Positions 1-64,000 of a stretch of DNA of 64,000 bases are shown here, in pieces (position 1 is the stretch's first letter; each line of letters starts with the position of its first letter). A model generated the notes under the pieces. That model did no database searches and was not told where the DNA came from. It saw only the letters and a program-made list of their open reading frames with translations. Source of the stretch: Chryseobacterium gleum (GTDB lineage: Bacteria; Bacteroidota; Bacteroidia; Flavobacteriales; Weeksellaceae); NCBI RefSeq assembly GCF_900636535.1, contig NZ_LR134289.1, forward strand, positions 2,046,001-2,110,000. The letters run 5' to 3'. Both the position numbers and the translations under genes were made by a program.

Positions 1-1
1 G

Positions 2-898
2 CTTAGAAATTCAATTCACCTTCCTGCTGAAGACCTTCTGGAACTGCATTCAGCATATGGCTTTTACCTTGGTCAAAAGGTTAAAGAATTTATCCATCTG
101 CATGAGCTTGAAAATATCGATCTTATTGCGTCTCATGGCCATACTGTTTTTCATCAGCCACAGAAAAGATTTACCCTTCAGATTGGCGACGGCAGGGCTA
201 TAAAGCTGGAAACCGGATTACCCGTTATTTATGATTTCCGAAGCCAAGATGTCCTGATGAAGGGAAACGGAGCGCCTCTGGTTCCTATAGGTGATGAATT
301 ACTTTTCTCAGGATACAGTGCCTGTCTTAACCTTGGCGGATTTTCCAATATTTCCTTACGATCAGAAGGAAAGAGAATTGCTTTTGATATTGCCCCGGTG
401 AATATTGTTTTAAATCACCTGGCTCAAAAGCTTCATAAGAGTTTTGATGAAAACGGAACATTGGCTGAAAAAGGTACAATAAATGAAGATTTGCTTAATC
501 AGCTTAACGTATTAGATTTCTACCAACATCCTCACCCGAAATCGTTAGGAGTTGAATGGTGTAATCAGCATATATTTCCGGTTCTTCAAAATATTGAAAT
601 CACAGATGCACTGGCTACTTTTACAGAACACACCGCTCAACAGATCTCTTATGTCATCAATGCAAACAATATAAAAGATATCCTGATCACAGGAGGAGGT
701 GCCTACAACACATTTCTAATTGAAAAAATAAGAGCCAAAACAAAAGCCGAAGTAATCATTCCTGAAAAGGAAATTATCGATTATAAGGAAGCTCTGATAT
801 TTGCCTTTATGGGTGTTTTAAAAATGAATAACGAGGTCAACGTTTTGTCTTCTGCAACGGGAAGTAGTGTTGATCATTGCTCGGGAGTTATAGCATAG
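2..898 (+). CDS. anmK: anhydro-N-acetylmuramic acid kinase, 5' end outside the window
   Basis: AnmK phosphorylates and opens 1,6-anhydro-MurNAc to give MurNAc-6-phosphate during cytoplasmic recycling of peptidoglycan fragments. The reading frame is open from base 2, so the gene starts upstream; 298 residues are visible and roughly 60 N-terminal residues of this family (usually about 355-370 aa) are missing. Family motifs are clear: ASHGHTVFHQP followed by LQIGDG, then GNGAPLVPIGDELLF, LNLGGFSNIS, and the late glycine-rich ILITGGGAYN. An internal ATG at 257 would give a shorter ORF, but the conserved motifs upstream show it is not the start. A bidirectional hairpin follows the stop. Identification rests on motifs and is secure. 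Confidence 0.93.
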   Translation, partial: LRNSIHLPAEDLLELHSAYGFYLGQKVKEFIHLHELENIDLIASHGHTVFHQPQKRFTLQIGDGRAIKLETGLPVIYDFRSQDVLMKGNGAPLVPIGDELLFSGYSACLNLGGFSNISLRSEGKRIAFDIAPVNIVLNHLAQKLHKSFDENGTLAEKGTINEDLLNQLNVLDFYQHPHPKSLGVEWCNQHIFPVLQNIEITDALATFTEHTAQQISYVINANNIKDILITGGGAYNTFLIEKIRAKTKAEVIIPEKEIIDYKEALIFAFMGVLKMNNEVNVLSSATGSSVDHCSGVIA

Positions 899-914
899 AA
901 ATTACATAAAACAA

Positions 915-938
915 AAAACCTCCAATTTTGGAGGTTTT
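915..938. terminator. bidirectional terminator between anmK and the SRPBCC gene
   Basis: A stem AAAACCTCC / GGAGGTTTT with loop AATTTT is flanked by A and T runs on its two sides. It lies between two convergent genes, so it can end transcription from both directions. Confidence 0.85.
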
Positions 939-941
939 GTA

Positions 942-1331
942 TTATTTATAAGCTTCGATTTTATCAGTAAGCGTATTGATAAAGTTCTGTAACGGCTTTT
1001 CTACCATCATTTTGATGAATGGATTGAATTTCCCTTCAAATAACATCTGAACCTCTGTCTGGTTGTCGCTGATCGGGTTCAATGTTGCTGTTAATGAGAA
1101 ATCAAGGCTTGAGCTTGCAGATCTTAAAACAGCTTTGTGATCATCCACTTCGTCAATTTTTAACGCAATCTCCGGCATTCCCTGTAATCCGAATTTAAAT
1201 CCGTTATCTCTTGTTTCAAATTTCTGAAGACCATCCGGCATAAAATCTTTATAATTTTCAGGAGATTTCAGCAACTCGGTAAGTTCTTTAGATGATTTAT
1301 TGACAATAATCTTTCGTCCTTCTAAATTCAT
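942..1331 (-). CDS. SRPBCC (START-like) family protein
   Basis: A cytoplasmic protein of 129 residues with no signal peptide or membrane segment. Its pattern of short strands (EGRKIIVNKSSKEL, then LSFSL-like strands, then a long C-terminal amphipathic helix FIKMMVEKPLQNFINTLTDKIEAY) matches the helix-grip fold of small SRPBCC proteins, which bind hydrophobic ligands. No catalytic residues can be named and the ligand is unknown. The start ATG is divergent from the NUDIX gene across 36 bases. The family call is by overall pattern only. Confidence 0.7.
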   Translation of the reverse strand: MNLEGRKIIVNKSSKELTELLKSPENYKDFMPDGLQKFETRDNGFKFGLQGMPEIALKIDEVDDHKAVLRSASSSLDFSLTATLNPISDNQTEVQMLFEGKFNPFIKMMVEKPLQNFINTLTDKIEAYK

Positions 1332-1335
1332 TTTT

Positions 1336-1343
1336 TATTTTTG
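1336..1343 (+). promoter_or_regulatory. -7 promoter element of the NUDIX gene
   Basis: TATTTTTG matches the Bacteroidota sigma-ABfr -7 consensus TAnnTTTG and lies 24 bases before the ATG. No clear -33 element was identified. Confidence 0.5.
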
Positions 1344-1367
1344 TATTTAAATTCTTAACTATTACAA

Positions 1368-1976
1368 ATGTATAAAGTTTTTGTCAACGAAAAAAAATTA
1401 TTGATATCTAAGCATCCTGAAGAACTTGAAAAAAAGCTTAGGTATGAAAATTATACAACTTTGGAGATCGCATTGGATCTTCTGGAGAATACTTCTGCGC
1501 AGGAACTAAATGTATATGGGGAGAATTTGGATGAAATATGGCAGGAATTCCAGAAGCTTTTCAGAATTATAGAGGCTGCCGGAGGTCTTGTTAATAATCC
1601 TGAAGGGAAAATTCTTTTCATCAGAAGACTAGGCAAATGGGATCTTCCCAAAGGTAAGATGGAAAAGGGTGAATCCAGAGAAGAATCTGCCGTTCGGGAA
1701 ATAGAAGAAGAAACAGGCTTGAGCGACGTAGAGCTTGTAAAATTCATCAATACGACTTATCACATCTATGTAGAAAGAAATGGTGAAAAAATATTGAAGT
1801 GTACCCACTGGTTTGAAATGAACTTCGACGGAGAAGACACTTCCAAACCACAGATAGAAGAAGGTATTACTGAAGTTGCCTGGAAAACGACATCAGAAAT
1901 TGAAAATGAAGTTTTTCCAAGTACATTTAAAAATATTAAACTGATTGTAAAAGAATTTTGGGATTTGAAGAAATAA
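1368..1976 (+). CDS. NUDIX hydrolase
   Basis: Hydrolyses a nucleoside diphosphate linked to another moiety, in the cytoplasm. The Nudix box GX5EX7REUXEEXGU is complete at residues 96-118 (G96, E102, R110, E111, E114, E115, G117), giving the metal-binding helix. The protein has 202 residues; about 65 residues precede the Nudix domain, which begins near IEAAGGLV. A TATTTTTG promoter element at 1336-1343 precedes the ATG by 24 bases. The substrate cannot be deduced from the sequence; in flavobacteria this gene is commonly a single NUDIX enzyme divergent from an SRPBCC gene. Confidence 0.9.
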   Translation: MYKVFVNEKKLLISKHPEELEKKLRYENYTTLEIALDLLENTSAQELNVYGENLDEIWQEFQKLFRIIEAAGGLVNNPEGKILFIRRLGKWDLPKGKMEKGESREESAVREIEEETGLSDVELVKFINTTYHIYVERNGEKILKCTHWFEMNFDGEDTSKPQIEEGITEVAWKTTSEIENEVFPSTFKNIKLIVKEFWDLKK

Positions 1977-2133
1977 GTAAGAGGGCTGGAAGAATGAAGC
2001 CGGAAGTTATATTCCGGCCAACTACTTCTTCAAGTGTTTATTTATTAATGAAATTTTATAAAGTTGAATACAAAGAGAACACTCTTCAATTGCCTTCAGG
2101 AACTTCCCTCTCCCAGCCTCCAGCTTCTGTACC

Positions 2134-3405
2134 CTAAATAAAGTCTATTATTTTTTCAAGAGCAATTCCTCTGGAGCCTTTCAGTAGTATATTTTCAGTT
2201 TGAATTTTATGCTGTTTCAAATATTCTGCGAGTTCCGTTGTGTTTTCAAAAGCAAGATCTGAAGAATTGACAGCCTTGAAATGTTTTCCGACAGTAATAA
2301 TCTCATCGAAATGAAGATCCTGAGCCAGTTTTAAGATGTTCTGATGCTCTTTCTCACTCTCATCACCCAATTCCAGCATATCTCCAATAATAATGGTTTT
2401 ACTGCCTTCAAAGCTGATAAAATTATTTAAAGAAGCAGTCATAGAACTTGGATTTGCATTATACGTATCCAGAACCAGAGTTCTTCCCTCTTTTTTCACA
2501 ACCTGAGATCTCATATTGGTAGGCGTATACAGTTCCAGCGCATGTTTTATTTTTTCAAAACCGATTCCAAAATGAAGCCCTAAGCTAGCAGCTGCACAAA
2601 GATTGGTAAAATTATATTCTCCTGTCAGTTTTGAAACGGCTTTTACTCCCTGATAAATCAATCCTACAAAATGTTCCTCTGAGAACGATTCAAAATTATA
2701 ATTGGAAGTTTCTTTCCCGAAAGTAATTTTAGAAGGATAATTTTCAGTTTTTTCCAGCTGGATAGGATCGTTTTCATTCACAACAATTGTTCTGTTGTTA
2801 TTTTTAAGATAATCATACAGCTCAGATTTTCCTTTTATCACTCCTTCAAAGCCTCCGAATCCCTCCAGATGCGCTTTTCCAAAATTGGTAATGTATCCGA
2901 AATCAGGCTGTGAGATAGTACACAGGAATTCAATTTCCTTTTGATGATTCGCTCCCATTTCAATCACAGCCATTTCATGCTCCGGTTTAATGGAAAGGAT
3001 CGTCAGCGGAACTCCGATATGGTTATTCAGATTTCCGGACGTATACTGTACATTAAATTTTTCTGAGAGAACAGCATGAATCAGCTCTTTTGTGGTTGTC
3101 TTTCCGTTACTTCCCGTAAGTCCAATAAAAGGAATGGAAAGCTTTCTTCTGTGATAAATTGCCAGCTGCTGTAAAAACTCCAGAGTCGATGGAACATAGA
3201 AAATATTTTTATCTCTGTTTTCAAATTCCGGAAGTTCAACAATTACTGCCAAAGCTCCGTCATCGATGGCTTTTTCAGCCAGAGTTGCTGCGTTGAAATT
3301 CTCACCGGAAAAGGCAAAGAAAATATCATTCTCTGCTATTTTTCTGCTGTCGATGGTCACTTTTGCGGCCTGCAGAAATAAGGGATAAAACTGTTCTATA
3401 TTCAT
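2134..3405 (-). CDS. murF: UDP-N-acetylmuramoyl-tripeptide--D-alanyl-D-alanine ligase
   Basis: MurF adds D-Ala-D-Ala to the UDP-MurNAc-tripeptide, the last cytoplasmic step of peptidoglycan precursor synthesis. The 423-residue protein has the Mur ligase order: N-terminal UDP-binding domain, the ATP-binding P-loop TGSNGKTTT at 97-105, the central AVIEMGANHQKEI motif, and a C-terminal domain with NANPSSM and ILLKGSRG. Length is slightly below the enterobacterial enzyme and usual for this phylum. It lies downstream of gldJ on the same strand, an arrangement I recall from flavobacteria. A hairpin between gldJ and murF suggests murF also has its own promoter. Confidence 0.95.
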   Translation of the reverse strand: MNIEQFYPLFLQAAKVTIDSRKIAENDIFFAFSGENFNAATLAEKAIDDGALAVIVELPEFENRDKNIFYVPSTLEFLQQLAIYHRRKLSIPFIGLTGSNGKTTTKELIHAVLSEKFNVQYTSGNLNNHIGVPLTILSIKPEHEMAVIEMGANHQKEIEFLCTISQPDFGYITNFGKAHLEGFGGFEGVIKGKSELYDYLKNNNRTIVVNENDPIQLEKTENYPSKITFGKETSNYNFESFSEEHFVGLIYQGVKAVSKLTGEYNFTNLCAAASLGLHFGIGFEKIKHALELYTPTNMRSQVVKKEGRTLVLDTYNANPSSMTASLNNFISFEGSKTIIIGDMLELGDESEKEHQNILKLAQDLHFDEIITVGKHFKAVNSSDLAFENTTELAEYLKQHKIQTENILLKGSRGIALEKIIDFI

Positions 3406-3501
3406 GTGGAAAATATATATATTTTGAAATCAGATACAATCGCCAGATCTGTACAAGTGTTTCAGACTTTTAGAGCAAAGCGATTTCATGGTTCAAAAAT
3501 A

Positions 3502-3535
3502 AAAAAACCTTCCGGATTTCCGGAAGGTTTTTTTT
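3502..3535 (-). terminator. terminator downstream of gldJ
   Basis: A strong hairpin with arms AACCTTCCGG / CCGGAAGGTT and loop ATTT, flanked by A and T runs. It lies just after the gldJ stop codon on the minus strand. Confidence 0.85.
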
Positions 3536-3554
3536 AAGTATTTTTTGATAAATA

Positions 3555-5157
3555 TTATCTTCTAGTTCTACTCTTATCGCTGGTTCTGGCATCCTGTGCA
3601 ACACGGAAACCTATCCAGCCATAAGCCTTGTTTTGGTTTTTATATCTTCTTTGTCCCGGATCCAGCCAGTAAGCGGTGTCCTGCCAGGAACCTCCTTTTA
3701 CTACTCTAACATCGTTAGAAATACCTGAAGTTCTTTCTTTAGTATCTTTCTGTAGCTTCACTCTACCGTTTGCATCTACAATAAAGCTTTTCTTAGGAGA
3801 GTTGTACATGTCAAATGAATCAGTAGAATCAGCTGCTCTGTAGTATTCTAAAGAAGACTGTCTGTCTCCGTCTCTGTAGTTTCTGTAGTCAGCAATAGTC
3901 TGTCTTTCGAATTGTCCCGGAAGTCCTCTGTACACTAATCTTCCGTCAGCTAATGTATCATATTTGATACTACCTTCGTCGATCATTTTATAAGTTCCGT
4001 CTCCGTTTCTTACGATAGTCTGAGGCATGTTTCCTCTATAGTAATTGAAGTCGTTGTAATCTTCGTCTATAATAGGTCTGTAAACGTCAGCTGTCCATTC
4101 AGACACGTTACCGTACATACCGTAAATTCCTAAGTCGTTAGATGGATATTGTCTTACGTCAGAAGTCTGAGCTGATCCGTCGTTTTTCCATCCTGCGATA
4201 CCGGAATAATCACCCTTACCCATTTTGAAGTTTTCAAGGAACATTCCTCTGTCTCTTCCTTTAGTACCTCTCAATCTTTCGATTTGAGGCTTCTTACCAA
4301 GGTATTGGTTATATTCTCTGTTTTTAGCCATACCTAGGGCAGCATATTCCCATTCTACTTCGGTAGGAAGTCTGAACTTCTGTACCATGGCAGCATTAGG
4401 AGCTCTGTTAGCAGCAAGCAATCTCTGGTTTGTGGTTTTCATACCGGTTTTTTGCTGCATTCTTTTTTCATTGATGTATCCCTGCATTTCAGGATCATTC
4501 GATTTGAATTTATCCATATTGAATGCTGTTCCTCCCTGATTGTTAGATTCATTGATATATAAATCTTTAGCAATAATACCAGCCTGCATCAAAGCTTTTT
4601 CGTTCGCCCTGTCTGACAGCCATTCGCAGTATCTGTTTGCCTGAGTCCAGGAAACTCCTACTACCGGGTAGTAATCGAATTCCGGAGAACGCAGATACGT
4701 TTCATTATAATCGTTTCTAGCTAATTTGTTGTCCCATAATAAGGTATCCGGTAAAGCACCGTTATAGATTTCCTTAAAACTCGGGTCACTTGGTGGGAAT
4801 ACATACTTCAACCATGTAAGGTATTCGCGGTATTCGTAGTTAGTAATTTCTGTTTCTCCGATGAAGAATGAACTTACCTGCATTCTGCGAGGTGTGTTAT
4901 TCCAATCGTGCATAACATCATCTTTCACTAATCCCATTGTAAAAGTTCCACCTTCTACATATACCATCCCAGGCCAACCCTTCTGCTTCTGTTGCTTTCC
5001 TGCAAAAAAACCAACCCTGTTTTTCGTTTGGTTTCCAACCTGTTTTGCTGACAAATTTTTTGGTACCGCCACCTTTGCTGGTTCCTGATCCGCCACAGCT
5101 GGTTAATGCAAGTGTAGAACTTAATGCTATTAATGAAAACAACTTTAGTTTTTTCAT
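3555..5157 (-). pseudogene. gldJ: gliding/T9SS lipoprotein GldJ, frameshifted in an A7 tract
   Basis: GldJ is an outer-membrane lipoprotein with a formylglycine-generating-enzyme-like (SUMF1) fold, needed for gliding and stable T9SS assembly in Flavobacterium. The N-terminus in one frame starts at 5157 (MKKLKLFSLIALSS) and carries a lipobox with Cys21; that frame runs 79 codons and stops. The rest (VEGGTFTMG, YGNVSEW, and RVAQDARTSDKSR near the end) lies in another frame. Removing one base from the seven-A run at 5004-5010 (plus strand) joins them after residue 51 into a 533-residue protein. GldJ rather than GldK is called because it neighbours porU-porV and murF and no gldLMN follows. A sequencing error, a real mutation, or slippage on the run could each explain it. 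Confidence 0.85.
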
Positions 5158-5321
5158 AGTCGATATAAATATTTTCAAAGTACAAAGAAAAAATAAATTA
5201 TTCAATAAATCAAGTAAACATTTGATTTTTTTGAAAAACGTTAACAAATTAATTTTATTGTATCACAATTTAATTCTAAAATTTTCATTTATTTTGTAAT
5301 TTAGCAATTTCAATAGTAAAC

Positions 5322-8300
5322 ATGAAACGAAAAATTACGCTTTTATCTTTAATCGCTTTTGCATCAACACTTTACGCCCAAAGAAACACCATTGAATGGA
5401 ATGGTTCCAAAATCCAGGATTTTGGTGACACAAAATTAATTCTTCCCAATTTTAAAAATGAGGGTTTTTCTTTCAGCCAAAATAATGTTTTTATAGTAAC
5501 CAAGCAAAAAATCGGAGAAAAGCAGCTAAAAATCTCAGACCTTGTCTGGGAGAACGTTTCCAACCATGATTTATTTGAACTGGATAAAGGCAGACTTCCT
5601 GACCATGATGTAGCAGACGTTTCTTACTATTCATCGGAAGGAGACAGCTATGCCAGTATCAGCATTGCTTTATTTAAAAATGTAAAAGGCCGTGTTCAGA
5701 GATTATCTTCGTTCAATGTTTCAGAAGCTTCCGCATTTGTTAATACCTCCGGCACCGTTAATAAAATAGGAACTACAGCCAATCCGCTATCCAGTGGCAA
5801 TTTTTATAAAATAAAAGTAGACAAGTCCGGGATATTCAAAATCACATCACAGTTTTTGAAAGATAACGGAATTAATCCTGCTTCTGTAAACCCAAAGAAT
5901 TTCAGAATTTATGGAAACGGAGGCGTCATGCTTCCTGAGTACAATCAGGATCCGAGATACGGGGCATTACAGGAAAATGCCATTCAGGTAGTAGGTGAAG
6001 ATGACGGTGTATGGAATGACAATGATTATGCTCTTTTCTATGCACAGGGCCCGGATGGATATAACCTTTATGATACTTCCAACGGAAATGGTTTTAAAAG
6101 ACATGAAACCCGTATCAACCCAAGCAATAATGTTAAAAATATATATGAGGATTTCTCATATTACTATATCAACTTTGACAAAGGTGCAGGAAAAAGAGTT
6201 CCCACTGTTGACGGAAATCTCCCTGCCCAGCTGATCACAAGGTACGACAGCTACCAGGTGATCAACAAAGATCAGAAAAACCTGTTAAAGGTAGGAAGAA
6301 CGTGGGTGGAAGATACTCCTTTCACCAATGAAAAAACAGTAACGCTTACTACCAATTCACCTATACAGGCTAATGATGTGATACGATACAGAACTCAGGT
6401 GGTAGCGTATAATTCCCAGCAGAATACCATTGATTTTAAGATCAACAACTTAAATCCACAGCCGATACAGACGATTCCTTCGGATACTTCGAGCTATCAG
6501 TATACCTTCTACCCTGTCACCTACTCCGGAACATTAACGAATCTTACCGGAAACCAGTTTACATTGGTGTATAATCCTGATATTTCCAAGAATCCCAACG
6601 GAAGCTTTTATTTTGATTATGTAGAAGTTCAGTATAAGGAAAATCTTGCTTTCAATGGTTCACAGATGAACTTCAGAGATTATTCTATTGTAAGCGGAAG
6701 TAATACTAACTATGGTTTCAGCATCAGCAATGCGGCTGCCATAGAACAGGTATGGGATGTAACGGATATTACCAATGCCAGCAGAAGGGTGAATAAGGCC
6801 GGAGCAGGTTCTTTCAACTTTGCTTACACTGCTTCTGATCAGAATTTCAACAATGAATTTGTGGCTTTCCGTGCTGATGCAGCTTTCAGTCCGCAGTTCG
6901 TAGGAAGAATTTCCAATCAGAATCTGTCTGCTATACAAAACGTAGATTACCTTATCCTTACCGTTCCGGAAATGATGGGCCAGGCGCAAAGACTTGCCAG
7001 CTACCATCAGACCAATCATAACTATAAGGTAGAAATTGTTGACATCAATAAGATCTATGAGGAATATGGCAGCGGAAGCAGAGACCTTACTGCAATAAGA
7101 GATTTCGTTACCAAGCTCAATACTCCTCTGGGCAGACTTCAGTATGTATTCATTCTCGGGGATGCTTCATACGATTATAAAAACAGAGTTCCGAACAATA
7201 CAAATGTTGTGGCCAGCTACCAGAGTGAGCAGTCTTCAGATTATGTATCATCATTTGTAACGGATGATTATATCGTAATGACCAAGCCACAAAATACATT
7301 ATTAATTGAAAACAACCTGCCGGATCTTCCGGTTGGCAGAATTCCGGCAGCCAATGCAAGTGAAGCCGGAGATATGATCAATAAAACACTGGCTTATTAC
7401 AATTCCCTTCAGGGACAGTCAACCCCTTTCGGAGACTGGCGTATGCGACTTGATTTTGTTGTTGATGACAACAATGAAGGAGGAAGCCCTTTCCATAATG
7501 TGATGGACAGTTCACTATCCAGTATATTTGAACAGCCGGGTCAGCCTGAACTTAAAGAATATAATGTTAAAAAATTATATATGGATGCCTTTACCGCTCA
7601 GAGTACTTCCGGCGGACGAAGATATCCACAGGTCAATCAGGCGATCTCCAATGCTATCGGAAACAGTTTGTATCTGTTTTATTTCGGGCATGGGGGAATC
7701 AACGGATGGGCACAGGAAAGAGTCCTTACAAGTTCTGAAGTTCAAAATGCCAATAATTTCTCAAATGTATACAGCAGATTTCCGTTTGTCTCTACCATCA
7801 CCTGTGAATTTACATTATGGGATGAGCCTGCAACCAACTCTGTAGGAGAACAGTTTATTAAAATGAAGCAGGGCGGAGCCTCTACCATGATTACTTCCAG
7901 CCGTGCTATCGGAGTAGATTACGGACGTGATTTTACCAATACGTTTACCCAGAATATTTTTAAACTAACCAATGACGATTTTAATTCGTTGGGAAATGCC
8001 CACTTACTTGCTAAAAAGCAAAAAGGACCCAACAGTAACCATTTAAAAGTAAACTTCCTGGGGGATCCTGCTATGAAATTAAGCAGACCACAAAGACTTC
8101 TGGTAATTGATAATATTGAAACTCCTGTTCCGGGACTGATCAGAGGTCTGGATTTCGTAAAAATAAAAGGACACGTCAATAATCCAAACGGAACATTGAA
8201 TACTACTTTTAACGGAAAGGTAAGCATCAATATTTTTGATAAAAGGTTAAACAAAAAAACCTTAAATAACAGTGGTGTTTTATCTCCGGTTTTAGAATAT

Positions 8301-9221
8301 ACCGAAGAAGGAAGTGCGATTGTAAAATCTGCCGGAACTGCTGTAAACGGTGTATTTACTGCGGAATTCTATGTACCTAAAGACATTAATTATGCTGTGG
8401 GGCAAGGAAGAATATTAGCCTACGCAGATAACAAGTCAACGGATGTTTTCAACAACCAGGCGGTACAGGTGGGGGATATCAATCCAAACGGAATCAATGA
8501 TAACCAACCTCCGAAAGTAAAGCTGTACATGAATAATACCAACTTCGCAGACGGAGGAATTACCAACCAGAATCCTATGCTTCTGGCGTGTCTTACTGAT
8601 GATACGGGAATCAACTCAACAGGATCCGGAGTGGGACACGATATTACGGTATATCTTGACGGGCAGATTATCAATACGGTTGTGTTAAATGATTTTTACG
8701 CCCCGGGAGAAGGAAACGGCTGTTTAAATCCAAGTCTTGCCGAGTACCAGAAGGGGAATGTAACCTATCCTTTCAGAAATCTGGCAGTCGGTCAGCATCA
8801 ATTAACATTTAAAGTTTGGGATATAAACAATAATTCCACAACTGCTACGTTAAATTTTGAAGTTAAAGATGAATCTGACCAGCACCTGACCATCAACCGT
8901 CCGCTGAACTGGCCAAATCCGTTTACAAACAAGACCTATATTCAGTTTGAACACAATTGTGATGACATTCTGGATGTGAACGTACAGATTTATACAATAA
9001 CCGGAAGACTGGTAAGAACTTTATCACAGCCGGTGGTTGCAGAACCGTTCCTGCAGGGCTTTAGAACCCCTCGTCAGGCAATAGAATGGGATGGAAGAGA
9101 TGATTTTGGTTCTACAGTAGCGAAAGGTACGTATATTTTTAAGATATTTGCAAAAAGTCAAAATCAAGAAAAATGCAAAGGAAGTGCTACAGCTGTAGAA
9201 AAAATGGTACTTTTGAAATAA
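5322..9221 (+). CDS. porU: type IX secretion system sortase PorU
   Basis: PorU is the cell-surface C25-type (gingipain-like) protease that cuts the C-terminal sorting domain from T9SS cargo and attaches it to the surface. The 1299-residue protein has a signal peptide (about residues 1-19, ending TLYAQ), a long beta-rich N-terminal part, then the peptidase domain with the proposed His790 in YFGHGG and Cys828 in STITCEF. The C-terminal end (from about 1195, RPLNWPNPFTNKTYIQF) resembles a sorting domain, which PorU itself keeps. It is followed directly by porV and is divergent from gldJ. Confidence 0.95.
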   Translation: MKRKITLLSLIAFASTLYAQRNTIEWNGSKIQDFGDTKLILPNFKNEGFSFSQNNVFIVTKQKIGEKQLKISDLVWENVSNHDLFELDKGRLPDHDVADVSYYSSEGDSYASISIALFKNVKGRVQRLSSFNVSEASAFVNTSGTVNKIGTTANPLSSGNFYKIKVDKSGIFKITSQFLKDNGINPASVNPKNFRIYGNGGVMLPEYNQDPRYGALQENAIQVVGEDDGVWNDNDYALFYAQGPDGYNLYDTSNGNGFKRHETRINPSNNVKNIYEDFSYYYINFDKGAGKRVPTVDGNLPAQLITRYDSYQVINKDQKNLLKVGRTWVEDTPFTNEKTVTLTTNSPIQANDVIRYRTQVVAYNSQQNTIDFKINNLNPQPIQTIPSDTSSYQYTFYPVTYSGTLTNLTGNQFTLVYNPDISKNPNGSFYFDYVEVQYKENLAFNGSQMNFRDYSIVSGSNTNYGFSISNAAAIEQVWDVTDITNASRRVNKAGAGSFNFAYTASDQNFNNEFVAFRADAAFSPQFVGRISNQNLSAIQNVDYLILTVPEMMGQAQRLASYHQTNHNYKVEIVDINKIYEEYGSGSRDLTAIRDFVTKLNTPLGRLQYVFILGDASYDYKNRVPNNTNVVASYQSEQSSDYVSSFVTDDYIVMTKPQNTLLIENNLPDLPVGRIPAANASEAGDMINKTLAYYNSLQGQSTPFGDWRMRLDFVVDDNNEGGSPFHNVMDSSLSSIFEQPGQPELKEYNVKKLYMDAFTAQSTSGGRRYPQVNQAISNAIGNSLYLFYFGHGGINGWAQERVLTSSEVQNANNFSNVYSRFPFVSTITCEFTLWDEPATNSVGEQFIKMKQGGASTMITSSRAIGVDYGRDFTNTFTQNIFKLTNDDFNSLGNAHLLAKKQKGPNSNHLKVNFLGDPAMKLSRPQRLLVIDNIETPVPGLIRGLDFVKIKGHVNNPNGTLNTTFNGKVSINIFDKRLNKKTLNNSGVLSPVLEYTEEGSAIVKSAGTAVNGVFTAEFYVPKDINYAVGQGRILAYADNKSTDVFNNQAVQVGDINPNGINDNQPPKVKLYMNNTNFADGGITNQNPMLLACLTDDTGINSTGSGVGHDITVYLDGQIINTVVLNDFYAPGEGNGCLNPSLAEYQKGNVTYPFRNLAVGQHQLTFKVWDINNNSTTATLNFEVKDESDQHLTINRPLNWPNPFTNKTYIQFEHNCDDILDVNVQIYTITGRLVRTLSQPVVAEPFLQGFRTPRQAIEWDGRDDFGSTVAKGTYIFKIFAKSQNQEKCKGSATAVEKMVLLK

Positions 9222-9280
9222 TAAAATAAAACATAGACAATAATATTAATAAAAAACTGATAATATATAAAAGACAACAT

Positions 9281-10444
9281 ATGAATTTAACTACTAAACT
9301 GCTTTTAGGATTTGGTTTGAGTGCTGGTTTTTTAGGCTATTCGCAAGATTTAGGTAAAGTAAACCCAGTTCTTACCGGAGCTCCTTTCCTAAGAATCGCA
9401 CCTGATGCAAGATCAGGAGGTATGGGAGATCAGGGGGTGGTAACCTCTCCGGATGCATTTTCACAATTCTGGAATGCGGCTAAATACCCTTTCAGCAGGT
9501 CAAGTTCTTCCGTAGGTCTTAACTATACGCCTTATATGGGGAAACTTACCAATGATGTATTCTTATTATATGCTTCGTTCCATAAGTTTCTTGGGCAGGA
9601 AGAAAGATCTACAATTTCCGCGAGTATCTATTATTTCAATATGGGACAGGTAGACCTGACTCAGCTGGTAGGTACAGAAATCGCATCAATGGGTACATCA
9701 AAACCAAACGAATTCTCAATTGACGTTGCCTACGCATTGAAACTTTCTGATTCATTCTCAGGAGCTGTTACCGGTAGATTCATCCGTTCAGACTTAGCCG
9801 GAGGATTCAACACAGATACTACCCTTAAAGCGGCAAACAGTTTCGCAGTTGACGTTTCAGCATACTATAACTCTCCAAGGTTCTCCAGTATTGGTGGCTA
9901 TGATGGTAAAATAAATGCAGGTTTAGCAGTTCAGAACTTAGGTCCTAAACTGGATTACACAGGAAATGAAGAATCAAGATCTTATCTTCCTACCATGGCA
10001 AGATTAGGGGTTGGATATGATATGTACCTGGATGATATGAACAGAATCGGAATTTCTGTGGAAGGTTCAAAACTTTTGGTTCCAGGATCTGAATATGCCG
10101 GAATAGACCCAAATACAAGACAGCCTATTTACCAGATCCCGAACGTAGGACCAATGGCCGGTATCGGAAAATCATTCAAAAATAAAAACAGTATCATGTA
10201 CAGTGGTGCTTTAGAATATTCTTATGACAACGCATTTTCTGTAAGAGGAGGTTACTTCCATGAAAGCGAAGAACAGGGAGCAAGACAGTTTGCAACAGCA
10301 GGTGTCGGGTTAAAATACCGTTCTTTCGGGCTTGACCTTTCTTACCTGATCAATATGTCCAAGATCAACAGTGCATTGGATAACACGCTTCGTTTCGGGC
10401 TTACCTGGAACATCGGAGACGAAACATCTAACGTAGACCGTTAA
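9281..10444 (+). CDS. porV: type IX secretion system outer-membrane protein PorV
   Basis: PorV (LptO) is an outer-membrane beta-barrel that shuttles T9SS cargo from the translocon to PorU. The 387-residue protein has a signal peptide (about 1-21, LSAGFLGYSQ) and the family signature near the N-terminus, APFLRIAPDARSGGMGDQGV, followed by FSQFWNAAKYPF and many amphipathic strands ending in an aromatic-rich last strand (LRFGLTWNIG). It is 59 bases downstream of porU and almost surely co-transcribed, with a terminator after its stop. Confidence 0.95.
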   Translation: MNLTTKLLLGFGLSAGFLGYSQDLGKVNPVLTGAPFLRIAPDARSGGMGDQGVVTSPDAFSQFWNAAKYPFSRSSSSVGLNYTPYMGKLTNDVFLLYASFHKFLGQEERSTISASIYYFNMGQVDLTQLVGTEIASMGTSKPNEFSIDVAYALKLSDSFSGAVTGRFIRSDLAGGFNTDTTLKAANSFAVDVSAYYNSPRFSSIGGYDGKINAGLAVQNLGPKLDYTGNEESRSYLPTMARLGVGYDMYLDDMNRIGISVEGSKLLVPGSEYAGIDPNTRQPIYQIPNVGPMAGIGKSFKNKNSIMYSGALEYSYDNAFSVRGGYFHESEEQGARQFATAGVGLKYRSFGLDLSYLINMSKINSALDNTLRFGLTWNIGDETSNVDR

Positions 10445-10462
10445 AAAAGCAACAGCCATATA

Positions 10463-10502
10463 AAAAAAGCCTCATACTATATTAGTTATGAGGCTTTTTT
10501 AT
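10463..10502 (+). terminator. terminator of porU-porV
   Basis: The arms AAAAAAGCCTCAT and ATGAGGCTTTTTT form a long stem with an AT-rich loop and a T tail, 18 bases after the porV stop. Confidence 0.85.
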
Positions 10503-10510
10503 AGGCAATG

Positions 10511-10796
10511 GTGAATCGTCAATACGCTACGCTTGTCAATTTTTTGCGTACTGCAAACATTCATCATTCACTTTGTAAAACAAAATTCACTTTTTGATAC
10601 TTGAATCGTCAATCGTCAATACGCTTCGCTTGTCAATTTATTTTTTACACTGTAAAATTTCACCATTCACTTTGCGAAGCAAAAATTCACTTTTTAATAC
10701 GTGAATCGTCAATCGTCAATACGCTGCGCTTGTCAATTTTTTTTACGTACTCCAAGCATTCACCATTCACTTTGCGAAGCAAAAATTCACTATTGA
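10511..10796. repeat. three tandem copies of a 90-100 bp intergenic repeat
   Basis: Copies begin at 10511, 10601 and 10701, each with (G/T)TGAATCGTCAAT at its left end and a CACTTTGCGAAGC-like segment with ATTCAC at its right end. Each copy contains inverted segments (for example ACGCTTCGCTTG versus TTTGCGAAGC), so it could fold as a hairpin. Copies 2 and 3 carry a doubled AATCGTC heptamer. An open frame across it (10601-10822) reads repeat sequence and is not a believable gene. The function is unknown; it fills the gap between porV and the FUSC gene. Confidence 0.8.
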
Positions 10797-10942
10797 CCTT
10801 AATGACCAACATTGATCTATGAATTATCAATCGTGCTTCATTTATTGGTCTATTTTAAATAATAACACAGCACTTAAAAAAAATATAATATTTAAGTTGA
10901 GAAAAGTCTCTTTTTTATGGCCATTTTCTTAAATTCAATAGC

Positions 10943-10950
10943 TATTTTTG
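10943..10950 (+). promoter_or_regulatory. -7 promoter element touching the FUSC start codon
   Basis: TATTTTTG fits TAnnTTTG and ends only four bases before the ATG at 10955, so the transcript would begin at or next to the start codon. Confidence 0.5.
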
Positions 10951-10954
10951 TAGT

Positions 10955-13219
10955 ATGAACTATTCGGCGGAACTCAAAAAATTCGTAACCAGTCAGTATG
11001 TATATTCTGCGATCAGAATTACATTAGCTACTGTTCTGCCCTGTTTAGTCCTCGCCCACTTCGGAATCTTAAAAGAATATTTCCTTTTCCCGCTAGGTAC
11101 CAGCTTTGTAGCGCTTACAGATCAGCCAGGACCTTTTATCCGAAGAAGAAATGCCCTTACTTTTGCGATCTGCTGTTTTGTATTTGTGGCACTTATTGCA
11201 AGTCTTGTAATGAATATCAAAATACTGGTCCTTCTGGAAGTCATTGTTTTCGGGATGTTCTTCTCCCTGATCGGGGTTTATGGCCAGAGGCTGGCTGCAG
11301 TAGGCTCATTATCTCTTGTGGTACTCGCAATCTTTATTGACGGACATCTTACAGGAAGTAATATCTTCAAAAGTCTCCTGATATTTGCCTCCGGATGTAC
11401 GTGGTTTTTACTCATTTTCCTTATCGTAACTACCATCCGTCCCTATAAGCTGGCAAGCCAGATGATTGGGGAAAATTATCTTCAGCTGGCTGACTTTTTA
11501 AAGATTAAAGCCAATTATTATCAGAAGAATCCGGACTTTAATAAACTTACTACTCAGGTTATCGCAAAGCAGATTGAGATAAAGAACCTGCAGGAAGATA
11601 CCAGAGAAACCGTTTTCAAAACCAGAACTATCGTCAATGAATCTACGACCACCAGCCGTTTATTGATGCTGATGTTCCTGAATTCCATGGACCTCCATGA
11701 AAAGCTGATGACCTCTGAAAGTGATTATCAAAAGCTGCAGCAGAGTTTTGAAGACAGCATGATTTTGGTGAATATTCATGATTATCTTAATCTTTTAGCA
11801 GAAGAGATTACCAATATCGGAATTGCACTTCAAAGCGGTACAAGAGCCAAAGCGATGTTCAACCTGGAACTGGAATTAAAGAATTTAAATTATAATTATT
11901 TCGAACTCAGAAACAAACAGCTTTCTCCTGACAACCTCGAAAATTTCATGATTCTGCGTCAGATCCTGATGCGTATTTATGAGATCACTAAAGAAATCAA
12001 CGAGATCTATAAGGTATTTTCCCAGGATATAAAGCTGGCAAAAAGTTTATCTACAGGGTTGGACTTAAGGAAATTTATGCCTAATGAGCCGAAACTTAAC
12101 GCTAAGGTATTACGAAATAATATTTCTTTATCATCATCCCATTTCCGACATGCAATCAGAATTACAACGGCATTGCTGTTAGGATATCTTTTTTCAATGT
12201 TTGATTTTCTGGGACTGGGGCATACTTACTGGATATTAATTACGATTACAGCCATTTTAAAACCAGCCTATTCTATTACTAAACAAAGAAATCTCCTTCG
12301 TCTGTACGGAACTATTGCAGGGGCAACTATTGCTTATGCTATTTTGTATTTCGTTCATATTAACGGGATTTTGTTTGCTATTCTGCTTATCAGCATGATT
12401 ATGTGCTTTAGTTTCCTGAAAGGACGATATTTCTGGGCGGTATTATTTATGACGATTTATGTCTTCCTCAGCTTTAATTTTTTAAATCCGGGGAAAGTCA
12501 ATATTATCTTTAAAGACAGAATTGTTGATACAGCCATTGCCGGAATTATTGCTTTTGCTGTATCTTATATTGTGCTGCCGGTTTGGGAACATACCCAAAA
12601 TCTAGATCTGATGAAAAAGTCTGCTGCTGACAACCTTATCTATTTTCAGAGTGTTATTTCCAAATTCTTACAGGGAAATTTTGATCTTGAAGATTATAAA
12701 GTAAAACGGAAAAATGCAATTATCTCTCTGGCTAATCTTTCGGATAATTTCCAGAGAATGATTTCTGATCCTAAAAATCAGCAGAAAAAACTGGAAGTTG
12801 TTCATCAGTTTGTGGCGACCTCCCATCTGATTACGGCCTATACTGCTTCACTGTCCCAATATGCAAAAAGTAATGAGCAGTATCCGGAAATAGATGCGGA
12901 AAGCTGGAGCAGAAAAATTGAAGCAGAAATGCGGCAGACTTCTACCCTTCTCAACGGAAATGACATCAATGAAACATTAAAAATGGAAAGCCGCCTGGAG
13001 CCGGAAGATTCTTCTATTGAAGATATGCTGCTGAAAAGAAAAACTGAAATTGAAGAAAATGACATCGTGGACAGAAGAGATACCGACAAGGTTTCCCATC
13101 TGACAGAGCTTAAAAACATTCAGGATATTCTGGAACTGATCTATGATGTAGCGAAAGAACAGAGAAAAGTAATCGAAAAATACCGAAACGAAACAGACCC
13201 TACTCCTCCACAATCGTAA
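10955..13219 (+). CDS. FUSC family inner-membrane protein
   Basis: A 754-residue membrane protein of the YccS/YhfK (fusaric acid resistance-like, FUSC) type. It has two hydrophobic blocks, about residues 15-155 and 395-540, each predicted to contain several transmembrane helices, separated by a helical cytoplasmic region and followed by a charged coiled-coil-like C-terminal region of about 200 residues. The duplicated layout and HFRHAIRITTALLLGYLF at the second block are typical of the family. The substrate is unknown and aromatic acid efflux is only a family guess. The end overlaps the convergent phosphopantetheinyl transferase by 20 bases. Confidence 0.85.
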   Translation: MNYSAELKKFVTSQYVYSAIRITLATVLPCLVLAHFGILKEYFLFPLGTSFVALTDQPGPFIRRRNALTFAICCFVFVALIASLVMNIKILVLLEVIVFGMFFSLIGVYGQRLAAVGSLSLVVLAIFIDGHLTGSNIFKSLLIFASGCTWFLLIFLIVTTIRPYKLASQMIGENYLQLADFLKIKANYYQKNPDFNKLTTQVIAKQIEIKNLQEDTRETVFKTRTIVNESTTTSRLLMLMFLNSMDLHEKLMTSESDYQKLQQSFEDSMILVNIHDYLNLLAEEITNIGIALQSGTRAKAMFNLELELKNLNYNYFELRNKQLSPDNLENFMILRQILMRIYEITKEINEIYKVFSQDIKLAKSLSTGLDLRKFMPNEPKLNAKVLRNNISLSSSHFRHAIRITTALLLGYLFSMFDFLGLGHTYWILITITAILKPAYSITKQRNLLRLYGTIAGATIAYAILYFVHINGILFAILLISMIMCFSFLKGRYFWAVLFMTIYVFLSFNFLNPGKVNIIFKDRIVDTAIAGIIAFAVSYIVLPVWEHTQNLDLMKKSAADNLIYFQSVISKFLQGNFDLEDYKVKRKNAIISLANLSDNFQRMISDPKNQQKKLEVVHQFVATSHLITAYTASLSQYAKSNEQYPEIDAESWSRKIEAEMRQTSTLLNGNDINETLKMESRLEPEDSSIEDMLLKRKTEIEENDIVDRRDTDKVSHLTELKNIQDILELIYDVAKEQRKVIEKYRNETDPTPPQS

Positions 13220-13814
13220 AGCAGTAATCGTCAAAAAACTCTACCCTTGCCTTGAACTCATCTGAAAACTGGTCGTCATAGACACGGCAGCTTATTTTAT
13301 GAAGATGCTTCAGCTCGAAGGGCTTCACTTCATAGTTTTTCTTTAAGGACCAGTATTTTGAGTGATGGATTTTGTACATACTTTCCTTTACGCTCCATAT
13401 GATTGTAAAAAAAGTATCCGCTTTGTCCTCAGGAATGAATCCCCGTTCATTTTCATACGTGAATTTATCAATTACCCTTAAGATTTTGGGATTAAACTTT
13501 TCAATATCAATTCCTATTTTATTTTTAGAGACCGCTATTGCAGCAAACGGGAAAGAATGGGTAATGGAAATTTCCGCATCATAAGGAGAAAGAAAAGGCT
13601 CTCTTTCTTTATATAAAATTTTGGAACCGGGCTTCAGTCCTTTTAAGAGCTTCCTCACCATAAGGACTTCCAGTAATTTTTTAGGATGATAATCTTTTAC
13701 CTTTTCAGCATTTTCCGGTTCCAGAAGTTCATTGATATCAAGTTCTTCACTTTCATCATACTTCCAAACAAGGATCGTTGCATTATCATCTGAAAAATCT
13801 CGGTAAAGTGGCAT
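13200..13814 (-). CDS. 4'-phosphopantetheinyl transferase superfamily protein
   Basis: Transfers the phosphopantetheine arm of coenzyme A to a serine of carrier proteins. With the ATG at 13814 the protein has 204 residues; an upstream in-frame start at 13889 would add a 25-residue low-complexity stretch and is less likely. Sfp/AcpS-superfamily motifs are present: SITHSF (83-88), GIDIE (101-105, with metal-binding D103 and E105) and WSVKESMYK (140-148, with E144). Single-domain and about 200 residues, it looks more like the Sfp/HetI type than AcpS. No synthase gene is nearby, so the target carrier protein is unknown. It is convergent with the FUSC gene. Confidence 0.88.
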   Translation of the reverse strand: MPLYRDFSDDNATILVWKYDESEELDINELLEPENAEKVKDYHPKKLLEVLMVRKLLKGLKPGSKILYKEREPFLSPYDAEISITHSFPFAAIAVSKNKIGIDIEKFNPKILRVIDKFTYENERGFIPEDKADTFFTIIWSVKESMYKIHHSKYWSLKKNYEVKPFELKHLHKISCRVYDDQFSDEFKARVEFFDDYCFTIVEE

Positions 13815-13979
13815 TCTTTTTTTATTGGACAAAAATAGTGAAAAGAAACCATTTGAAGAAGATGACTTGAACGTACAAAGGTTAAGCATAGAAAGGCTTT
13901 ATTATATAGTTCATAATTTCATGCTTAATCTCATAAGCCTGAACTTGATCTGTCGTTTTTATATCTTAATTATTAATTG

Positions 13980-13987
13980 TAATTTTG
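13980..13987 (+). promoter_or_regulatory. -7 promoter element upstream of ahcY
   Basis: TAATTTTG fits TAnnTTTG and lies 39 bases before the ahcY ATG. Confidence 0.45.
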
Positions 13988-14026
13988 CCTTTCGTTATCA
14001 ATTGAATTTAAAATTATTCATTACAT

Positions 14027-15340
14027 ATGAGTACTACAACACAATACCTTCCTTATAAAGTTAAGGATATCTCCCTTGCAGAATGGGGTAGAAAAGAAAT
14101 TACCCTTGCAGAAGCAGAAATGCCTGGTCTGATGTCTATCCGTGAAGAATACGGACCGTCTCAGCCGCTGAAAGGAGCAAGAATCGCAGGATGTCTTCAC
14201 ATGACGATCCAAACGGCTGTGCTTATCGAGACTCTGGTAGCCTTAGGAGCTGAAGTTACCTGGTCATCTTGTAATATTTTCTCTACACAGGACCACGCTG
14301 CTGCTGCAATTGCCGCTGCAGGAATTCCGGTGTATGCATGGAAAGGTTTAAATGAAGAAGAATTTGACTGGTGTATTGAGCAGACTTTATTCTTTGGTGA
14401 AGACAGAAAGCCATTAAATATGATCCTGGATGATGGTGGAGATTTAACAAACATGGTTTTTGATAAATATCCTGAATTAACAAAAGATATCAAAGGTCTT
14501 TCTGAAGAAACCACTACAGGAGTACACAGACTGTATGAAAGAATGAAGAACGGAACTTTGGTAATGCCAGCCATTAACGTAAATGATTCTGTAACTAAAT
14601 CTAAATTCGACAACAAATACGGATGTAAGGAATCTGCTGTAGATGCAGTAAGAAGAGCTACAGATGTAATGTTAGCCGGAAAAAGAGTGGTTGTTTGCGG
14701 ATACGGAGACGTTGGTAAAGGTACTGCAGCTTCATTCAGAGGGGCTGGTTCTATTGTTACAGTTACGGAAATTGACCCAATATGTGCCCTTCAGGCTGCT
14801 ATGGACGGTTATGAAGTAAAAAGATTAGACACTGTGGTAGACAATGCTGATATCATCATTACTACAACAGGTAACTTCAATATCGTAAGAGGAGAGCATT
14901 TCCTTAAAATGAAAGATAAAGCAATCGTTTGTAACATCGGTCACTTCGATAATGAAATCGATATGGCATGGTTAAACAAAAACTATGGTCATACGAAGTC
15001 TGAAGTGAAGCCTCAGGTTGATATCTATACTGTTGAAGGTAAAGAAGTGATCATCCTTGCAGAAGGTAGATTGGTAAACTTAGGATGTGCTACAGGCCAT
15101 CCAAGTTTCGTAATGTCTAACTCTTTCTCTAACCAGACTCTGGCTCAGATCGAATTATGGAACAATTCTGCTGCTTATAAAAACGAAGTATACACCCTTC
15201 CTAAGCACTTGGATGAAAAAGTTGCTGCTTTACACCTTAAAAAATTAAGCGTAGAGCTTGAAACTCTTTCTCCTGAGCAGGCTGCATACATCGGAGTAGA
15301 AGTACAAGGGCCATTCAAGCCTGAGTATTACAGATACTAA
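14027..15340 (+). CDS. ahcY: adenosylhomocysteinase
   Basis: Converts S-adenosylhomocysteine to adenosine and homocysteine with bound NAD, relieving product inhibition of methyltransferases. The 437 residues match the family along the whole length: [25 protein letters not shown] near the N-terminus, the substrate region [10 protein letters not shown], the NAD-binding [12 protein letters not shown] (about 222-233), [11 protein letters not shown], and the C-terminal [10 protein letters not shown], which supplies the conserved Lys and Tyr. It stands alone, with its own -7 element and terminator. Confidence 0.97.
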
Positions 15341-15360
15341 AAGAAATCTAAATATGATAT

Positions 15361-15394
15361 GATCCCGCTATTTTTAAGATAGTGGGATTTTTTT
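15361..15394 (+). terminator. terminator of ahcY
   Basis: An ATCCCGCTAT / ATAGTGGGAT hairpin, with one G-T pair, followed by seven T. Confidence 0.85.
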
Positions 15395-15417
15395 ATATAA
15401 CATTATACAGTATTCCT

Positions 15418-15425
15418 TATTTTTG
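15418..15425 (+). promoter_or_regulatory. -7 promoter element of the YD-like lipoprotein gene
   Basis: TATTTTTG, 16 bases before the ATG at 15442, fits TAnnTTTG. It also supports this ATG over the upstream in-frame start at 15382, which would lie before the promoter element. Confidence 0.5.
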
Positions 15426-15441
15426 CCCACAAAAAAATACC

Positions 15442-16242
15442 ATGAGAAAATTATTATTTCTGGGAATGATGGGCGCTGTCTTATTCTTTAACAGCTGCAG
15501 CAGTAATGATGATACGATGAGTGAATCTACTGATAAAAAACTTCTGTTAAGCAAACTTACAACCACTTATTACGATGATCCATCCAAACCTGAAACTGTA
15601 GTAGAAACATTGGAATATGATAATCAGGGACAACTTGTGAGAATGTTTTCAAAAGGAAGATCAAGTACCTTTGAATACAACAATGGCAAACCAATTAAAA
15701 TAAATTATTACAATGATAAGCAAGCATTGGAATATTATCTTAATTTTTACTATTCCGGGGATAAGTTGGTCAGCAATAAAGCTGTTTACACTAATGCCAA
15801 TTATAACAGAACGTATACTTATAGTTATAACTCAAACGGCCAGCTTGCCTCTTCCACTCTTTGTCAATCTGAAAATTGTTCAAATCCTGGAATTTCCACG
15901 TATACTTATAATGGGAATAATGTTTCAGTTGAAACTTCTACAACACCGGGAACATATAGCTTTACTTCCAAATATGAATTTACTTATGACAGTAAATTAA
16001 GCCCATTTACAAATACAAACAAATATTTAAGAATTATGATGGGAGGAGCAAATACCTTAAGTGCAAACAATTATACCATAAACAAAGACAGCTATAAAGG
16101 TAATGATGGAAACTGGTATCCAAGTGAAACTACTACATATACCCTACAGTATAATAGTTCAGGACTGCCTGTTCAGGCTATCGGAATAGGAAGTGACGGA
16201 AATCTTTCGGTTCAGTATACTTACGAATATATCACTCAATAA
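15442..16242 (+). CDS. putative lipoprotein with YD-like repeats
   Basis: A 266-residue protein with a lipoprotein signal peptide (MRKLLFLGMMGAVLFFNSC, lipobox FNSC) followed by a Ser/Asp linker. The mature part contains repeated short strands of the type LEYDNQGQLVRM, FEYNNGKPIKI, YSYNSNGQLAS and YTYNGNNVSV, resembling the YD-type repeat found in many Bacteroidota lipoproteins. No catalytic motif is visible; a surface or periplasmic binding role is only a guess. The upstream in-frame start at 15382 is rejected because it precedes the promoter element. Confidence 0.75.
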   Translation: MRKLLFLGMMGAVLFFNSCSSNDDTMSESTDKKLLLSKLTTTYYDDPSKPETVVETLEYDNQGQLVRMFSKGRSSTFEYNNGKPIKINYYNDKQALEYYLNFYYSGDKLVSNKAVYTNANYNRTYTYSYNSNGQLASSTLCQSENCSNPGISTYTYNGNNVSVETSTTPGTYSFTSKYEFTYDSKLSPFTNTNKYLRIMMGGANTLSANNYTINKDSYKGNDGNWYPSETTTYTLQYNSSGLPVQAIGIGSDGNLSVQYTYEYITQ

Positions 16243-16246
16243 GATA

Positions 16247-16274
16247 AACTCTCCTATTTGGGAGAGTTTTTTTT
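16247..16274 (+). terminator. terminator of the YD-like lipoprotein gene
   Basis: AACTCTCC / GGGAGAGTT stem with a T8 tail immediately after the stop codon. Confidence 0.85.
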
Positions 16275-16486
16275 GAGTTGACTCCGTACTCACTCATATT
16301 CTTCAAACCAGACGTTCCATATCCAACTCTCCTATTCTTTCTTACGTTAGGAGATAAAATTGGCTTTAGTCAAAACATAAACCTGCTTCATGCAGTTATC
16401 CCGGTTTTCCCCTATATTTTCCCTCTATTAGAGCTGTATTTATAAAAAATGAATATCTTAGCCCTCTTAAAATAAAACATTAAACT

Positions 16487-16879
16487 ATGAAAAAACAAAG
16501 AGTGTCGAATGCATTTGTTGCTGCATCATGGGTAGCATTGGGAGCAGGAATGATCGGTTTCATTGTCGGTCTTGCAAGAGCTGAAATGCAGCTGAATGAG
16601 AAAGGATATTATTTCACCATCCTGCTTTATGGCTTATTTGCTGTTGTTTCTTTGCAGAAAGCCGTAAGGGACCGATTAGAAAATATTCAGGTTACGGATA
16701 TTTATTACGGAATCTGCTGGTTTGCTACATTATCATCTATTGTCTTACTGGCAATAGGGCTTTGGAATGCCACCATCCTTCCAAGTGAAAAGGGTTTTTA
16801 TGCCTTTGCCTTTTTGCTCGCTCTTTTCGGAGCCATAGCCGTTCAGAAAAACACCCGGGACAACATGATTCAGGAATAA
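16487..16879 (+). CDS. YiaA/YiaB-like inner-membrane protein
   Basis: A 130-residue membrane protein with four predicted helices arranged as an internal repeat: VALGAGMIGFIVGLARAEMQ then EKGYYFTILLYGLFAVVSLQKAVRD, and ATLSSIVLLAIGLWNA then EKGFYAFAFLLALFGAIAVQKNTRD. The paired EKG(Y/F)...QK..RD pattern is the YiaA/B two-helix domain, here doubled. The function of the family is not known. The 244-base upstream gap holds the previous terminator and nothing else recognised. A terminator follows the stop. Confidence 0.85.
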   Translation: MKKQRVSNAFVAASWVALGAGMIGFIVGLARAEMQLNEKGYYFTILLYGLFAVVSLQKAVRDRLENIQVTDIYYGICWFATLSSIVLLAIGLWNATILPSEKGFYAFAFLLALFGAIAVQKNTRDNMIQE

Positions 16880-16880
16880 A

Positions 16881-16909
16881 ACAAACTCTCCAATCCGGAG
16901 AGTTTTTTC
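16881..16909 (+). terminator. terminator of the yiaA-like gene
   Basis: AAACTCTCC / GGAGAGTTTTTT hairpin with a T run. Confidence 0.8.
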
Positions 16910-17209
16910 ATTATACAACTTTACTAAAAAATACAATATTCTATAAATCTCATATTTAAATTAAAAATATATTGATTTTTTCGTATTTTAGCTTTGCTTA
17001 TTTCACAAACTAATGACATGTACAAAACTTTTACCTTTTCTCTCCCTGCATTATTATTTCATTGTAAAAAATCTCCGGTACAATCATATAGGAAAGTGCT
17101 GATAATTCCACATTCATTCTCTAACAGGTTTAATGAATAATAAGATCTACCCTCGCCTATTTATTAAACAGTAAGCAAAGACAAAACTAATACCTATAAA
17201 ACGTTAAAC
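16910..17209. other. 300-base gap before the BspA-like pair, possible tiny ORF
   Basis: AT-rich DNA. A TAGCTTTG element (16989-16996) fits the -7 consensus and precedes a 40-codon ORF at 17018-17140 on the plus strand, beginning MYKTFTFSLPALLFHC. This start resembles a lipoprotein signal peptide, but the residue before Cys is His and the rest has no recognisable domain, so it may be a remnant. No other feature was seen. Confidence 0.3.
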
Positions 17210-18769
17210 ATGACCTTAAAAAAATTTCCAACATTCTTTTTTTTAATGCTGGTCTTCCTGGTGAAAGCCCAGAATGAATTCATCACCATCTGGAAACCGG
17301 GTTCTACTGTTTTACCACCAGTAAATGTAGATGCTCCCTATCAGGCAAATTCTCAGCAGATATGGTTTCCTGGAATTGGTGAAAATTATGATATTTACTG
17401 GGAGGAAGTAGGATATCCCCAGCACAACGGAACTTTTACCAATGTCACTTCTACAAAGCAGGTTTTTATTGATTTTGGTACTTCCTTATCAGCTGGGTCC
17501 GATGCAAAATACAGGGTAAAAGTGAGCAATGGCAGCGGTACATTCAGACAAATCACATTCGGAACGGTCCAGCTACTTCCCGGTCCCGAGCAACTGATCC
17601 CTATTTGGCAGATCAATGGAAGTACAGATAAATTACTAGAAATAGAACAGTGGGGTAATATTTCATGGACTACTATGAACTGCGCCTTCAGTCTATGCAA
17701 GCTTATGGAGCTTACTGCCACAGATACTCCAAACCTTAATAATGTGGAGGATGCTTCTTTTATGTTTTATGGTACTACCAATTTTAAAGGTGCAAGCTCT
17801 ATGCAAAACTGGGATACTTCGAAGATCCGGAATTTCAGTTTTATGTTTTCACTTTTATTTGATACACCATTGCCATCTGGGCTGACAGAGCAATTCAACC
17901 CACCTTATCTTGACAGCTGGAATATGTCATCTGCCACAAATCTTAGCTATATGTTTTCAAACAGAACTCATTTTAACCAGACTCTCAACAGCTGGGATGT
18001 ATCAAAAGTAACTGATATGAGCTGGATGTTTGGCCAATGTTTAAGCTTCAATCAGCGTCTGGATAACTGGAATACCTCAAACCTTGAAGATATGCACTTC
18101 ATGCTTCATATGATTCCTGTCTTCAATCAGCCGGTAAACTGGAACACTTCCAAAGTTACCAATATGGCTCATATATTTCATGGTTGTACATCCTTTAATC
18201 AGTCTTTAGAAAATTGGGACATGACTAAAGTAGAGAGAATTGATCATATACTGAATGGTGCAACAAGCTACAATCAGCCATTAGGAAACTGGAATTTGGC
18301 CTCTCTTACCAATGGTACCGGTTCTCTAACATTATCAGGACTTAATTGCGAAAATTACAGTAAAACACTCGTGGGATGGGCAGATAATCCCAATACGGCG
18401 AACAATATCTCATTAGGTCCTTTAACAGTATTAAAATATGCTTCCAATGTGTCAGACAAAAGAAGTATTCTCATCAATAAAGGGTGGTCATTTACTGGTG
18501 ATACTGTTGGAAACTGTTTATTGTCCTCATCAGATGTAAAGCTGAATAAAAAACCTTCGCTTTATCCTAATCCTGCAGCAGATGATATCCATATTGAAGG
18601 GCTAAGTGATATTAAAAATTACAAAATTTATGAGGCAAGCGGAAGACTCGTAAAGGAAGGAAATCCTAACAATGATATAATCAATGTAAGCGCTTTACCC
18701 AAAGGAAATTACATCATACAGCTTATCACGAAAGAAAAAACATTTTCTTCAAAATTAATTAAGAAATAA
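17210..18769 (+). CDS. BspA-like (DUF285) surface protein with T9SS type A sorting domain, copy 1
   Basis: A 519-residue secreted protein: signal peptide (about 1-20, FLVKAQ), an N-terminal beta domain beginning FITIWKP, then DUF285/BspA-type repeats of about 24-25 residues (about 170-380) with the pattern FNQ.L..W(D/N)(V/T)SKVTDMS.MF, and a C-terminal T9SS sorting domain starting LYPNPAADDIHIEGL and ending LIKK. It is expected to be exported by the T9SS and attached by PorU. The ligand is unknown. A second copy of the same length follows after 5 bases, so this is a tandem duplication in one operon. Confidence 0.9.
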   Translation: MTLKKFPTFFFLMLVFLVKAQNEFITIWKPGSTVLPPVNVDAPYQANSQQIWFPGIGENYDIYWEEVGYPQHNGTFTNVTSTKQVFIDFGTSLSAGSDAKYRVKVSNGSGTFRQITFGTVQLLPGPEQLIPIWQINGSTDKLLEIEQWGNISWTTMNCAFSLCKLMELTATDTPNLNNVEDASFMFYGTTNFKGASSMQNWDTSKIRNFSFMFSLLFDTPLPSGLTEQFNPPYLDSWNMSSATNLSYMFSNRTHFNQTLNSWDVSKVTDMSWMFGQCLSFNQRLDNWNTSNLEDMHFMLHMIPVFNQPVNWNTSKVTNMAHIFHGCTSFNQSLENWDMTKVERIDHILNGATSYNQPLGNWNLASLTNGTGSLTLSGLNCENYSKTLVGWADNPNTANNISLGPLTVLKYASNVSDKRSILINKGWSFTGDTVGNCLLSSSDVKLNKKPSLYPNPAADDIHIEGLSDIKNYKIYEASGRLVKEGNPNNDIINVSALPKGNYIIQLITKEKTFSSKLIKK

Positions 18770-18774
18770 CCAAT

Positions 18775-20334
18775 ATGATACGGAAAAAATTTTTGCCAGT
18801 CTTTTTAATTTTGATGGTATGCATGATAAAAGCCCAGAATGAATTTATCACCATCTGGAAGCCAGCTTCTACTGTAACACAGCCCATTACAGTAAGTGCT
18901 CCTTATCAGGCTGGTGATCAACAAATATGGTTTCCCGGAATTGGCGAAAACTATGACATTTACTGGGAAGAAGTAGATTTTCCCCAGCATAATGGAAGCC
19001 TTGTTGGTGTAACTTCCACAAAGCAGGTTTTTATTGATTTCGGGATGTCATACGGAGATAAGGATGCTGCAAAATACAGAGTAAAAGTAAGTAACGGAAA
19101 TGGCGTTTTTCAACAAATAAAATTTGGAGAAGTACAGGAGACACAGCTTCCTGATCAGATCTTCCCTATCTGGCAGGTCAACGGAAGCGCTGATAAAATA
19201 CTGGAAATAGAACAATGGGGAAATATTGTCTGGACATCAATGAACAATGCCTTCAGTCAATGTAAACTTGTTCAGATCACTGCTACAGACATTCCCAACC
19301 TAAGTAATGTTGAGGATGCTTCTTACATGTTTTATGGTACAAAAAGCTTTACAGGCGCAAGTTCCATGCAAAACTGGGATACTTCTAAGATTAAGAATTT
19401 CAGATTTATGTTTGCTCTTATTTCTGACACCATTATTAGCTCACTTCCTGATCAGTTTAATCCTCCCTACTTTAATAGTTGGGATATGTCCTCTGCAACT
19501 GATCTCAGTTTTATGTTTGCGGGAAGAGGACTCTTTAACCAGACTTTAAACAACTGGAACGTTTCGAATGTAACTGATATGAAATGGATGTTTGCTCTTT
19601 GCCCAAGCTATAATCAGCCTATGAATAACTGGGATACTTCAAGCCTTGAAGACATTCGTTTTATGTTCCATTTTGATTCCGCTTTCAATCAATCTTTAGA
19701 CCATTGGAACACTTCTAAAATTACCAATATGGCCCATGCTATTCATGGCTGCACAGCCTTTAATCATTCCCTGGAAAATTGGGACATGACCAAGGTTACG
19801 AGAATAGACCAGATTCTTAAGGAAACTCCGAATTTTAATCAATCCCTTGCAAGCTGGAATCTTGCCAGCGTTAATAACGGAGCCCAAGCTTTTATGCAGA
19901 CAGGAATGGATTGTGAAAATTTCAGTAAAACACTGGCAGGGTGGGCAGACAATCCTAACACTGCAAATAACGTCGATTTAGATATTACAGCACCTCTGAA
20001 ATACGCTTCAAATGCGGCAGACAAAAGGAATATTCTTATCAATAAAGGATGGACGATGTCGGGTGATACTGTAGGAAACTGCCTGCTGTCGTCATCAGAC
20101 ATACAAGTCAGAAAAAAATTTTCACTTTATCCTAATCCCGCGTCAGATGATATCCATATTGAAGGATTAAATGATATTAAGAGCTATAAAATTTATGATG
20201 CAGGCGGAAGGGTTGTGCAGGAAGGAAATCCAAACAAAGATATGATCAATATAGGACCTCTTTTGAAAGGAAATTACATTTTACAACTCATTTTGAAAGA
20301 CCAGACTATCTCTTTAAAATTCATTAAAAAGTAA
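18775..20334 (+). CDS. BspA-like (DUF285) surface protein with T9SS type A sorting domain, copy 2
   Basis: Same length (519 residues) and domain order as the gene just upstream: signal peptide (about 1-20, CMIKAQ), FITIWKP domain, DUF285 repeats (for example FNQTLNNWNVSNVTDMKWMF) and a T9SS type A tail beginning LYPNPASDDIHIEGL. Differences from copy 1 concentrate in the repeat surface and in the segment after the first domain (VQETQLPDQIFPIW), suggesting divergence of ligand-facing residues. It starts 5 bases after copy 1 stops and is followed by a bidirectional terminator. Confidence 0.9.
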   Translation: MIRKKFLPVFLILMVCMIKAQNEFITIWKPASTVTQPITVSAPYQAGDQQIWFPGIGENYDIYWEEVDFPQHNGSLVGVTSTKQVFIDFGMSYGDKDAAKYRVKVSNGNGVFQQIKFGEVQETQLPDQIFPIWQVNGSADKILEIEQWGNIVWTSMNNAFSQCKLVQITATDIPNLSNVEDASYMFYGTKSFTGASSMQNWDTSKIKNFRFMFALISDTIISSLPDQFNPPYFNSWDMSSATDLSFMFAGRGLFNQTLNNWNVSNVTDMKWMFALCPSYNQPMNNWDTSSLEDIRFMFHFDSAFNQSLDHWNTSKITNMAHAIHGCTAFNHSLENWDMTKVTRIDQILKETPNFNQSLASWNLASVNNGAQAFMQTGMDCENFSKTLAGWADNPNTANNVDLDITAPLKYASNAADKRNILINKGWTMSGDTVGNCLLSSSDIQVRKKFSLYPNPASDDIHIEGLNDIKSYKIYDAGGRVVQEGNPNKDMINIGPLLKGNYILQLILKDQTISLKFIKK

Positions 20335-20336
20335 AA

Positions 20337-20372
20337 CAAAAAGCCTCGCTGTAAAGTGAGGCTTCTATTTTG
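20337..20372. terminator. terminator between the BspA pair and purE
   Basis: AAGCCTCGCT / AGTGAGGCTT hairpin, with one G-T pair, between convergent genes; A run on the left, T-rich on the right. Confidence 0.75.
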
Positions 20373-20385
20373 AGTTTAAAATAAA

Positions 20386-20895
20386 CTATTTATCAAAATG
20401 ATTAGGATGCTGAGCTTTGATATCATCTACTGTTCCCAGTACTTTATCCTTTAAAGAATTCTGATATTTCTGAAGTTTGGCCGCCACTTCTTCATTACCA
20501 CTTCCTAAAATTTTTGCGGCTAAAATTCCTGCATTCAAAGCGCCGTTTAAAGCTACGGTAGCAACCGGTATTCCGCCGGGCATCTGAAGGATAGACAATA
20601 CAGAATCCCAACCGTCTATAGAATTACTGGAAAGGATCGGAACCCCGATTACCGGAAGTGTAGTACAGCTGGCTACCATTCCCGGAAGGTGAGCTGCGCC
20701 TCCTGCTCCCGCTATGATTACTTTCAAACCTCTCTCATGGGCTGTTTTCGCATAATCGAACATTCTTTCCGGTGTTCTGTGCGCTGAAACTACCGTTAGT
20801 TCATAAGGGATATCAAGGCTTTTAAGAAAATTTGCAGCCTGTTCCATGATCGGCAGATCACTCTGACTGCCCATAATAATTCCTACCATCTTCAA
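20386..20895 (-). CDS. purE: 5-(carboxyamino)imidazole ribonucleotide mutase
   Basis: Class I PurE moves the carboxylate of N5-CAIR to C4 to give CAIR in purine synthesis. The 169 residues contain GIIMGSQSDLPIM (phosphate and substrate binding), VVSAHRTPERM (catalytic His region), IAGAGGAAHLPGM and the PVIGVPI loop. It is the partner of PurK, which lies 4.3 kb away on the same strand, separated by three plus-strand genes. A TATCTTTG element on the minus strand at 20910-20917 is a plausible -7 promoter box. Confidence 0.96.
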   Translation of the reverse strand: MKMVGIIMGSQSDLPIMEQAANFLKSLDIPYELTVVSAHRTPERMFDYAKTAHERGLKVIIAGAGGAAHLPGMVASCTTLPVIGVPILSSNSIDGWDSVLSILQMPGGIPVATVALNGALNAGILAAKILGSGNEEVAAKLQKYQNSLKDKVLGTVDDIKAQHPNHFDK

Positions 20896-20909
20896 TTTTA
20901 TTAGATGTC

Positions 20910-20917
20910 CAAAGATA
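20910..20917 (-). promoter_or_regulatory. -7 promoter element of purE
   Basis: On the minus strand the sequence reads TATCTTTG, matching TAnnTTTG, 14 bases before the purE ATG. Confidence 0.5.
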
Positions 20918-21091
20918 AAAAATTAAAACGTAAAGGTAAAAGGCAACAATTTTTCTGGAACAATTTATTTTTTCAATAGATGCACATTTTACTATTTAAA
21001 TAATTAATAATGATCTTTTTGGCGTAAATTTTTCATCTGTACTCCTATAAATAACCGCATCTGTATCCATTATAATCCCTTTTAAAATAGA

Positions 21092-21099
21092 TATATTTG
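21092..21099 (+). promoter_or_regulatory. -7 promoter element that decides the DMT transporter start
   Basis: TATATTTG matches TAnnTTTG. It overlaps the upstream in-frame TTG at 21097, so that TTG would not be in the transcript; the TTG at 21118 is the better start. Confidence 0.55.
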
Positions 21100-21117
21100 C
21101 TGTCACACCACATTAAA

Positions 21118-22026
21118 TTGAAAGATTATAAACTTACACTGGCTGTATGTACCGTTGCTATTGTCTGGGGTACTACGTTTTTATCGATAAGGGTTGCGGT
21201 AGAAACTATTCCCGCATGGTTTGTAGCAGGAATACGTCAATCTCTTGCCGCTGTAATCATGTTTCTTATTCTTACCTATAAAAAGGAGTTTAAATGGATT
21301 GGATGGAACAACCTGAAATATCAGCTTATCTTTTCAACTTTAATGCTTGTGGTTGCCAACGGAATGACAACTGTTGCTGAAGAAGAAGTGACCAGCAGCC
21401 TGACCTCACTGATAAGTGCGTGCTCTCCTATCCTGGTGTTTTTCGGAAGCATGGCTTTAGGACTTCAGAAATTCAGCTGGCGGGCTTTTGCAGGAGTTGT
21501 ACTATGTTTTAGCGGAATCCTGTTCATATTCTGGGACGGCATCAATGATCTTAAGAATCCGGATTATGCCCTTGGTATTCTGTTTTTATTTATTGCTATT
21601 GCCGGGTGGGCTTCGGGAACAATTTTCACGAAAAAGCTTAATATTCAAAGCGGAAATATTTCACTGAACCTTTTTTACCAGTTTGCATTTGCAGGCATTG
21701 TACAAATCATTTTTGCATTTCTTTTTACAGAAAATTATAATTTCGGGAACTGGAGCCTGAAAAGTATTTCTGCCATGCTGTATTTATCCTGTCTTGGTTC
21801 TGTAGCTGCATTTTTTGCCTTTCATTACGCCCTTACCAAAGTTTCTCCCGTTCAGGTATCCATATTGGCTTATATCAATACAATCATCTCTATTTTTTTA
21901 AGCTGGCTGATTCTTGATGAAAAAATTTCTGCTAAATTCATCATTGCAGCAATACTGATTATCGTAGGAGTTTTTGTGATTAATTACAATCCAGCCATGT
22001 TTAAAAAACAAAGAATCGAGTCGTAA
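21118..22026 (+). CDS. EamA/DMT family transporter
   Basis: An inner-membrane permease of the drug/metabolite transporter superfamily, about 302 residues with ten predicted helices in two EamA halves (about 5-140 and 150-295). The first half opens with TLAVCTVAIVWGTTFLSIRVAVETIPAWFVAGIRQ, typical of EamA proteins, and the second with ALGILFLFIAIAGWASGTIFTKK. The substrate cannot be inferred. The start is probably the TTG at 21118; the alternative TTG at 21097 overlaps the promoter element. Confidence 0.88.
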   Translation: MKDYKLTLAVCTVAIVWGTTFLSIRVAVETIPAWFVAGIRQSLAAVIMFLILTYKKEFKWIGWNNLKYQLIFSTLMLVVANGMTTVAEEEVTSSLTSLISACSPILVFFGSMALGLQKFSWRAFAGVVLCFSGILFIFWDGINDLKNPDYALGILFLFIAIAGWASGTIFTKKLNIQSGNISLNLFYQFAFAGIVQIIFAFLFTENYNFGNWSLKSISAMLYLSCLGSVAAFFAFHYALTKVSPVQVSILAYINTIISIFLSWLILDEKISAKFIIAAILIIVGVFVINYNPAMFKKQRIES

Positions 22027-22156
22027 GAAAAAATAATATCAGGCTTTCTATTCTTCTGTTTTTGAGTTTATTAAATACAATTAAAATCTGAGCTTCGTGT
22101 CATAGGTTTCATATTTCCTTCATTTTTCCTATATTGTATATTCCAACCGATACAAT

Positions 22157-22720
22157 ATGCTGAAAAACACATTTTTTTTATTGATGGCTGCCTCTTTTTT
22201 ATTGGTAAGCTGTGATTACAAAGAGAAAGAAAAGAACCTGACCGACAGGGAAAAACAATTATTAGAGAAAGAAAAGCTTTTTGCCAAGAAAGAATCCGAA
22301 TACCAGTCACTTCTGAAAATGAGAGACAGTATTTTTGCTAAAAAAGATTCTGTAGTAATTGCTGCATGGCCTGCCCAGATCTCCGGCCCATGGAACGGAA
22401 AAGTGATCTGTACGGAATCCAACTGCAGTGAATATGCTGTGGGTGATCAGCGTACCGATATATGGGAGTTTGATAATGATCCTACCCAGCCTGTCACCAA
22501 AATTATCAATAACAATAATCTTGTGAGGCTGTATACAGGCAAATTTGAAAACAATGAAATAAGATTGTCTTTCAAAACAGATTCTACAGCCAAAAAGAAT
22601 GTAGAAATGAACGTTCTTCTTAATGATATTTCGGACAACAAGATCAAAGGAACAAGAACCATCACTTCTGATGGCTGCACCGCCAAGTTCTCTGTTGAAT
22701 TAGTACGTTCCACAAAATAA
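22157..22720 (+). CDS. putative lipoprotein with an N-terminal coiled coil
   Basis: A 187-residue protein with a lipoprotein signal peptide (FLLMAASFLLVSC, Cys at about 21), then a highly charged segment of about 45 residues (KEKEKNLTDREKQLLEKEK) likely to form a coiled coil, and a C-terminal domain of about 110 residues with alternating strands (WNGKVICTESNCSEY to KIKGTRTITSDGCTAKFSVEL) and a few conserved-looking Cys. No family is recognised. It is 8 bases upstream of the antiporter gene and probably co-transcribed with it. Confidence 0.75.
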   Translation: MLKNTFFLLMAASFLLVSCDYKEKEKNLTDREKQLLEKEKLFAKKESEYQSLLKMRDSIFAKKDSVVIAAWPAQISGPWNGKVICTESNCSEYAVGDQRTDIWEFDNDPTQPVTKIINNNNLVRLYTGKFENNEIRLSFKTDSTAKKNVEMNVLLNDISDNKIKGTRTITSDGCTAKFSVELVRSTK

Positions 22721-22728
22721 AAACACTT

Positions 22729-24852
22729 ATGATTTTACTGAGTATACACAATCTGAGTCTTCCCATAGAAGATCCGGTGCTGAAATTTCTTTTGGTACTG
22801 GTCATCATCCTTGCAGCTCCCCTGCTGCTTAATAAAATTAAAGTTCCGCATCTTTTGGGACTTATTATCGCCGGTGCGATCATTGGCCCGAACGGATTCA
22901 ACGTATTGTCAAGAGACAGCAGTATTGTAGTAACCGGAACTACCGGACTTCTTTACATTATGTTTCTGGCCGGACTTGAAATTGATATGGGAGACTTCAA
23001 AAAGAACAAATGGAAAAGTCTCACTTTTGGTATTTATACTTTTACAGTTCCTTTTGTATTAGGATATCTGGGAGGATATTATATTCTTCATTTTTCAATG
23101 CTGACGTCTATCCTTTTTGCCAGCCTCTTTTCTTCCCATACTCTTATTGCCTATCCATTGGTAAGCAAGTTGGGAATTGCAAAAAACAAAGCGGTTAATA
23201 TTACTGTCGGAGGCACCATGATCACAGATATTCTGGCCTTACTGGTACTTGCCGTAATTGTGGGCATGTCTCAGGGAGATGTCGGAACAGAATTTTGGGT
23301 CAAATTATCTGTGTCTTTTGTGGTTTTTGCATTGATTGTATTAATTGTATTCCCTATCATAGGACGTTGGTTCTTCAAACGGGTGGATGATAAAATCTCA
23401 CAATATATTTTTGTACTGGTTATGATTTATCTCGCGGCCATGCTTGCTGAACTGGCCGGTGTAGAGGCTATTATCGGGGCATTCTTTGCAGGTTTGGCGC
23501 TAAACAGACTTATTCCTCACACCTCTTCTTTAATGAACAGGGTTGAGTTTGTAGGAAATGCCATCTTTATCCCATTCTTCCTGATCAGTGTAGGAATGCT
23601 GATTGATTTTAAAGTGTTCTTTAAAAGCTGGGAAACGCTGGAAGTGGCTGCTATTATGCTGGTAGCTTCCATCGGAGGGAAATATCTTTCTGCTGTTGCT
23701 ACTCAAAAAACATTCAGGCTTACTAAAGAGGAAGGAAAACTGATCTTCGGATTAAGCTCCGCTTCTGCAGCTGCCACCCTTGCTTCAGTAATGGTTGGAT
23801 ATAATATTATTCTTTCTGAAACGGAAACCGGAGAACCTGTAAGATTGCTGAATGAACATGTACTGAATGGAAGTATCCTCCTGATTCTTGTATCATGTAC
23901 CATTTCCTCCTTTATTTCGATGGCAAGTGCCCAGAAAATTGCTGAAAGTGATAATGAAGATACCGTTTCCGGAAATACACATGAAGAAGAAAATATCCTG
24001 TTAGCCATTAACCATGAAGCAACAGTTGAAAGAATGGTGAACCTGGGAATCCTGATCAAAGCACATTCCAATACAGAAGACCTGTTTGCCCTGAATGTAA
24101 TCAATGAAGATAAGAATGAATCTTCAGTAAAAAATGCTGAAAAACTGCTTCATCAGGCAGCTGATGCAGCTGCGGCAGCAGATGTTACATTACAGGCTTT
24201 AAAAAGATACGACAATGATGTGATCAATGGAGTCAATAATGTGATTAAAGAACAGAAAATCACAGACCTGATCATTGGGTTAGAAGATGAAAAAGGATTC
24301 TCTCCCTCTTTCGTTTACAATCTCTATAACGGTTATCTGCAGAATGATGATGTGAATGTATTGGTATACCATGCAGCACAGCCTCTTTCCACCATTAAGA
24401 AATATGCCGTAATGATTCCGGAAAATGCCCATCAGGAAGCAGGATTCTTCCATGCATTGCTGAGAGTATGGAACATTGCCAGAAACTCCGGAGCTACGGT
24501 TGTTTTTTATGCACCTGAAAATATTATTGATATTCTTCAGAAAATCATAAAGAAAGCCAATATAGAAGCAGAATTTATTATCATGAGCACCTGGCAGGAC
24601 GGAGAAAAAACCGCAGCACAGCTTAAAGATGATGAAGCTCTGATTATTCTGATGGCGAAACGCGGTATGAAATCCTATATTCCAAGAATGAGACTGATTC
24701 CGGAACTTCTGAACAGAAACCTCAGCGATAATAACTATCTGCTGATTTTCCCTTTCTCAGAATATGACAAAAACAGTCCCGAGGTACGTTCTGTAGGGAA
24801 TCATGGGGATTTTGTGGAGATCGGAAATGTGATTCAGAAGATTTTTAAATAA
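22729..24852 (+). CDS. cation:proton antiporter (CPA2/KefB-like) with a universal stress-like C-terminal half
   Basis: A 707-residue protein. Residues about 10-400 hold a membrane domain of about 12-13 helices with features of Na+/H+ and K+/H+ exchangers (PHLLGLIIAGAIIGPNGFNVL, FLAGLEIDMGDFKKN, GGTMITDILALLVLAVIVG, and LAGVEAIIGAFFAGLALNRLIPH). From about 415 to the end two cytoplasmic segments (ILLAINHEATVERMVNLG and AVMIPENAHQEAGFFHALLRVW) look like a pair of USP-type nucleotide-binding folds that may gate transport. The ion is not determinable. It probably forms an operon with the lipoprotein 8 bases upstream. Confidence 0.88.
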   Translation: MILLSIHNLSLPIEDPVLKFLLVLVIILAAPLLLNKIKVPHLLGLIIAGAIIGPNGFNVLSRDSSIVVTGTTGLLYIMFLAGLEIDMGDFKKNKWKSLTFGIYTFTVPFVLGYLGGYYILHFSMLTSILFASLFSSHTLIAYPLVSKLGIAKNKAVNITVGGTMITDILALLVLAVIVGMSQGDVGTEFWVKLSVSFVVFALIVLIVFPIIGRWFFKRVDDKISQYIFVLVMIYLAAMLAELAGVEAIIGAFFAGLALNRLIPHTSSLMNRVEFVGNAIFIPFFLISVGMLIDFKVFFKSWETLEVAAIMLVASIGGKYLSAVATQKTFRLTKEEGKLIFGLSSASAAATLASVMVGYNIILSETETGEPVRLLNEHVLNGSILLILVSCTISSFISMASAQKIAESDNEDTVSGNTHEEENILLAINHEATVERMVNLGILIKAHSNTEDLFALNVINEDKNESSVKNAEKLLHQAADAAAAADVTLQALKRYDNDVINGVNNVIKEQKITDLIIGLEDEKGFSPSFVYNLYNGYLQNDDVNVLVYHAAQPLSTIKKYAVMIPENAHQEAGFFHALLRVWNIARNSGATVVFYAPENIIDILQKIIKKANIEAEFIIMSTWQDGEKTAAQLKDDEALIILMAKRGMKSYIPRMRLIPELLNRNLSDNNYLLIFPFSEYDKNSPEVRSVGNHGDFVEIGNVIQKIFK

Positions 24853-24959
24853 AAGAAATTTAAATAGTATGGAAGCTGGAAGAGGGATGTTGGAAGTTTA
24901 TTCTCTGCCAATAATCATTTTTATTAGATCATTAAAAAATTCCATTCATCAATAGATCA

Positions 24960-25092
24960 ATAGGATCGGGCTTTAGCCCGATATAAACAACATGAATGCA
25001 TTTGGCTTTAGCCGAAACTTAATTTAGATTTTGGCTGAAGCCAATGGAATTTATAATTATTGATAAACGGGATAAAGCCCGTTTCTATTGAA
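24960..25092. repeat. intergenic palindromic repeats (GGGCTTTAGCCC family)
   Basis: The gap between the antiporter and purK holds a set of short palindromes: ATCGGGCTTTAGCCCGAT (24965-24982), TTTGGCTTTAGCCGAAA, TTGGCTGAAGCCAA (about 25031-25044) and ACGGGATAAAGCCCGT (25067-25082) followed by TTCTATTGAA. The right part (25030-25092) closely matches 58034-58097 elsewhere in the window, so this is a dispersed REP-like element. Upstream, 24870-24900 holds the purine-rich GGAAGCTGGAAGAGGGA type of sequence. Confidence 0.8.
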
Positions 25093-25107
25093 TACCCTGA
25101 ATAACAA

Positions 25108-25145
25108 AAGGAGCAGTTTTAAAGATAAAACCGCTCCTTTTTATA
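25108..25145. terminator. terminator between the antiporter and purK
   Basis: AAAGGAGCAGTTTTA / TAAAACCGCTCCTTT hairpin with one mismatch and flanking T run, between convergent genes. Confidence 0.8.
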
Positions 25146-25158
25146 TTTTATAAATGAT

Positions 25159-26271
25159 TTACTCAGCAATCACTCTTACCATTCCTTTTACCTGTATAAG
25201 CTTTTCCATAAGCTCTTCTCTGGAATCTGCAAGGACATTGATGTGTCCCATTTTTCTTCCCGGTTTGGTTTCTGTTTTTCCATATAAATGGATATAGGTT
25301 TCAGGCAGTCTTAAAACATCTTCTATTCCTTCATAGACTACTTTTCCGGCATATCCTTCTGCTCCTACAAGATTCAGCATTCCGCTGTACGTGATAGCAT
25401 CGGTATCAGCTAAGGGCAGATTTTTTACCACTCGGTACATCTGCTCAAACTGGGAATTTGTATTTCCTTCCTGGCTCTGATGTCCTGAATTATGAAGTCT
25501 TGGCGCTGTTTCATTCACCCATACTTTTCCTTCTTTATCAAGGAATAATTCAATAGCAAATAATCCCGGAGAATTAACTGCGTTTAGGAATTTCTCCGTA
25601 ATAGCATCAATCTGGTTCTGAACATCCTCTGTTAAAAGTACCGGACATACATTAAAGTCCAAAAGATTCAGTTTCGGGTCTGCCACCATTTCCGTTACAG
25701 GGAAAATATTGGTTTCTCCTTTTTCGTTTCTTGCAACAATAACAGAAAGTTCTTTGTCAATATCCACAAGACTTTCTATAACTGAAGCTTCTGTCCAGAT
25801 ATGCTGATAATCTTCTTCCGTTCTGATAACCTGAACTCCTTTTCCGTCATATCCGCCGGTATTCATTTTCTGAACGAACGGCAACGGCATGATGATCTTT
25901 TCATCACTGTTCCACACAACCTGGAATTCCGGACTTGGAATATTGTGAGCTTTATAAAATTCTTTCTGAAGGATCTTTTGCTGAATGGTTTTGATAATAT
26001 TGGCATTAGGAACCACTCTTATTCCCTGCTTTTCAAGTTCTGCCAGTGCATCCGCATTTACGTGTTCTATTTCAATGGTTACAACATCTTTATCTTTTCC
26101 GAAGTTCAGAACCGTGTCATAGTCATTGAAATTTCCCTGCGTAAAATACGAGATATTATGACATGGCGCATCAGATGCAGGATCCAGAGTATAAAACTCA
26201 TCATCATACTTCAGTGCACTTTGTATCAGCATTCTTCCCAGCTGTCCGCCTCCCAGAATTCCTATTTTCAT
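25159..26271 (-). CDS. purK: 5-(carboxyamino)imidazole ribonucleotide synthase
   Basis: PurK makes N5-CAIR from AIR, bicarbonate and ATP, feeding PurE. The 370-residue protein begins KIGILGGGQLGRMLIQSALKYDDEF, the PurK hallmark, and has ATP-grasp elements: LPFVQKMNTGGYDGKGVQV, IVARNEKGE, and WVNETAPRLHNSGHQSQEG near the active site. It forms a likely two-gene operon with the DUF1543 gene 24 bases upstream. purE is on the same strand but not adjacent. Confidence 0.96.
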   Translation of the reverse strand: MKIGILGGGQLGRMLIQSALKYDDEFYTLDPASDAPCHNISYFTQGNFNDYDTVLNFGKDKDVVTIEIEHVNADALAELEKQGIRVVPNANIIKTIQQKILQKEFYKAHNIPSPEFQVVWNSDEKIIMPLPFVQKMNTGGYDGKGVQVIRTEEDYQHIWTEASVIESLVDIDKELSVIVARNEKGETNIFPVTEMVADPKLNLLDFNVCPVLLTEDVQNQIDAITEKFLNAVNSPGLFAIELFLDKEGKVWVNETAPRLHNSGHQSQEGNTNSQFEQMYRVVKNLPLADTDAITYSGMLNLVGAEGYAGKVVYEGIEDVLRLPETYIHLYGKTETKPGRKMGHINVLADSREELMEKLIQVKGMVRVIAE

Positions 26272-26295
26272 TTTTTATTTTTATTAGATTTATTC

Positions 26296-26859
26296 TTATT
26301 GGATCTTATCAATTTTTAAATAACCAAGTCCCATCGGGTTCTTCTGATTTTCTACATCAGATTTTTTAAGAATGATAGAATATTTTTCTTTCATATCGGC
26401 GGGAAGAATATCACTCACATTAAAAATATCGTCGATATCTACTCCATGCTTATCATCAATATGACTTACAGCTCCTTCAAAACCCATCGTCTGATAAAAT
26501 TCGGTAGCTTTTGCTCTTTTTACGATTTCTCCCATGGATGGTCCTACCATTAAGTGCTGCTCATGAAATTCTTCAAAGAAACCAGGCTTGTACCCTCCTA
26601 AATTGAGAAAAAACAGCTGATTTTCAGATGACTTTTCTCCCTTATTCACAATCTCCACTTCATATCCGTCAACAAATTGTACTTCCTGGTAACAGTCTAC
26701 GTGAATTTTCCCATCAGCTTCCTTCCAAAAGGCTTTTATATCCGGAACCAGGTCTTTCAGATTCTCTGCAATTCCGAAGAAAACATCGTGCTGCTCAATA
26801 TTTCTTCCTTGAGGTGTTGCCCCCAGAATGACATAAAATAATTTCAATTGATTTTTCAT
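26296..26859 (-). CDS. DUF1543 domain-containing protein
   Basis: A 187-residue cytoplasmic protein with the DUF1543 opening KLFYVILGATPQGRNIEQHDVFFGIA and the second conserved block KAFWKEADGKIHVDCYQEVQFVDGYEVEI. Such proteins are small, of unknown function, and common in Bacteroidota and Proteobacteria. The gene sits directly upstream of purK and may share its transcript. Its start codon is only five bases after a TATTTTTG element on the minus strand. Confidence 0.85.
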   Translation of the reverse strand: MKNQLKLFYVILGATPQGRNIEQHDVFFGIAENLKDLVPDIKAFWKEADGKIHVDCYQEVQFVDGYEVEIVNKGEKSSENQLFFLNLGGYKPGFFEEFHEQHLMVGPSMGEIVKRAKATEFYQTMGFEGAVSHIDDKHGVDIDDIFNVSDILPADMKEKYSIILKKSDVENQKNPMGLGYLKIDKIQ

Positions 26860-26864
26860 GCATA

Positions 26865-26872
26865 CAAAAATA
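26865..26872 (-). promoter_or_regulatory. -7 promoter element touching the DUF1543 start
   Basis: On the minus strand TATTTTTG ends five bases before the ATG at 26859, implying a leaderless or near-leaderless transcript for the DUF1543-purK pair. Confidence 0.45.
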
Positions 26873-26897
26873 CGTTAAATTTATCTTTTTCAAATGT

Positions 26898-26928
26898 TTG
26901 GCAGACAAGCACAATAATTTTATATTTG
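26898..26928 (+). promoter_or_regulatory. complete Bacteroidota-type promoter of the TauE/SafE operon
   Basis: TTG at 26898-26900, 20-base spacer, TATATTTG at 26921-26928, matching the -33 TTTG / -7 TAnnTTTG consensus. The ATG is 16 bases further on. Confidence 0.7.
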
Positions 26929-26944
26929 TAACATTATTTGTAGT

Positions 26945-27775
26945 ATGTCAGAAATTATCATACTCTTCCTTGGCGCAATTTCCGCTGGTCTTTTAGGTTC
27001 ACTTACGGGTTTAGGAGGAGGAGTTATCATTATTCCTTTATTAACGCTGGGTTTCGGCGTTCCAATGCATTACGCTATCGGTGCTTCGCTCATTTCTGTG
27101 ATCGGAACTTCTTCCGGTGCGGCTGTAGCTTTCGTGAAAGAGGGCTTTACCAATATGAGAATCGGGATGTTTCTCGAGATAGCCACTACAGCAGGAGCTA
27201 TCATCGGTGCCCTTGTTTCGGGAATGCTTAATCCGAATACCATCGGAATTATTTTCGCAAGTATTCTTCTTTTAACGGTTATTTTAAATCTTAAAGGAAA
27301 ACCGGATCATCAGGAGCCACTGATCAAAGGAAGTCTTGAAGATAAGCTGAAACTATACGGAACATTTCCGGATAAAGGCGTATTGAAAAGCTATTCTGCA
27401 AGAAATACAGTTCCCGGATTTTTAATGATGATGTTTGCTGGTGCCATGTCCGGACTTTTAGGAATAGGTTCCGGAGCATTGAAAGTATTGGCAATGGATA
27501 ATATGATGAAACTGCCTTTCAAAGTATCTACAACCACCAGTAACTTCATGATCGGAGTAACGGCAGTAGCCAGCGCACTGATCTATTTTCAGAGAGGAGA
27601 AATTATTCCGGTAATTGTAGCTCCGGTACTGATTGGTGTGGTCATCGGAAGTTTCATCGGTTCAAAGACGCTGATGGTATCAAAAACGAAAAAATTAAAA
27701 GTATTTTTTGCCATTGTGATTACCATTCTTTCGGTTTATATGATGTATAACGGTATCAACAAAAGTTTCAGATAA
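26945..27775 (+). CDS. sulfite exporter TauE/SafE family permease
   Basis: A 276-residue inner-membrane protein with two TauE/SafE halves. The first starts IILFLGAISAGLLGSLTGLGGGVIIIPLLTLGFGVP and the second AGAMSGLLGIGSGALKVLAMDNMMKLPFKVSTTTSNFMIG; the G-x-G-rich motif in each half is the family signature. It is likely an anion exporter for sulfite or an organosulfonate, but the substrate is not shown by the sequence. The stop codon overlaps the ATG of the next gene, a DUF1634 protein that commonly accompanies this permease. Confidence 0.9.
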   Translation: MSEIIILFLGAISAGLLGSLTGLGGGVIIIPLLTLGFGVPMHYAIGASLISVIGTSSGAAVAFVKEGFTNMRIGMFLEIATTAGAIIGALVSGMLNPNTIGIIFASILLLTVILNLKGKPDHQEPLIKGSLEDKLKLYGTFPDKGVLKSYSARNTVPGFLMMMFAGAMSGLLGIGSGALKVLAMDNMMKLPFKVSTTTSNFMIGVTAVASALIYFQRGEIIPVIVAPVLIGVVIGSFIGSKTLMVSKTKKLKVFFAIVITILSVYMMYNGINKSFR

Positions 27776-28158
27776 TGAAAAAGAATTTTACAGATGTAGA
27801 TCTGAACCGTTCCGTAGGAAATCTTCTGAGACTGGGTGTTATTCTATCTGTGGCGACATCACTGATCGGTTTTATCAAACTGTTCTTCGAAGGTTTTAAA
27901 ATGCCTGAAAATTACACCAGTCTTGTGGTAGGTACTTCTTCTGAAAAGATATGGGGATATTTCTGGGATTCTCTGTGCAAAGGAGAAGGTATGGCCATCA
28001 TTCAGCTGGGTATTCTTTTACTGATCATTACTCCTCTGATGAGGATTGTTTTCGCTCTGATAGGCTATTTAAAAGAAAAAGACTACGTCTATGTAGTCAT
28101 TTCCTCTATTGTTTTAGCGATTATGGCGGTGAGTTTCCTTACCGGTTACGCACACTAA
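27775..28158 (+). CDS. DUF1634 domain-containing membrane protein
   Basis: A 127-residue protein with three predicted helices (LLRLGVILSVATSLIGFIKLFF, GMAIIQLGILLLIITPLMRIVFALIGYL, YVYVVISSIVLAIMAVSFLTGYAH). It starts on the last base of the TauE/SafE stop codon, so translation is coupled and the two very likely form one transport unit. DUF1634 proteins typically occur beside TauE/SafE genes. The gene converges on the VOC gene with 4 bases between. Confidence 0.88.
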   Translation: MKKNFTDVDLNRSVGNLLRLGVILSVATSLIGFIKLFFEGFKMPENYTSLVVGTSSEKIWGYFWDSLCKGEGMAIIQLGILLLIITPLMRIVFALIGYLKEKDYVYVVISSIVLAIMAVSFLTGYAH

Positions 28159-28162
28159 AATT

Positions 28163-28540
28163 TTACAGTTCATAAAACTCTAAAGGCAGCTGGTCCGGAT
28201 CCTGGGTAAAGAAAAATTCTTTCCCGGTGAACTCGTCTATACGGATGTCTTCACAAGCAAGCCCTTTTTCTATCAATTCATTTCGTTTTTCTGTAACATT
28301 TTCTACGGAGAAAGCAAGATGTCTTAAGCCGCATGCTTCAGGACGTGACGGACGCTGTGGCGGATCGGGAAAAGAGAACAGCTCAATCACATAATGATCT
28401 CCGATGGCAAGATCAAGCTTATAAGACTGTCTTTCTTCACGGTATACTTCGCGAATGATATTCAAATCTAAAACTTCTGTATAAAACTTTTTTGAAACAG
28501 CATAATCTGAACAGATAATGGCAATATGATGGATTTTCAT
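28163..28540 (-). CDS. VOC family protein (glyoxalase I-like, YaeR type)
   Basis: A 125-residue metalloenzyme-like protein with two beta-alpha-beta-beta-beta halves. The metal ligands of the glyoxalase fold are visible: H5 (IHHIAI), E53 (YVIELF), H74 (LRHLAF) and E121 (LPLEFYEL). The closest pattern is the YaeR group, whose substrate is unknown. It is next to the NTF2-like gene on the same strand. Confidence 0.85.
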   Translation of the reverse strand: MKIHHIAIICSDYAVSKKFYTEVLDLNIIREVYREERQSYKLDLAIGDHYVIELFSFPDPPQRPSRPEACGLRHLAFSVENVTEKRNELIEKGLACEDIRIDEFTGKEFFFTQDPDQLPLEFYEL

Positions 28541-28575
28541 TTCTTACTTTTAAATTATTTCTGAATTCAACTTTA

Positions 28576-29016
28576 TTATTGTATTTCTTTACAGCTATCT
28601 TTCCTTCTCGTATCAATAATATACTGAATTTTCCACTCATTATTCTGCTTTACCAGCTGAAAACTATTAGCCCCGCAATGTGATAACTTTCCCTTTAAAT
28701 AAAAGGAATAAGGAGTAAATACGCTCGCCAGGCCTTCGTCTGTATGAACAGCTTCTATGATAATTCTTTCATCCAGATCGCCTTTGGGAAATTTTGAAAC
28801 TGAAGCAATGAAGTCCTGTACACTGTCACTTTTTACAGTACCGTCTTTCGTTATGGTTTGAAGGACTGCATTTTCCGTAAAGGCAGATTTTACCAGCTCG
28901 GGATCTGCATTTTTCATGCCGAGAAACAAGTTACGGATAGGTTTTTCAATATCTTTATTCTGCTGACCGAAGCCTGAAATACTGATCAGAAGAAAAAACA
29001 CAATTATTTTATTCAT
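28576..29016 (-). CDS. secreted NTF2-like (SnoaL-type) protein
   Basis: A 146-residue protein with a signal peptide (KIIVFFLLISISGFGQ, cleavage near residue 18) and a single cone-shaped NTF2-like domain: KPIRNLFLGMKNADPELVKSAFTENAVLQTI, then HTDEGLASVFTPYSFYLKGKLSHCGANSFQLVKQNNEWKIQYIIDTRR. Proteins of this type have varied roles; no active site can be assigned. It is probably co-transcribed with the VOC gene. Confidence 0.8.
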   Translation of the reverse strand: MNKIIVFFLLISISGFGQQNKDIEKPIRNLFLGMKNADPELVKSAFTENAVLQTITKDGTVKSDSVQDFIASVSKFPKGDLDERIIIEAVHTDEGLASVFTPYSFYLKGKLSHCGANSFQLVKQNNEWKIQYIIDTRRKDSCKEIQ

Positions 29017-29123
29017 GGAACAGATTTAGATGAATAAAAATAGATAAAATAAAATGTAAATTGATCAATAAATTTTAAAATTCATTTTCCTTAAATTGTA
29101 ACCAAATTATTTCATAGTTTCAT

Positions 29124-30206
29124 ATGTGGATTATTTATATGACCCTGGCCATACTTTTACTGGTCATGACTGTACTGCCCAACATTCAGCACTCCCACTG
29201 GATATTCCGGGTTCCTGAATTTGCTAAAATACAGGTTACCTATCTTATATTTTTCACTTTTCTCTTTGGGCTGATCATCGATTCGAAAGAACATCTATGG
29301 TATTATCAGGGATTTTTATTGGCCTTGTTTGTCTATCACAGCCGGACTCTCGTAAGGTATACTCCTCTGTATCCTGTAAAAAAACACAGACAGCTTCACA
29401 AGTCTTCTGACAAGCTGCATTTTATTTCGGCTAATGTTTATCAGTTCAACAAAGAATATGAGAGATTCTTCAGTCTTGTTAAAAAGCATAATCCGGATTT
29501 TTTCATGACAATGGAAAGTAACAGCGATTGGGAAAAAGCAATGAGATCACTGGAAAAAGAATATCCTTACCAGCATAAAGTAACTCTTGAAAACACCTAC
29601 GGTATGCATTTCTATTCAAGAGTTGAAATTAAAGAAGCAAAGACTCATTATTTTGTGGCTGATGATATTCCAAGCATTGAAATTCACATGAAAACAGCTG
29701 ATGGATTTTCTTTTGTTTTCTTCGGTGTACATCCGCCACCGCCGAGTCCTACAGAGGAGGAAACATCGAAGGAAAGGGATGGCGATCTCCTAAGTGCTGC
29801 CAAACGTATAAAAGACATCAGAAAGCCTGTTATTGTGGCAGGTGATTTCAATAACGTCGCGTGGTCAAGATCATCTGTACTTTTCAGAAAAACCAGTCAT
29901 CTGATAGATCCAAGGGTAGGACATTCTTTTGTTTCTACCTTCCACGCCAAATATCGTCTTTTAAGATTTCCTATTGATCTGATGTTTCACAGTGAAGATA
30001 TCTTTATCAAACAGCTGAAAACCCTGGATAATTTCGGTTCGGACCACCTTCCGGTATACTGCGAATTTTTCATAGATCATCACAATGATGAGCAGGAGGA
30101 ACTGATTGAAACAGCGACTGCCGAAGAAAAAGCAGAAGCAGAAATCATGATCGAGGAAGGGAAAAAAGAAGACGGTGACCGGGAAGCTGTTGTTACTGAA
30201 GATTAA
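29124..30206 (+). CDS. membrane-anchored endonuclease/exonuclease/phosphatase (EEP) family protein
   Basis: 360 residues. The N-terminus has two or three hydrophobic helices (IYMTLAILLLVMTVLPN, VTYLIFFTFLFGLII, GFLLALFVYH), followed by an EEP fold (about 95-315) with SANVYQFNKEYERF, ESNSDWEKAM (metal-binding Glu), VIVAGDFNNVAWS and FGSDHLPVYCEF, the classic catalytic loop ending in His. The C-terminal tail is acidic. It probably acts on a phosphodiester on the periplasmic side; the substrate is unknown. A terminator follows. Confidence 0.85.
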   Translation: MWIIYMTLAILLLVMTVLPNIQHSHWIFRVPEFAKIQVTYLIFFTFLFGLIIDSKEHLWYYQGFLLALFVYHSRTLVRYTPLYPVKKHRQLHKSSDKLHFISANVYQFNKEYERFFSLVKKHNPDFFMTMESNSDWEKAMRSLEKEYPYQHKVTLENTYGMHFYSRVEIKEAKTHYFVADDIPSIEIHMKTADGFSFVFFGVHPPPPSPTEEETSKERDGDLLSAAKRIKDIRKPVIVAGDFNNVAWSRSSVLFRKTSHLIDPRVGHSFVSTFHAKYRLLRFPIDLMFHSEDIFIKQLKTLDNFGSDHLPVYCEFFIDHHNDEQEELIETATAEEKAEAEIMIEEGKKEDGDREAVVTED

Positions 30207-30209
30207 TAA

Positions 30210-30239
30210 AAAAAGTGAGCTTTAGACTCACTTTTTATT
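30210..30239. terminator. terminator between the EEP gene and mvaD
   Basis: AAAAAGTGAG / CTCACTTTTT hairpin between convergent genes. Confidence 0.8.
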
Positions 30240-30245
30240 ATTATT

Positions 30246-31304
30246 TTAAAATCTCATCACATCCTTTACTACTCCATTCTTCTGAGTGTGTTGTAATAAT
30301 TCAGCTTCTATGAATGCTTTGATCTGTTCCTCAGAACCGTTGTTTGGAAACAGAAGATGAACATTCGCTCCTGCATCCAACGTGAAGAATAAAGGGGATC
30401 CGGTCTCTCTTCTGAAATCCCAGATTTTATTAATGACTTCCAACGTTCCGGTTTTCATCAGGATAAAAGCAGGATCACTCATCATCATCATGGCATGCAG
30501 TGTAAGCGCTTCATGTTCTACCAGCTTGATAAAACGCTCCATATCTCCGTTTTTCAGGATTTCTTTCATAGGAACAAAGTTTTCCCTGGCTTCCTGAAAT
30601 CTTCTTTCAGCATAAGGATTGGTTTTCATCAGCCCGTGTCCTACCGTTGAAGAAACACTTTTTTGCCCTTCATGAATCAGCAGCACCCAATCATTAAAGT
30701 TTTTGAAAATTTCATGAATTTCAGTATCCGGATACTGCACCCCGAACAGATCAGAACTTTCTTCTACCTCATCCGTTTCTCCCCATACCACAAGCCCGTT
30801 GTATAAGCTTCTGCATGCACTTCCGCTTCCCAATCTTGCCAGAAATGAAGCTTTTCTCAAAGATTCTTCTTCAGAGGTTTTTTCTGTAAATGAAGCATCC
30901 AAAGCCATAAGACATTTTGCTATCGCTCCAAATCCTGAAGCAGAGCTTGCAATCCCGGAGCTGTGCGGAAATGTATTTTCTGTTCTGATGATATATTTAC
31001 CTTTTAAAATCCATGGAAGGTATTGCTCTATATTTCTGAAATATTTTTCAATTTTTTCGGCAAATTTCACCTCTTCGTTTCCAGCAAGGAAGGTTTGTAC
31101 TGAAAAAGGTTCATTAGCCACAAATTCCATTGAAGTATTGGTTTTACAATGATTTAAAGTATAACTGATACTTGGGTTGGCTGGAATCTGATCAGCATAT
31201 TTTCCCCAGTATTTAATCAGGGCAATATTAGACGGGCAGCTCTCTGAAACCGTTTGTGTATGAATGGTGAAATTTTCTTTTCCTATAAATTCTTGTGTCG
31301 TCAT
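30246..31304 (-). CDS. mvaD: diphosphomevalonate decarboxylase
   Basis: Decarboxylates mevalonate diphosphate to isopentenyl diphosphate, the last step of the classical mevalonate pathway used by Flavobacteriia. The 352-residue GHMP-kinase-fold protein has SCPSNIALIKYWGKYADQIPANPSISYTLN at the start, the ATP-binding loop HSSGIASSASGFGA, and LGSGSACRSLYNGLVVWG. Length is near that of other bacterial decarboxylases. No other mevalonate genes are in the window. The 3,5-bisphosphate decarboxylase of archaea is a less likely alternative. Confidence 0.93.
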   Translation of the reverse strand: MTTQEFIGKENFTIHTQTVSESCPSNIALIKYWGKYADQIPANPSISYTLNHCKTNTSMEFVANEPFSVQTFLAGNEEVKFAEKIEKYFRNIEQYLPWILKGKYIIRTENTFPHSSGIASSASGFGAIAKCLMALDASFTEKTSEEESLRKASFLARLGSGSACRSLYNGLVVWGETDEVEESSDLFGVQYPDTEIHEIFKNFNDWVLLIHEGQKSVSSTVGHGLMKTNPYAERRFQEARENFVPMKEILKNGDMERFIKLVEHEALTLHAMMMMSDPAFILMKTGTLEVINKIWDFRRETGSPLFFTLDAGANVHLLFPNNGSEEQIKAFIEAELLQHTQKNGVVKDVMRF

Positions 31305-31332
31305 AGTTTAATTTAAGTCATTATTTTAAACC

Positions 31333-31386
31333 ACCCCGTCAAAAATTCTTTGAATTTTCGCCACCCCTCCAAGGGAGGGGAATTTC
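31333..31386. repeat. intergenic CCCCTCCAAGGGAGGGG palindrome
   Basis: Between mvaD and the acyl-CoA synthetase gene a short element contains AAAATTCTTTGAATTTT and the palindrome CCCCTCCAAGGGAGGGG (31355-31380 region). It looks like a dispersed intergenic repeat rather than a terminator because no T run follows in either direction. Confidence 0.5.
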
Positions 31387-31430
31387 CACGTCTTCAATTG
31401 TAATTGATGTGAAAAAGGAGGTTAAAATTT

Positions 31431-33200
31431 TTAATACATCTTCTCTATAATATCTGCATATTTCTTAATTACCACATTTCTTTTGACCTTCAAAGTAGGG
31501 GTTATTTCTCCTGTATTGATATCAAATTCTGCCGGCATTAAGGTAAATTTCTTCACCTTTTCATAATCTGCCAGGTGGCTTTGTAATTCTTTAATTTTCT
31601 CCTTGTAAAGATCTATTACCTTTTCATTTTTCACAGCATCTTCCCAATTGGTAAAAGGAATATTATTCTTTTTGATATAATCCTGTAAAAACTCAAAGTT
31701 CGGAACGATCAACGCTGAAACAAACTGTCTTCCTTCTGCAATCAGCATGATCTGCTGAATGAAATTATTATTCGTCAGGAGGTTTTCAATCTGTTGCGGA
31801 GCAATATATTTCCCGTTGGACGTTTTCATAAGATCTTTGATTCTGTCCGTAATGATCAGGTTTCCTTTATCATCAAATGTCCCTGCATCACCGGTTTTGA
31901 ACCATCCGTCTTCGGTAAACACTTTCTGGGTTTCTTCAGGTTTTTTGTAATATCCTTTCATGATTCCGTTACCTCTTGCCTGGATCTCATCATTTTCCCC
32001 GATACGCATTTCTACGCCTGGCAATGGTTTGCCGCTGGTGCCATGCTCAAAATGAGTCAAAGGAAACAGCGTTAATGTAGCGGTAGTTTCCGTTAATCCA
32101 TAGCCCACAGTAACATGAATTCCTACTGATTCAAAGAAACGGGTAACTTCCGGCGAAAGTGATGCGCCACCACATGGCAAAAACCAAAGTCTTCCGCCCA
32201 TTTTTTCTTTAATTTTACTGAAGACCAGCATATCAGCAACAGATTCTTTCAGTTTTAATCCCAAAGGGACCTGTTTTTCATTTCTTCGCAGCTCGGCTGT
32301 TTCCCATCCGGTTTTAAGAGCCCAGTCAAAGATTTTCTTTTTCAAAGATGAACCTTCTTCCGCCTTTTCGAGGACTCCGGCATATACTTTCTGGAAAAAT
32401 CTCGGTACCGCACACATCGCCGTAGGTTTTACTTCTTCCAGTGCTTTGGCTACATTTTTAGGGTCTTCAAGGAAGTAAACACGCGCCCCGCCATATAAGC
32501 AAAGTAAGCTCCAGCTTCTCTCAAAAACATGGCTTAACGGTAAAAATGCCAGCGATAATTCTTCTTCAAAGTTTTTAAACTTAAAAAATTCAAAATGGGA
32601 ATCGAACGCTTTGATAAAATTTCCGTGAGTAAGCATTACTCCTTTTGGAATTCCGGTGGTTCCGGAGGTATAGATTAATGTGGCAGTATCATCATATTCC
32701 CTCTTACAGATCTCCAGCTTTGGTGAAGCTTTTGCTATAAAATCTTCCAGATAAAAGCTGTTAAATTCTTTTTTGATCCACACTGCTTTTTTGGAAATAA
32801 TAATCGTTTCCAGATTGTTTTCCTCTTTATGTAAAAGTTCCAGGCAGGCATCATACTGCATCTGGTTTCCTACTAAAACAACTTTAGCACCAGAATCGTT
32901 GATGATATGTTCTGCCTGTTCTGCATTATTGGTAGAATAAATAGGTACCGTAATAGCTCCGAGAGCCATTGAGGCCAGATCCATAATCATCCATTCGGAT
33001 GAATTGTCTGAATAAATAGCGACTCTGTCATTTTCCTGAACACCGGCTTCTTTTAAAGCATTGGCTGTTTTAAAAATAATCTCACTGAATTTCTTCCAGC
33101 TCAGCTCTTTCCAGGCTGCATCTTTCTTTTTAAATCCGATAGCCGCTTTTATAGGATGTTTTTCTACATTTTTAAGGATAATTGCCTCTGCAAGATTCAT
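31431..33200 (-). CDS. long-chain acyl-CoA synthetase (AMP-forming)
   Basis: A 589-residue adenylate-forming enzyme that activates fatty acids to acyl-CoA. Motifs in order: ATLIYTSGTTGIPKGVMLTH (AMP-binding), LSLAFLPLSHVFERSW, VGYGLTETTATLT, and WFKTGDAGTFDDKGNLIITDRIKDLMKTSNGKYI with the hinge and catalytic Lys-rich tail. It resembles the FadD15-like long-chain group. The start overlaps the end of the upstream epimerase by 4 bases, so both are translated from one mRNA, suggesting a lipid role for both. Confidence 0.92.
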   Translation of the reverse strand: MNLAEAIILKNVEKHPIKAAIGFKKKDAAWKELSWKKFSEIIFKTANALKEAGVQENDRVAIYSDNSSEWMIMDLASMALGAITVPIYSTNNAEQAEHIINDSGAKVVLVGNQMQYDACLELLHKEENNLETIIISKKAVWIKKEFNSFYLEDFIAKASPKLEICKREYDDTATLIYTSGTTGIPKGVMLTHGNFIKAFDSHFEFFKFKNFEEELSLAFLPLSHVFERSWSLLCLYGGARVYFLEDPKNVAKALEEVKPTAMCAVPRFFQKVYAGVLEKAEEGSSLKKKIFDWALKTGWETAELRRNEKQVPLGLKLKESVADMLVFSKIKEKMGGRLWFLPCGGASLSPEVTRFFESVGIHVTVGYGLTETTATLTLFPLTHFEHGTSGKPLPGVEMRIGENDEIQARGNGIMKGYYKKPEETQKVFTEDGWFKTGDAGTFDDKGNLIITDRIKDLMKTSNGKYIAPQQIENLLTNNNFIQQIMLIAEGRQFVSALIVPNFEFLQDYIKKNNIPFTNWEDAVKNEKVIDLYKEKIKELQSHLADYEKVKKFTLMPAEFDINTGEITPTLKVKRNVVIKKYADIIEKMY

Positions 33201-34210
33201 TTCTTCAGCTTTTTGTCGTTAATATAATTATTCAGGTGAAAGTCTATACTTTCTTTTACGGGAATAAACTGGTAATTCAGCTTTTCTTTGACTTTATGAT
33301 TGGAAATGGTGTTGAATGAAGATATGGCTTCAATATTGGATTTGGTCACCATTCTAAGTTTTGGAATCAGCCATCCGAAAAGGATGTTCGCTATTCTTCC
33401 GATGTTGAGTTGAGTTGGGGTAAGAATTTTTGCTTCTTTAAGCCCAAGACGGGTTCTGATCTGTCTGGCAAGGTCGGCATACCTGTTATTTTCCGCAACA
33501 ATGATAAACCGCTCTCCAAAAAGATTATTTTCCATGAGCCCGATTGCAGTATTGGCTACATCTCTTACATCAACGTAAGCAGAACCTCCTGAAAAGGTAA
33601 AGCTATTGTCTTCAAAGGTAGAGAAAAGCTCTCCGCTGCTTTGGTTCCAGTTTCCGCTTCCTACAATCATTCCGGGGTTAATAATAACGACATTCATTCC
33701 TTCCGCTGAAGCTCTCCAGGCTTCCATTTCAGATAAATGTTTTGAAATAGCGTATGCAGAGTGTTCCAGTTTTGGATTAAAGTCAGAATCTTCATCTAAT
33801 TCTCCTTTTTCATTAAAATTATCAAGAACAGCAACGGAACTTACGTGAAGAAATTTTTTAACGTCTGATCCTTCACAGGCAAACAGCAGGTTTTCTGTAC
33901 CCTTGATGTTGGTATGGTACATTTCTTTTTCATCTTTGGGATGAAAACTCACTTTTGCGGCACAATGATACACCTCATCTACCCCCTGCAGCGCAGTTTT
34001 CAAAGAGTCGAGATCATCAAAATCTACGTTTACCCATTCAATCTTATTAAAAAAATCATCAGGATTCTCCGTATAAAAGCTGTATGAATGCCTTACTTCG
34101 TTTAAATTGCTCCCCGGTCTTTTGGAAGCCCGTACATTTTTCCCTCTTTTAAGAAGTTCCAGTACAATTATTCTTCCCAGGATTCCGGTAGCACCCGTTA
34201 CAAAAATCAT
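33197..34210 (-). CDS. NAD(P)-dependent epimerase/dehydratase (extended SDR)
   Basis: A 337-residue Rossmann-fold protein. The cofactor loop FVTGATGILGRIIVLELL is at the N-terminus, VDEVYHCAAKVSFHP follows, and the SDR catalytic Tyr-Lys pair lies in SAYAISKHLSEMEAW; the C-terminal half binds the substrate. The N-terminal GxxGxxG and HCAA motifs are those of extended SDRs such as dihydroflavonol-reductase-like and 3-beta-HSD-like proteins. Coupling to the acyl-CoA synthetase suggests a lipid or sterol-like substrate, but this is inference. Confidence 0.85.
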   Translation of the reverse strand: MIFVTGATGILGRIIVLELLKRGKNVRASKRPGSNLNEVRHSYSFYTENPDDFFNKIEWVNVDFDDLDSLKTALQGVDEVYHCAAKVSFHPKDEKEMYHTNIKGTENLLFACEGSDVKKFLHVSSVAVLDNFNEKGELDEDSDFNPKLEHSAYAISKHLSEMEAWRASAEGMNVVIINPGMIVGSGNWNQSSGELFSTFEDNSFTFSGGSAYVDVRDVANTAIGLMENNLFGERFIIVAENNRYADLARQIRTRLGLKEAKILTPTQLNIGRIANILFGWLIPKLRMVTKSNIEAISSFNTISNHKVKEKLNYQFIPVKESIDFHLNNYINDKKLKK

Positions 34211-34407
34211 TAATTATTTACTTGATTGCTGACTAAAATATAACAATATTTTCTATCCGGCAATTCTTCCGGATCTGTAAAAACTCCTCAGAAAAACTGC
34301 TTCTGCAAATTTGCGATTTTTAAAGCATAATTCAATTTAATTTAACCAATATTATCATTCAGAAATCAATAAACAGGAAAAATATAACGACAGCTGAAGA
34401 GTAAAAG

Positions 34408-34446
34408 TAAAAGTCCTGAAAGAATTGACAGCTTTCAGGACTTCTA
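34408..34446 (-). terminator. terminator of the graspetide operon
   Basis: AAGTCCTGAAAG / CTTTCAGGACTT hairpin just past the second ATP-grasp gene on the minus strand, with an A-rich segment that is a U tail on that strand. The rest of the gap to the epimerase gene (34211-34407) is AT-rich with no feature seen. Confidence 0.75.
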
Positions 34447-34467
34447 TGATTACAAATTGCTTTGTTT

Positions 34468-35472
34468 TTAAGCCATTACTTCATTATTTCTTCTTGGAGC
34501 CTTGTCACACAAAACGTCTGCAATGCTTTTGGAAATAAGGTTTCCTTCTGTAAGATTATCCAGCCAGAAGAATTCTCCGGCAGCATTGATCTCAATGAAG
34601 TAATATTCGTCTTCGGGAGAAACAATCATGTCTATGGCTCCGTAGTCTACATTGTAAACATCAAGAAGTTCAAGCAGTTTTGCTTCCACATCTGCCGGAA
34701 GTTCTGTTCTGCTCCATTTATCGATGAGATTGACACCGTCTTTTCTCCAGTCTATTTTGGCATCTTCAGACTGCTGGGAATCTATTTCAAATGCATAGAC
34801 GTCTCTTCCCACAATGGTAATACGAAGTTCCTTTTTCTTTTGAATCATCTGCTGAAACTGCATAGGGCAATACAGCAGTGAATCCAGCTCTTCCAGTTTA
34901 TCTTCGCTTACAACATTGGTAAACACAACGTTTTCCACACCGTCTTCATAGATAGCAAAACCGGTCTGCATTTTGGCTACTACATTCTGATGCTTCAGAA
35001 TAAATTTTCTGGCTTCATCAGGGTTGTTGGTAAGGCAGGTTGCCGGAATCGTCAATCCTAATTTATCTGCTATTTTCAATTGTTCCTCCTTGCTGTCTAA
35101 TCTTCGGTATACACTTGGCTTTCCTAAAGAGTAAGCATCTACGGATTCGAAGAAACCAAAAAGGGTGTTGCGGATTTCCCCCATTGCGGCTCCGTAAAAT
35201 TTACTGTCCATTTCTTCTTTCAATCCTTTTCCGATATTGTAAGCTCTCCGGTACCAGATGGCAGAAATATCATCCAGACGGTGTTTTGCTTCAGGAGTTT
35301 CGAGAAAACTTACCCATTCTCCATCCTGAAAAATGGTGGAAAGTTTATTTTGCAAAGGATAAACATCAACATCAAAGCGGATAACTTCACAGTTATTTTT
35401 TTCAATGTATTCTGTAACTTTTTCAATGGAAAAGTTATCTGCGGTATGGGTTATAATTAAAATTTTATTCAT
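34468..35472 (-). CDS. graspetide ATP-grasp ligase, MvdD/MdnC-like (ester former)
   Basis: A RimK-fold ATP-grasp enzyme of 334 residues that would activate acidic side chains of the precursor core and join them to Thr and Ser hydroxyls (macrolactones), by analogy to MdnC/MvdD. Visible features: N-terminal KILIITHTADNFS, ISAIWYRRAYN, KPSVYRRLDSKEEQLKIADKLGL, the metal-binding region VDYGAIDMIVSPEDEYYFIEINAAGEFFWLD, which matches the (N)PAGEFFWL signature of this group. The start ATG at 35472 overlaps the upstream ligase by 8 bases; an in-frame start at 35517 lies deeper in that gene and is less likely. A terminator follows. Confidence 0.9.
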   Translation of the reverse strand: MNKILIITHTADNFSIEKVTEYIEKNNCEVIRFDVDVYPLQNKLSTIFQDGEWVSFLETPEAKHRLDDISAIWYRRAYNIGKGLKEEMDSKFYGAAMGEIRNTLFGFFESVDAYSLGKPSVYRRLDSKEEQLKIADKLGLTIPATCLTNNPDEARKFILKHQNVVAKMQTGFAIYEDGVENVVFTNVVSEDKLEELDSLLYCPMQFQQMIQKKKELRITIVGRDVYAFEIDSQQSEDAKIDWRKDGVNLIDKWSRTELPADVEAKLLELLDVYNVDYGAIDMIVSPEDEYYFIEINAAGEFFWLDNLTEGNLISKSIADVLCDKAPRRNNEVMA

Positions 35473-36421
35473 GGAAATTGATTCTTTTGATAAGATTATC
35501 GGCAATTCTTTCTGCAATGGGAAATCCCAGCTCTTTCTGCAGCATTCCCCATTCTCCCTGGGGATTGACTTCCAGAAAATAATAAGCTCCGTCTCTTCCT
35601 TTGATCATATCGATGGCTCCTAGATAAAGCCCCATTTCTTTCATCATAGAAGTAAGGCTGGCTTTTATAGTCTCAGGAAGTTCATAGGCTGACCAGAAAT
35701 ACCCTTCACGAGCTACCCTCCAGTCTGCATTTTCACTGTTATTGATCTTTCCTGTGAAGAAATCTCCGTCCACGTAGACAATTCTCAGCTCATATTCTTT
35801 GTCAATATATGGCTGGAAAATCATCGGGCAGTATGCAATATCAGAAAGGTGTTCAAGGGATTCTTCCTCAATAACTGTAGTCGAAATCATATTTTCTCCT
35901 GACATCGTTTTCGAGGTTACTCCATGAAGTTTGGCTATGGCTTTTCCCTGGCAGTACTGATGGAAAAATGTCGTTATTTTTTCTTCATCATTGGAGAAAA
36001 TCGTTTTGGGAATGGCTAAGTTATTTCTTTGTGCAGTTTTCAGCTGAAATATCTTGTTTCCGTCTACTTTCTTTTCGTTTTCATAAGGGTTGATCCAGGG
36101 AACATGTTCCAAGGCCGTCATCAGATTATACCTCAGGCTTCCATATTCGTTGAGAAAAATCCTTTCATAATCCTGATCCAGCTCTTCAGGAGCACTGATC
36201 CTCCAGGCTTTTCTGTGCCATACTCCTTTGATATCGTCAGAATGAATTGTATTTCCTGATTCATCTGTCAGTTCAAATGAGTTTTCACAGATGCTGATCT
36301 TCTGAAGATGGTTCAGTCGGTCGGAATTCAATCTGAAATAAGGAATATTTTTGGAGCTCAGATATTCGAAAAAGATGTCAATATTATAAAAATCCTGTGA
36401 GTGGGTGATGCAGAGAATCAT
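35465..36421 (-). CDS. graspetide ATP-grasp ligase, MvdC/MdnB-like (amide former)
   Basis: A second RimK-fold ATP-grasp ligase (318 residues). By family analogy it forms the lactam between Lys and an acidic residue of the core after the ester rings are made. It starts ILCITHSQDFYNIDIFFEYL, has DIKGVWHRKAWRIS (paralogous to the WYRRAY motif of its partner), CPMIFQPYIDKEYELRIVYVDG, and the metal and ATP site LGAIDMIKGRDGAYYFLEVNPQGEWGML. It is 73 bases downstream of the nearer precursor gene and overlaps the MvdD-like gene. Which ligase makes which bond is inferred from the family only. Confidence 0.9.
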   Translation of the reverse strand: MILCITHSQDFYNIDIFFEYLSSKNIPYFRLNSDRLNHLQKISICENSFELTDESGNTIHSDDIKGVWHRKAWRISAPEELDQDYERIFLNEYGSLRYNLMTALEHVPWINPYENEKKVDGNKIFQLKTAQRNNLAIPKTIFSNDEEKITTFFHQYCQGKAIAKLHGVTSKTMSGENMISTTVIEEESLEHLSDIAYCPMIFQPYIDKEYELRIVYVDGDFFTGKINNSENADWRVAREGYFWSAYELPETIKASLTSMMKEMGLYLGAIDMIKGRDGAYYFLEVNPQGEWGMLQKELGFPIAERIADNLIKRINFHE

Positions 36422-36494
36422 TTGCCGGTTTTATTAAAAAGGGAAACTTAATGTTTAAGTTTCCCTACTATTTTATTTAATATTCTGTCTGATC

Positions 36495-36719
36495 TTACAG
36501 TGGAAGGTTGATTACATCATCATCACCGTCAGATGGATATTTCATGGTTTGCATCATATCATCTTTCGGAGACGTTACCGTGTCTACTGTCGGCTTTGTG
36601 ATCAAATCTGTTTCGGCAAGTGTTATATCACCTCCGCCTTTTACTGTTTCAGGATCCTTCACCTGTTTTTCCAGGAATGATGCGAAAAACGGCTTCTTCT
36701 TTGAGTTGTTGCTTTTCAT
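36495..36719 (-). CDS. graspetide precursor peptide 1 (microviridin-type)
   Basis: A 74-residue peptide. The leader carries the ligase recognition motif PFFASFLEKQ at 10-19, equivalent to the PFFARFLE motif of microviridin leaders, and GGG at 28-30. The C-terminal core TMKYPSDGDDD at 58-68 aligns with the microviridin TxKYPSDxEE core. By analogy to microviridin J, rings would be T58-D64 and S63-D66 (esters) and K60-D67 (amide). The linker contains degenerate octads ETDLITKP (36-43) and TVDTVTSP (44-51). It is followed by the two ligase genes. Confidence 0.9.
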   Translation of the reverse strand: MKSNNSKKKPFFASFLEKQVKDPETVKGGGDITLAETDLITKPTVDTVTSPKDDMMQTMKYPSDGDDDVINLPL

Positions 36720-36769
36720 AATGTTTTAGTTTTGGTTTAAATATAATTTAGCTTATGTTATCTATATTA

Positions 36770-37006
36770 TCATACTTCTAAAACATCCTCATCACCGTCA
36801 GAAGGATATTTCATGGTTACATTATCATTATCAGGCTTGGTAACATTATCCTTAAGAGGAGTAGTGATCTGATCCTGAAGGGATGTCGTAATCTGATCTG
36901 CCAGCACAGAAGTAATACCTCCTCCTTTTACTGTTTCAGGATCTTTAACCTGTTTTTCCAGGAATGTAGCAAAAAATGGCTTCTTTTTTGAATTTTTGTT
37001 TTCCAT
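36770..37006 (-). CDS. graspetide precursor peptide 2 (microviridin-type)
   Basis: A 78-residue paralogue of the next gene. The leader is nearly identical (PFFATFLEKQ at 10-19; GGG at 28-30) and the core TMKYPSDGDED lies at 64-74, with expected rings T64-D70, S69-D72 and K66-E73. The linker is different: four octapeptide units LADQITTS (35-42), LQDQITTP (43-50), LKDNVTKP (51-58) and DNDNVTMK (59-66), the last supplying the core Thr and Lys. It is the first gene of the operon; 50 bases separate it from precursor 1. The C-terminal follower is V-L-E-V. Confidence 0.9.
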   Translation of the reverse strand: MENKNSKKKPFFATFLEKQVKDPETVKGGGITSVLADQITTSLQDQITTPLKDNVTKPDNDNVTMKYPSDGDEDVLEV

Positions 37007-37122
37007 AAGTTAATATTTTTATTGTTTTTTGAAAATCCAAAGTACAAAAATTTCAACTCATGGAGAAATAATATTAGTTTTTAATAAAATTTTAACATAA
37101 CACCCAAAATAAGAGTAAAATT

Positions 37123-37902
37123 TTAATCTAAACCAAGAAACTCCTTCACAACATTTGCAAAATCAACAGGATTTTCAGCCTGTACCCAGTGTCCTGCATT
37201 TTTTACTGTAACTATTTTAGCTTTAGGAAATTGTTGCTTGATTCCATATTCATCCTGCGGCAGAATATAATTGGATTTTGCCCCGGCTATAAACAATGTA
37301 TCTCCTTCAAAAACTCCGAATTTAACAGCATTGGATACAAATTCATTATATTTTTCAGATAGGGTTTTAAGATTAAATCTCCAGCCCAGTTTTTTATTGT
37401 CATCCCAATACAGGTTTTTCGTTAAGAACTGTACGGTAGACCTTTCAGGAATATATTGGTTCAGAACTGCTTCTACCTCGTTTCTTGAAGTTACCGTATT
37501 GAAATCAACAGTTTCCAAGGCTTTGATAATTCCCTGATGGTGTGGAGGATAGGCTTTAGGTGAGATATCTACAACAATCAATTTTTCAACACGTTCAGGA
37601 TATTTTATAGCAAACTGCATGACTGCTTTCCCTCCCAATGAATGTCCCAGAACATGGGCTTTCTGAATTCCGTAATGATCCATATAACGGGCAATATCAT
37701 CAGCCAAGTCATCATGAGACATGCTGTCTGAATGAAAGCTTCTGCCATGGTTCCTAAGGTCAATCAGATGTACCGGAAGGTATTCTCCGAGATCTTTTCC
37801 AAAGCTTCCCCAGTTGTCAAGCATTCCGAATAATCCGTGAAATACCAGAAGCGGCGTGGTCGTTAAATTTTCGCCGAATATTTTTGAGTTTAAAATTTCC
37901 AT
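37123..37902 (-). CDS. alpha/beta-fold hydrolase (YbfF-like)
   Basis: A 259-residue serine hydrolase. The nucleophile elbow GHSLGG, preceded by KAHVL, the oxyanion segment TPLLVFHGLFGMLDNWGSFGKDL and the late catalytic His in VKNAGHWVQAENP are all visible; the acid residue probably lies in VDISPKAYPP or just before GAKSNYI. It matches the YbfF-type esterase group. It sits upstream of the graspetide operon on the same strand, with 116 bases between, and a link to that pathway cannot be shown. Confidence 0.88.
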   Translation of the reverse strand: MEILNSKIFGENLTTTPLLVFHGLFGMLDNWGSFGKDLGEYLPVHLIDLRNHGRSFHSDSMSHDDLADDIARYMDHYGIQKAHVLGHSLGGKAVMQFAIKYPERVEKLIVVDISPKAYPPHHQGIIKALETVDFNTVTSRNEVEAVLNQYIPERSTVQFLTKNLYWDDNKKLGWRFNLKTLSEKYNEFVSNAVKFGVFEGDTLFIAGAKSNYILPQDEYGIKQQFPKAKIVTVKNAGHWVQAENPVDFANVVKEFLGLD

Positions 37903-37910
37903 ATTTTAGA

Positions 37911-38010
37911 AGTTAGAGGTCAGAAACCAGAAGTTTGATAAATCATGCATAATCTGTTTATGCTATTTTTAATATAATTGAAGTTGTACTAACTTCTAAT
38001 CTCTTATTAA
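37911..38010. repeat. purine-rich AGAAGTTAGA-type repeats downstream of pdxJ
   Basis: The gap between the hydrolase and pdxJ contains TTTAGAAGTTAGAGGTCAG, AAACCAGAAGTTTG and, inverted, ACTAACTTCTAATCTC. Similar blocks lie on the other side of pdxJ (38738-38900). They look like dispersed intergenic repeats; their function is not known. Confidence 0.55.
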
Positions 38011-38730
38011 TTACCATTTAGCCAGTCTCTTCAGGTAAGCCTGAACTGTATTTTCCAATCCCATATAAAGTGCTTCAGAAACCAAAGCATGTCCGATAGA
38101 TACTTCCAGAAGATTTGGAATGTTGTCAGCAAAGTATTTCAGATTTTCCAGGCTCAGATCATGCCCGGCATTAATGCCCAATCCGAAATTAGTAGCTTCA
38201 ACAGCTGTATCATAATAAGGTTTTATAGCTTGCTCCTTGTTGGTCAGATAATTTTTTGCGTATGCTTCCGTATACAATTCTATTCTGTCTGCTCCTGTTT
38301 TTGCAGCATATTCCACCAGTTCCGGTAAAGGATCCAGAAAAATAGAGGTACGGATTCCTGCTTTTTTAAATTCAGCAATAATTTCTGTAAGATAATCAAG
38401 GTGTTTTTTTGTATCCCATCCTGCATTGGAAGTAATAGCATCATCAGCGTCCGGAACTAAGGTTACCTGCTCTGGCTTCACGTCCAAAACCATATCGATA
38501 AAGCTCTTGTGCGGATTTCCTTCAATATTGAACTCGGTGGCAACCAACGGCTTCAGATCATAAACATCTTTTCTTGTGATATGTCTTTCATCAGGTCTTG
38601 GATGGATGGTAATTCCCTGCCCTCCGAATTCCTGAATTTTTACAGCAGCTTCTGTAACACTTGGGGTTTCACCTCCTCTTGCATTTCTTAACGTCGCAAT
38701 TTTATTAATGTTTACGCTTAGTTTTGTCAT
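38011..38730 (-). CDS. pdxJ: pyridoxine 5'-phosphate synthase
   Basis: Condenses 1-deoxyxylulose 5-phosphate with 1-amino-acetone 3-phosphate to make pyridoxine phosphate. The 239-residue TIM-barrel protein starts TKLSVNINKIATLRNARGGETPSVTEAA and contains GITIHPRPDERHI, EFNIEGNP, VTLVPDADDAITSNAGWD and GINAGHDLSLENL, all hallmark PdxJ segments including the active-site Glu and His. It is flanked on both sides by purine-rich repeats. Confidence 0.96.
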   Translation of the reverse strand: MTKLSVNINKIATLRNARGGETPSVTEAAVKIQEFGGQGITIHPRPDERHITRKDVYDLKPLVATEFNIEGNPHKSFIDMVLDVKPEQVTLVPDADDAITSNAGWDTKKHLDYLTEIIAEFKKAGIRTSIFLDPLPELVEYAAKTGADRIELYTEAYAKNYLTNKEQAIKPYYDTAVEATNFGLGINAGHDLSLENLKYFADNIPNLLEVSIGHALVSEALYMGLENTVQAYLKRLAKW

Positions 38731-38737
38731 TGTTATT

Positions 38738-38900
38738 TTTAGAGATTAGATATGAAAGGCTAGAAGTTAGATAACGAATTGTTATGATCATTTCCATTTA
38801 CACCTCCATACTATTATTAAATTTTATATTTATTACATTACTTAAACATCAGTTGTAAAGAACTTAGCCTCTAACTTCTAATATCTGGTTTCTAACTTCT
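38738..38900. repeat. purine-rich repeats upstream of pdxJ
   Basis: Contains TTAGAGATTAGATATG and AGGCTAGAAGTTAGATAACG near 38740-38775, and the inverted CCTCTAACTTCTAATATC followed by TGGTTTCTAACTTCTAC at 38866-38900. They share the AGAAGTTAGA and AGAAACCAGA words with the repeat on the other side of pdxJ. The middle is AT-rich, with nothing else recognised. Confidence 0.55.
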
Positions 38901-40167
38901 ACACTTTTACGCTTATCTGCATTACCTGAAGTTCAAATTCCTTTGAAGCTACCAGCAGATGATCAAAAATATCTGCCTGAATCTGCTCAAAACGCTCCCA
39001 TTTGGAATCATTGGCAAAGCAGTATACTTCAAGAGGCAGCCCTTGCGGAGTGATATCCAGCTGACGGACCATCCGGGTACCGTTTTTGTCAATATCAGGA
39101 TCGTTTTCAATATATTTCTGTGCGTAATATCTGAAAACACCAATATTGGTAAGCTGTCTTCCATTTACAATTTTATCTTTATGTACCAGGCTCTCTTTTT
39201 CTTTTTTGATTTCGGTGGTTCTTTCCTCAAGATAATCTGAAATCAGGTTAATCTCCTTTAAACGTTCAATATCTTCATCCGTCAGGAATTTAAAGGAATT
39301 GATGTTAAAGTAAATTGATTTTTTTATTCTTCTGGTATTGGACTCAGACATCACCTGCATATTTTTGATCTCAGTCGTCATCAGATCATAGGTAGGAATG
39401 GTGGATACTGTTTTATCAAAATTGGTAATCTTAGTAGTCAACAGATTGATCTCCGTGATATTTCCCTCAATGCTGTATTTGGGAATGCTTACCCAATCTC
39501 CTACTTTTAAGTTTTTAGAAGTGGCCACGTGAAGACCTGTTACAAATCCCAGGATTGTATCCCTGAAAACCAATACCAGCACAGCAGTAATAGCCCCAAG
39601 ACTTCCTACGATTGTAGTTCCTTTAATCCCAAAAATCACACAGATCCCTACTACTGTAAATATGAAAAGTCCTAAGATTTTTACTGTTTCCGAGATGGCA
39701 TTAAGTGCCATGATCTTATAAAAATCCTGTTTAATGCTGAAATAATTTCTGAAAGCAGTCAGCGACCTGTACAGCATTCCTGCAAGTATCAGTACCAGCC
39801 CTAAATTGACACATCTTATAATGAAAATGGTTGTTTTTGGCAATGCATTTTCCGGAAATATGGAACCCTGGATGGCACCCACCACAATTAAAGCAGCAAA
39901 GTGGGCTACAGAATTGGTGATTTTAGACTGATAAACAGATTTTAAGATCGGAAACTTCTGTTCATTGTGAAATGACCTGAATACAGAATTGATGATAAAC
40001 TTAAAAACAAAATCAGTGATTAAAAACAGAATAAGAAGTAAACTCAGCTTTACAATAATATGAAAAACCCAGTCCAGCCCGGCTGGTGAAATGCGGGTAA
40101 TGTAGATATAGAGCTGTTCACTTAGCTCCTGTATAAAATTTTTGGTTTCTTGTAACTGGTCATTCAT
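38899..40167 (-). CDS. mechanosensitive ion channel family protein (MscS/YbdG-like)
   Basis: A 422-residue membrane protein: several N-terminal helices (LSLLLILFLITDFVFKFIINSVF, AALIVVGAIQGSIF, NLGLVLILAGMLY, LGLFIFTVVGICVIFGI), then the pore-lining region IVGSLGAITAVLVLVFRDTILGFVTGLHVATSKNLKVGDWVSI and a cytoplasmic beta domain, followed by a long C-terminal part with KKSIYFNINSFKFL. This layout fits the larger YbdG/MscM subgroup. It probably acts as a tension-gated safety valve in hypo-osmotic shock. An upstream gap of 277 bases (40168-40444) is AT-rich with no clear feature. Confidence 0.88.
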   Translation of the reverse strand: MNDQLQETKNFIQELSEQLYIYITRISPAGLDWVFHIIVKLSLLLILFLITDFVFKFIINSVFRSFHNEQKFPILKSVYQSKITNSVAHFAALIVVGAIQGSIFPENALPKTTIFIIRCVNLGLVLILAGMLYRSLTAFRNYFSIKQDFYKIMALNAISETVKILGLFIFTVVGICVIFGIKGTTIVGSLGAITAVLVLVFRDTILGFVTGLHVATSKNLKVGDWVSIPKYSIEGNITEINLLTTKITNFDKTVSTIPTYDLMTTEIKNMQVMSESNTRRIKKSIYFNINSFKFLTDEDIERLKEINLISDYLEERTTEIKKEKESLVHKDKIVNGRQLTNIGVFRYYAQKYIENDPDIDKNGTRMVRQLDITPQGLPLEVYCFANDSKWERFEQIQADIFDHLLVASKEFELQVMQISVKV

Positions 40168-40444
40168 TACAGCAAATTTATGAAATTAAGAATCATCATT
40201 TTACTATTCATAATCAATTTTCATCCCAAAGGGTATGCACCGGAAAATATTTAATAAAAATTATGGAACGGTTATCGCAGAAAATATCAAATCTGCCACA
40301 AGCCACGATTACAATTGAAAAATAAACTATAAATAATATATTTATGTGAAAAATATTAAAACAACCTACACATTTAATGTTTTAATATTAAAAATTTATT
40401 AAATTTGATTAAAACTAAACTAAACCAATCAAAATCAAATATAT

Positions 40445-41632
40445 ATGAGACAAAATTACTTATTGATCATGCTATGCAGCTTTGTGCTCTTAGTAAACTG
40501 TAAAGGAGATGATACTGTTGCTCCTGATGAAAACCCTGTAAAAGTGGTCTCCACAGGAAAAGTGGAAGGTAAAGTATTTGCTAAAAACGGAACAAAACCC
40601 ATTGGAGGTGCTCTTGTATTTACTACCGACGGCCAGAGCAATGTTTACCATACCTATTCCAATGCTGACGGTGGTTTCAGTTTAACAGCACCTGAAGGTA
40701 ATACAACACTTCACATTCAGACCGGTGACGGTAAAAATTTCAGAACCGAAATTCCTGTTATCATTAAGAAAAATGAAACAGTCACTGTGGCTTCAACCGA
40801 TTCGAAATTGGACCAAATCGCAAAAATGGCATATGTAAAAGGAAGTTATGATGAAATTGAAGCTATTATCAGCTCTCTTGGATATACCGCAACTGAGATT
40901 ACTTATCAGGATTTAAAAAATATGAACACCATCTCCCAGTATGATATTATTTTCCTGAATTGCGGATCCCGTACCTACGCTCAAACAGGAACTTCCACTC
41001 CATCCAATGATGTTAATGTTTATAACAATCTTTCCACTTTTGTAACCAATGGCGGAAGTCTGTATAGCTCAGACTGGGCTTCTGCTTATCTGGTTGGGGG
41101 AAATACAAACACTGTAAGCTGTAATGCTCCGGGAGGTTTTATCAATGACAACCTTCTTTGTCTGCAAGATATTGGTGCAGCTACCACATATATGGGCTGT
41201 ACCATTTCAAACACAGCTTTGGCAACTGCATTAGGATTTAACACACTGGATATTCAGTATGATATGGGTGCCTGGGAAAAAATTCTGAACTATGATCCGG
41301 CATTCTGGGATGTCCTGGTACAAAAAGGTAACGAACCTCTGATGATAAGAACAGGACATTATACCAATCCTTCTGCCCCGCAAACTCCTGTAGGAACTTC
41401 TTTAAACAATAACCACATCACGATCTGCCACCACACGGCAAACGGAAACAATATTACCATCACGATCAACCAAAATGCATGGAACGCACATCAGGCACAC
41501 GGAGATACAATGGGACCTTGTACAGGAAACTCCAGCAGCGGAAATATCTATTATACCACATTTCATAACCATGCGAGCGGAAATATCGGTAAAACAGGCC
41601 CCATCCTGGAATACGTAATCTTAAATTTGTAA
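40445..41632 (+). CDS. lipoprotein with a carboxypeptidase-regulatory-like domain and a glutamine amidotransferase-like fold
   Basis: A 395-residue lipoprotein (lipobox LLVNC, Cys19). Residues about 35-115 form a CarboxypepD_reg-like beta-sandwich (GKVEGKVFAKNGTKPIGGALVFTTDG). The rest resembles the GATase-like fold: YVKGSYDEIEAIISSLGYTATEI, SQYDIIFLNCGS, VTNGGSLYSSDWASAYL, and near the end GNIYYTTFHNHA. Between the last elements an extra segment, ITICHHTANGNNITITI with AHQAHGDTMGPC (335-369), matches a motif otherwise common in secreted proteins. The catalytic Cys-His pair is uncertain, so an enzymatic role is not claimed. Confidence 0.7.
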   Translation: MRQNYLLIMLCSFVLLVNCKGDDTVAPDENPVKVVSTGKVEGKVFAKNGTKPIGGALVFTTDGQSNVYHTYSNADGGFSLTAPEGNTTLHIQTGDGKNFRTEIPVIIKKNETVTVASTDSKLDQIAKMAYVKGSYDEIEAIISSLGYTATEITYQDLKNMNTISQYDIIFLNCGSRTYAQTGTSTPSNDVNVYNNLSTFVTNGGSLYSSDWASAYLVGGNTNTVSCNAPGGFINDNLLCLQDIGAATTYMGCTISNTALATALGFNTLDIQYDMGAWEKILNYDPAFWDVLVQKGNEPLMIRTGHYTNPSAPQTPVGTSLNNNHITICHHTANGNNITITINQNAWNAHQAHGDTMGPCTGNSSSGNIYYTTFHNHASGNIGKTGPILEYVILNL

Positions 41633-41655
41633 TAAAATTTTATAACTCAGTTCTC

Positions 41656-41686
41656 AAAGTGGCTTTTTATAAGGCCACTTTTTTTA
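41656..41686 (+). terminator. terminator of the CarboxypepD-like lipoprotein gene
   Basis: AAAGTGGC / GCCACTTT hairpin followed by a T run. Confidence 0.85.
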
Positions 41687-41711
41687 TATTGCATCTATAT
41701 TTTTAAAAAGA

Positions 41712-42203
41712 ATGGATACAACAGTTATAAATATTTTCTGCCTTATTCTACTATTTGTCGGGATATTGGGAACTTTTCTTCCGGTATTACCCGGGCTTTT
41801 GCTAAGCATTTGCGGGCTTCTCATCTATAAATTCGGGACAGATGCAGATCTTCCTATGATTTATATCTGGGCATTTGGAATTCTTACTGCGGCTTCTGTA
41901 GTACTAAGCTATGTGATTCCGGCAAAGACCAACAGAAAATATGGAGGTACACGCTGGGGAAGTATCGGTTCTGTGGTAGGAACCATTGTTGGAATATTTA
42001 TTCCGATTCCGTTGGGCTTTCTGATAGGAATGTTTGCAGGAGTATTCATCGGTGAATTGCTTCATGACAGTAAGGATATGAATAAAGCCTTACGATCTAC
42101 CAAAGGAGCACTGATTGGGTTCATCTACGGAACAGGATTCAGTTTTGTGGTAGGAGTGGCAATGTTTTTGGTAGTACTACTTAATATGTTTAACGTCATT
42201 TAA
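41712..42203 (+). CDS. DUF456 domain-containing membrane protein
   Basis: A 163-residue integral membrane protein with four or five helices and repeated Gly-rich helix packing motifs: IFCLILLFVGILGTFLPVLPGLLLSICGLLIYKFG, GGTRWGSIGSVVGTIVGIFIPIPLGFLIGMFAGVFIGEL. This is the DUF456 pattern with its internal duplication. The function is unknown. It is 16 bases upstream of the next lipoprotein gene, so the two may share a transcript. Confidence 0.85.
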   Translation: MDTTVINIFCLILLFVGILGTFLPVLPGLLLSICGLLIYKFGTDADLPMIYIWAFGILTAASVVLSYVIPAKTNRKYGGTRWGSIGSVVGTIVGIFIPIPLGFLIGMFAGVFIGELLHDSKDMNKALRSTKGALIGFIYGTGFSFVVGVAMFLVVLLNMFNVI

Positions 42204-42219
42204 TTAAATATAAAAAACT

Positions 42220-42729
42220 ATGTTCCATAAAATTGTTCTACTCAGCCTGGGAATATTTGCATTAACAGGATGCGATGCTCAAAAGAAATCAAAGATAAAC
42301 ACAAAAGCCACTGAAATGCCGGCAGGTACAAAATCTACAAGCGCCAATAATCAGCAAGATGGTGTTATATACCTTAGTGAAGGAGAAAATAAGTTTTTAA
42401 GGGAATATCAGATGAATGTTACATTCAAAGGGATTTCTGAAGACAGCCGCTGTCCCGAAGGTGTCAATTGTATCTGGGCCGGAGTTGCTGTTGCTCAGCT
42501 GGAGGTAATGGGAACTTCCACCCGACCAATGATTCTGAACCTTGCCAGCGGAGATTTTCCGGCAAGAAATTATCACCAATCAACAGAGTTTAACGGATAT
42601 ACGATTACACTACAGGATATTGCCCCATATCCTAAACAACAGGATGGAGCAAAAGCATTAGCCGGAAAATACAAAATCGGAATTACAATCAAAAAAGCAG
42701 ATCAATCTGCTGGTTCTACCAGGAAATAG
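42220..42729 (+). CDS. small lipoprotein with a DSRCPEGVNCIWAG motif
   Basis: A 169-residue protein with a lipoprotein signal (LSLGIFALTGC, Cys19) and a mature domain of strands around the conserved motif DSRCPEGVNCIWAGVAVAQLEV, which has two Cys likely to form a disulfide. This motif is found in small secreted proteins of Bacteroidota of unknown function. It ends in convergent overlap of 14 bases with ung. Confidence 0.75.
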   Translation: MFHKIVLLSLGIFALTGCDAQKKSKINTKATEMPAGTKSTSANNQQDGVIYLSEGENKFLREYQMNVTFKGISEDSRCPEGVNCIWAGVAVAQLEVMGTSTRPMILNLASGDFPARNYHQSTEFNGYTITLQDIAPYPKQQDGAKALAGKYKIGITIKKADQSAGSTRK

Positions 42730-43357
42730 GTTTCTTCCCTTTGGAAACAAGATACTCATTAATTTTTGAGAAAGGTTTGCTTCCAAAAAAGCCTCTGTGA
42801 ACAGAAAAAGGAGAAGGATGTGCTGATTTAAGTATAAAATGTTTGGCCGGATCTATAAGTTCGGCTTTTTTTTGTGCAAAAGCGCCCCACAATACAAATA
42901 CCACATTTTCTTTTTTATCCGAAATTTCTTTAATAATAAAATCGGTGAATTTCTCCCAGCCCAGATCTTTATGAGAATTAGGTGAATGAGCCCGAACCGT
43001 TAAAGTAGCATTCAACAACAAAACACCTTGTCTTGCCCAATCATCAAGCTCCCTGGAAGTTCTTACCACTCCCAAGTCATCTTTTAACTCAATAAAAATA
43101 TTCTTAAGGGAAGGCGGAGCAGCCACCTGCTCGGAAACTGAAAAGCACAATCCGTTCGCCTGATAGTCATTATGGTAAGGATCCTGTCCAATAATTACAA
43201 CCTCAACATCATCAAAAGCCGTTAACTCCAATGCTCTGAAGATCTGATTTTTTGGTGGAAAAACTTTGGTTGTTGCATATTCATTCTTCACTTTTTCCCA
43301 AAGGGTTTTAAAGTATTCCGTACTTTTTATCGGGGCTAAAATTTCTGTCCAGGTCAT
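42716..43357 (-). CDS. ung: uracil-DNA glycosylase, family 1
   Basis: Excises uracil from DNA. The 213-residue protein has the catalytic water-activating loop GQDPYH at 57-62 (D59), the minor-groove motif APPSLKNIF, LLNATLTVRAHSPNSH, VVFVLWGAFAQKK and the leucine-loop HPSPFSVHRGFFG. All are family 1 signatures. The C-terminus overlaps the convergent lipoprotein gene by 14 bases. Confidence 0.97.
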   Translation of the reverse strand: MTWTEILAPIKSTEYFKTLWEKVKNEYATTKVFPPKNQIFRALELTAFDDVEVVIIGQDPYHNDYQANGLCFSVSEQVAAPPSLKNIFIELKDDLGVVRTSRELDDWARQGVLLLNATLTVRAHSPNSHKDLGWEKFTDFIIKEISDKKENVVFVLWGAFAQKKAELIDPAKHFILKSAHPSPFSVHRGFFGSKPFSKINEYLVSKGKKPISW

Positions 43358-43405
43358 ATTGCAAAAATAATAATATTAAAATAAAATAGGCGCAACAATT
43401 ATACC

Positions 43406-43544
43406 TTAAATATTTTCAACAGCTACATAGCCCATCCCTACTATATCCTGATGAATTCATTTCTGAAAAACTAAAATGAAAAAAAGCAACCCATAATGCG
43501 ACAACTCCTCTAAGCCCCGTTAAAGATTTTATTTCATTTTTCAT
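43406..43544 (-). pseudogene. remnant of an acyltransferase-3 (OafA-like) gene
   Basis: Minus-strand ATG at 43544 starts a 42-codon ORF whose opening, [21 protein letters not shown], is the hallmark N-terminus of acyltransferase-3 O-acetylases ([20 protein letters not shown]). It ends in a stop at 43416-43418. In a shifted frame the same DNA reads GYVAVEN, the next conserved block (GYxaVDlFFvLSG), and then stops. Nothing of the remaining protein is present. It is therefore a decayed fragment of a once larger gene, with the rest deleted. Confidence 0.75.
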
Positions 43545-43590
43545 AGGTAATTTCAATCAGCGATAAAGATAGAGAAAACCTTTTGGATTT

Positions 43591-44112
43591 TTAATGATGG
43601 CTGGCAGAGAACCTTTTCAGACTAAAAATAATATTGTCAGGGAAACCTTTATCTTTCTTTTCTTCCAATAAAATGAAATCATGTTTTAATAGAATCCCTT
43701 TTGAATTTTCATTAAATTTATTCGTAATAGCCAGAATTTCGTCTAAATTCAATTCATTAAAACCAAAATCCAAAACCGTTTTCAAAGCTTCCGACATAAT
43801 TCCCTGCCTGTGATATTCCGGCAGCAATTCATAGCCAACTTCTGCTGTTTTCCGGTCTTCAGAAAAATTCCAGAGACAGATGGTTCCGATAATTTTCGGC
43901 TGATCTTTTAAAGAAATTCCCAGATAGATGGTTTGGTTATTTTTAGTATTTTCTTTAATCGTCAGAATAAACTGGAGCGCATCGTAATTATTTTTAGGAG
44001 ACTTCCTAATGACGAACCGATTGATCACCTCATTGCTTCGGATTCGCAAAATATCATCAACATGACTTTCGTTGATATCTCTCAGTAATAATCTTTGGGT
44101 TTCCAGTTTCAT
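43591..44112 (-). CDS. GNAT family N-acetyltransferase (RimJ/RimL type)
   Basis: A 173-residue acetyl-CoA-dependent acetyltransferase. It starts KLETQRLLLRDINESHVDDILRIRSNEVINRF, the RimL-type opening, and has IGTICLWNFSEDRKTAEVGYELLPEYHRQGIMSEALKTVLDFGFNEL, which contains the acetyl-CoA loop Q/RxxGxxS/A (HRQGIMSEA). The acceptor, protein or small molecule, is not known. It is divergent from mutS2. Confidence 0.88.
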   Translation of the reverse strand: MKLETQRLLLRDINESHVDDILRIRSNEVINRFVIRKSPKNNYDALQFILTIKENTKNNQTIYLGISLKDQPKIIGTICLWNFSEDRKTAEVGYELLPEYHRQGIMSEALKTVLDFGFNELNLDEILAITNKFNENSKGILLKHDFILLEEKKDKGFPDNIIFSLKRFSASHH

Positions 44113-44226
44113 ATTTCAAATTTAATAAAAGAATATCATCGGTTTATTTTTTAGTGTTAAAACTTTAAATCCCGGTTAATTTATTATGTAAATCTCTCAG
44201 ATATACGTAATAATCAAAATTCTCAC

Positions 44227-44234
44227 TAAATTTG
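44227..44234 (+). promoter_or_regulatory. -7 promoter element touching the mutS2 GTG start
   Basis: TAAATTTG fits TAnnTTTG and ends four bases before the GTG at 44239, so the mRNA would be leaderless or nearly so. No clear -33 element was found. Confidence 0.45.
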
Positions 44235-44238
44235 CACT

Positions 44239-46386
44239 GTGTATATAGATAAAGAAGATTTAGACGAATTAGAGTTTCCGCAATTGCTCGCGGAAATCTC
44301 CCCATTTGCGTATTCTCCGAAAACAAGAGAAAAAATTCTTCAACTTCGTCCGATGGAAATAGACGAGGCAGAACTTTCATTAAAGAAAACTTCAGAATAC
44401 CTGTCGAGTTTCGAAAGTTCAAATGCGATTCCGTTTGATGAATACGAAGATATTGAAAGTGAGCTGAAGTTGATGCTGATTGAGAACTACCGTCTGGAAA
44501 ATGCTGCTTTCATCAAAATAAAAACCATCACGGAACAGATCGGAAAACTGCAGAAGTTCTTCCCTACCATGCCGGAAACATTTCCTACTCTATTGGAAGA
44601 GGTTTCTGTACTGGAATTCAGAAAAGATATCATTGAGAAAGTAGATAAGGTTTTTAACCGTTTTGGTGAAGTAAAAAATGAAGCTTCCCCAGCTCTGAAA
44701 GGGATAAGAACTGAAATCCAGCATGCTAAAAAAGCCATCCAGGAAAATTTCAACCGTGCGCTTACCACGTATGGACAGAGTGACTTTCTGGACGATATAC
44801 GGGAAACTATTATTGATGACCAGAGGGTTCTGGCTGTAAAATCAGGATTCAAAAAAAGGGTTCCGGGAAGAACATTAGGAATTTCCAAAACCGGTTCCAT
44901 TACTTACATTCAGCCGGACAGTGTTGTAAAGCATTACTTCAAGCTTCGTGAAAGCGAAGAAGAAGAGAAAAAAGAAATCGATAAAGTTCTCCGTAAGCTT
45001 ACTGCAGAACTGGCAGAATTTCAACCTCAGCTATGGAGATACCAGGTGTATATTTTTGACCTTGACCTTACGAGAGCAAAAGCGAAATTTGGTGAACTGA
45101 TTAATGGAGTTCTTCCGAAAATCAATCATCATAAAACACTGAGATTAAGAGATGCTTATCATCCTCTGTTATGGTTAAGAAACAAAATAGAGAATAAAAC
45201 GATTCATCCACAGACACTGACTTTAACGGAGCATAACAGAATCATCTGTATTTCCGGTCCGAACGCCGGTGGAAAATCGATCACCCTGAAAACGGTAGGA
45301 TTATTACAGCTGATGATTCAGAGTGGTATCCTCGTTCCGGTTCATCCTAAGTCTGAAATGTTTTTCTTTGAAAAAATCATGACGGATATCGGAGATAACC
45401 AGTCCATTGAAAACCATTTATCAACGTATTCATCAAGATTGAAGAAAATGTCAGGAATCATCCGTGAGGCTGATGCCAATACGCTTTTGCTGATTGATGA
45501 ATTCGGTACAGGTTCTGATCCTGAGCTGGGAGGTGCGCTGGCAGAAAGTTTCATGGAGTTTTTTTATGATAAAAAGAGTTTTGCCATCATTACAACGCAC
45601 TATACGAATATCAAACTGGTGATAGAACAGCTCCCAAATGCCCAAAACGCAGCAATGCTCTTTAATGAAGAAACATTGGAACCAATGTATAAGCTGGAAG
45701 TAGGACAGGCAGGAAGTTCATTTACCTTTGAAGTTGCAGAAAAGAATAAAATTCCAAGATTTATCATCCATTCTGCCAAGAAAAAGGTAGAGCACGATAT
45801 TGTTAATCTTGATAAAACCATTGTAAAACTGCAGCAGGAGAAATTTGAGGTTGAGAAACTGAAATCCGACCTTGCGGAAAGAAAAGAATCTGTAGAGGAT
45901 AAACGTGATAACCTTCAGAAGCTTAATGACCAGCTTCAGCAGAAACTGTTCAATTTCCAGAAGCTGTATGAAGAGGAACACCGTAAGCTTCAGTTCGGAA
46001 ATAAGATCGAAGCATTTATCGACAGCTATACCAAAGGAAAATCCAGAAAGGATGTTGTAAAAGATTTTGTGAAGCTTCTTGAGCAGGAAAAATTCAGAAA
46101 ATTAGGTACTGATAAGGATGAATCCAAACGTCTGCAGGTTGTTAAGAGAAAAATTACCCAACAGTTGAAAAAAGAAGAAGTGATTGAAAAAATTGCTGAG
46201 ACCAATGAAAGACTGGAGGAAAAACGTAAAACTGACCGTGCTGTGTGGATGAAAGTCGGGCAGCGTGTCCGTATTACAGGAAGCACCAGTGTTGGAACTA
46301 TTGAGAAAATCTCACGTAATAAAGTAATCGTCAATTACGGAACTTTCAAAACAACCATTGATGCAGATGAACTTGAAAGAATTTAA
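44239..46386 (+). CDS. MutS2 family ATPase lacking the Smr domain
   Basis: A 715-residue MutS2-like protein: N-terminal core with ELEFPQLLAEISPFAYSPKTREKI, coiled lever, then the ATPase with Walker A GPNAGGKS at 340-347, the ABC-type STYSSRLKKM motif and Walker B LLLIDEFGTGSDPELGGALAESF. A coiled coil (VEKLKSDLAERKESVEDKRDNLQKL) follows and the protein ends in a KOW-like strand region (GQRVRITGSTSVGTIEKISRNKVIVNYGTF). It has no C-terminal Smr nuclease domain, which the canonical MutS2 has. It may act on recombination intermediates or stalled ribosomes; the GTG start has no ATG alternative that keeps the conserved N-terminus. Confidence 0.9.
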   Translation: MYIDKEDLDELEFPQLLAEISPFAYSPKTREKILQLRPMEIDEAELSLKKTSEYLSSFESSNAIPFDEYEDIESELKLMLIENYRLENAAFIKIKTITEQIGKLQKFFPTMPETFPTLLEEVSVLEFRKDIIEKVDKVFNRFGEVKNEASPALKGIRTEIQHAKKAIQENFNRALTTYGQSDFLDDIRETIIDDQRVLAVKSGFKKRVPGRTLGISKTGSITYIQPDSVVKHYFKLRESEEEEKKEIDKVLRKLTAELAEFQPQLWRYQVYIFDLDLTRAKAKFGELINGVLPKINHHKTLRLRDAYHPLLWLRNKIENKTIHPQTLTLTEHNRIICISGPNAGGKSITLKTVGLLQLMIQSGILVPVHPKSEMFFFEKIMTDIGDNQSIENHLSTYSSRLKKMSGIIREADANTLLLIDEFGTGSDPELGGALAESFMEFFYDKKSFAIITTHYTNIKLVIEQLPNAQNAAMLFNEETLEPMYKLEVGQAGSSFTFEVAEKNKIPRFIIHSAKKKVEHDIVNLDKTIVKLQQEKFEVEKLKSDLAERKESVEDKRDNLQKLNDQLQQKLFNFQKLYEEEHRKLQFGNKIEAFIDSYTKGKSRKDVVKDFVKLLEQEKFRKLGTDKDESKRLQVVKRKITQQLKKEEVIEKIAETNERLEEKRKTDRAVWMKVGQRVRITGSTSVGTIEKISRNKVIVNYGTFKTTIDADELERI

Positions 46387-46413
46387 TTAATCTAAGGATT
46401 AATTTATGCAAAT

Positions 46414-46450
46414 AAAGAGAGAGAATACCAGAAGGTATTCTCTCTTTGTT
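46414..46450. terminator. bidirectional terminator after mutS2
   Basis: AAAGAGAGAATACC / GGTATTCTCTCTTT, a perfect 14-bp stem with AGAA loop between convergent genes. Confidence 0.9.
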
Positions 46451-47517
46451 TACTTCTTAATGAATTTTAATCGGGCTATCTTTTCTTTGTCTTTCAGCTG
46501 AATAAAATAAACTCCTTTTGGTAAATGATGTACGTCTATTTTATAATTATAAATTTTCCCTTCTCCAAATTTCTATCCTGCGGCGTTATAAATTTCATAA
46601 TCTGTTATTTCTGAAGCCCCTGAAAAATTTAAAATATCAGCAACAGGATTGGGATAAGTATTTATTTCACGATTTACTATCTCACGTTCATTAACATTCA
46701 AACTTACAGCATCAATAAATTCAACTTCATAATCCTGTATTTCTGCTGTAGGTCCACAATTTGAAAAATAAGGTGTTGTATTAGATATGACTCTCATAGC
46801 AACTTTACAGTCTACTTGTCCAGCTTGTTGGGGTACACTAAAAGTTGCCACAGGATTTATATCTGTACTATTACTTGAGTAGAGTATTCTTTCGGTAGAG
46901 TCAAAAGATCTATCTCCATTATAATCAATCCAAATCCCTATAGTTGTTGGATTTTGAGCAGCTGGTCCGGCTTTAGTAGCAGAAATAGTATTGTTGCTGC
47001 TTCCACGAACTAATTTGACTTTGCGAGTAGAATCCGAACGATAATCTGCATAAGCTTTTGTTCCTGTTGAATTACTAACCATTGCAGGTAGGTCTGTTGC
47101 ATTAAGTGTTACATTTGATGCATATAGATAAGGAGTAATTGTTGCTGTAGAATTTTCCATACAGTACCACATAGGAGTTGTAAATATAACAGGAGCTGAA
47201 TATCCTCCTCCAGCCTGCACATAACTTACCTTTACTTCATAAGTAGTACACTGTGTCAAATTAGTAATAGTTATACTGCTGCTTGTAGTATAAGTTGTAC
47301 CACCTGATCCTGGAAGACCAACTTTATTATAAGATACTGTACTTCCTGTACCAATTTGAGGAGTCCAGGAAACGGTAACACTCGTAGGGGTTATATCCGT
47401 AACCGTAACATTTGCTGGCGGCGGCAACAATGCAATTGTATTTTCTTTCCCCTTCAATACATTACATTTATAAAATGAAATAATGAACAAAAGAAATAAT
47501 AGAACTAGTTTTTTCAT
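46450..47517 (-). pseudogene. fn3-GEVED secreted protein with a nonsense codon inside its T9SS sorting domain
   Basis: Starts MKKLVLLFLLFIISFYKC at 47517: secretion signal, then a fibronectin type III domain (about 34-115, VTVTDITPTSVTVSWTPQ), then a GEVED domain (about 175-268, GIWIDYNGDRSFDSTERILYSS). The T9SS tail begins INTYPNPVADILNFSGA, but after IYNAAG a TAG (46573-46575) interrupts it. The same frame continues through KFGEGKIYNYKIDVHHLPKG and ends LKFIKK with TAA at 46450-46452, exactly as in intact sorting domains. The stop probably arose from CAG (Gln). As it stands the product would lack half its sorting domain and could not be properly anchored. Confidence 0.85.
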
Positions 47518-47621
47518 GATTATAGCTTAAAATATTAATATCAAATTTAGTCAAATTTTAAATAAAATTTAATGAAGTGTTCAGAATATCATTTTTTTTA
47601 AGTGATGAAAATGGTAATATA

Positions 47622-47650
47622 TTGTCTTTATTTTCTTTTTAATACATTTG
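47622..47650 (+). promoter_or_regulatory. promoter of the small ABC module
   Basis: TTG at 47622-47624, 18-base spacer, TACATTTG at 47643-47650, matching the Bacteroidota -33/-7 pattern. The 173-base gap (47518-47690) holds nothing else recognised. Confidence 0.6.
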
Positions 47651-47690
47651 AAATTCGGATAATAGATATCATACAACTATTCATAAAGTA

Positions 47691-47975
47691 TTGAACGTGG
47701 CCAGAAACTTTACTATTCTTTGGATCTTTTATAAAAAGATACTGATCCCCGCCTTATTGTTTTCATTACTTATTTCTTTTCTGCTACCCCACAGGTTTGA
47801 AACATTTGGATTAAGTTTTCTTTTAATCTTACCTCTTCTCCATTACTTTACTTATGAAGTAAGGTTTAAAAATGAATATTACTTTTATGCCAATTCAGGT
47901 TTTTCAAGGACGTTTCTTTGGGCAGGAACAATAGTATCTGGGATTATTGTAAAAATTATAATATTATTTTTATGA
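47691..47975 (+). CDS. small three-helix membrane protein of a two-gene ABC module
   Basis: A 94-residue protein with three predicted helices (LIPALLFSLLISFLLP, LSFLLILPLLHYFTY, WAGTIVSGIIVKIIILFL). The ORF begins at TTG 47691; a GTG at 47697 is an equally possible start. The stop codon overlaps the ATG of the ABC ATPase (ATGA), so the two are coupled. It is much shorter than any normal ABC permease, and no known family was recognised. Confidence 0.6.
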   Translation: MNVARNFTILWIFYKKILIPALLFSLLISFLLPHRFETFGLSFLLILPLLHYFTYEVRFKNEYYFYANSGFSRTFLWAGTIVSGIIVKIIILFL

Positions 47976-48634
47976 GCAGACTGCATGTTGATAGCGTAAC
48001 AAAATCTTTTAATGAAAGGAAAATTCTGCAGGATATTTATATAGGATGCGAAACAAGACAAATCATAGGTTTATTAGGCCGAAATGGAAGCGGAAAATCA
48101 ACACTATTGAAAATCATCTTCGGAACTGAATATGGTGATACTCATTTTATAAAATATGACAACACTATTTTAAAAAACATTTCCGACAGAAAAAAACGAA
48201 TCTCCTACTTGCCGCAGGACCTCTTTTTACCCAAAAATATAAAAATCAAAAACCTGGTTCCTCTTTTTTGTAATCAAAGAAATACTGAATTACTTTTTAA
48301 TTCAGAGTTTGTACATCCTTTTCTTCATGATAAACCTAAAAACCTTTCCAAAGGTGAGCAGAGAATTATTGAAACCCTGATGATTATTTATTCTGAAGCA
48401 GATTTTATTTTACTGGACGAGCCATTTCACAGTCTTTCTCCGAAGGTTACTGAAGAACTAAAGAAAAATATACTTCAGGAGTCAGCACACAAAGGATTTA
48501 TTATTTCTGATCATAATTTTAAAGATGTTCTGGACATTTGTGAACTTATATATTTGCTTTCCGACGGCCATCTGAAACAAATACAAGATTTAAATGAACT
48601 GCGGCGGTATAATTATCTTCCGAAAAGCATTTAA
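47972..48634 (+). CDS. ABC-type ATPase paired with a small membrane protein
   Basis: A 220-residue ABC ATPase starting at the ATG that overlaps the upstream stop (an in-frame ATG at 47918 would begin inside that gene). Walker A is GLLGRNGSGKST at about 34-45, Q-loop YLPQD, signature LSKGEQR, Walker B FILLDEPFHSL, and the switch His in IISDHNFKDV. All residues needed for ATP hydrolysis are visible. The partner with only three helices makes the substrate unclear; a small-molecule or lipid exporter and a resistance module are both possible. Confidence 0.9.
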   Translation: MSRLHVDSVTKSFNERKILQDIYIGCETRQIIGLLGRNGSGKSTLLKIIFGTEYGDTHFIKYDNTILKNISDRKKRISYLPQDLFLPKNIKIKNLVPLFCNQRNTELLFNSEFVHPFLHDKPKNLSKGEQRIIETLMIIYSEADFILLDEPFHSLSPKVTEELKKNILQESAHKGFIISDHNFKDVLDICELIYLLSDGHLKQIQDLNELRRYNYLPKSI

Positions 48635-48664
48635 TTTATATATTTGAAGGATCAAAAAATTATC

Positions 48665-49465
48665 ATGATGACTTTTATAAACAAAGCATTCTATTTATCT
48701 GCTTTCAGTATTTTTTCTTTGGCCTTTGTAAAGGGGCAGAATAAAGTTCCTTTCGGAGTGGTAAAAGCTGAAGAAGGATATGCCAATGTGCGGGTTCATA
48801 AAGACAATTACAGAAAAATTGTGGACAAGATCCGTATGCGCAAAGGCGATGTATTCGTTTATGTAAAGCCTGCTCCTGGAGAAACAGAATGGATATGGAT
48901 CAAATATCCGGAAAAACAGGATGATGACAAACCGTTTGTACGTTATGAAACACTTGATAAAGAAGGAATGGTGAATAAAGAGCGTATTGCTTATATTGAC
49001 CAGCTTCCCGCCTATACCCCTTCCAAATCCAAAAACGGAAGATCACTTATTTTCACAGACAATTCTGATCCTAAAATTCCTATTGCCCAAAGAAGCAAAG
49101 TAGTAATTGATATTTATCCTTCCAATGCAGGATACCGTAAAAAGGAAAAAGATGCGGAAGGAAAACTCCTTACCATTGATAAAGTAAAACCCTGGGGAAT
49201 CGGAAATGATCTTCCCGAAGGAATGACTGAAATCAAATCAATCAGAGTACAACAGCCAGGAAGAGGTTCCGTTTTTGTAAGAGAAGCTATCAAAAATATG
49301 TTCCAGCCTACCATGGATTTTGAGAATGTTGGAGTAACTTCCCTGGACAACGATAATATTTTTCTTTATATGATCAACGGTTCAGGTGAAAACAGATATA
49401 CAACTCTGTGGACCATCAAGAAAGGAAGGGTAATCAGCCAGATTATTTTCCATAATCCGGAATAA
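48665..49465 (+). CDS. secreted hypothetical protein
   Basis: From the ATG at 48665 (the alternative is 48668; an in-frame TTG at 48644 is less likely) the protein has about 266 residues, with a signal peptide (KAFYLSAFSIFSLAFVKGQ) and a mature beta-rich region: GYANVRVHKDNYRKIVDKIRMRKGDVFVYVK, then IPIAQRSKVVIDIYPSNAGYRKK, then IKSIRVQQPGRGSVFVREAI and NRYTTLWTIKKGRVISQI. It may be an SH3-like plus lectin-like fold, but no family was recognised. It lies 30 bases after the ABC ATPase gene, so it could be part of that operon, and it ends just upstream of the cobalamin riboswitch. Confidence 0.7.
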   Translation: MMTFINKAFYLSAFSIFSLAFVKGQNKVPFGVVKAEEGYANVRVHKDNYRKIVDKIRMRKGDVFVYVKPAPGETEWIWIKYPEKQDDDKPFVRYETLDKEGMVNKERIAYIDQLPAYTPSKSKNGRSLIFTDNSDPKIPIAQRSKVVIDIYPSNAGYRKKEKDAEGKLLTIDKVKPWGIGNDLPEGMTEIKSIRVQQPGRGSVFVREAIKNMFQPTMDFENVGVTSLDNDNIFLYMINGSGENRYTTLWTIKKGRVISQIIFHNPE

Positions 49466-49471
49466 ATTCAT

Positions 49472-49479
49472 TATTTTTG
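49472..49479 (+). promoter_or_regulatory. -7 promoter element in front of the cobalamin riboswitch
   Basis: TATTTTTG fits TAnnTTTG and lies 34 bases before the aptamer, placing the aptamer in the 5' leader of its transcript. Confidence 0.55.
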
Positions 49480-49512
49480 CATCCGAAAAGTTTTTATACT
49501 TATTCATCACAG

Positions 49513-49663
49513 AAATTGGTTCTGCATCACTGCAGATTAAAAGGGAACCGTGTGAAAATCACGGACTGTCGCGCAACTGTAAGTAACTGAAGTCTTTATC
49601 AAAGATCCACTGTGCGAGGCATGGGAAGGAGATAAATGATGTTACAAGTCAGGAGACCTGCCT
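49513..49663 (+). ncRNA. cobalamin riboswitch (adenosylcobalamin aptamer)
   Basis: Conserved blocks of the AdoCbl riboswitch are in order: ATTAAAAGGGAACC, GTGTGAAAATCACGGACTG, TCGCGCAACTGTAAG, a CACTG segment, GGCATGGGAAGG, and AAGTCAGGAGACCTGCC. It is 150 bases long and followed by a T-rich stretch. In Bacteroidota it normally precedes TonB-dependent receptors or B12-synthesis genes; here the next full gene is an acyl-CoA thioesterase. Confidence 0.92.
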
Positions 49664-49709
49664 TTTTCTTAAACATGTAACTTTCGCGATCTGAAGTTGT
49701 ATTGATCTG

Positions 49710-49781
49710 ATGAATTGTTTCAGGAATTCCCATAGTTCCTGTCATTGTTCTGTTGTTTTGATATCTCTCATTTCGCTTTAA
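49710..49781 (+). CDS. 23-residue Cys-rich small ORF after the riboswitch (uncertain)
   Basis: ATG at 49710 opens a 23-codon frame reading MNCFRNSHSSCHCSVVLISL and three more residues, ending TAA at 49781. It has three Cys and two His in the first 13 residues and a hydrophobic tail. It starts 47 bases after the aptamer and ends 13 bases before the thioesterase ATG. It may be a leader peptide or the broken start of a lost gene, or may simply be chance. Confidence 0.3.
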   Translation: MNCFRNSHSSCHCSVVLISLISL

Positions 49782-49794
49782 TTAATAATGATAT

Positions 49795-50178
49795 ATGACT
49801 ACAGAAGAAAGAATTGAAGCATCCGAAACCAGAATCTTTAAAGCGGTTTTCCCTAACACAACCAATCATTACGATACCCTTTTCGGTGGTACTGCTATGC
49901 AGCTGATGGATGAAGTAGCTTTTATCACCGCAACCCGTTTTGCCAGAAAAAGAGTGGTAACGGTAAGCAGTGACAAGATCGATTTCAAAAAACCTATTCC
50001 TGCCGGAACTATTGTGGAACTGATCGGGAAAGTTTCCTACGTGGGAAAAACCAGTATGAAAGTAAATGTTGAAATTTACACTGAGCAGATGTACTCCTAC
50101 GAAAGAGAAAAAGCAATTGTAGGTGATTTTACTTTTGTAGCGATTGATGAATTCAAGAAACCAATTCAGATACTATAA
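49795..50178 (+). CDS. hotdog-fold acyl-CoA thioesterase
   Basis: A 127-residue hotdog thioesterase of the YciA/BACH group: RIFKAVFPNTTNHYDTLFGGTAMQLMDEVAFITATRFARKRVVTVSSDKIDFKKPIPAGTIVEL. The conserved N-x(3)-T-L-F-G-G-x-x-M-x-L-M-D-E motif carries the catalytic Asp and the active-site loop. It hydrolyses acyl-CoA esters; chain-length preference is unknown. It lies downstream of the cobalamin riboswitch with the tiny ORF between, and a strong terminator follows. Confidence 0.92.
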   Translation: MTTEERIEASETRIFKAVFPNTTNHYDTLFGGTAMQLMDEVAFITATRFARKRVVTVSSDKIDFKKPIPAGTIVELIGKVSYVGKTSMKVNVEIYTEQMYSYEREKAIVGDFTFVAIDEFKKPIQIL

Positions 50179-50183
50179 ATACT

Positions 50184-50218
50184 AAATATTCGGGCGGCCT
50201 TTGGCCGCCCGAATATTT
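50184..50218 (+). terminator. strong palindromic terminator after the thioesterase gene
   Basis: Perfect 16-bp stem AAATATTCGGGCGGCC / GGCCGCCCGAATATTT with loop TTT. It is GC-rich within an AT-rich region. Confidence 0.85.
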
Positions 50219-50340
50219 TCCAAAACACTATAATATATCTTCATTAAACACTGATTGGAATTCATTACATTTTTCTTTAATTTTAGCCCTCAGGAAATTA
50301 TTCCTACTATTTCCCTAAACTATAGAAGAACTAATATTAC

Positions 50341-51714
50341 ATGAAAAAAATTATTTTAATCATTACACTCATCCTTTCGGTATCCCTAACAGCACAAAAA
50401 GACGTAAAAATTGAACTCCCGGAAAGCTACGAACTGGGAAATATTATTTTAGCACTCACAGAATACGGTAAGACAGATCCATATGATGTTCAGAAAATTC
50501 CTCCGTATTATGATGAAATTATATCCTATTTTGAGCCTGTAAAAGATCACCCTCTGCTAAAAAAAGTAAACTATTCCAGAAAAGACTGGAAAAAATTCCT
50601 GGGTTTCCGAACTGATTTTTATGCGTTTTCTTTTGATAATGCAGGTATGCTTAAAAGAGATTTCGCATTCAATTCATTTGGCCCTAAAGAAGTGGATGAA
50701 AACCTGGAACTGATTAATGATTTTGTGAAGAAATCAAATTACAGAACCTTTTATAAAAATCATCAACAGTTTTATAATACCTTAATTGATAACTATAAAG
50801 AGTATTATTACATCAATGATACCTATGCTTTTTTGGATAAAATAGCAGAAAAACCAGCCAATGAAGGAGATAAGAAATATATTATCGCCATTTCTCCTTT
50901 GGTAGGCGGACAGAATTGCCATAGAGATATTAACAGCTCCTTAACTGTTGACTTTCCTAATATCGGAGAAGATCTTATCCTTGGAAATTTAAAAGATAAT
51001 CTAGCAAGAAGGATTCTTGATAATCACACTGTATTTTCAGAAATTGATCATGGCTATGTAAACCCTGTTTCAGATAAATACTCAAAAGAAATAGCAGCAA
51101 GTTTCAATCTGGCAAATTGGGATAAAAACTCAGGATATCCTGGGATCAATTCATTTAATGAGTATATGACATGGGCTGTTTATGACTTATTTATCAGAGA
51201 AAAATTTCCAAAGGAAAAAACGGATAGTCTTTCCGCTATCTATCATAAAGTGAATATCCGACGTGGTTTCATTGCTCAGAATTTATTTTCCGAAAAGGTT
51301 ATTGAACTTTACAAAAAGCATAAAAGTCTGGACAAACTGTATGCTCCATTATTAAAATGGACGAAGAAAACAGGAAAGAGAATCTCACAGCCTTCCATTG
51401 TCAATGCCAACAATAAAGATTTTAAGAAAGCAGATACAAACAATATGGTGGTGCAATTCACAGAACCAATGAAAAAGACAGCCACTCTTCAGTTGAGACT
51501 ATTTGAATATGTAGATGGAAAGCAGACAAGCAATACCATTATTATGGTCAAAAATCCGGTTTGGTCTAAAGATGGAAAAGAAGTAAAATTTAAACTGGAC
51601 AGTCCTTATAAAAATTTCGAACTGAGGTTTTATGTCTTTAGCAGTATGACAGGATTTTATTCTCAGGAAGGAATCTTATTAAACCCTGATAATTATTTGT
51701 TACTATCCTCGTAA
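50341..51714 (+). CDS. secreted DUF4932-like protein with a degenerate zinc-protease motif
   Basis: A 457-residue protein with a signal peptide (about 1-18, ILSVSLTAQ). It matches DUF4932-like proteins, which have a zinc-peptidase-like HExxH...FVNP segment. Here the corresponding segment (233-246) is SEIDHGYVNPVSDK: the Glu and the second His are kept, but the first His is Ser233. Upstream IIAISPLVGGQNCHRDI is also typical. The C-terminal region (about 365-450) looks like an extra beta-sandwich, perhaps Ig-like, beginning QPSIVNANNKDFKKAD. Without the first zinc ligand peptidase activity is doubtful. Confidence 0.6.
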   Translation: MKKIILIITLILSVSLTAQKDVKIELPESYELGNIILALTEYGKTDPYDVQKIPPYYDEIISYFEPVKDHPLLKKVNYSRKDWKKFLGFRTDFYAFSFDNAGMLKRDFAFNSFGPKEVDENLELINDFVKKSNYRTFYKNHQQFYNTLIDNYKEYYYINDTYAFLDKIAEKPANEGDKKYIIAISPLVGGQNCHRDINSSLTVDFPNIGEDLILGNLKDNLARRILDNHTVFSEIDHGYVNPVSDKYSKEIAASFNLANWDKNSGYPGINSFNEYMTWAVYDLFIREKFPKEKTDSLSAIYHKVNIRRGFIAQNLFSEKVIELYKKHKSLDKLYAPLLKWTKKTGKRISQPSIVNANNKDFKKADTNNMVVQFTEPMKKTATLQLRLFEYVDGKQTSNTIIMVKNPVWSKDGKEVKFKLDSPYKNFELRFYVFSSMTGFYSQEGILLNPDNYLLLSS

Positions 51715-51726
51715 AAGGCTATTTAT

Positions 51727-51763
51727 AAAAAGACACTGTTCACAAATGAGCAGTGTCTTTTTA
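51727..51763. terminator. bidirectional terminator
   Basis: AAAAGACACTG / CAGTGTCTTTT hairpin between convergent genes, with T run. Confidence 0.85.
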
Positions 51764-51766
51764 AAA

Positions 51767-52357
51767 TTATTTCAAAACCTTTTCCGTTTCAAGATTTCTG
51801 TTCAGTAAAAGCTCAAAAGCCTCTCCCATTTCATCAGATGCTCTGCTGATCGCATTTTCAAGCATATTTCGGATCTGCCTTTCCGTTACTCCTGCTTCAG
51901 TCCAGCTTTTTCCTGCAGTATGGGAATTTAAAATAAACGGCATGATTCTGTCAATCCCACAGGCAAAAATAGCATCCGGCGTTTTTTCTTCCTCAAACTC
52001 AAGCCACAGGTTAAAGAACTCTGTACGTAAAGGTTCATCCAGAATTCCAAAGATCTTCTGGGCAGATGCTTTTTCTCTTTCGAATTTTCCTACCATTGCT
52101 TTTTCATCAAAAATAAAAGTGTCTCCGGCTTCTATTTCCACCAGGTCATGAATAGAAAGCATTCTTATTACTCTCAGCAAATCAATGTCTGCACGATTTT
52201 TAGCATATGGATAAAGGATCTGGGCCAGGATAATAATCTGCCACGAATGTTCTGCTGTATTCTCTCTTCGGGAATCATCGGCATTGTAGTTTCTTCGCTG
52301 CACATTTTTCAAGGCATCCACTGCCAGGATAAAATCGATTTCTTTCTGAATTTTCAT
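51767..52357 (-). CDS. HD domain protein (YfbR-like 5'-deoxynucleotidase)
   Basis: A 196-residue metal-dependent phosphohydrolase. The HD-domain motifs are ENTAEHSWQIIILAQ (first His), VIRMLSIHDLVEIEAGD (His-Asp) and a later Asp near ACGIDRIMPF. The arrangement matches YfbR-type 5'-nucleotidases acting on deoxynucleoside monophosphates. The gene is one base after the stop codon of the upstream secreted protein on the same strand. Confidence 0.88.
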   Translation of the reverse strand: MKIQKEIDFILAVDALKNVQRRNYNADDSRRENTAEHSWQIIILAQILYPYAKNRADIDLLRVIRMLSIHDLVEIEAGDTFIFDEKAMVGKFEREKASAQKIFGILDEPLRTEFFNLWLEFEEEKTPDAIFACGIDRIMPFILNSHTAGKSWTEAGVTERQIRNMLENAISRASDEMGEAFELLLNRNLETEKVLK

Positions 52358-52358
52358 C

Positions 52359-53060
52359 TTACTTTTTATTTCTGTTATACTGATCTGCCGGATATACCTT
52401 GGTTTTGGTAATCCATTTATTATTGATCTTTTCTTTTGTTATTACCTTTACCTGATTCTCATTGGTCATATCTTCCTCCTTTTCCAGGACTCTATCCAGT
52501 CCTTTGTTCGGAATGACAGCATATTCTGTTGTAAAAAGCCTGCAACAACCGGACTTACCGTAGGAAATAAGACGTTTGCGTTTGGCATCTGTTTCAAAAA
52601 AATCAAAACAATTTGAGCCCAGGTCTGTAAGTTCTTCACTTTTTACAAATGCCATTCTTGTGCTGTTGAATACATATACATCATAAGAAGCCGAGCTGTA
52701 ATTTCCCATATTCCCGTTTCTTATGGCCACATCTTTGGTTCTGTCAAAATTAAAGTCATCTATAATTACTGAACGCTGGTCATTGGTCAGAGGAATCAGT
52801 TTCCCTGGAATCAATTTTTGTCCCTGTTCCGGATTTAAAACAAGATTATCAGAAACAAAACTCTGTACCTTGTTGTTATTGTTATCAAACAATTCTACCG
52901 TTCCTTTTCCCCCACACTGGCCATCATTACAATTTTCTACCTGGATAATCGCGTTATATTTCTTTGATACATTTTTTACTTCAAACTGATATTGCCCAAA
53001 GCATAAAGGGCCCAATAAAAGAAATAAAGATAAATGCTTATAGCTGTTCAAAATATTCAT
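52359..53060 (-). CDS. secreted hypothetical protein (XAC2610-like)
   Basis: A 233-residue protein with a signal peptide (SLFLLLGPLCFGQ) and a beta-rich mature part with Cys-containing NCNDGQCGGKGTVELFDN and IDDFNFDRTKDVAIRNGNMGNYSSASYDVYVFNS, which resembles XAC2610/FG-GAP-like sensing modules. No enzymatic motif was seen. It is directly upstream of the HD-domain gene (one base between), so they form a transcription unit. The 389-base gap upstream (53061-53449) is AT-rich and holds the PadR promoter. Confidence 0.7.
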   Translation of the reverse strand: MNILNSYKHLSLFLLLGPLCFGQYQFEVKNVSKKYNAIIQVENCNDGQCGGKGTVELFDNNNNKVQSFVSDNLVLNPEQGQKLIPGKLIPLTNDQRSVIIDDFNFDRTKDVAIRNGNMGNYSSASYDVYVFNSTRMAFVKSEELTDLGSNCFDFFETDAKRKRLISYGKSGCCRLFTTEYAVIPNKGLDRVLEKEEDMTNENQVKVITKEKINNKWITKTKVYPADQYNRNKK

Positions 53061-53340
53061 GATACTGGTAAATGGATTAGGTGTTTTTCCCTAACAAAAA
53101 TACGAATCATTATCCCGATCTCAAAATCCCAAGCTCCTTATATTTATAAGTGATGGATGATGAATGATAAAATAAAAGATGAGTTATATGAGGTAGATAA
53201 TCCTTTCTTGATGTATTAAAATTTAAAGTTTTTTCATCATTTTTTGCCAAAATTTATTTTAACAAAAAATAGTCAATAAAATTATTAATTTGATTATCAG
53301 ATGATTAAATATTTTATTTTAAAAATTTCACTACTTTGTA

Positions 53341-53372
53341 TTGCATAATACCATTTTATTTACATATCTTTG
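53341..53372 (+). promoter_or_regulatory. promoter of the padR-pspC operon
   Basis: TTG at 53341-53343, 21-base spacer and TATCTTTG at 53365-53372. It leaves a 77-base leader before the PadR ATG, which could hold a PadR operator. Confidence 0.65.
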
Positions 53373-53449
53373 TAATGTAAAATTAGAATAGGCTCAACTA
53401 GCTAGGAGCATTTTTCTAAAATATAACTAATTAACAAAACTTATCAAAG

Positions 53450-53779
53450 ATGAATACTGAAAATACCAAAGCGCAAATGCGAAAAGGAATTCTGGAATTC
53501 TGTATTCTAAGTCTCATCAATAACCGCGAAATGTATGTTTCCGATCTTATTGATGAACTGAAAAAAGGAAAACTGGATGTAGTGGAAGGGACCCTCTACC
53601 CTCTTCTTACAAGACTTAAAAACGGAGAGTTTCTCTCTTACAGATGGGAAGAATCTACAGGAGGCCCACCCAGAAAATATTATCAGATCACAGAAAAAGG
53701 AAAACTTTTCCTGGATGAACTTCTCAATACATGGAATGAGCTGACAGCCTCAGTAAATCAAATCACCCAACAAAATTAA
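53450..53779 (+). CDS. PadR family transcriptional regulator
   Basis: A 109-residue winged-helix repressor. KGILEFCILSLINNREMYVSDLIDEL, VVEGTLYPLLTRLKNGEFLSYRWEESTGGPPRKYYQITEKGKLFLDEL is the PadR DNA-binding pattern with the conserved YPLL and GPPRKYYxIT segments. It is 11 bases upstream of a PspC-domain gene, probably controls its own operon, and may respond to envelope stress or a small ligand, which is inference. Confidence 0.92.
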   Translation: MNTENTKAQMRKGILEFCILSLINNREMYVSDLIDELKKGKLDVVEGTLYPLLTRLKNGEFLSYRWEESTGGPPRKYYQITEKGKLFLDELLNTWNELTASVNQITQQN

Positions 53780-53790
53780 AAAACAAAGCT

Positions 53791-55512
53791 ATGAACAAGA
53801 CACTCTCAATAGGACTCGCAGGTTTTTCTTTTACGATAGAAGAACACGCATATATAAAGCTCAGCGATTACCTGAATGCACTGAGAAGCTCACTGGAGGC
53901 TTCAGAAGCGGATGAGGTAATGCATGACATAGAAATTAGAATGGTAGAAATTTTCAAAGATTCTTTAGGAAAACGTGAAGTGATCAATGACACCGATGTA
54001 GAAAAGGTAATTGCACAGATCGGAAGCCCTGAAAAAATCGAAGAACAGGAAGAAGCTTATTTTTCCGAAAAAACATCTGCCAGAAAAAGTAATTCAGGAG
54101 CTTATTATACAGATAAAAAACAGCTTTTCCGTGATCCGGAAAAACAAAAAGTAGCAGGAGTTTGCGCAGGTTTAGCTCAATATGTAGGAATGGATATTAC
54201 CGCAATGAGAGCAATCTGGCTTGGAATCTTTATCCTGGGAATTTTCACGGCAGCTATTTCCTCTTCATTAATAGGACTTTTATATGTAATTCTTTGGATC
54301 GTACTTCCAAAAGCTGAAACAGCAGCAGATTTCCTGAAAATGCAGGGAAAGCCTATGAACTTCGACAATCTTAAGAATGAGTCTAATAAACTGGTACAAT
54401 TTGCCAATGAATCTACTCAGAGGGTCGGAGAAATCTATACTGAAAACAAACCTTATATCAACAATGCAGGGAGCGGAATCTGGAATGTATTCAAGTACAT
54501 CGTAGGAGGATTCTTCGTACTGATGGCTGTAGGAAGCATTATAGGAGTATTTGTATTATTTGCCCTTTTCGCAATGGATACAGACTTCCCCGGAGCTAAT
54601 GAGATCAGATTCTATATGGATGATCAGGGACTGGATAAAGTACTGGCTGCGATGATGGTCATCGGAAGTTTAATTCCGGCAATTCTTTTCAGCTTATTAA
54701 GCATCAAGATTTTCTCTCCAAAAACAAAGCTGAGAAATATCGGATGGGTTGTAGGAGGTTTATTTCTTCTTCTGATCGGACTTGGAACTTACTTCGGAAT
54801 CAGCATGGCTAAGAAGGACATGATCTATAGAGGAAATAAAGAGGATGTAGAGAATGTAGCCATCAACACTACTTCAGATACAGTATATGTGGATGTAAAG
54901 CAAATCAACATCCCTCAGAACTTCAAAGCATATGACAATGATATTTATTCTGATAAAAAATCAGTGTATGAAGAAGATTATATCTCTGTAGATGTTACAA
55001 GAAAACCGGATATCAAAACACCTTATCTGATCATCAAAAAAGAAGGAAAAGGATATAACTTCCCTATTCAGATGACAGTTCCTGTAGAAGTGGTAAATAA
55101 TAAAGTATTACTTCCGAACTACATCAAATATCCATATGAGCACAGATTCAGAGACTATAGCTTAGATTATGAACTTGTAGTTCCGCAAAAAACAGTTGTT
55201 ATTTCAATGAAAAAAGACCGCATCAACATTGACGGAGACCTGGATGGAGATGGTATCAATGACAACGATCAGGATAATGATGACGAACATAACAATGTAA
55301 GAATTGAAAAGAATAAAATCACGGTAAACGGTTCCAGTATCGAATACAACTCTGATGATAAAGACAGTATCATTGTAAACGGTAAAAAAGTTCCGAACAA
55401 CCAGGCAAAGAAAGTAATTGATTCTGCTGTGTCTACTATCAAGAAATCAAACAAGGATATGGACATCAAAATCAAAGACGGAAAAAACGAAATTTCCATA
55501 CAAACTAAATAA
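53791..55512 (+). CDS. PspC domain membrane protein with N- and C-terminal extensions
   Basis: A 573-residue protein. An N-terminal cytoplasmic segment (1-105) is followed by the PspC domain (about 110-175, LFRDPEKQKVAGVCAGLAQYVGMDI then LLYVILWIVLPKA). More helices follow (about 235-350), then a periplasmic or surface region with a Ca-binding-like DGDLDGDGINDNDQDNDD stretch. PspC proteins help sense membrane stress. The pairing with a PadR regulator is a common arrangement in Bacteroidota. Confidence 0.87.
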   Translation: MNKTLSIGLAGFSFTIEEHAYIKLSDYLNALRSSLEASEADEVMHDIEIRMVEIFKDSLGKREVINDTDVEKVIAQIGSPEKIEEQEEAYFSEKTSARKSNSGAYYTDKKQLFRDPEKQKVAGVCAGLAQYVGMDITAMRAIWLGIFILGIFTAAISSSLIGLLYVILWIVLPKAETAADFLKMQGKPMNFDNLKNESNKLVQFANESTQRVGEIYTENKPYINNAGSGIWNVFKYIVGGFFVLMAVGSIIGVFVLFALFAMDTDFPGANEIRFYMDDQGLDKVLAAMMVIGSLIPAILFSLLSIKIFSPKTKLRNIGWVVGGLFLLLIGLGTYFGISMAKKDMIYRGNKEDVENVAINTTSDTVYVDVKQINIPQNFKAYDNDIYSDKKSVYEEDYISVDVTRKPDIKTPYLIIKKEGKGYNFPIQMTVPVEVVNNKVLLPNYIKYPYEHRFRDYSLDYELVVPQKTVVISMKKDRINIDGDLDGDGINDNDQDNDDEHNNVRIEKNKITVNGSSIEYNSDDKDSIIVNGKKVPNNQAKKVIDSAVSTIKKSNKDMDIKIKDGKNEISIQTK

Positions 55513-55521
55513 TTAACTTCA

Positions 55522-55581
55522 GAGAGTGGTAGAAGGTGTGAGTGGATGGCAACCGTTTGAAATTCACACCCTTCTTCTCTC
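55522..55581. other. imperfect hairpin after the PspC gene
   Basis: GAGAG..GAAGGTGTGA on the left pairs with TCACACCCTTC..CTCTC on the right around a 20-base loop. It has no T run on the plus strand; it may be a weak terminator or a transcript-processing structure. Region 55582-55687 is AT-rich and holds the TAATTTCG element. Confidence 0.4.
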
Positions 55582-55632
55582 AGAAAAGTGAAAATAAAAC
55601 AATATTTAGTTTCTAATATGAAAAAAATGTTT

Positions 55633-55640
55633 TAATTTCG
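55633..55640 (+). promoter_or_regulatory. possible -7 element of the 20-residue ORF
   Basis: TAATTTCG differs from TAnnTTTG at one position (C for T). It lies 47 bases before the small ATG. Confidence 0.35.
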
Positions 55641-55687
55641 TAAAGCTAAAAATTTAATAACCAAATAAACAAAAACACAGCTTCATC

Positions 55688-55750
55688 ATGATACAATTTG
55701 CAATGGAATTCGTAATGAAAATCGTAGATTTAATTAGCGGTTTGTTTTAA
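55688..55750 (+). CDS. 20-residue amphipathic small ORF
   Basis: The frame ATG...TAA codes for the 20-residue peptide MIQFAMEFVMKIVDLISGLF. Polar residues sit at 3, 7, 11, 14 and 17, all on one face of a helix, and the rest is hydrophobic. It lies alone between a promoter-like element and a strong terminator at 55779, with nothing else in the transcript. Size and pattern resemble small membrane-active peptides such as phenol-soluble modulins, but similarity of sequence is not claimed. Confidence 0.5.
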   Translation: MIQFAMEFVMKIVDLISGLF

Positions 55751-55778
55751 GAGCGATAATATTTCAATATATTTGTAA

Positions 55779-55810
55779 AGTATAACCAAAGTTTGGTTAT
55801 ACTTTTTTGT
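55779..55810 (+). terminator. strong terminator after the 20-residue ORF
   Basis: Perfect inverted repeat AGTATAACCAAA / TTTGGTTATACT followed by TTTTTT. It ends the small transcript and insulates the next gene. Confidence 0.85.
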
Positions 55811-55827
55811 TTTTAATCCAAGAATCT

Positions 55828-56436
55828 ATGAAAAAGCTGATAGGCAAAGCAATGTTAAAGATATTAGGCTGGAAAGTCGTTCTGCAGGGCGATGTCAACA
55901 ACCTGAACAGATGTATACTTGTAGTGGCTCCGCACACTCATAATATGGAATACATTTTAGGAAATTTCGCCTACTGGTCTTTAGAAAAGCCTTTAAAAAT
56001 TATCATTAAAGATGCCCACACCAAAGCCTGGTATGGAAGTATTGTAAAAGGCCTTGGAGGTATTGGTATCGACAGAAGCCAGAAAAACGATCTTGTCAAT
56101 TTTGTAGCCAATCAGTTTTCCAAGGAAGACTTCAGTCTTGTAATTACCCCCGAAGGAACAAGAAGCTGGGTTCCGAAATGGAGAAAAGGTTTTTACCACA
56201 TGGCATTGGCGGCAAAAGTTCCTATTGTACTGGCAGCAGGTGATTTCAAAAGAAAAATTGTTTATCTGGGATATACTATTCCGTACGAAAGAATAGCATC
56301 AGTACCTTTTTCAGAGATCATGCAGGAAATTCAGGATTATTATGTGAAAAATGATATTGTTCCTAAAGTCCCTGCCAACTGGAATCCCAATATTATGGGA
56401 ACAGGGAATGAAAATGACAGTGTAAAGCAAAATTAA
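55828..56436 (+). CDS. 1-acyl-sn-glycerol-3-phosphate acyltransferase-like protein
   Basis: A 202-residue PlsC-like acyltransferase from the ATG at 55828 (an in-frame TTG at 55807 lies in the terminator T run). VVAPHTHNMEYILGNFAYW carries the catalytic block, but the usual HX4D is H36-X4-E41, with Glu instead of Asp. The second block TPEGTRSWVPKWRKGFYHMA with EGTR is intact, and VPIVLAAGDFKRK follows. It probably adds an acyl chain to lysophosphatidate or a related lipid; the Glu may be a subfamily feature. Confidence 0.85.
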   Translation: MKKLIGKAMLKILGWKVVLQGDVNNLNRCILVVAPHTHNMEYILGNFAYWSLEKPLKIIIKDAHTKAWYGSIVKGLGGIGIDRSQKNDLVNFVANQFSKEDFSLVITPEGTRSWVPKWRKGFYHMALAAKVPIVLAAGDFKRKIVYLGYTIPYERIASVPFSEIMQEIQDYYVKNDIVPKVPANWNPNIMGTGNENDSVKQN

Positions 56437-56460
56437 TCAATCATCATTTAGCAATTAAAA

Positions 56461-56889
56461 ATGAAAGGTCAGACAAAAGAAGAAATATTAGCATTCATCA
56501 ATAACTGGGGAGATGTAACTCTTGCCAAAACACTTGAAATAAAATTTATCGATATTGATCTGGAAAATGAAACCCTTACAGCCACAATGCCTGTTCTGCC
56601 AAGAACTCACCAGCCGTTTGGGATCATGCATGGAGGAGCGAGCTGTGTTTTAGCGGAGACTTTAGGTTCAAGCCTGTCTAATATCTTTATTGATGGCGAA
56701 AAATATTACGGTGTGGGTACCAATATCAATTCCAATCATTTAAGAAGTAAAAAAGATGGTATTGTAACAGCTACAGCACGTTTTATCAGAAAAGGCAAAA
56801 CGATGCACGTTTCTGAAATTGAAATCCGCGATGAAAAAGGGGTACTTATCAATCATACAACAATGACGAATAATATTATTCACAGATAA
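56461..56889 (+). CDS. hotdog thioesterase (1,4-dihydroxy-2-naphthoyl-CoA hydrolase-like)
   Basis: A 142-residue PaaI/MenI-like hotdog protein: LEIKFIDIDLENETLTATMPVLPRTHQPFGIMHGGASCVLAETLGSSLS, with the HGG and catalytic Glu of the family, then GVGTNINSNHLRSKKDGIVTATARFIRKGKTMHV. Its position next to a MenF-like gene suggests it hydrolyses DHNA-CoA in menaquinone synthesis. It may share a transcript with the acyltransferase upstream (24 bases). Confidence 0.88.
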   Translation: MKGQTKEEILAFINNWGDVTLAKTLEIKFIDIDLENETLTATMPVLPRTHQPFGIMHGGASCVLAETLGSSLSNIFIDGEKYYGVGTNINSNHLRSKKDGIVTATARFIRKGKTMHVSEIEIRDEKGVLINHTTMTNNIIHR

Positions 56890-56910
56890 GTTGCAACAGC
56901 ATAAAAAATA

Positions 56911-56943
56911 AAGGACTTAAATAAATTTAAGTCCTTTTTTATT
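56911..56943 (+). terminator. terminator after the hotdog thioesterase
   Basis: AAAGGACTTAAAT / ATTTAAGTCCTTT hairpin with T run. Confidence 0.85.
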
Positions 56944-56973
56944 TTGACATCTTTAAGACTAGTAATACCTTTG
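56944..56973 (+). promoter_or_regulatory. promoter of the menF-like gene
   Basis: TTG at 56944-56946, 19-base spacer and TACCTTTG at 56966-56973, matching the -33/-7 consensus. Confidence 0.6.
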
Positions 56974-57044
56974 CAGAAAGGAAAATCACGCTGGAAATTA
57001 CTTATACCATTTTCCTCTGATAATTTTCAAAATCTTCATAACTC

Positions 57045-58013
57045 ATGATTTATTTCAAACTTCCTTTTGACGAGAGACTTCTGACTACTGATGAAAAAAA
57101 CACAAAAAATGCAGTCCACTTTTTTTCTTATAACGGACAAGATCAAATCAGCTTCAGCGGAGATATAATTGAAGCTGAAACTTCGGAATTTTCTCTTATC
57201 CCGATTACAAATGAAGATCTGATCAAAGATTTAACAAATTCTACAGCTGAAACGAAAGAAGAATACTGTGCAACATTGCAGGAAGTGATCAAAGTGATTA
57301 AAGAAAACAATCTGCCTAAGCTTGTTTACTCCAGAAGAAAAATATTTACCGACTTTACAGTAATCGATTATAAAGAAAGTTTTAAAAATTTGTGTGATTC
57401 TTATCCCAATGCTTTCAGATACCTCTTTAATAACGGGCAGAATGCCTGGATGGGAGCTTTCTCGGAAGTACTAGGTAAGTTCAATAAAACAACGAATGAA
57501 TTTGAAACCATGGCTCTTGCAGGTACCCTGCCGGTATCTGAAGAATGGTCTGAAAAAGAAATTGAAGAACAGAAGCCGGTTACTACCTACATTCAGAACA
57601 TTCTTAAAAACTATTCTAACAATGTACAGCAGTCGGAAACATATGATCATATTTCAGGAAATATCAAACATTTACGGACAGATTTTAAGACCAGTATAAA
57701 ACCTGAAGATCTTGACAGCATTATCCGGGACCTTCACCCTACTCCCGCTGTTTGTGGCATTCCAAAAGATTTTTGTAACGAGAATATCCGTAAATATGAA
57801 AAATTTCCACGTGAATTCTATGCTGGTTATATTAAGGTTGAAACTGAAGAAAGCATCTTCTACTTTGTGAACCTGCGCTGCGCAAGACTTTATAAAGATG
57901 CTGTACATATTTTCGTGGGAGGAGGAATCACAGCCCAAAGCAACCCGGAAAAAGAATGGAGAGAAACGGAACTGAAATCTGAAGCCATATTGAAAAATCT
58001 GGTTATTTTATAG
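57045..58013 (+). CDS. menF: isochorismate synthase-like chorismate-binding protein
   Basis: A 322-residue chorismate-utilising enzyme. The family core is present: LPKLVYSRRKIF, MALAGTLPVSEEWSEKEIEEQKPVTTYI, IKHLRTDFKTSI, LHPTPAVCGIPKDF and FVNLRCARLYKDAVHIFVGGGITAQSNPEKEW, with the metal-binding Glu residues. It is shorter than EntC/MenF of enterobacteria, as is usual in Bacteroidota, and has no glutaminase partner. With the DHNA-CoA hydrolase-like gene beside it, isochorismate for menaquinone is the likely product. Confidence 0.9.
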   Translation: MIYFKLPFDERLLTTDEKNTKNAVHFFSYNGQDQISFSGDIIEAETSEFSLIPITNEDLIKDLTNSTAETKEEYCATLQEVIKVIKENNLPKLVYSRRKIFTDFTVIDYKESFKNLCDSYPNAFRYLFNNGQNAWMGAFSEVLGKFNKTTNEFETMALAGTLPVSEEWSEKEIEEQKPVTTYIQNILKNYSNNVQQSETYDHISGNIKHLRTDFKTSIKPEDLDSIIRDLHPTPAVCGIPKDFCNENIRKYEKFPREFYAGYIKVETEESIFYFVNLRCARLYKDAVHIFVGGGITAQSNPEKEWRETELKSEAILKNLVIL

Positions 58014-58033
58014 AATTTTGTAGGATTTCATAA

Positions 58034-58097
58034 GCTTGGCTAAAGCCAATTGAAATCATATTTATTAAAACGGGCTAAAGCCCGTTTCTATTGATAG
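58034..58097. repeat. REP-like palindromic repeat (second copy)
   Basis: Contains TTGGCTAAAGCCAA (58036-58049) and ACGGGCTAAAGCCCGT (58070-58085) followed by TTCTATTGA, the same order and spacing as at 25030-25092. Between menF and the small membrane gene. A weaker hairpin AAAAACCTCC..GAGGTTTAT (58155-58187) lies to the right. Confidence 0.8.
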
Positions 58098-58208
58098 AAA
58101 GAGGTATTGAAATTTAATGGAAACCTATTACCTAATCCCTCCCACCTAACAAAACAAAAAACCTCCTTCAATAGAAAGAGGTTTATATCATATATTGAAA
58201 TATTCAAT

Positions 58209-58409
58209 TTATTTCTTTACACCGATTCTGCTCCATGTATCCATTACAAAAAGCAGGATAAGACCTAATCCTGCAGCTGCGGCTGAGAATACAAATTTCA
58301 GGTTATCTTCATCTCCTAAGATATCTGTTGTCTGCCAGTTGATAGCATAAAGATTGATGGCGATGAATACGATAAACAGTACTAAAAATACTTTATAAAA
58401 CTTCTTCAT
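58209..58409 (-). CDS. small membrane protein downstream of marC
   Basis: A 66-residue protein with two predicted helices (YKVFLVLFIVFIAINLYAI and VFSAAAAGLGLILLFVMDTW) and a short linker. No family was recognised. The start codon is 5 bases after the marC stop on the same strand, so it is translated from the marC transcript; it may support MarC, but this is only context. Confidence 0.7.
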   Translation of the reverse strand: MKKFYKVFLVLFIVFIAINLYAINWQTTDILGDEDNLKFVFSAAAAGLGLILLFVMDTWSRIGVKK

Positions 58410-58414
58410 GACTC

Positions 58415-59017
58415 TTAAAAATTAATATAATTCTGCACCAGCTGGGCAAAATTTGCAGTGAATAATTTAATTGAAATTGCCAAAAGGATGATTCCGAAAA
58501 CTTTCTGCAGGATCATTAAGGTGGCATCCCCGATTTTTCTCTCCAACCATTTCGCTGATTTCAGGACCAAATATACGAAAATTGTATTAAGAATAATTCC
58601 GCAGATAATATTAATATCATGAAATTCAGCTCTGAGAGATAGTGCAGTTGTTAAAGTTCCAGCTCCGGCAACCAGCGGAAATGCGATGGGTACAATGGAT
58701 GCGGCCTTTGCTTCAGTTGTTTTATTGATTTCAATTCCCAGAATCATTTCCAGGGCTATGACAAAAATCACAAAGGCACCTGCAATGGCAAAGGAATTTA
58801 CATCAACTCCGATAAGCTTCAGAATCTTATTTCCTACGAAAAGGAAAACGATCATAATAACTCCTGCAGTAATTGCTGCCCTTCCGGCTTCAATCTGCCC
58901 GAATTTCTGCTGAAGGCTTACTATAATAGGAACTGAGCCGATAATATCGATAACGGCAAAAAGAACCATAAAGCTGGTAACAATCTCTTTAAAAGAGAAA
59001 CCATCAAAAATTTCCAT
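58415..59017 (-). CDS. MarC family integral membrane protein (UPF0056)
   Basis: A 200-residue protein with six predicted helices: FKEIVTSFMVLFAVIDIIGSVPIIVSL opens with the MarC signature (DxxGxxP), SFAIAGAFVIFVIALEMILG follows, and PIAFPLVAGAGTLTTALSLR is the second family block. MarC was named after the multiple antibiotic resistance locus, but its function is not established. A TATTTTTG element on the minus strand (59040-59047) is a plausible -7 box. Confidence 0.9.
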   Translation of the reverse strand: MEIFDGFSFKEIVTSFMVLFAVIDIIGSVPIIVSLQQKFGQIEAGRAAITAGVIMIVFLFVGNKILKLIGVDVNSFAIAGAFVIFVIALEMILGIEINKTTEAKAASIVPIAFPLVAGAGTLTTALSLRAEFHDINIICGIILNTIFVYLVLKSAKWLERKIGDATLMILQKVFGIILLAISIKLFTANFAQLVQNYINF

Positions 59018-59061
59018 CTCTTTGTAATTAAAAATTTCGCAAAAATATGAAAATAAACTGA

Positions 59062-60801
59062 TTATTTGCTAATTTGTGAATATAAATTAACAATTGTTTT
59101 CAAAAGTTCTTCAAGAGCTTCTGCAGATTTTACAGGATTATATTTTTCCATCTGAACTCTCTGCTGCAATTTGCCATATTCTTCTGCTATGGAAGAACCT
59201 TTATGTGTTTCAAGAAAAGTCCTGAACTCCGAAGCAGAGCCTTTGAAATACTGGCTTCTCACCTCTTCATCCAATTCTTCCAGAGTAACAAAGAACTTCT
59301 CATATTCTCCGTTATCTTTAAGATTTTCCAGATATCCGAAATAATCATTGATATCCGTTTTCATCAATTCTCTGATCTCTTTTTCTGTTTCTGCCACTGA
59401 ACCTAAAGGTTTTGACGGTACATTTTCCCTAACTAATGTACGTTTTTTTTGCCAATTTTTAAATAACAGATAGGCAACAAACAAGCTTATCAGAATAGCA
59501 ATATTGGTCAGAAGAATATTCCAGTGAATCTTATTCTTTTCTTTCACCTTGAATGATGTGGTCTTTAAAACAGGAGTATTTACCGTCTCAAGAAGATTAT
59601 TGGTATATTCATTTACTTTTTCTACCGTAGTACGGGCTTCCATAATCTGATCATGAGAAAATGCATTCAAAGCCAGTGTCTTTTGTCCCAGATCTACATA
59701 TTCTTTACTGGCAGGATTGAAGAAAGCAAACTGTTCTGTTTTAATGGAAATTGCTCCTGATTTTTTAGGAATGATAACATAATTAGCTAAGATTTCTCCT
59801 TTCATCCCTGTAGTTCCGGGAGTCACTTTAGAAGTAATTTTCGGGGCAAAAACTTCATAATCCGGGGAAGCAGCAATTTTTGGAAGTTCCATATCCGGTA
59901 AATTACCTTCACCTGAAACTTTCACTACCACATTCAGAGGTTTTTTAGCTTCCGGTTTTTCCTTGGAAGCGTTATATACGTTTACATTAAAGTTTCCAAC
60001 AGCATTTTTAAAACATTCAGGAGCACCCTCAGGGAGCTTTCTTACATTGATTTTAACTTTATTGGAAACAATTTTAGTTTTATTTGAATAGGTACTTACG
60101 GATGCTGTTACTCCAGGAACCTCCACATATCCAGCTTCATTCGGGAATACCATAAACATCGCCAGAACCTGTGAAGGCATATTTCCATATCCTGACGGAT
60201 CTATTTCAGATTTATCAAAATTGATGGGATGCACATTGATATTATCCTGTTGCGGAAGACGAATATTTTTCACCTTTCTCAGATTATCAATGTTTCTTGA
60301 GTATACTCTCAGTACCGCAACAGTAGGCTGATCCTGAAATACATCCCTGTCATCAATTTCCATATTCAGATAAACATCATTGGATGTATTGGCAGCCATT
60401 GACCTTTTGTCAACGATATCCCGTATATTGACATCAAAGGGTTCTGTCTTGTAAATTCTGTTGTTTACCGTAACCAGCACAGAACCAATTTTTATTTTCC
60501 CTTTTTTCTTAGGTTCAAGAGCAATTCTGGATACTTTTTGGGTAATTAATGTATTGGTAGCTGGGTCAATCACCGTATTGGTAACAGATCCGCTTCCTAT
60601 GATATTAAATTTTGATAGATCAGGAAGCTGTAAACCTGTTTGTTGTACAAGGTCGCTTCCGTTAAGTTCAAGGACGATAGTAAGATTGATAATATCCTTA
60701 CCCCCATACTCAGATTTATCTGCATCCATGGAAAGATTTACCTGTCCGTAAGTAATTACGGATGCCAGGGTAAGCAATATGTAAATCAATTTGTGCTGCA
60801 T
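59062..60801 (-). CDS. batD: BatD family protein
   Basis: From the ATG at 60801 (the upstream in-frame TTG at 60807 is inside batC) the protein has 579 residues: signal peptide (LIYILLTLASVITYGQ), tandem beta-sandwich domains starting VNLSMDADKSEYGGKDIINLTI, PSGYGNMPSQVLAMFMVFPNEAGYVEVPGV, PDYEVFAPKITSKVTPGTTGMKGEILANYVIIPKKSGAISI, then a membrane helix (IHWNILLTNIAILISLFVAYLLF) and a helical cytoplasmic tail. The start overlaps the batC stop by one base (TGATG). BatD belongs to the Bacteroides aerotolerance operon. Confidence 0.9.
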   Translation of the reverse strand: MQHKLIYILLTLASVITYGQVNLSMDADKSEYGGKDIINLTIVLELNGSDLVQQTGLQLPDLSKFNIIGSGSVTNTVIDPATNTLITQKVSRIALEPKKKGKIKIGSVLVTVNNRIYKTEPFDVNIRDIVDKRSMAANTSNDVYLNMEIDDRDVFQDQPTVAVLRVYSRNIDNLRKVKNIRLPQQDNINVHPINFDKSEIDPSGYGNMPSQVLAMFMVFPNEAGYVEVPGVTASVSTYSNKTKIVSNKVKINVRKLPEGAPECFKNAVGNFNVNVYNASKEKPEAKKPLNVVVKVSGEGNLPDMELPKIAASPDYEVFAPKITSKVTPGTTGMKGEILANYVIIPKKSGAISIKTEQFAFFNPASKEYVDLGQKTLALNAFSHDQIMEARTTVEKVNEYTNNLLETVNTPVLKTTSFKVKEKNKIHWNILLTNIAILISLFVAYLLFKNWQKKRTLVRENVPSKPLGSVAETEKEIRELMKTDINDYFGYLENLKDNGEYEKFFVTLEELDEEVRSQYFKGSASEFRTFLETHKGSSIAEEYGKLQQRVQMEKYNPVKSAEALEELLKTIVNLYSQISK

Positions 60802-61544
60802 CACCAATCTTTCTCGTTGCTTTCAGGCATCGAATAAGAATTTTTGTTTAAAATTCTTCTGGCGGTTTCTTTTTCTTTTTCGTTTATTTTATCTAAGATC
60901 GCATTTTCAAGATTCTTCGGCATTCTGCCTTCGTTATTCTGATTCTGCTTAGGATTGTCTCCCTGGTCACTTTTGCCTTCATTCTGAGGGCCGTTACCCT
61001 GATCCTGTTTTTTGTCTTTGTCGCCTTTCTGATCGTCACCTTTGTTCTGATCATTACCGCCGCCACCTTTTCCTGAGTTGTTCTGTTCGTTTTTTTGCTG
61101 TTGTTTTTCTTTTTCTTTCAGCTTGGCAATCTCATAATTTTTTCTGGTTACCTCGCTGTAGGGATCCTGCTTTAAAGCTTTTTTATAATAATCAGCAGCT
61201 TTCTCCGGCTGATTCATCTGCATATAAGCGTTTCCCAGATTATGAAGTGCGGCAGTCTTGTCAGGAAGTGTCTGTGAAAGTTTTTCTGCTTTTTCAAACT
61301 CTGCTTTTGCTTCTTCGTATTTTTTACTTTTATATAGAGCATTCCCCATGTTATAATGAGCGGTAAAATCTTTATCATTGGATTTTATCGCTTCCATGTA
61401 TTTTGAGGAGGCTCCTTCATAGTCTTTACCGTCAAATTTCTGGTTTCCTTCATGGATTAAGTTTCTGTAGTTTTCCTGCCCAAACAGGAAGCCTGAGAAA
61501 GAGAAGGCAACAATAAACGATAAAAATATGATTTTAGTATTCAT
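60801..61544 (-). CDS. batC: BatC-like tetratricopeptide repeat protein
   Basis: The ATG at 61544 is chosen over the TTG at 61553, which lies in the -7 promoter element. 247 residues: signal peptide (IIFLSFIVAFSFSGFLFGQ), TPR repeats about 25-130 (YEGASSKYMEAIKSNDKDFTAHYNMGNALYKSKKYEEAKAEFEKAEKL), then a low-complexity Gln/Asn/Lys/Gly region (about 140-210) and a charged end. The operon and TPR layout are as in other Bat systems. The low-complexity region probably forms a flexible tether. Confidence 0.88.
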   Translation of the reverse strand: MNTKIIFLSFIVAFSFSGFLFGQENYRNLIHEGNQKFDGKDYEGASSKYMEAIKSNDKDFTAHYNMGNALYKSKKYEEAKAEFEKAEKLSQTLPDKTAALHNLGNAYMQMNQPEKAADYYKKALKQDPYSEVTRKNYEIAKLKEKEKQQQKNEQNNSGKGGGGNDQNKGDDQKGDKDKKQDQGNGPQNEGKSDQGDNPKQNQNNEGRMPKNLENAILDKINEKEKETARRILNKNSYSMPESNEKDW

Positions 61545-61550
61545 CACTTG

Positions 61551-61558
61551 CAAAATTA
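61551..61558 (-). promoter_or_regulatory. -7 promoter element upstream of batC
   Basis: TAATTTTG on the minus strand ends six bases before the batC ATG. It suggests that batCD can be transcribed separately from batAB, consistent with the 90-base gap after batB. Confidence 0.45.
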
Positions 61559-61643
61559 TTCCTTTATATGTTAAGAAACAGAGTTTTATTTGTTAAAATT
61601 CGGTTAAAGTACTTGTAGAATTTCTTCTATATAAAGAGGAAAT

Positions 61644-62651
61644 CTACACATTAAAGTCCTTTTTAGGATTAAAAATATAAATTAAAAAGAAAAAAAGAAT
61701 AGATACCGCAAGAAAATATTGATAGTAATGATTTGCATTCTGTGATTTCACCATGGTTTCAGCACCTGCAGACTTCTTATTTACAGCTTCTGCAATTCTG
61801 TCAGGGGCTTCATTGATATTATTTCCGTCAATATAAGTTCCATCAGTAGATTCAGCCATTTTCTTTAAAGCCTCCGTCTGCCTCTTAGAAATTACTGTTC
61901 CGCCATTAACATCCGTCTTGTATCCCATCAACTGTCCAAAAACATATTCCGGTACCGGGGCACCTTCATCAGTCCCGATCCCGACGGAAGTAATGCTCAC
62001 TCCTTCTTTATTCGCTAACCGTATAGCGGCATTATCATTCCCTTCATTATCCTCACCATCACTTAGCAGAACAACTTTTCTGGACCCCTTGCTTACATTT
62101 TTAAACTTTTCAACAGCAGCCTGCATTCCCTTCAGAAAATCAGTTCCCTGAATCTGCATGGAGCTTGTTTCAATACCGCTGATATAGGTTTCTGCTGAAT
62201 TATAATCTGTGGTAAGAGGCATTATCGACATCGCATTTCCGGCAAAAATGACAATCCCGATTTTGTCATTATTCATTTTCTTCATAGTAGCCATCATCAG
62301 ATTTTTAGCTTCTGTAAGACGGCTTGGATCTATATCTTCTGCATTCATAGAGTTGGATACATCCAGCATAAAAATCACATTGTTCAGTTTCTGAGTGCTT
62401 TTCACCTCTTCTGAGCCATTCAGAAGATCAATGATAGAGAATATCAAAAATAATGTTGCCAATAAATACAATGCAGGAAAATACCTTGTAAATCCTGATT
62501 TCTTTTCAAATAAATTTTCATGAAACTGACTGGCTGCAAAAATTTCTCTTTTTTTATTTCTCCATTTTAAAAAACGGATCAAAAAGGAAGCTAACAGCGG
62601 CAGAAGCAACAGTAAAAATAAATACCAATAATTTCCTAAAGACCAACTCAT
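61644..62651 (-). CDS. batB: BatB, VWA-domain protein
   Basis: A 335-residue protein with two N-terminal hydrophobic segments (YWYLFLLLLLPLLASFLIRFL and FPALYLLATLFLIFSIIDLL), a von Willebrand factor A domain (about 90-295) with the MIDAS motif VIFMLDVSNSMNAEDIDPS (DxSxS) and VLLSDGEDNEGN, and a C-terminal helix. The start ATG overlaps the batA stop by one base, so batA and batB are translationally coupled. Confidence 0.92.
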   Translation of the reverse strand: MSWSLGNYWYLFLLLLLPLLASFLIRFLKWRNKKREIFAASQFHENLFEKKSGFTRYFPALYLLATLFLIFSIIDLLNGSEEVKSTQKLNNVIFMLDVSNSMNAEDIDPSRLTEAKNLMMATMKKMNNDKIGIVIFAGNAMSIMPLTTDYNSAETYISGIETSSMQIQGTDFLKGMQAAVEKFKNVSKGSRKVVLLSDGEDNEGNDNAAIRLANKEGVSITSVGIGTDEGAPVPEYVFGQLMGYKTDVNGGTVISKRQTEALKKMAESTDGTYIDGNNINEAPDRIAEAVNKKSAGAETMVKSQNANHYYQYFLAVSILFFFLIYIFNPKKDFNV

Positions 62652-63643
62652 CAGCTTAAAATTTTATAAAACACCCATCTCAACAATGCATCCAATACCA
62701 GCATTCCTAAAGCAATCCAGAGAAATATCTTAAAATATTCTTCATAATTGTAAAGCTTGGAAACTTTCACATCAGATTTTTCCAGCTGGTTAATCTCATC
62801 GTATACTTCTTCAAGACTGCTGTTTGAAGTAGCTCTGAAGTACTTTCCTCCTGTAGTCTGTGCAATTTCTCTCAAGGTATTTTCATCAATCGTTACCTCT
62901 GTTTCAGTAAAGACAAGATCTCCAAAGATGTCCTGTGATGTTGGCATCAGGGCATAACCATTGGTCCCGATTCCGATTGCATATACCTTTATATTATTAT
63001 TTTTTGCCAGTTCAGCAGCTACCTGTGGAGGAATCGCATTCTGAATATTGCTTACTCCATCCGTCATCAGGATGACTACTTTACTTTTAGCCTTACTTTT
63101 TACCAGGTGATTTACGGCAACAGAAAGACCTTCTCCAATCGCTGTACCTGGTTCAAGACCCGCAGAATTAAGATTTTTAATCTCATCAATAACAACCTGA
63201 TGATCTGAAGTAACAGGAACTTTTGTAAATGCCTCCGCAGCATACGCTACAACTCCTATCCTGTCATTGGGACGTTTCTGAACAAATTTTACAGCAATAT
63301 CTTTCAATGCAGTGATACGATCAGGATTTAAATCCTTTGCAAGCATACTTAAAGAAACGTCAATAGATAACATAATATCGACTCCCTTTGTATCATCCCT
63401 GTCCTGAGAAATCGTAAATGTTCTCGGCCTTGCCATTGCAATGATCAAAGCGGAAAGTATGATATATTTTGAGATTTTCAATAAAAAAAGCACCCCCTGG
63501 ATACCACCACTGTGATCCATATTCTTTACTGTAGGCACCTTTATGCCTTTTCTTTTCTTTCTCCCGATATCTTTAATCAAAAGTGGGATAAACAGCAGAA
63601 AAAGCAGTAAAAACCACGGACTGTAAAACTCAAAATTAAACAT
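62651..63643 (-). CDS. batA: BatA, VWA-domain protein
   Basis: A 330-residue protein with N-terminal membrane segments (FYSPWFLLLFLLFIPLLI and LFLLKISKYIILSALIIAMA), a VWA domain with MIDAS DIMLSIDVSLSMLAKDLNPDR, NSAGLEPGTAIGEGLSVA and VVILMTDGVSN, and a C-terminal helix. BatA and BatB are paralogues that face the periplasm. It overlaps the upstream gene by 8 bases, continuing the operon. Confidence 0.92.
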   Translation of the reverse strand: MFNFEFYSPWFLLLFLLFIPLLIKDIGRKKRKGIKVPTVKNMDHSGGIQGVLFLLKISKYIILSALIIAMARPRTFTISQDRDDTKGVDIMLSIDVSLSMLAKDLNPDRITALKDIAVKFVQKRPNDRIGVVAYAAEAFTKVPVTSDHQVVIDEIKNLNSAGLEPGTAIGEGLSVAVNHLVKSKAKSKVVILMTDGVSNIQNAIPPQVAAELAKNNNIKVYAIGIGTNGYALMPTSQDIFGDLVFTETEVTIDENTLREIAQTTGGKYFRATSNSSLEEVYDEINQLEKSDVKVSKLYNYEEYFKIFLWIALGMLVLDALLRWVFYKILS

Positions 63644-64000
63644 CCTTTCTTAAGTTTTCGAATTCTAGATCTTTGGATGATCTTTTCACAAAATCCCTGA
63701 TATTGGCAAAATCTCTCTCCATGGTCTCCTGATCAGGGAAAGTTTTGGCAAATTTCACGAGATCTCCTCTCTGGAATACATCTTCCACAATTTTTTCGTT
63801 GTCCTGGGAGATTGTGTTATTCTTTTTCATGACATCAATAAGATCATCTGTAAGAAGGACATCTGCCGGAAGATGGTATTGTTTTGTAATGAAGTTTCGG
63901 GAAATATCAATCAGTTCCACATAAAACGATCTGAAGTTTCCTCCTTCAATATATTTTTTCTTTTTAAGTGAGTCAAGTTCTTTTAAAGTCTGATTGGTAG
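63636..64000 (-). CDS. first visible gene of the bat operon, 5' end outside the window
   Basis: The minus-strand frame is open from the window edge to the stop at 63636; no start is required within the window (the GTG at 63920 is internal to a continuing frame). The visible 120 residues are helical and charged: LKELDSLKKKKYIEG, SFYVELIDISRNFITKQYHLPADVLLTDDLIDVMKKNNTIS and DFANIRDFVKRSSKDLEFENLRKDV. Proteins in this place of bat operons are membrane-anchored and lie between a DUF58 gene and batA. The stop overlaps batA by 8 bases. Confidence 0.75.
   Translation of the reverse strand, partial: TNQTLKELDSLKKKKYIEGGNFRSFYVELIDISRNFITKQYHLPADVLLTDDLIDVMKKNNTISQDNEKIVEDVFQRGDLVKFAKTFPDQETMERDFANIRDFVKRSSKDLEFENLRKDV

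Follow-up and report, generated by a model that had tools for sequence, protein, structure and literature searches.

The original chryseoviridin paper, published in JACS in 2021, reportedly described consecutive single rings with a microviridin-like core at the end. In the available passages of PMC8939145, chryseoviridin (cdn) loci of precursors, CdnB and CdnC are analysed in C. gregarium and related species, where they are flanked by an alpha/beta hydrolase and an epimerase; these passages present trees for both flanking genes and cover 47 species related to C. gregarium. According to the same passages, one to three further linkages could arise in the variable part of the core, and small core segments are often duplicated and lost. 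The available passages of PMC8151938 describe four Chryseobacterium genomes that share a conserved microviridin cluster and mention transport-related genes in it, which they leave unnamed. A literature search returned no paper naming an exporter or a terminator for chryseoviridin; the word "terminator" does not occur in the available passages of PMC8939145, and Fig. 7 or the supplements of that paper could show an in-locus exporter.

The locus described here comes from Chryseobacterium gleum (contig NZ_LR134289.1), from a stretch of 64,000 nucleotides at positions 2,046,001 to 2,110,000, referred to as the window. It occupies 34468-37006 on the minus strand in the order A1, A2, hairpin, cdnB, cdnC, terminator and sits between an alpha/beta hydrolase and an epimerase, as in the described cdn system. 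The features are listed below in window coordinates.

37123..37902, minus strand: flanking alpha/beta hydrolase, present in 26/26 genomes without cdn, probably outside the system
36770..37006, minus strand: precursor A1, 78 aa, NF033738 70.8 bits (cut-off 26), PF12559 32.6 bits; leader PFFATFLE, VKGG followed by G, four extra TxxxxD units, then TMKYPSDGDED
36495..36719, minus strand: precursor A2, 74 aa, NF033738 73.1 bits (cut-off 26), PF12559 36.3 bits; leader PFFASFLE, VKGG followed by G, three extra TxxxxD units, then TMKYPSDGDDD
36440..36466, minus strand: terminator-like hairpin with T-run in the gap between precursors and ligases, same stem in 117 of 118 gaps
35465..36421, minus strand: cdnB, MvdC-type ATP-grasp ligase, predicted lactam ligase, 318 aa, TIGR04185 446.7 bits (cut-off 425)
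34468..35472, minus strand: cdnC, MvdD-type ATP-grasp ligase, predicted ester ligase, 334 aa, TIGR04184 502.6 bits (cut-off 475)
34401..34453, minus strand: end terminator, inverted repeat with arms 34401-34422 and 34432-34453 and a T-rich tail
33197..34210, minus strand: flanking SDR epimerase, present in 26/26 genomes without cdn, probably outside the system

The initial annotation had proposed two precursors and two ligases of the MvdC and MvdD types in one operon closed by a terminator, and all of these are in place: the four genes pass their curated family cut-offs, both precursors contain TMKYPSDGD, the PFFA[ST]FLE motif and, at residues 28-30, GGG, and the inverted repeat lies at the operon end. 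The start of cdnC was taken as the ATG at 35472, for which the list of open reading frames has an earlier TTG, and it overlaps the end of cdnB. The best PDB match of the cdnB product is 7m4s, AMdnB (194.2 bits); among solved structures CdnC is nearest to 7mgv, itself named CdnC (640.1 bits over residues 1-333). An Rfam search of 34200-37200 gave no match. It is near certain that this is a chryseoviridin operon of the graspetide, or microviridin, type. The suggestion that the gene set may be new does not hold, since loci of precursors, CdnB and CdnC are already analysed in the available passages of PMC8939145; neither the class nor the gene set is new.

The cdn locus of C. gregarium DSM 19109 agrees with that of the window in gene order, flanks, leader, multi-unit TxxxxD core and TMKYPSDGD end, and the two CdnC proteins are 83% identical. 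The number of precursors differs, with two in the window and four in C. gregarium; by eye, A1 looks similar to the first of these and A2 to the fourth. Among named genomes (a scan that may omit the record of the window itself), the best 80 of 118 relatives all carry the label Chryseobacterium, except for one metagenome bin labelled Weeksellaceae, and the CdnC copies of C. culicis and C. sediminis are 98% identical to that of the window.

The locus is ordinary in kind and close to core in the genus. Of 148 genus genomes, 122 have the precursor family; in a family-wide draw of 296 genomes, overlapping with this set, it occurs in 126, all from one of 33 genera. Loci were taken from 118 of the 122 genomes (the window and L068-L184), leaving out G021, G039, G050 and G124, in which the locus is split or on short contigs. 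The order pdxJ-like gene, hydrolase, precursors, cdnB, cdnC, epimerase, fadD-like gene is seen in 109 of the 118; in eight others the epimerase lies beyond the fetched range, among them G011 and G141, where two inserted genes precede it, and G012 and G051, where the contig ends; L184 was fetched too short for precursors and upstream genes. All 26 genomes without cdn have a clean empty site, with hydrolase and epimerase adjacent and 121-586 bases apart. Distances between ligases track those between flanking genes (Mantel r 0.894 across 117 genomes with G063 dropped; largest of 500 permutations 0.166), and together with the empty sites this means that the locus is mostly inherited vertically and is present or absent as a whole. 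Retention of the alpha/beta hydrolase at all 26 empty sites suggests that it is a chromosomal gene rather than part of the peptide pathway, and it was rejected as a tailoring enzyme for the window locus. The available passages of PMC8939145 report an alpha/beta hydrolase cluster often found in microviridin loci; that it is the same gene as here is a guess.

Whole-locus absence is common (26/148 genomes; eight changes by parsimony on the flank tree), as would be expected if the locus were a decaying remnant that has lost its exporter and now yields no secreted product. Such decay is very improbable, because both ligases score above curated cut-offs, the ligase phylogeny follows the flanks, and conservation of the precursor motifs and of the hairpin extends over the 117 loci whose precursors are visible.

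The loci yielded 276 precursors, one to five per locus, of which 272 carry the strict motif PFFAx[FL]LE. All of these 272 have GG at a fixed distance of 10 residues behind FLE and V or I at -4, while positions -3 and +1 vary. The GG within the GGG earlier proposed as a cut site is the likely one. The other four comprise three one-residue variants of the motif with GG and one fragment from G063. Two of the variants, the first precursors of L160 and L177 (G114 and G008), are open reading frames of 43 aa with leader and GG and without core, possibly precursor remnants. The hydrophobic positions of double-glycine leaders are given as -4, -7 and -12 in the available passages of PMC10885120. The cdn leaders agree with C39-exported double-glycine peptides at -4 (V or I in 272/272 scored precursors) and depart from them at the other two, with P at -7 in 257/272 and K at -12 in 264/272.

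The TxKxPSDxD core is found in both window precursors and, when S may replace T and R may replace K, in 274 of 276 across the genus. Ahead of the microviridin-like end, units matching [TS]x4[DE] average 3.32 per core against 0.89 in shuffled cores (272 precursors), most commonly spaced by 8 residues. By analogy with the further linkages counted in the available passages of PMC8939145, the extra TxxxxD units may represent possible additional linkages. The loss of three waters per core, as originally predicted, is probably too low because the window cores carry three to four such units. In the proposed pathway, both ligases would bind the PFFAxFLE leader, CdnC would close Thr/Ser-Asp ester rings both within the TxxxxD units and at the microviridin-like end, and CdnB would add a Lys-Asp/Glu lactam. 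The residue between T and K, which we take from established microviridin work to be the protease-facing position, is most often M (182 of 274 precursors), followed by L (71) and Q (15). This makes proteases like chymotrypsin, elastase or subtilisin likelier targets than trypsin, and the product is predicted to be secreted and to inhibit serine proteases, its reactive position being occupied by Met.

The initial annotation listed only the terminator at the operon end; a second terminator-like hairpin lies inside the operon at 36440-36466. Its stem GGAAACTTA...TAAGTTTCC with a T-run, allowing a few G-T variants, lies after the last precursor and ahead of cdnB in 117 of the 118 gaps, of which 117 come from genus loci with visible precursors and one from C. 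gregarium; the exception among the genus loci (116/117) is G029. The loop varies, and the pair just outside the stem is GC in 45, AT in 69 and GT in 3. Under a stricter stem-and-tail rule, 93/117 of the precursor-cdnB gaps pass, compared with 0/150 between precursors, 28/117 upstream of A1 and 29/100 behind cdnC, and the hairpin pattern has a single site in the genome of the window. A generic terminator scan of the region gave 4 sites against 2.9 in shuffles, so that the argument for a terminator rests on conservation. With only ~20 bases between the hairpin and cdnB, expression of the ligases probably requires read-through. The hairpin is a probable partial terminator, which would keep precursor transcripts in excess, and its conservation bears on how precursor and ligase levels are set. 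Besides the pairing, the stem sequence itself is nearly invariant in the 117 gaps; a protein-binding role in addition to termination is possible.

Neither an exporter nor a protease gene is present in the window locus, as first described. The accompanying statement that no GNAT gene lies nearby needs amending, as one (PF13302) is found at 43591-44112 in the window; it was ruled out as the operon's mdnD, being 6.6 kb off behind unrelated genes. Collecting the neighbours of the ligases in related genomes, as had been proposed, established that a missing in-locus exporter is the rule among cdn loci: 109/118 leave too little room for one behind cdnC or have other genes there, and two with a contig edge just behind cdnC cannot be judged. 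The remaining seven have a C39-peptidase ABC exporter whose open frame starts within ~20 bases of the cdnC stop. The peptidase Cys, His and Asp are kept in six of them, with Asn for Asp in G060. This protein occurs in only those 7 of 148 genomes, and the next match listed is at most 47% identical. In G141 (L284 5415-9277) and G011 (L285 2795-6659), two inserted genes, by eye TonB-receptor-like and 344-aa lipoprotein-like, fill the space from the in-locus exporter to the epimerase, which is accordingly farther downstream; they were taken as unrelated to the system, the epimerase being directly behind the exporter in the five other carriers. The seven genomes form one group in the CdnB and CdnC tree (support 0.987), and in the flank tree of 144 genomes they fall within one clade of 25 (support 0.995). 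Seven members of this clade have cdn, all with the in-locus exporter, and 18 lack cdn; outside it, the in-locus exporter is present in 0 of 111 cdn genomes of the flank tree.

It had been supposed that export and leader removal are encoded elsewhere or take another route, and encoding elsewhere is probable. Only two C39 proteins were found in the window's genome, ~2.15 and ~2.28 Mb away. The nearer, T1, is a C39-ABC exporter (C1:4235213-4237405) with HlyD-like and VKOR-thioredoxin-like genes as neighbours. Of 10 stretches viewed, eight (own L065, L275-L278, L280, L282 and L283, as opposed to L279 and L281) have small double-glycine open reading frames starting like MKNLKKLSR beside T1. T1 has a match at E = 0 in 139/148 genomes; all but that of G088 are among the matches listed, and these 138 have at least 87% identity. 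It is absent from eight genomes, all within the 25-genome clade; outside the clade, G063 (assembly 75% complete) has only a weaker or broken match. Five of these eight have cdn, with the in-locus exporter as their only C39, and three have neither cdn nor any C39, so that loss of T1 does not require an in-locus exporter; G053 and G064 have both exporters. The absences amount to five changes by parsimony, and their confinement to one clade means that the counts are not independent. With C39 proteins in 145/148 genomes, finding them in all cdn genomes is hardly informative, and T1 is also present in 23 of the 26 genomes without cdn. T1 is the best exporter candidate elsewhere in the genome, and export of cdn peptides by T1 is moderately probable. 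The modified precursors would exit via T1 with its HlyD and VKOR-like partners and would be cut after the VKGG motif, T1 serving mainly other double-glycine peptides.

The second C39 exporter lies in a radical-SAM/SPASM cluster (L066 5128-10976) with several Cys-rich small open reading frames, most with double glycine. Its existence in the window's genome allows that it processes the precursors. This is improbable, as that exporter has its own radical-SAM enzyme and small, mostly double-glycine peptides, and T1 is the only C39 found in 19 cdn genomes by a tally of the tables. Elsewhere in the genome, C1:4802474-4803761 (L067 7475-8762) encodes another ATP-grasp ligase of graspetide-like type (264.8 bits with TIGR04187, short of the cut-off of 350), with a 110-aa open reading frame before it and a 207-aa one after it. 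The group is flanked by a serine recombinase on one side and a 956-aa NB-ARC/TPR-like protein on the other, in what looks like a mobile island; a PADLOC search of this region gave no match.

What T1 otherwise carries is suggested by NF047798, a "bacteriocin-like protein" leader family. It has 33 matches (E up to 0.1) in the window's genome, where 56 of 69 candidates were scored, and at least 56 in several other genomes. The family is over its cut-off in 136/148 genomes; G011, G053, G060, G079, G099, G105, G116 and G141 have no match, and G029, G057, G090 and G143 are below the cut-off, as inferred from E-values. Among the T1-less genomes 0/8 are over the cut-off, against 136/140 of the others, G063 included (Fisher p 1e-10, uncorrected for kinship); the peptide adjoining T1 in the window's genome narrowly misses the cut-off (20.8 against 23.5). 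T1 thus seems to export this family. Such tracking makes T1 plausible as a general gate, yet it also explains the presence of T1 without cdn; the idea that T1 is retained because of cdn was not supported, as the NF047798 peptides alone explain its retention. The leaders differ as well: the T1-linked MKNLKKLSR..LKxIKGG peptides carry L at both -7 and -12, in place of the P and K of cdn leaders, so that recognition by T1 is not assured.

These points agree with an unlinked protease of a non-C39 kind removing the leader, or with a peptide that stays intracellular, GG being kept for ligase binding or by descent. The available passages of PMC13039773 note that many graspetide clusters are without an identifiable protease and describe a bifunctional protease, NosP, for class I microviridins. 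This explanation is possible but rather unlikely, since GG and V or I at -4 are kept in 272/276 precursors while -3 and +1 vary, a C39-ABC gene stands directly behind cdnC in seven loci of one clade, and the three genomes without any C39 are also without cdn. The preferred reading remains export through T1, and the pathway as a whole, from cdn operon, rings and attenuation to T1 export and inhibitor, is held with fair rather than high confidence. The chances are about even that T1 is a shared gate across nearly the whole genus, passing dozens of scattered and unrelated double-glycine peptides and, in trans, the chryseoviridins. The cdn operon could then lack its own C39 exporter because the gate exists, and the clade that repeatedly loses T1 and its peptides is the clade with the linked exporter. 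T1 offers one nameable gene in answer to the question of the missing exporter, and the in-locus exporter of one clade, with none in place elsewhere, provides a natural comparison.

Class III microviridins are defined, in the available passages of PMC13039773, by a longer precursor of which only the C-terminal part is microviridin-like and by a double-glycine motif; those of Bacteroidetes (chitinoviridin type) resemble the cdn peptides in all these respects. A C39 transporter often accompanies class II and III precursors (PMC13039773, available passages). Unlike that pattern, 109/118 cdn loci have no C39 transporter in place. The cdn operon is also close to the cyanobacterial microviridin operons (mdn/mvd), with which it shares the MvdC and MvdD ligases, the PFFAxFLE leader and the TxKYPSD core. 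Unlike the mdn/mvd layout, it has neither a GNAT gene nor an exporter, and it adds several extra TxxxxD units to the core.
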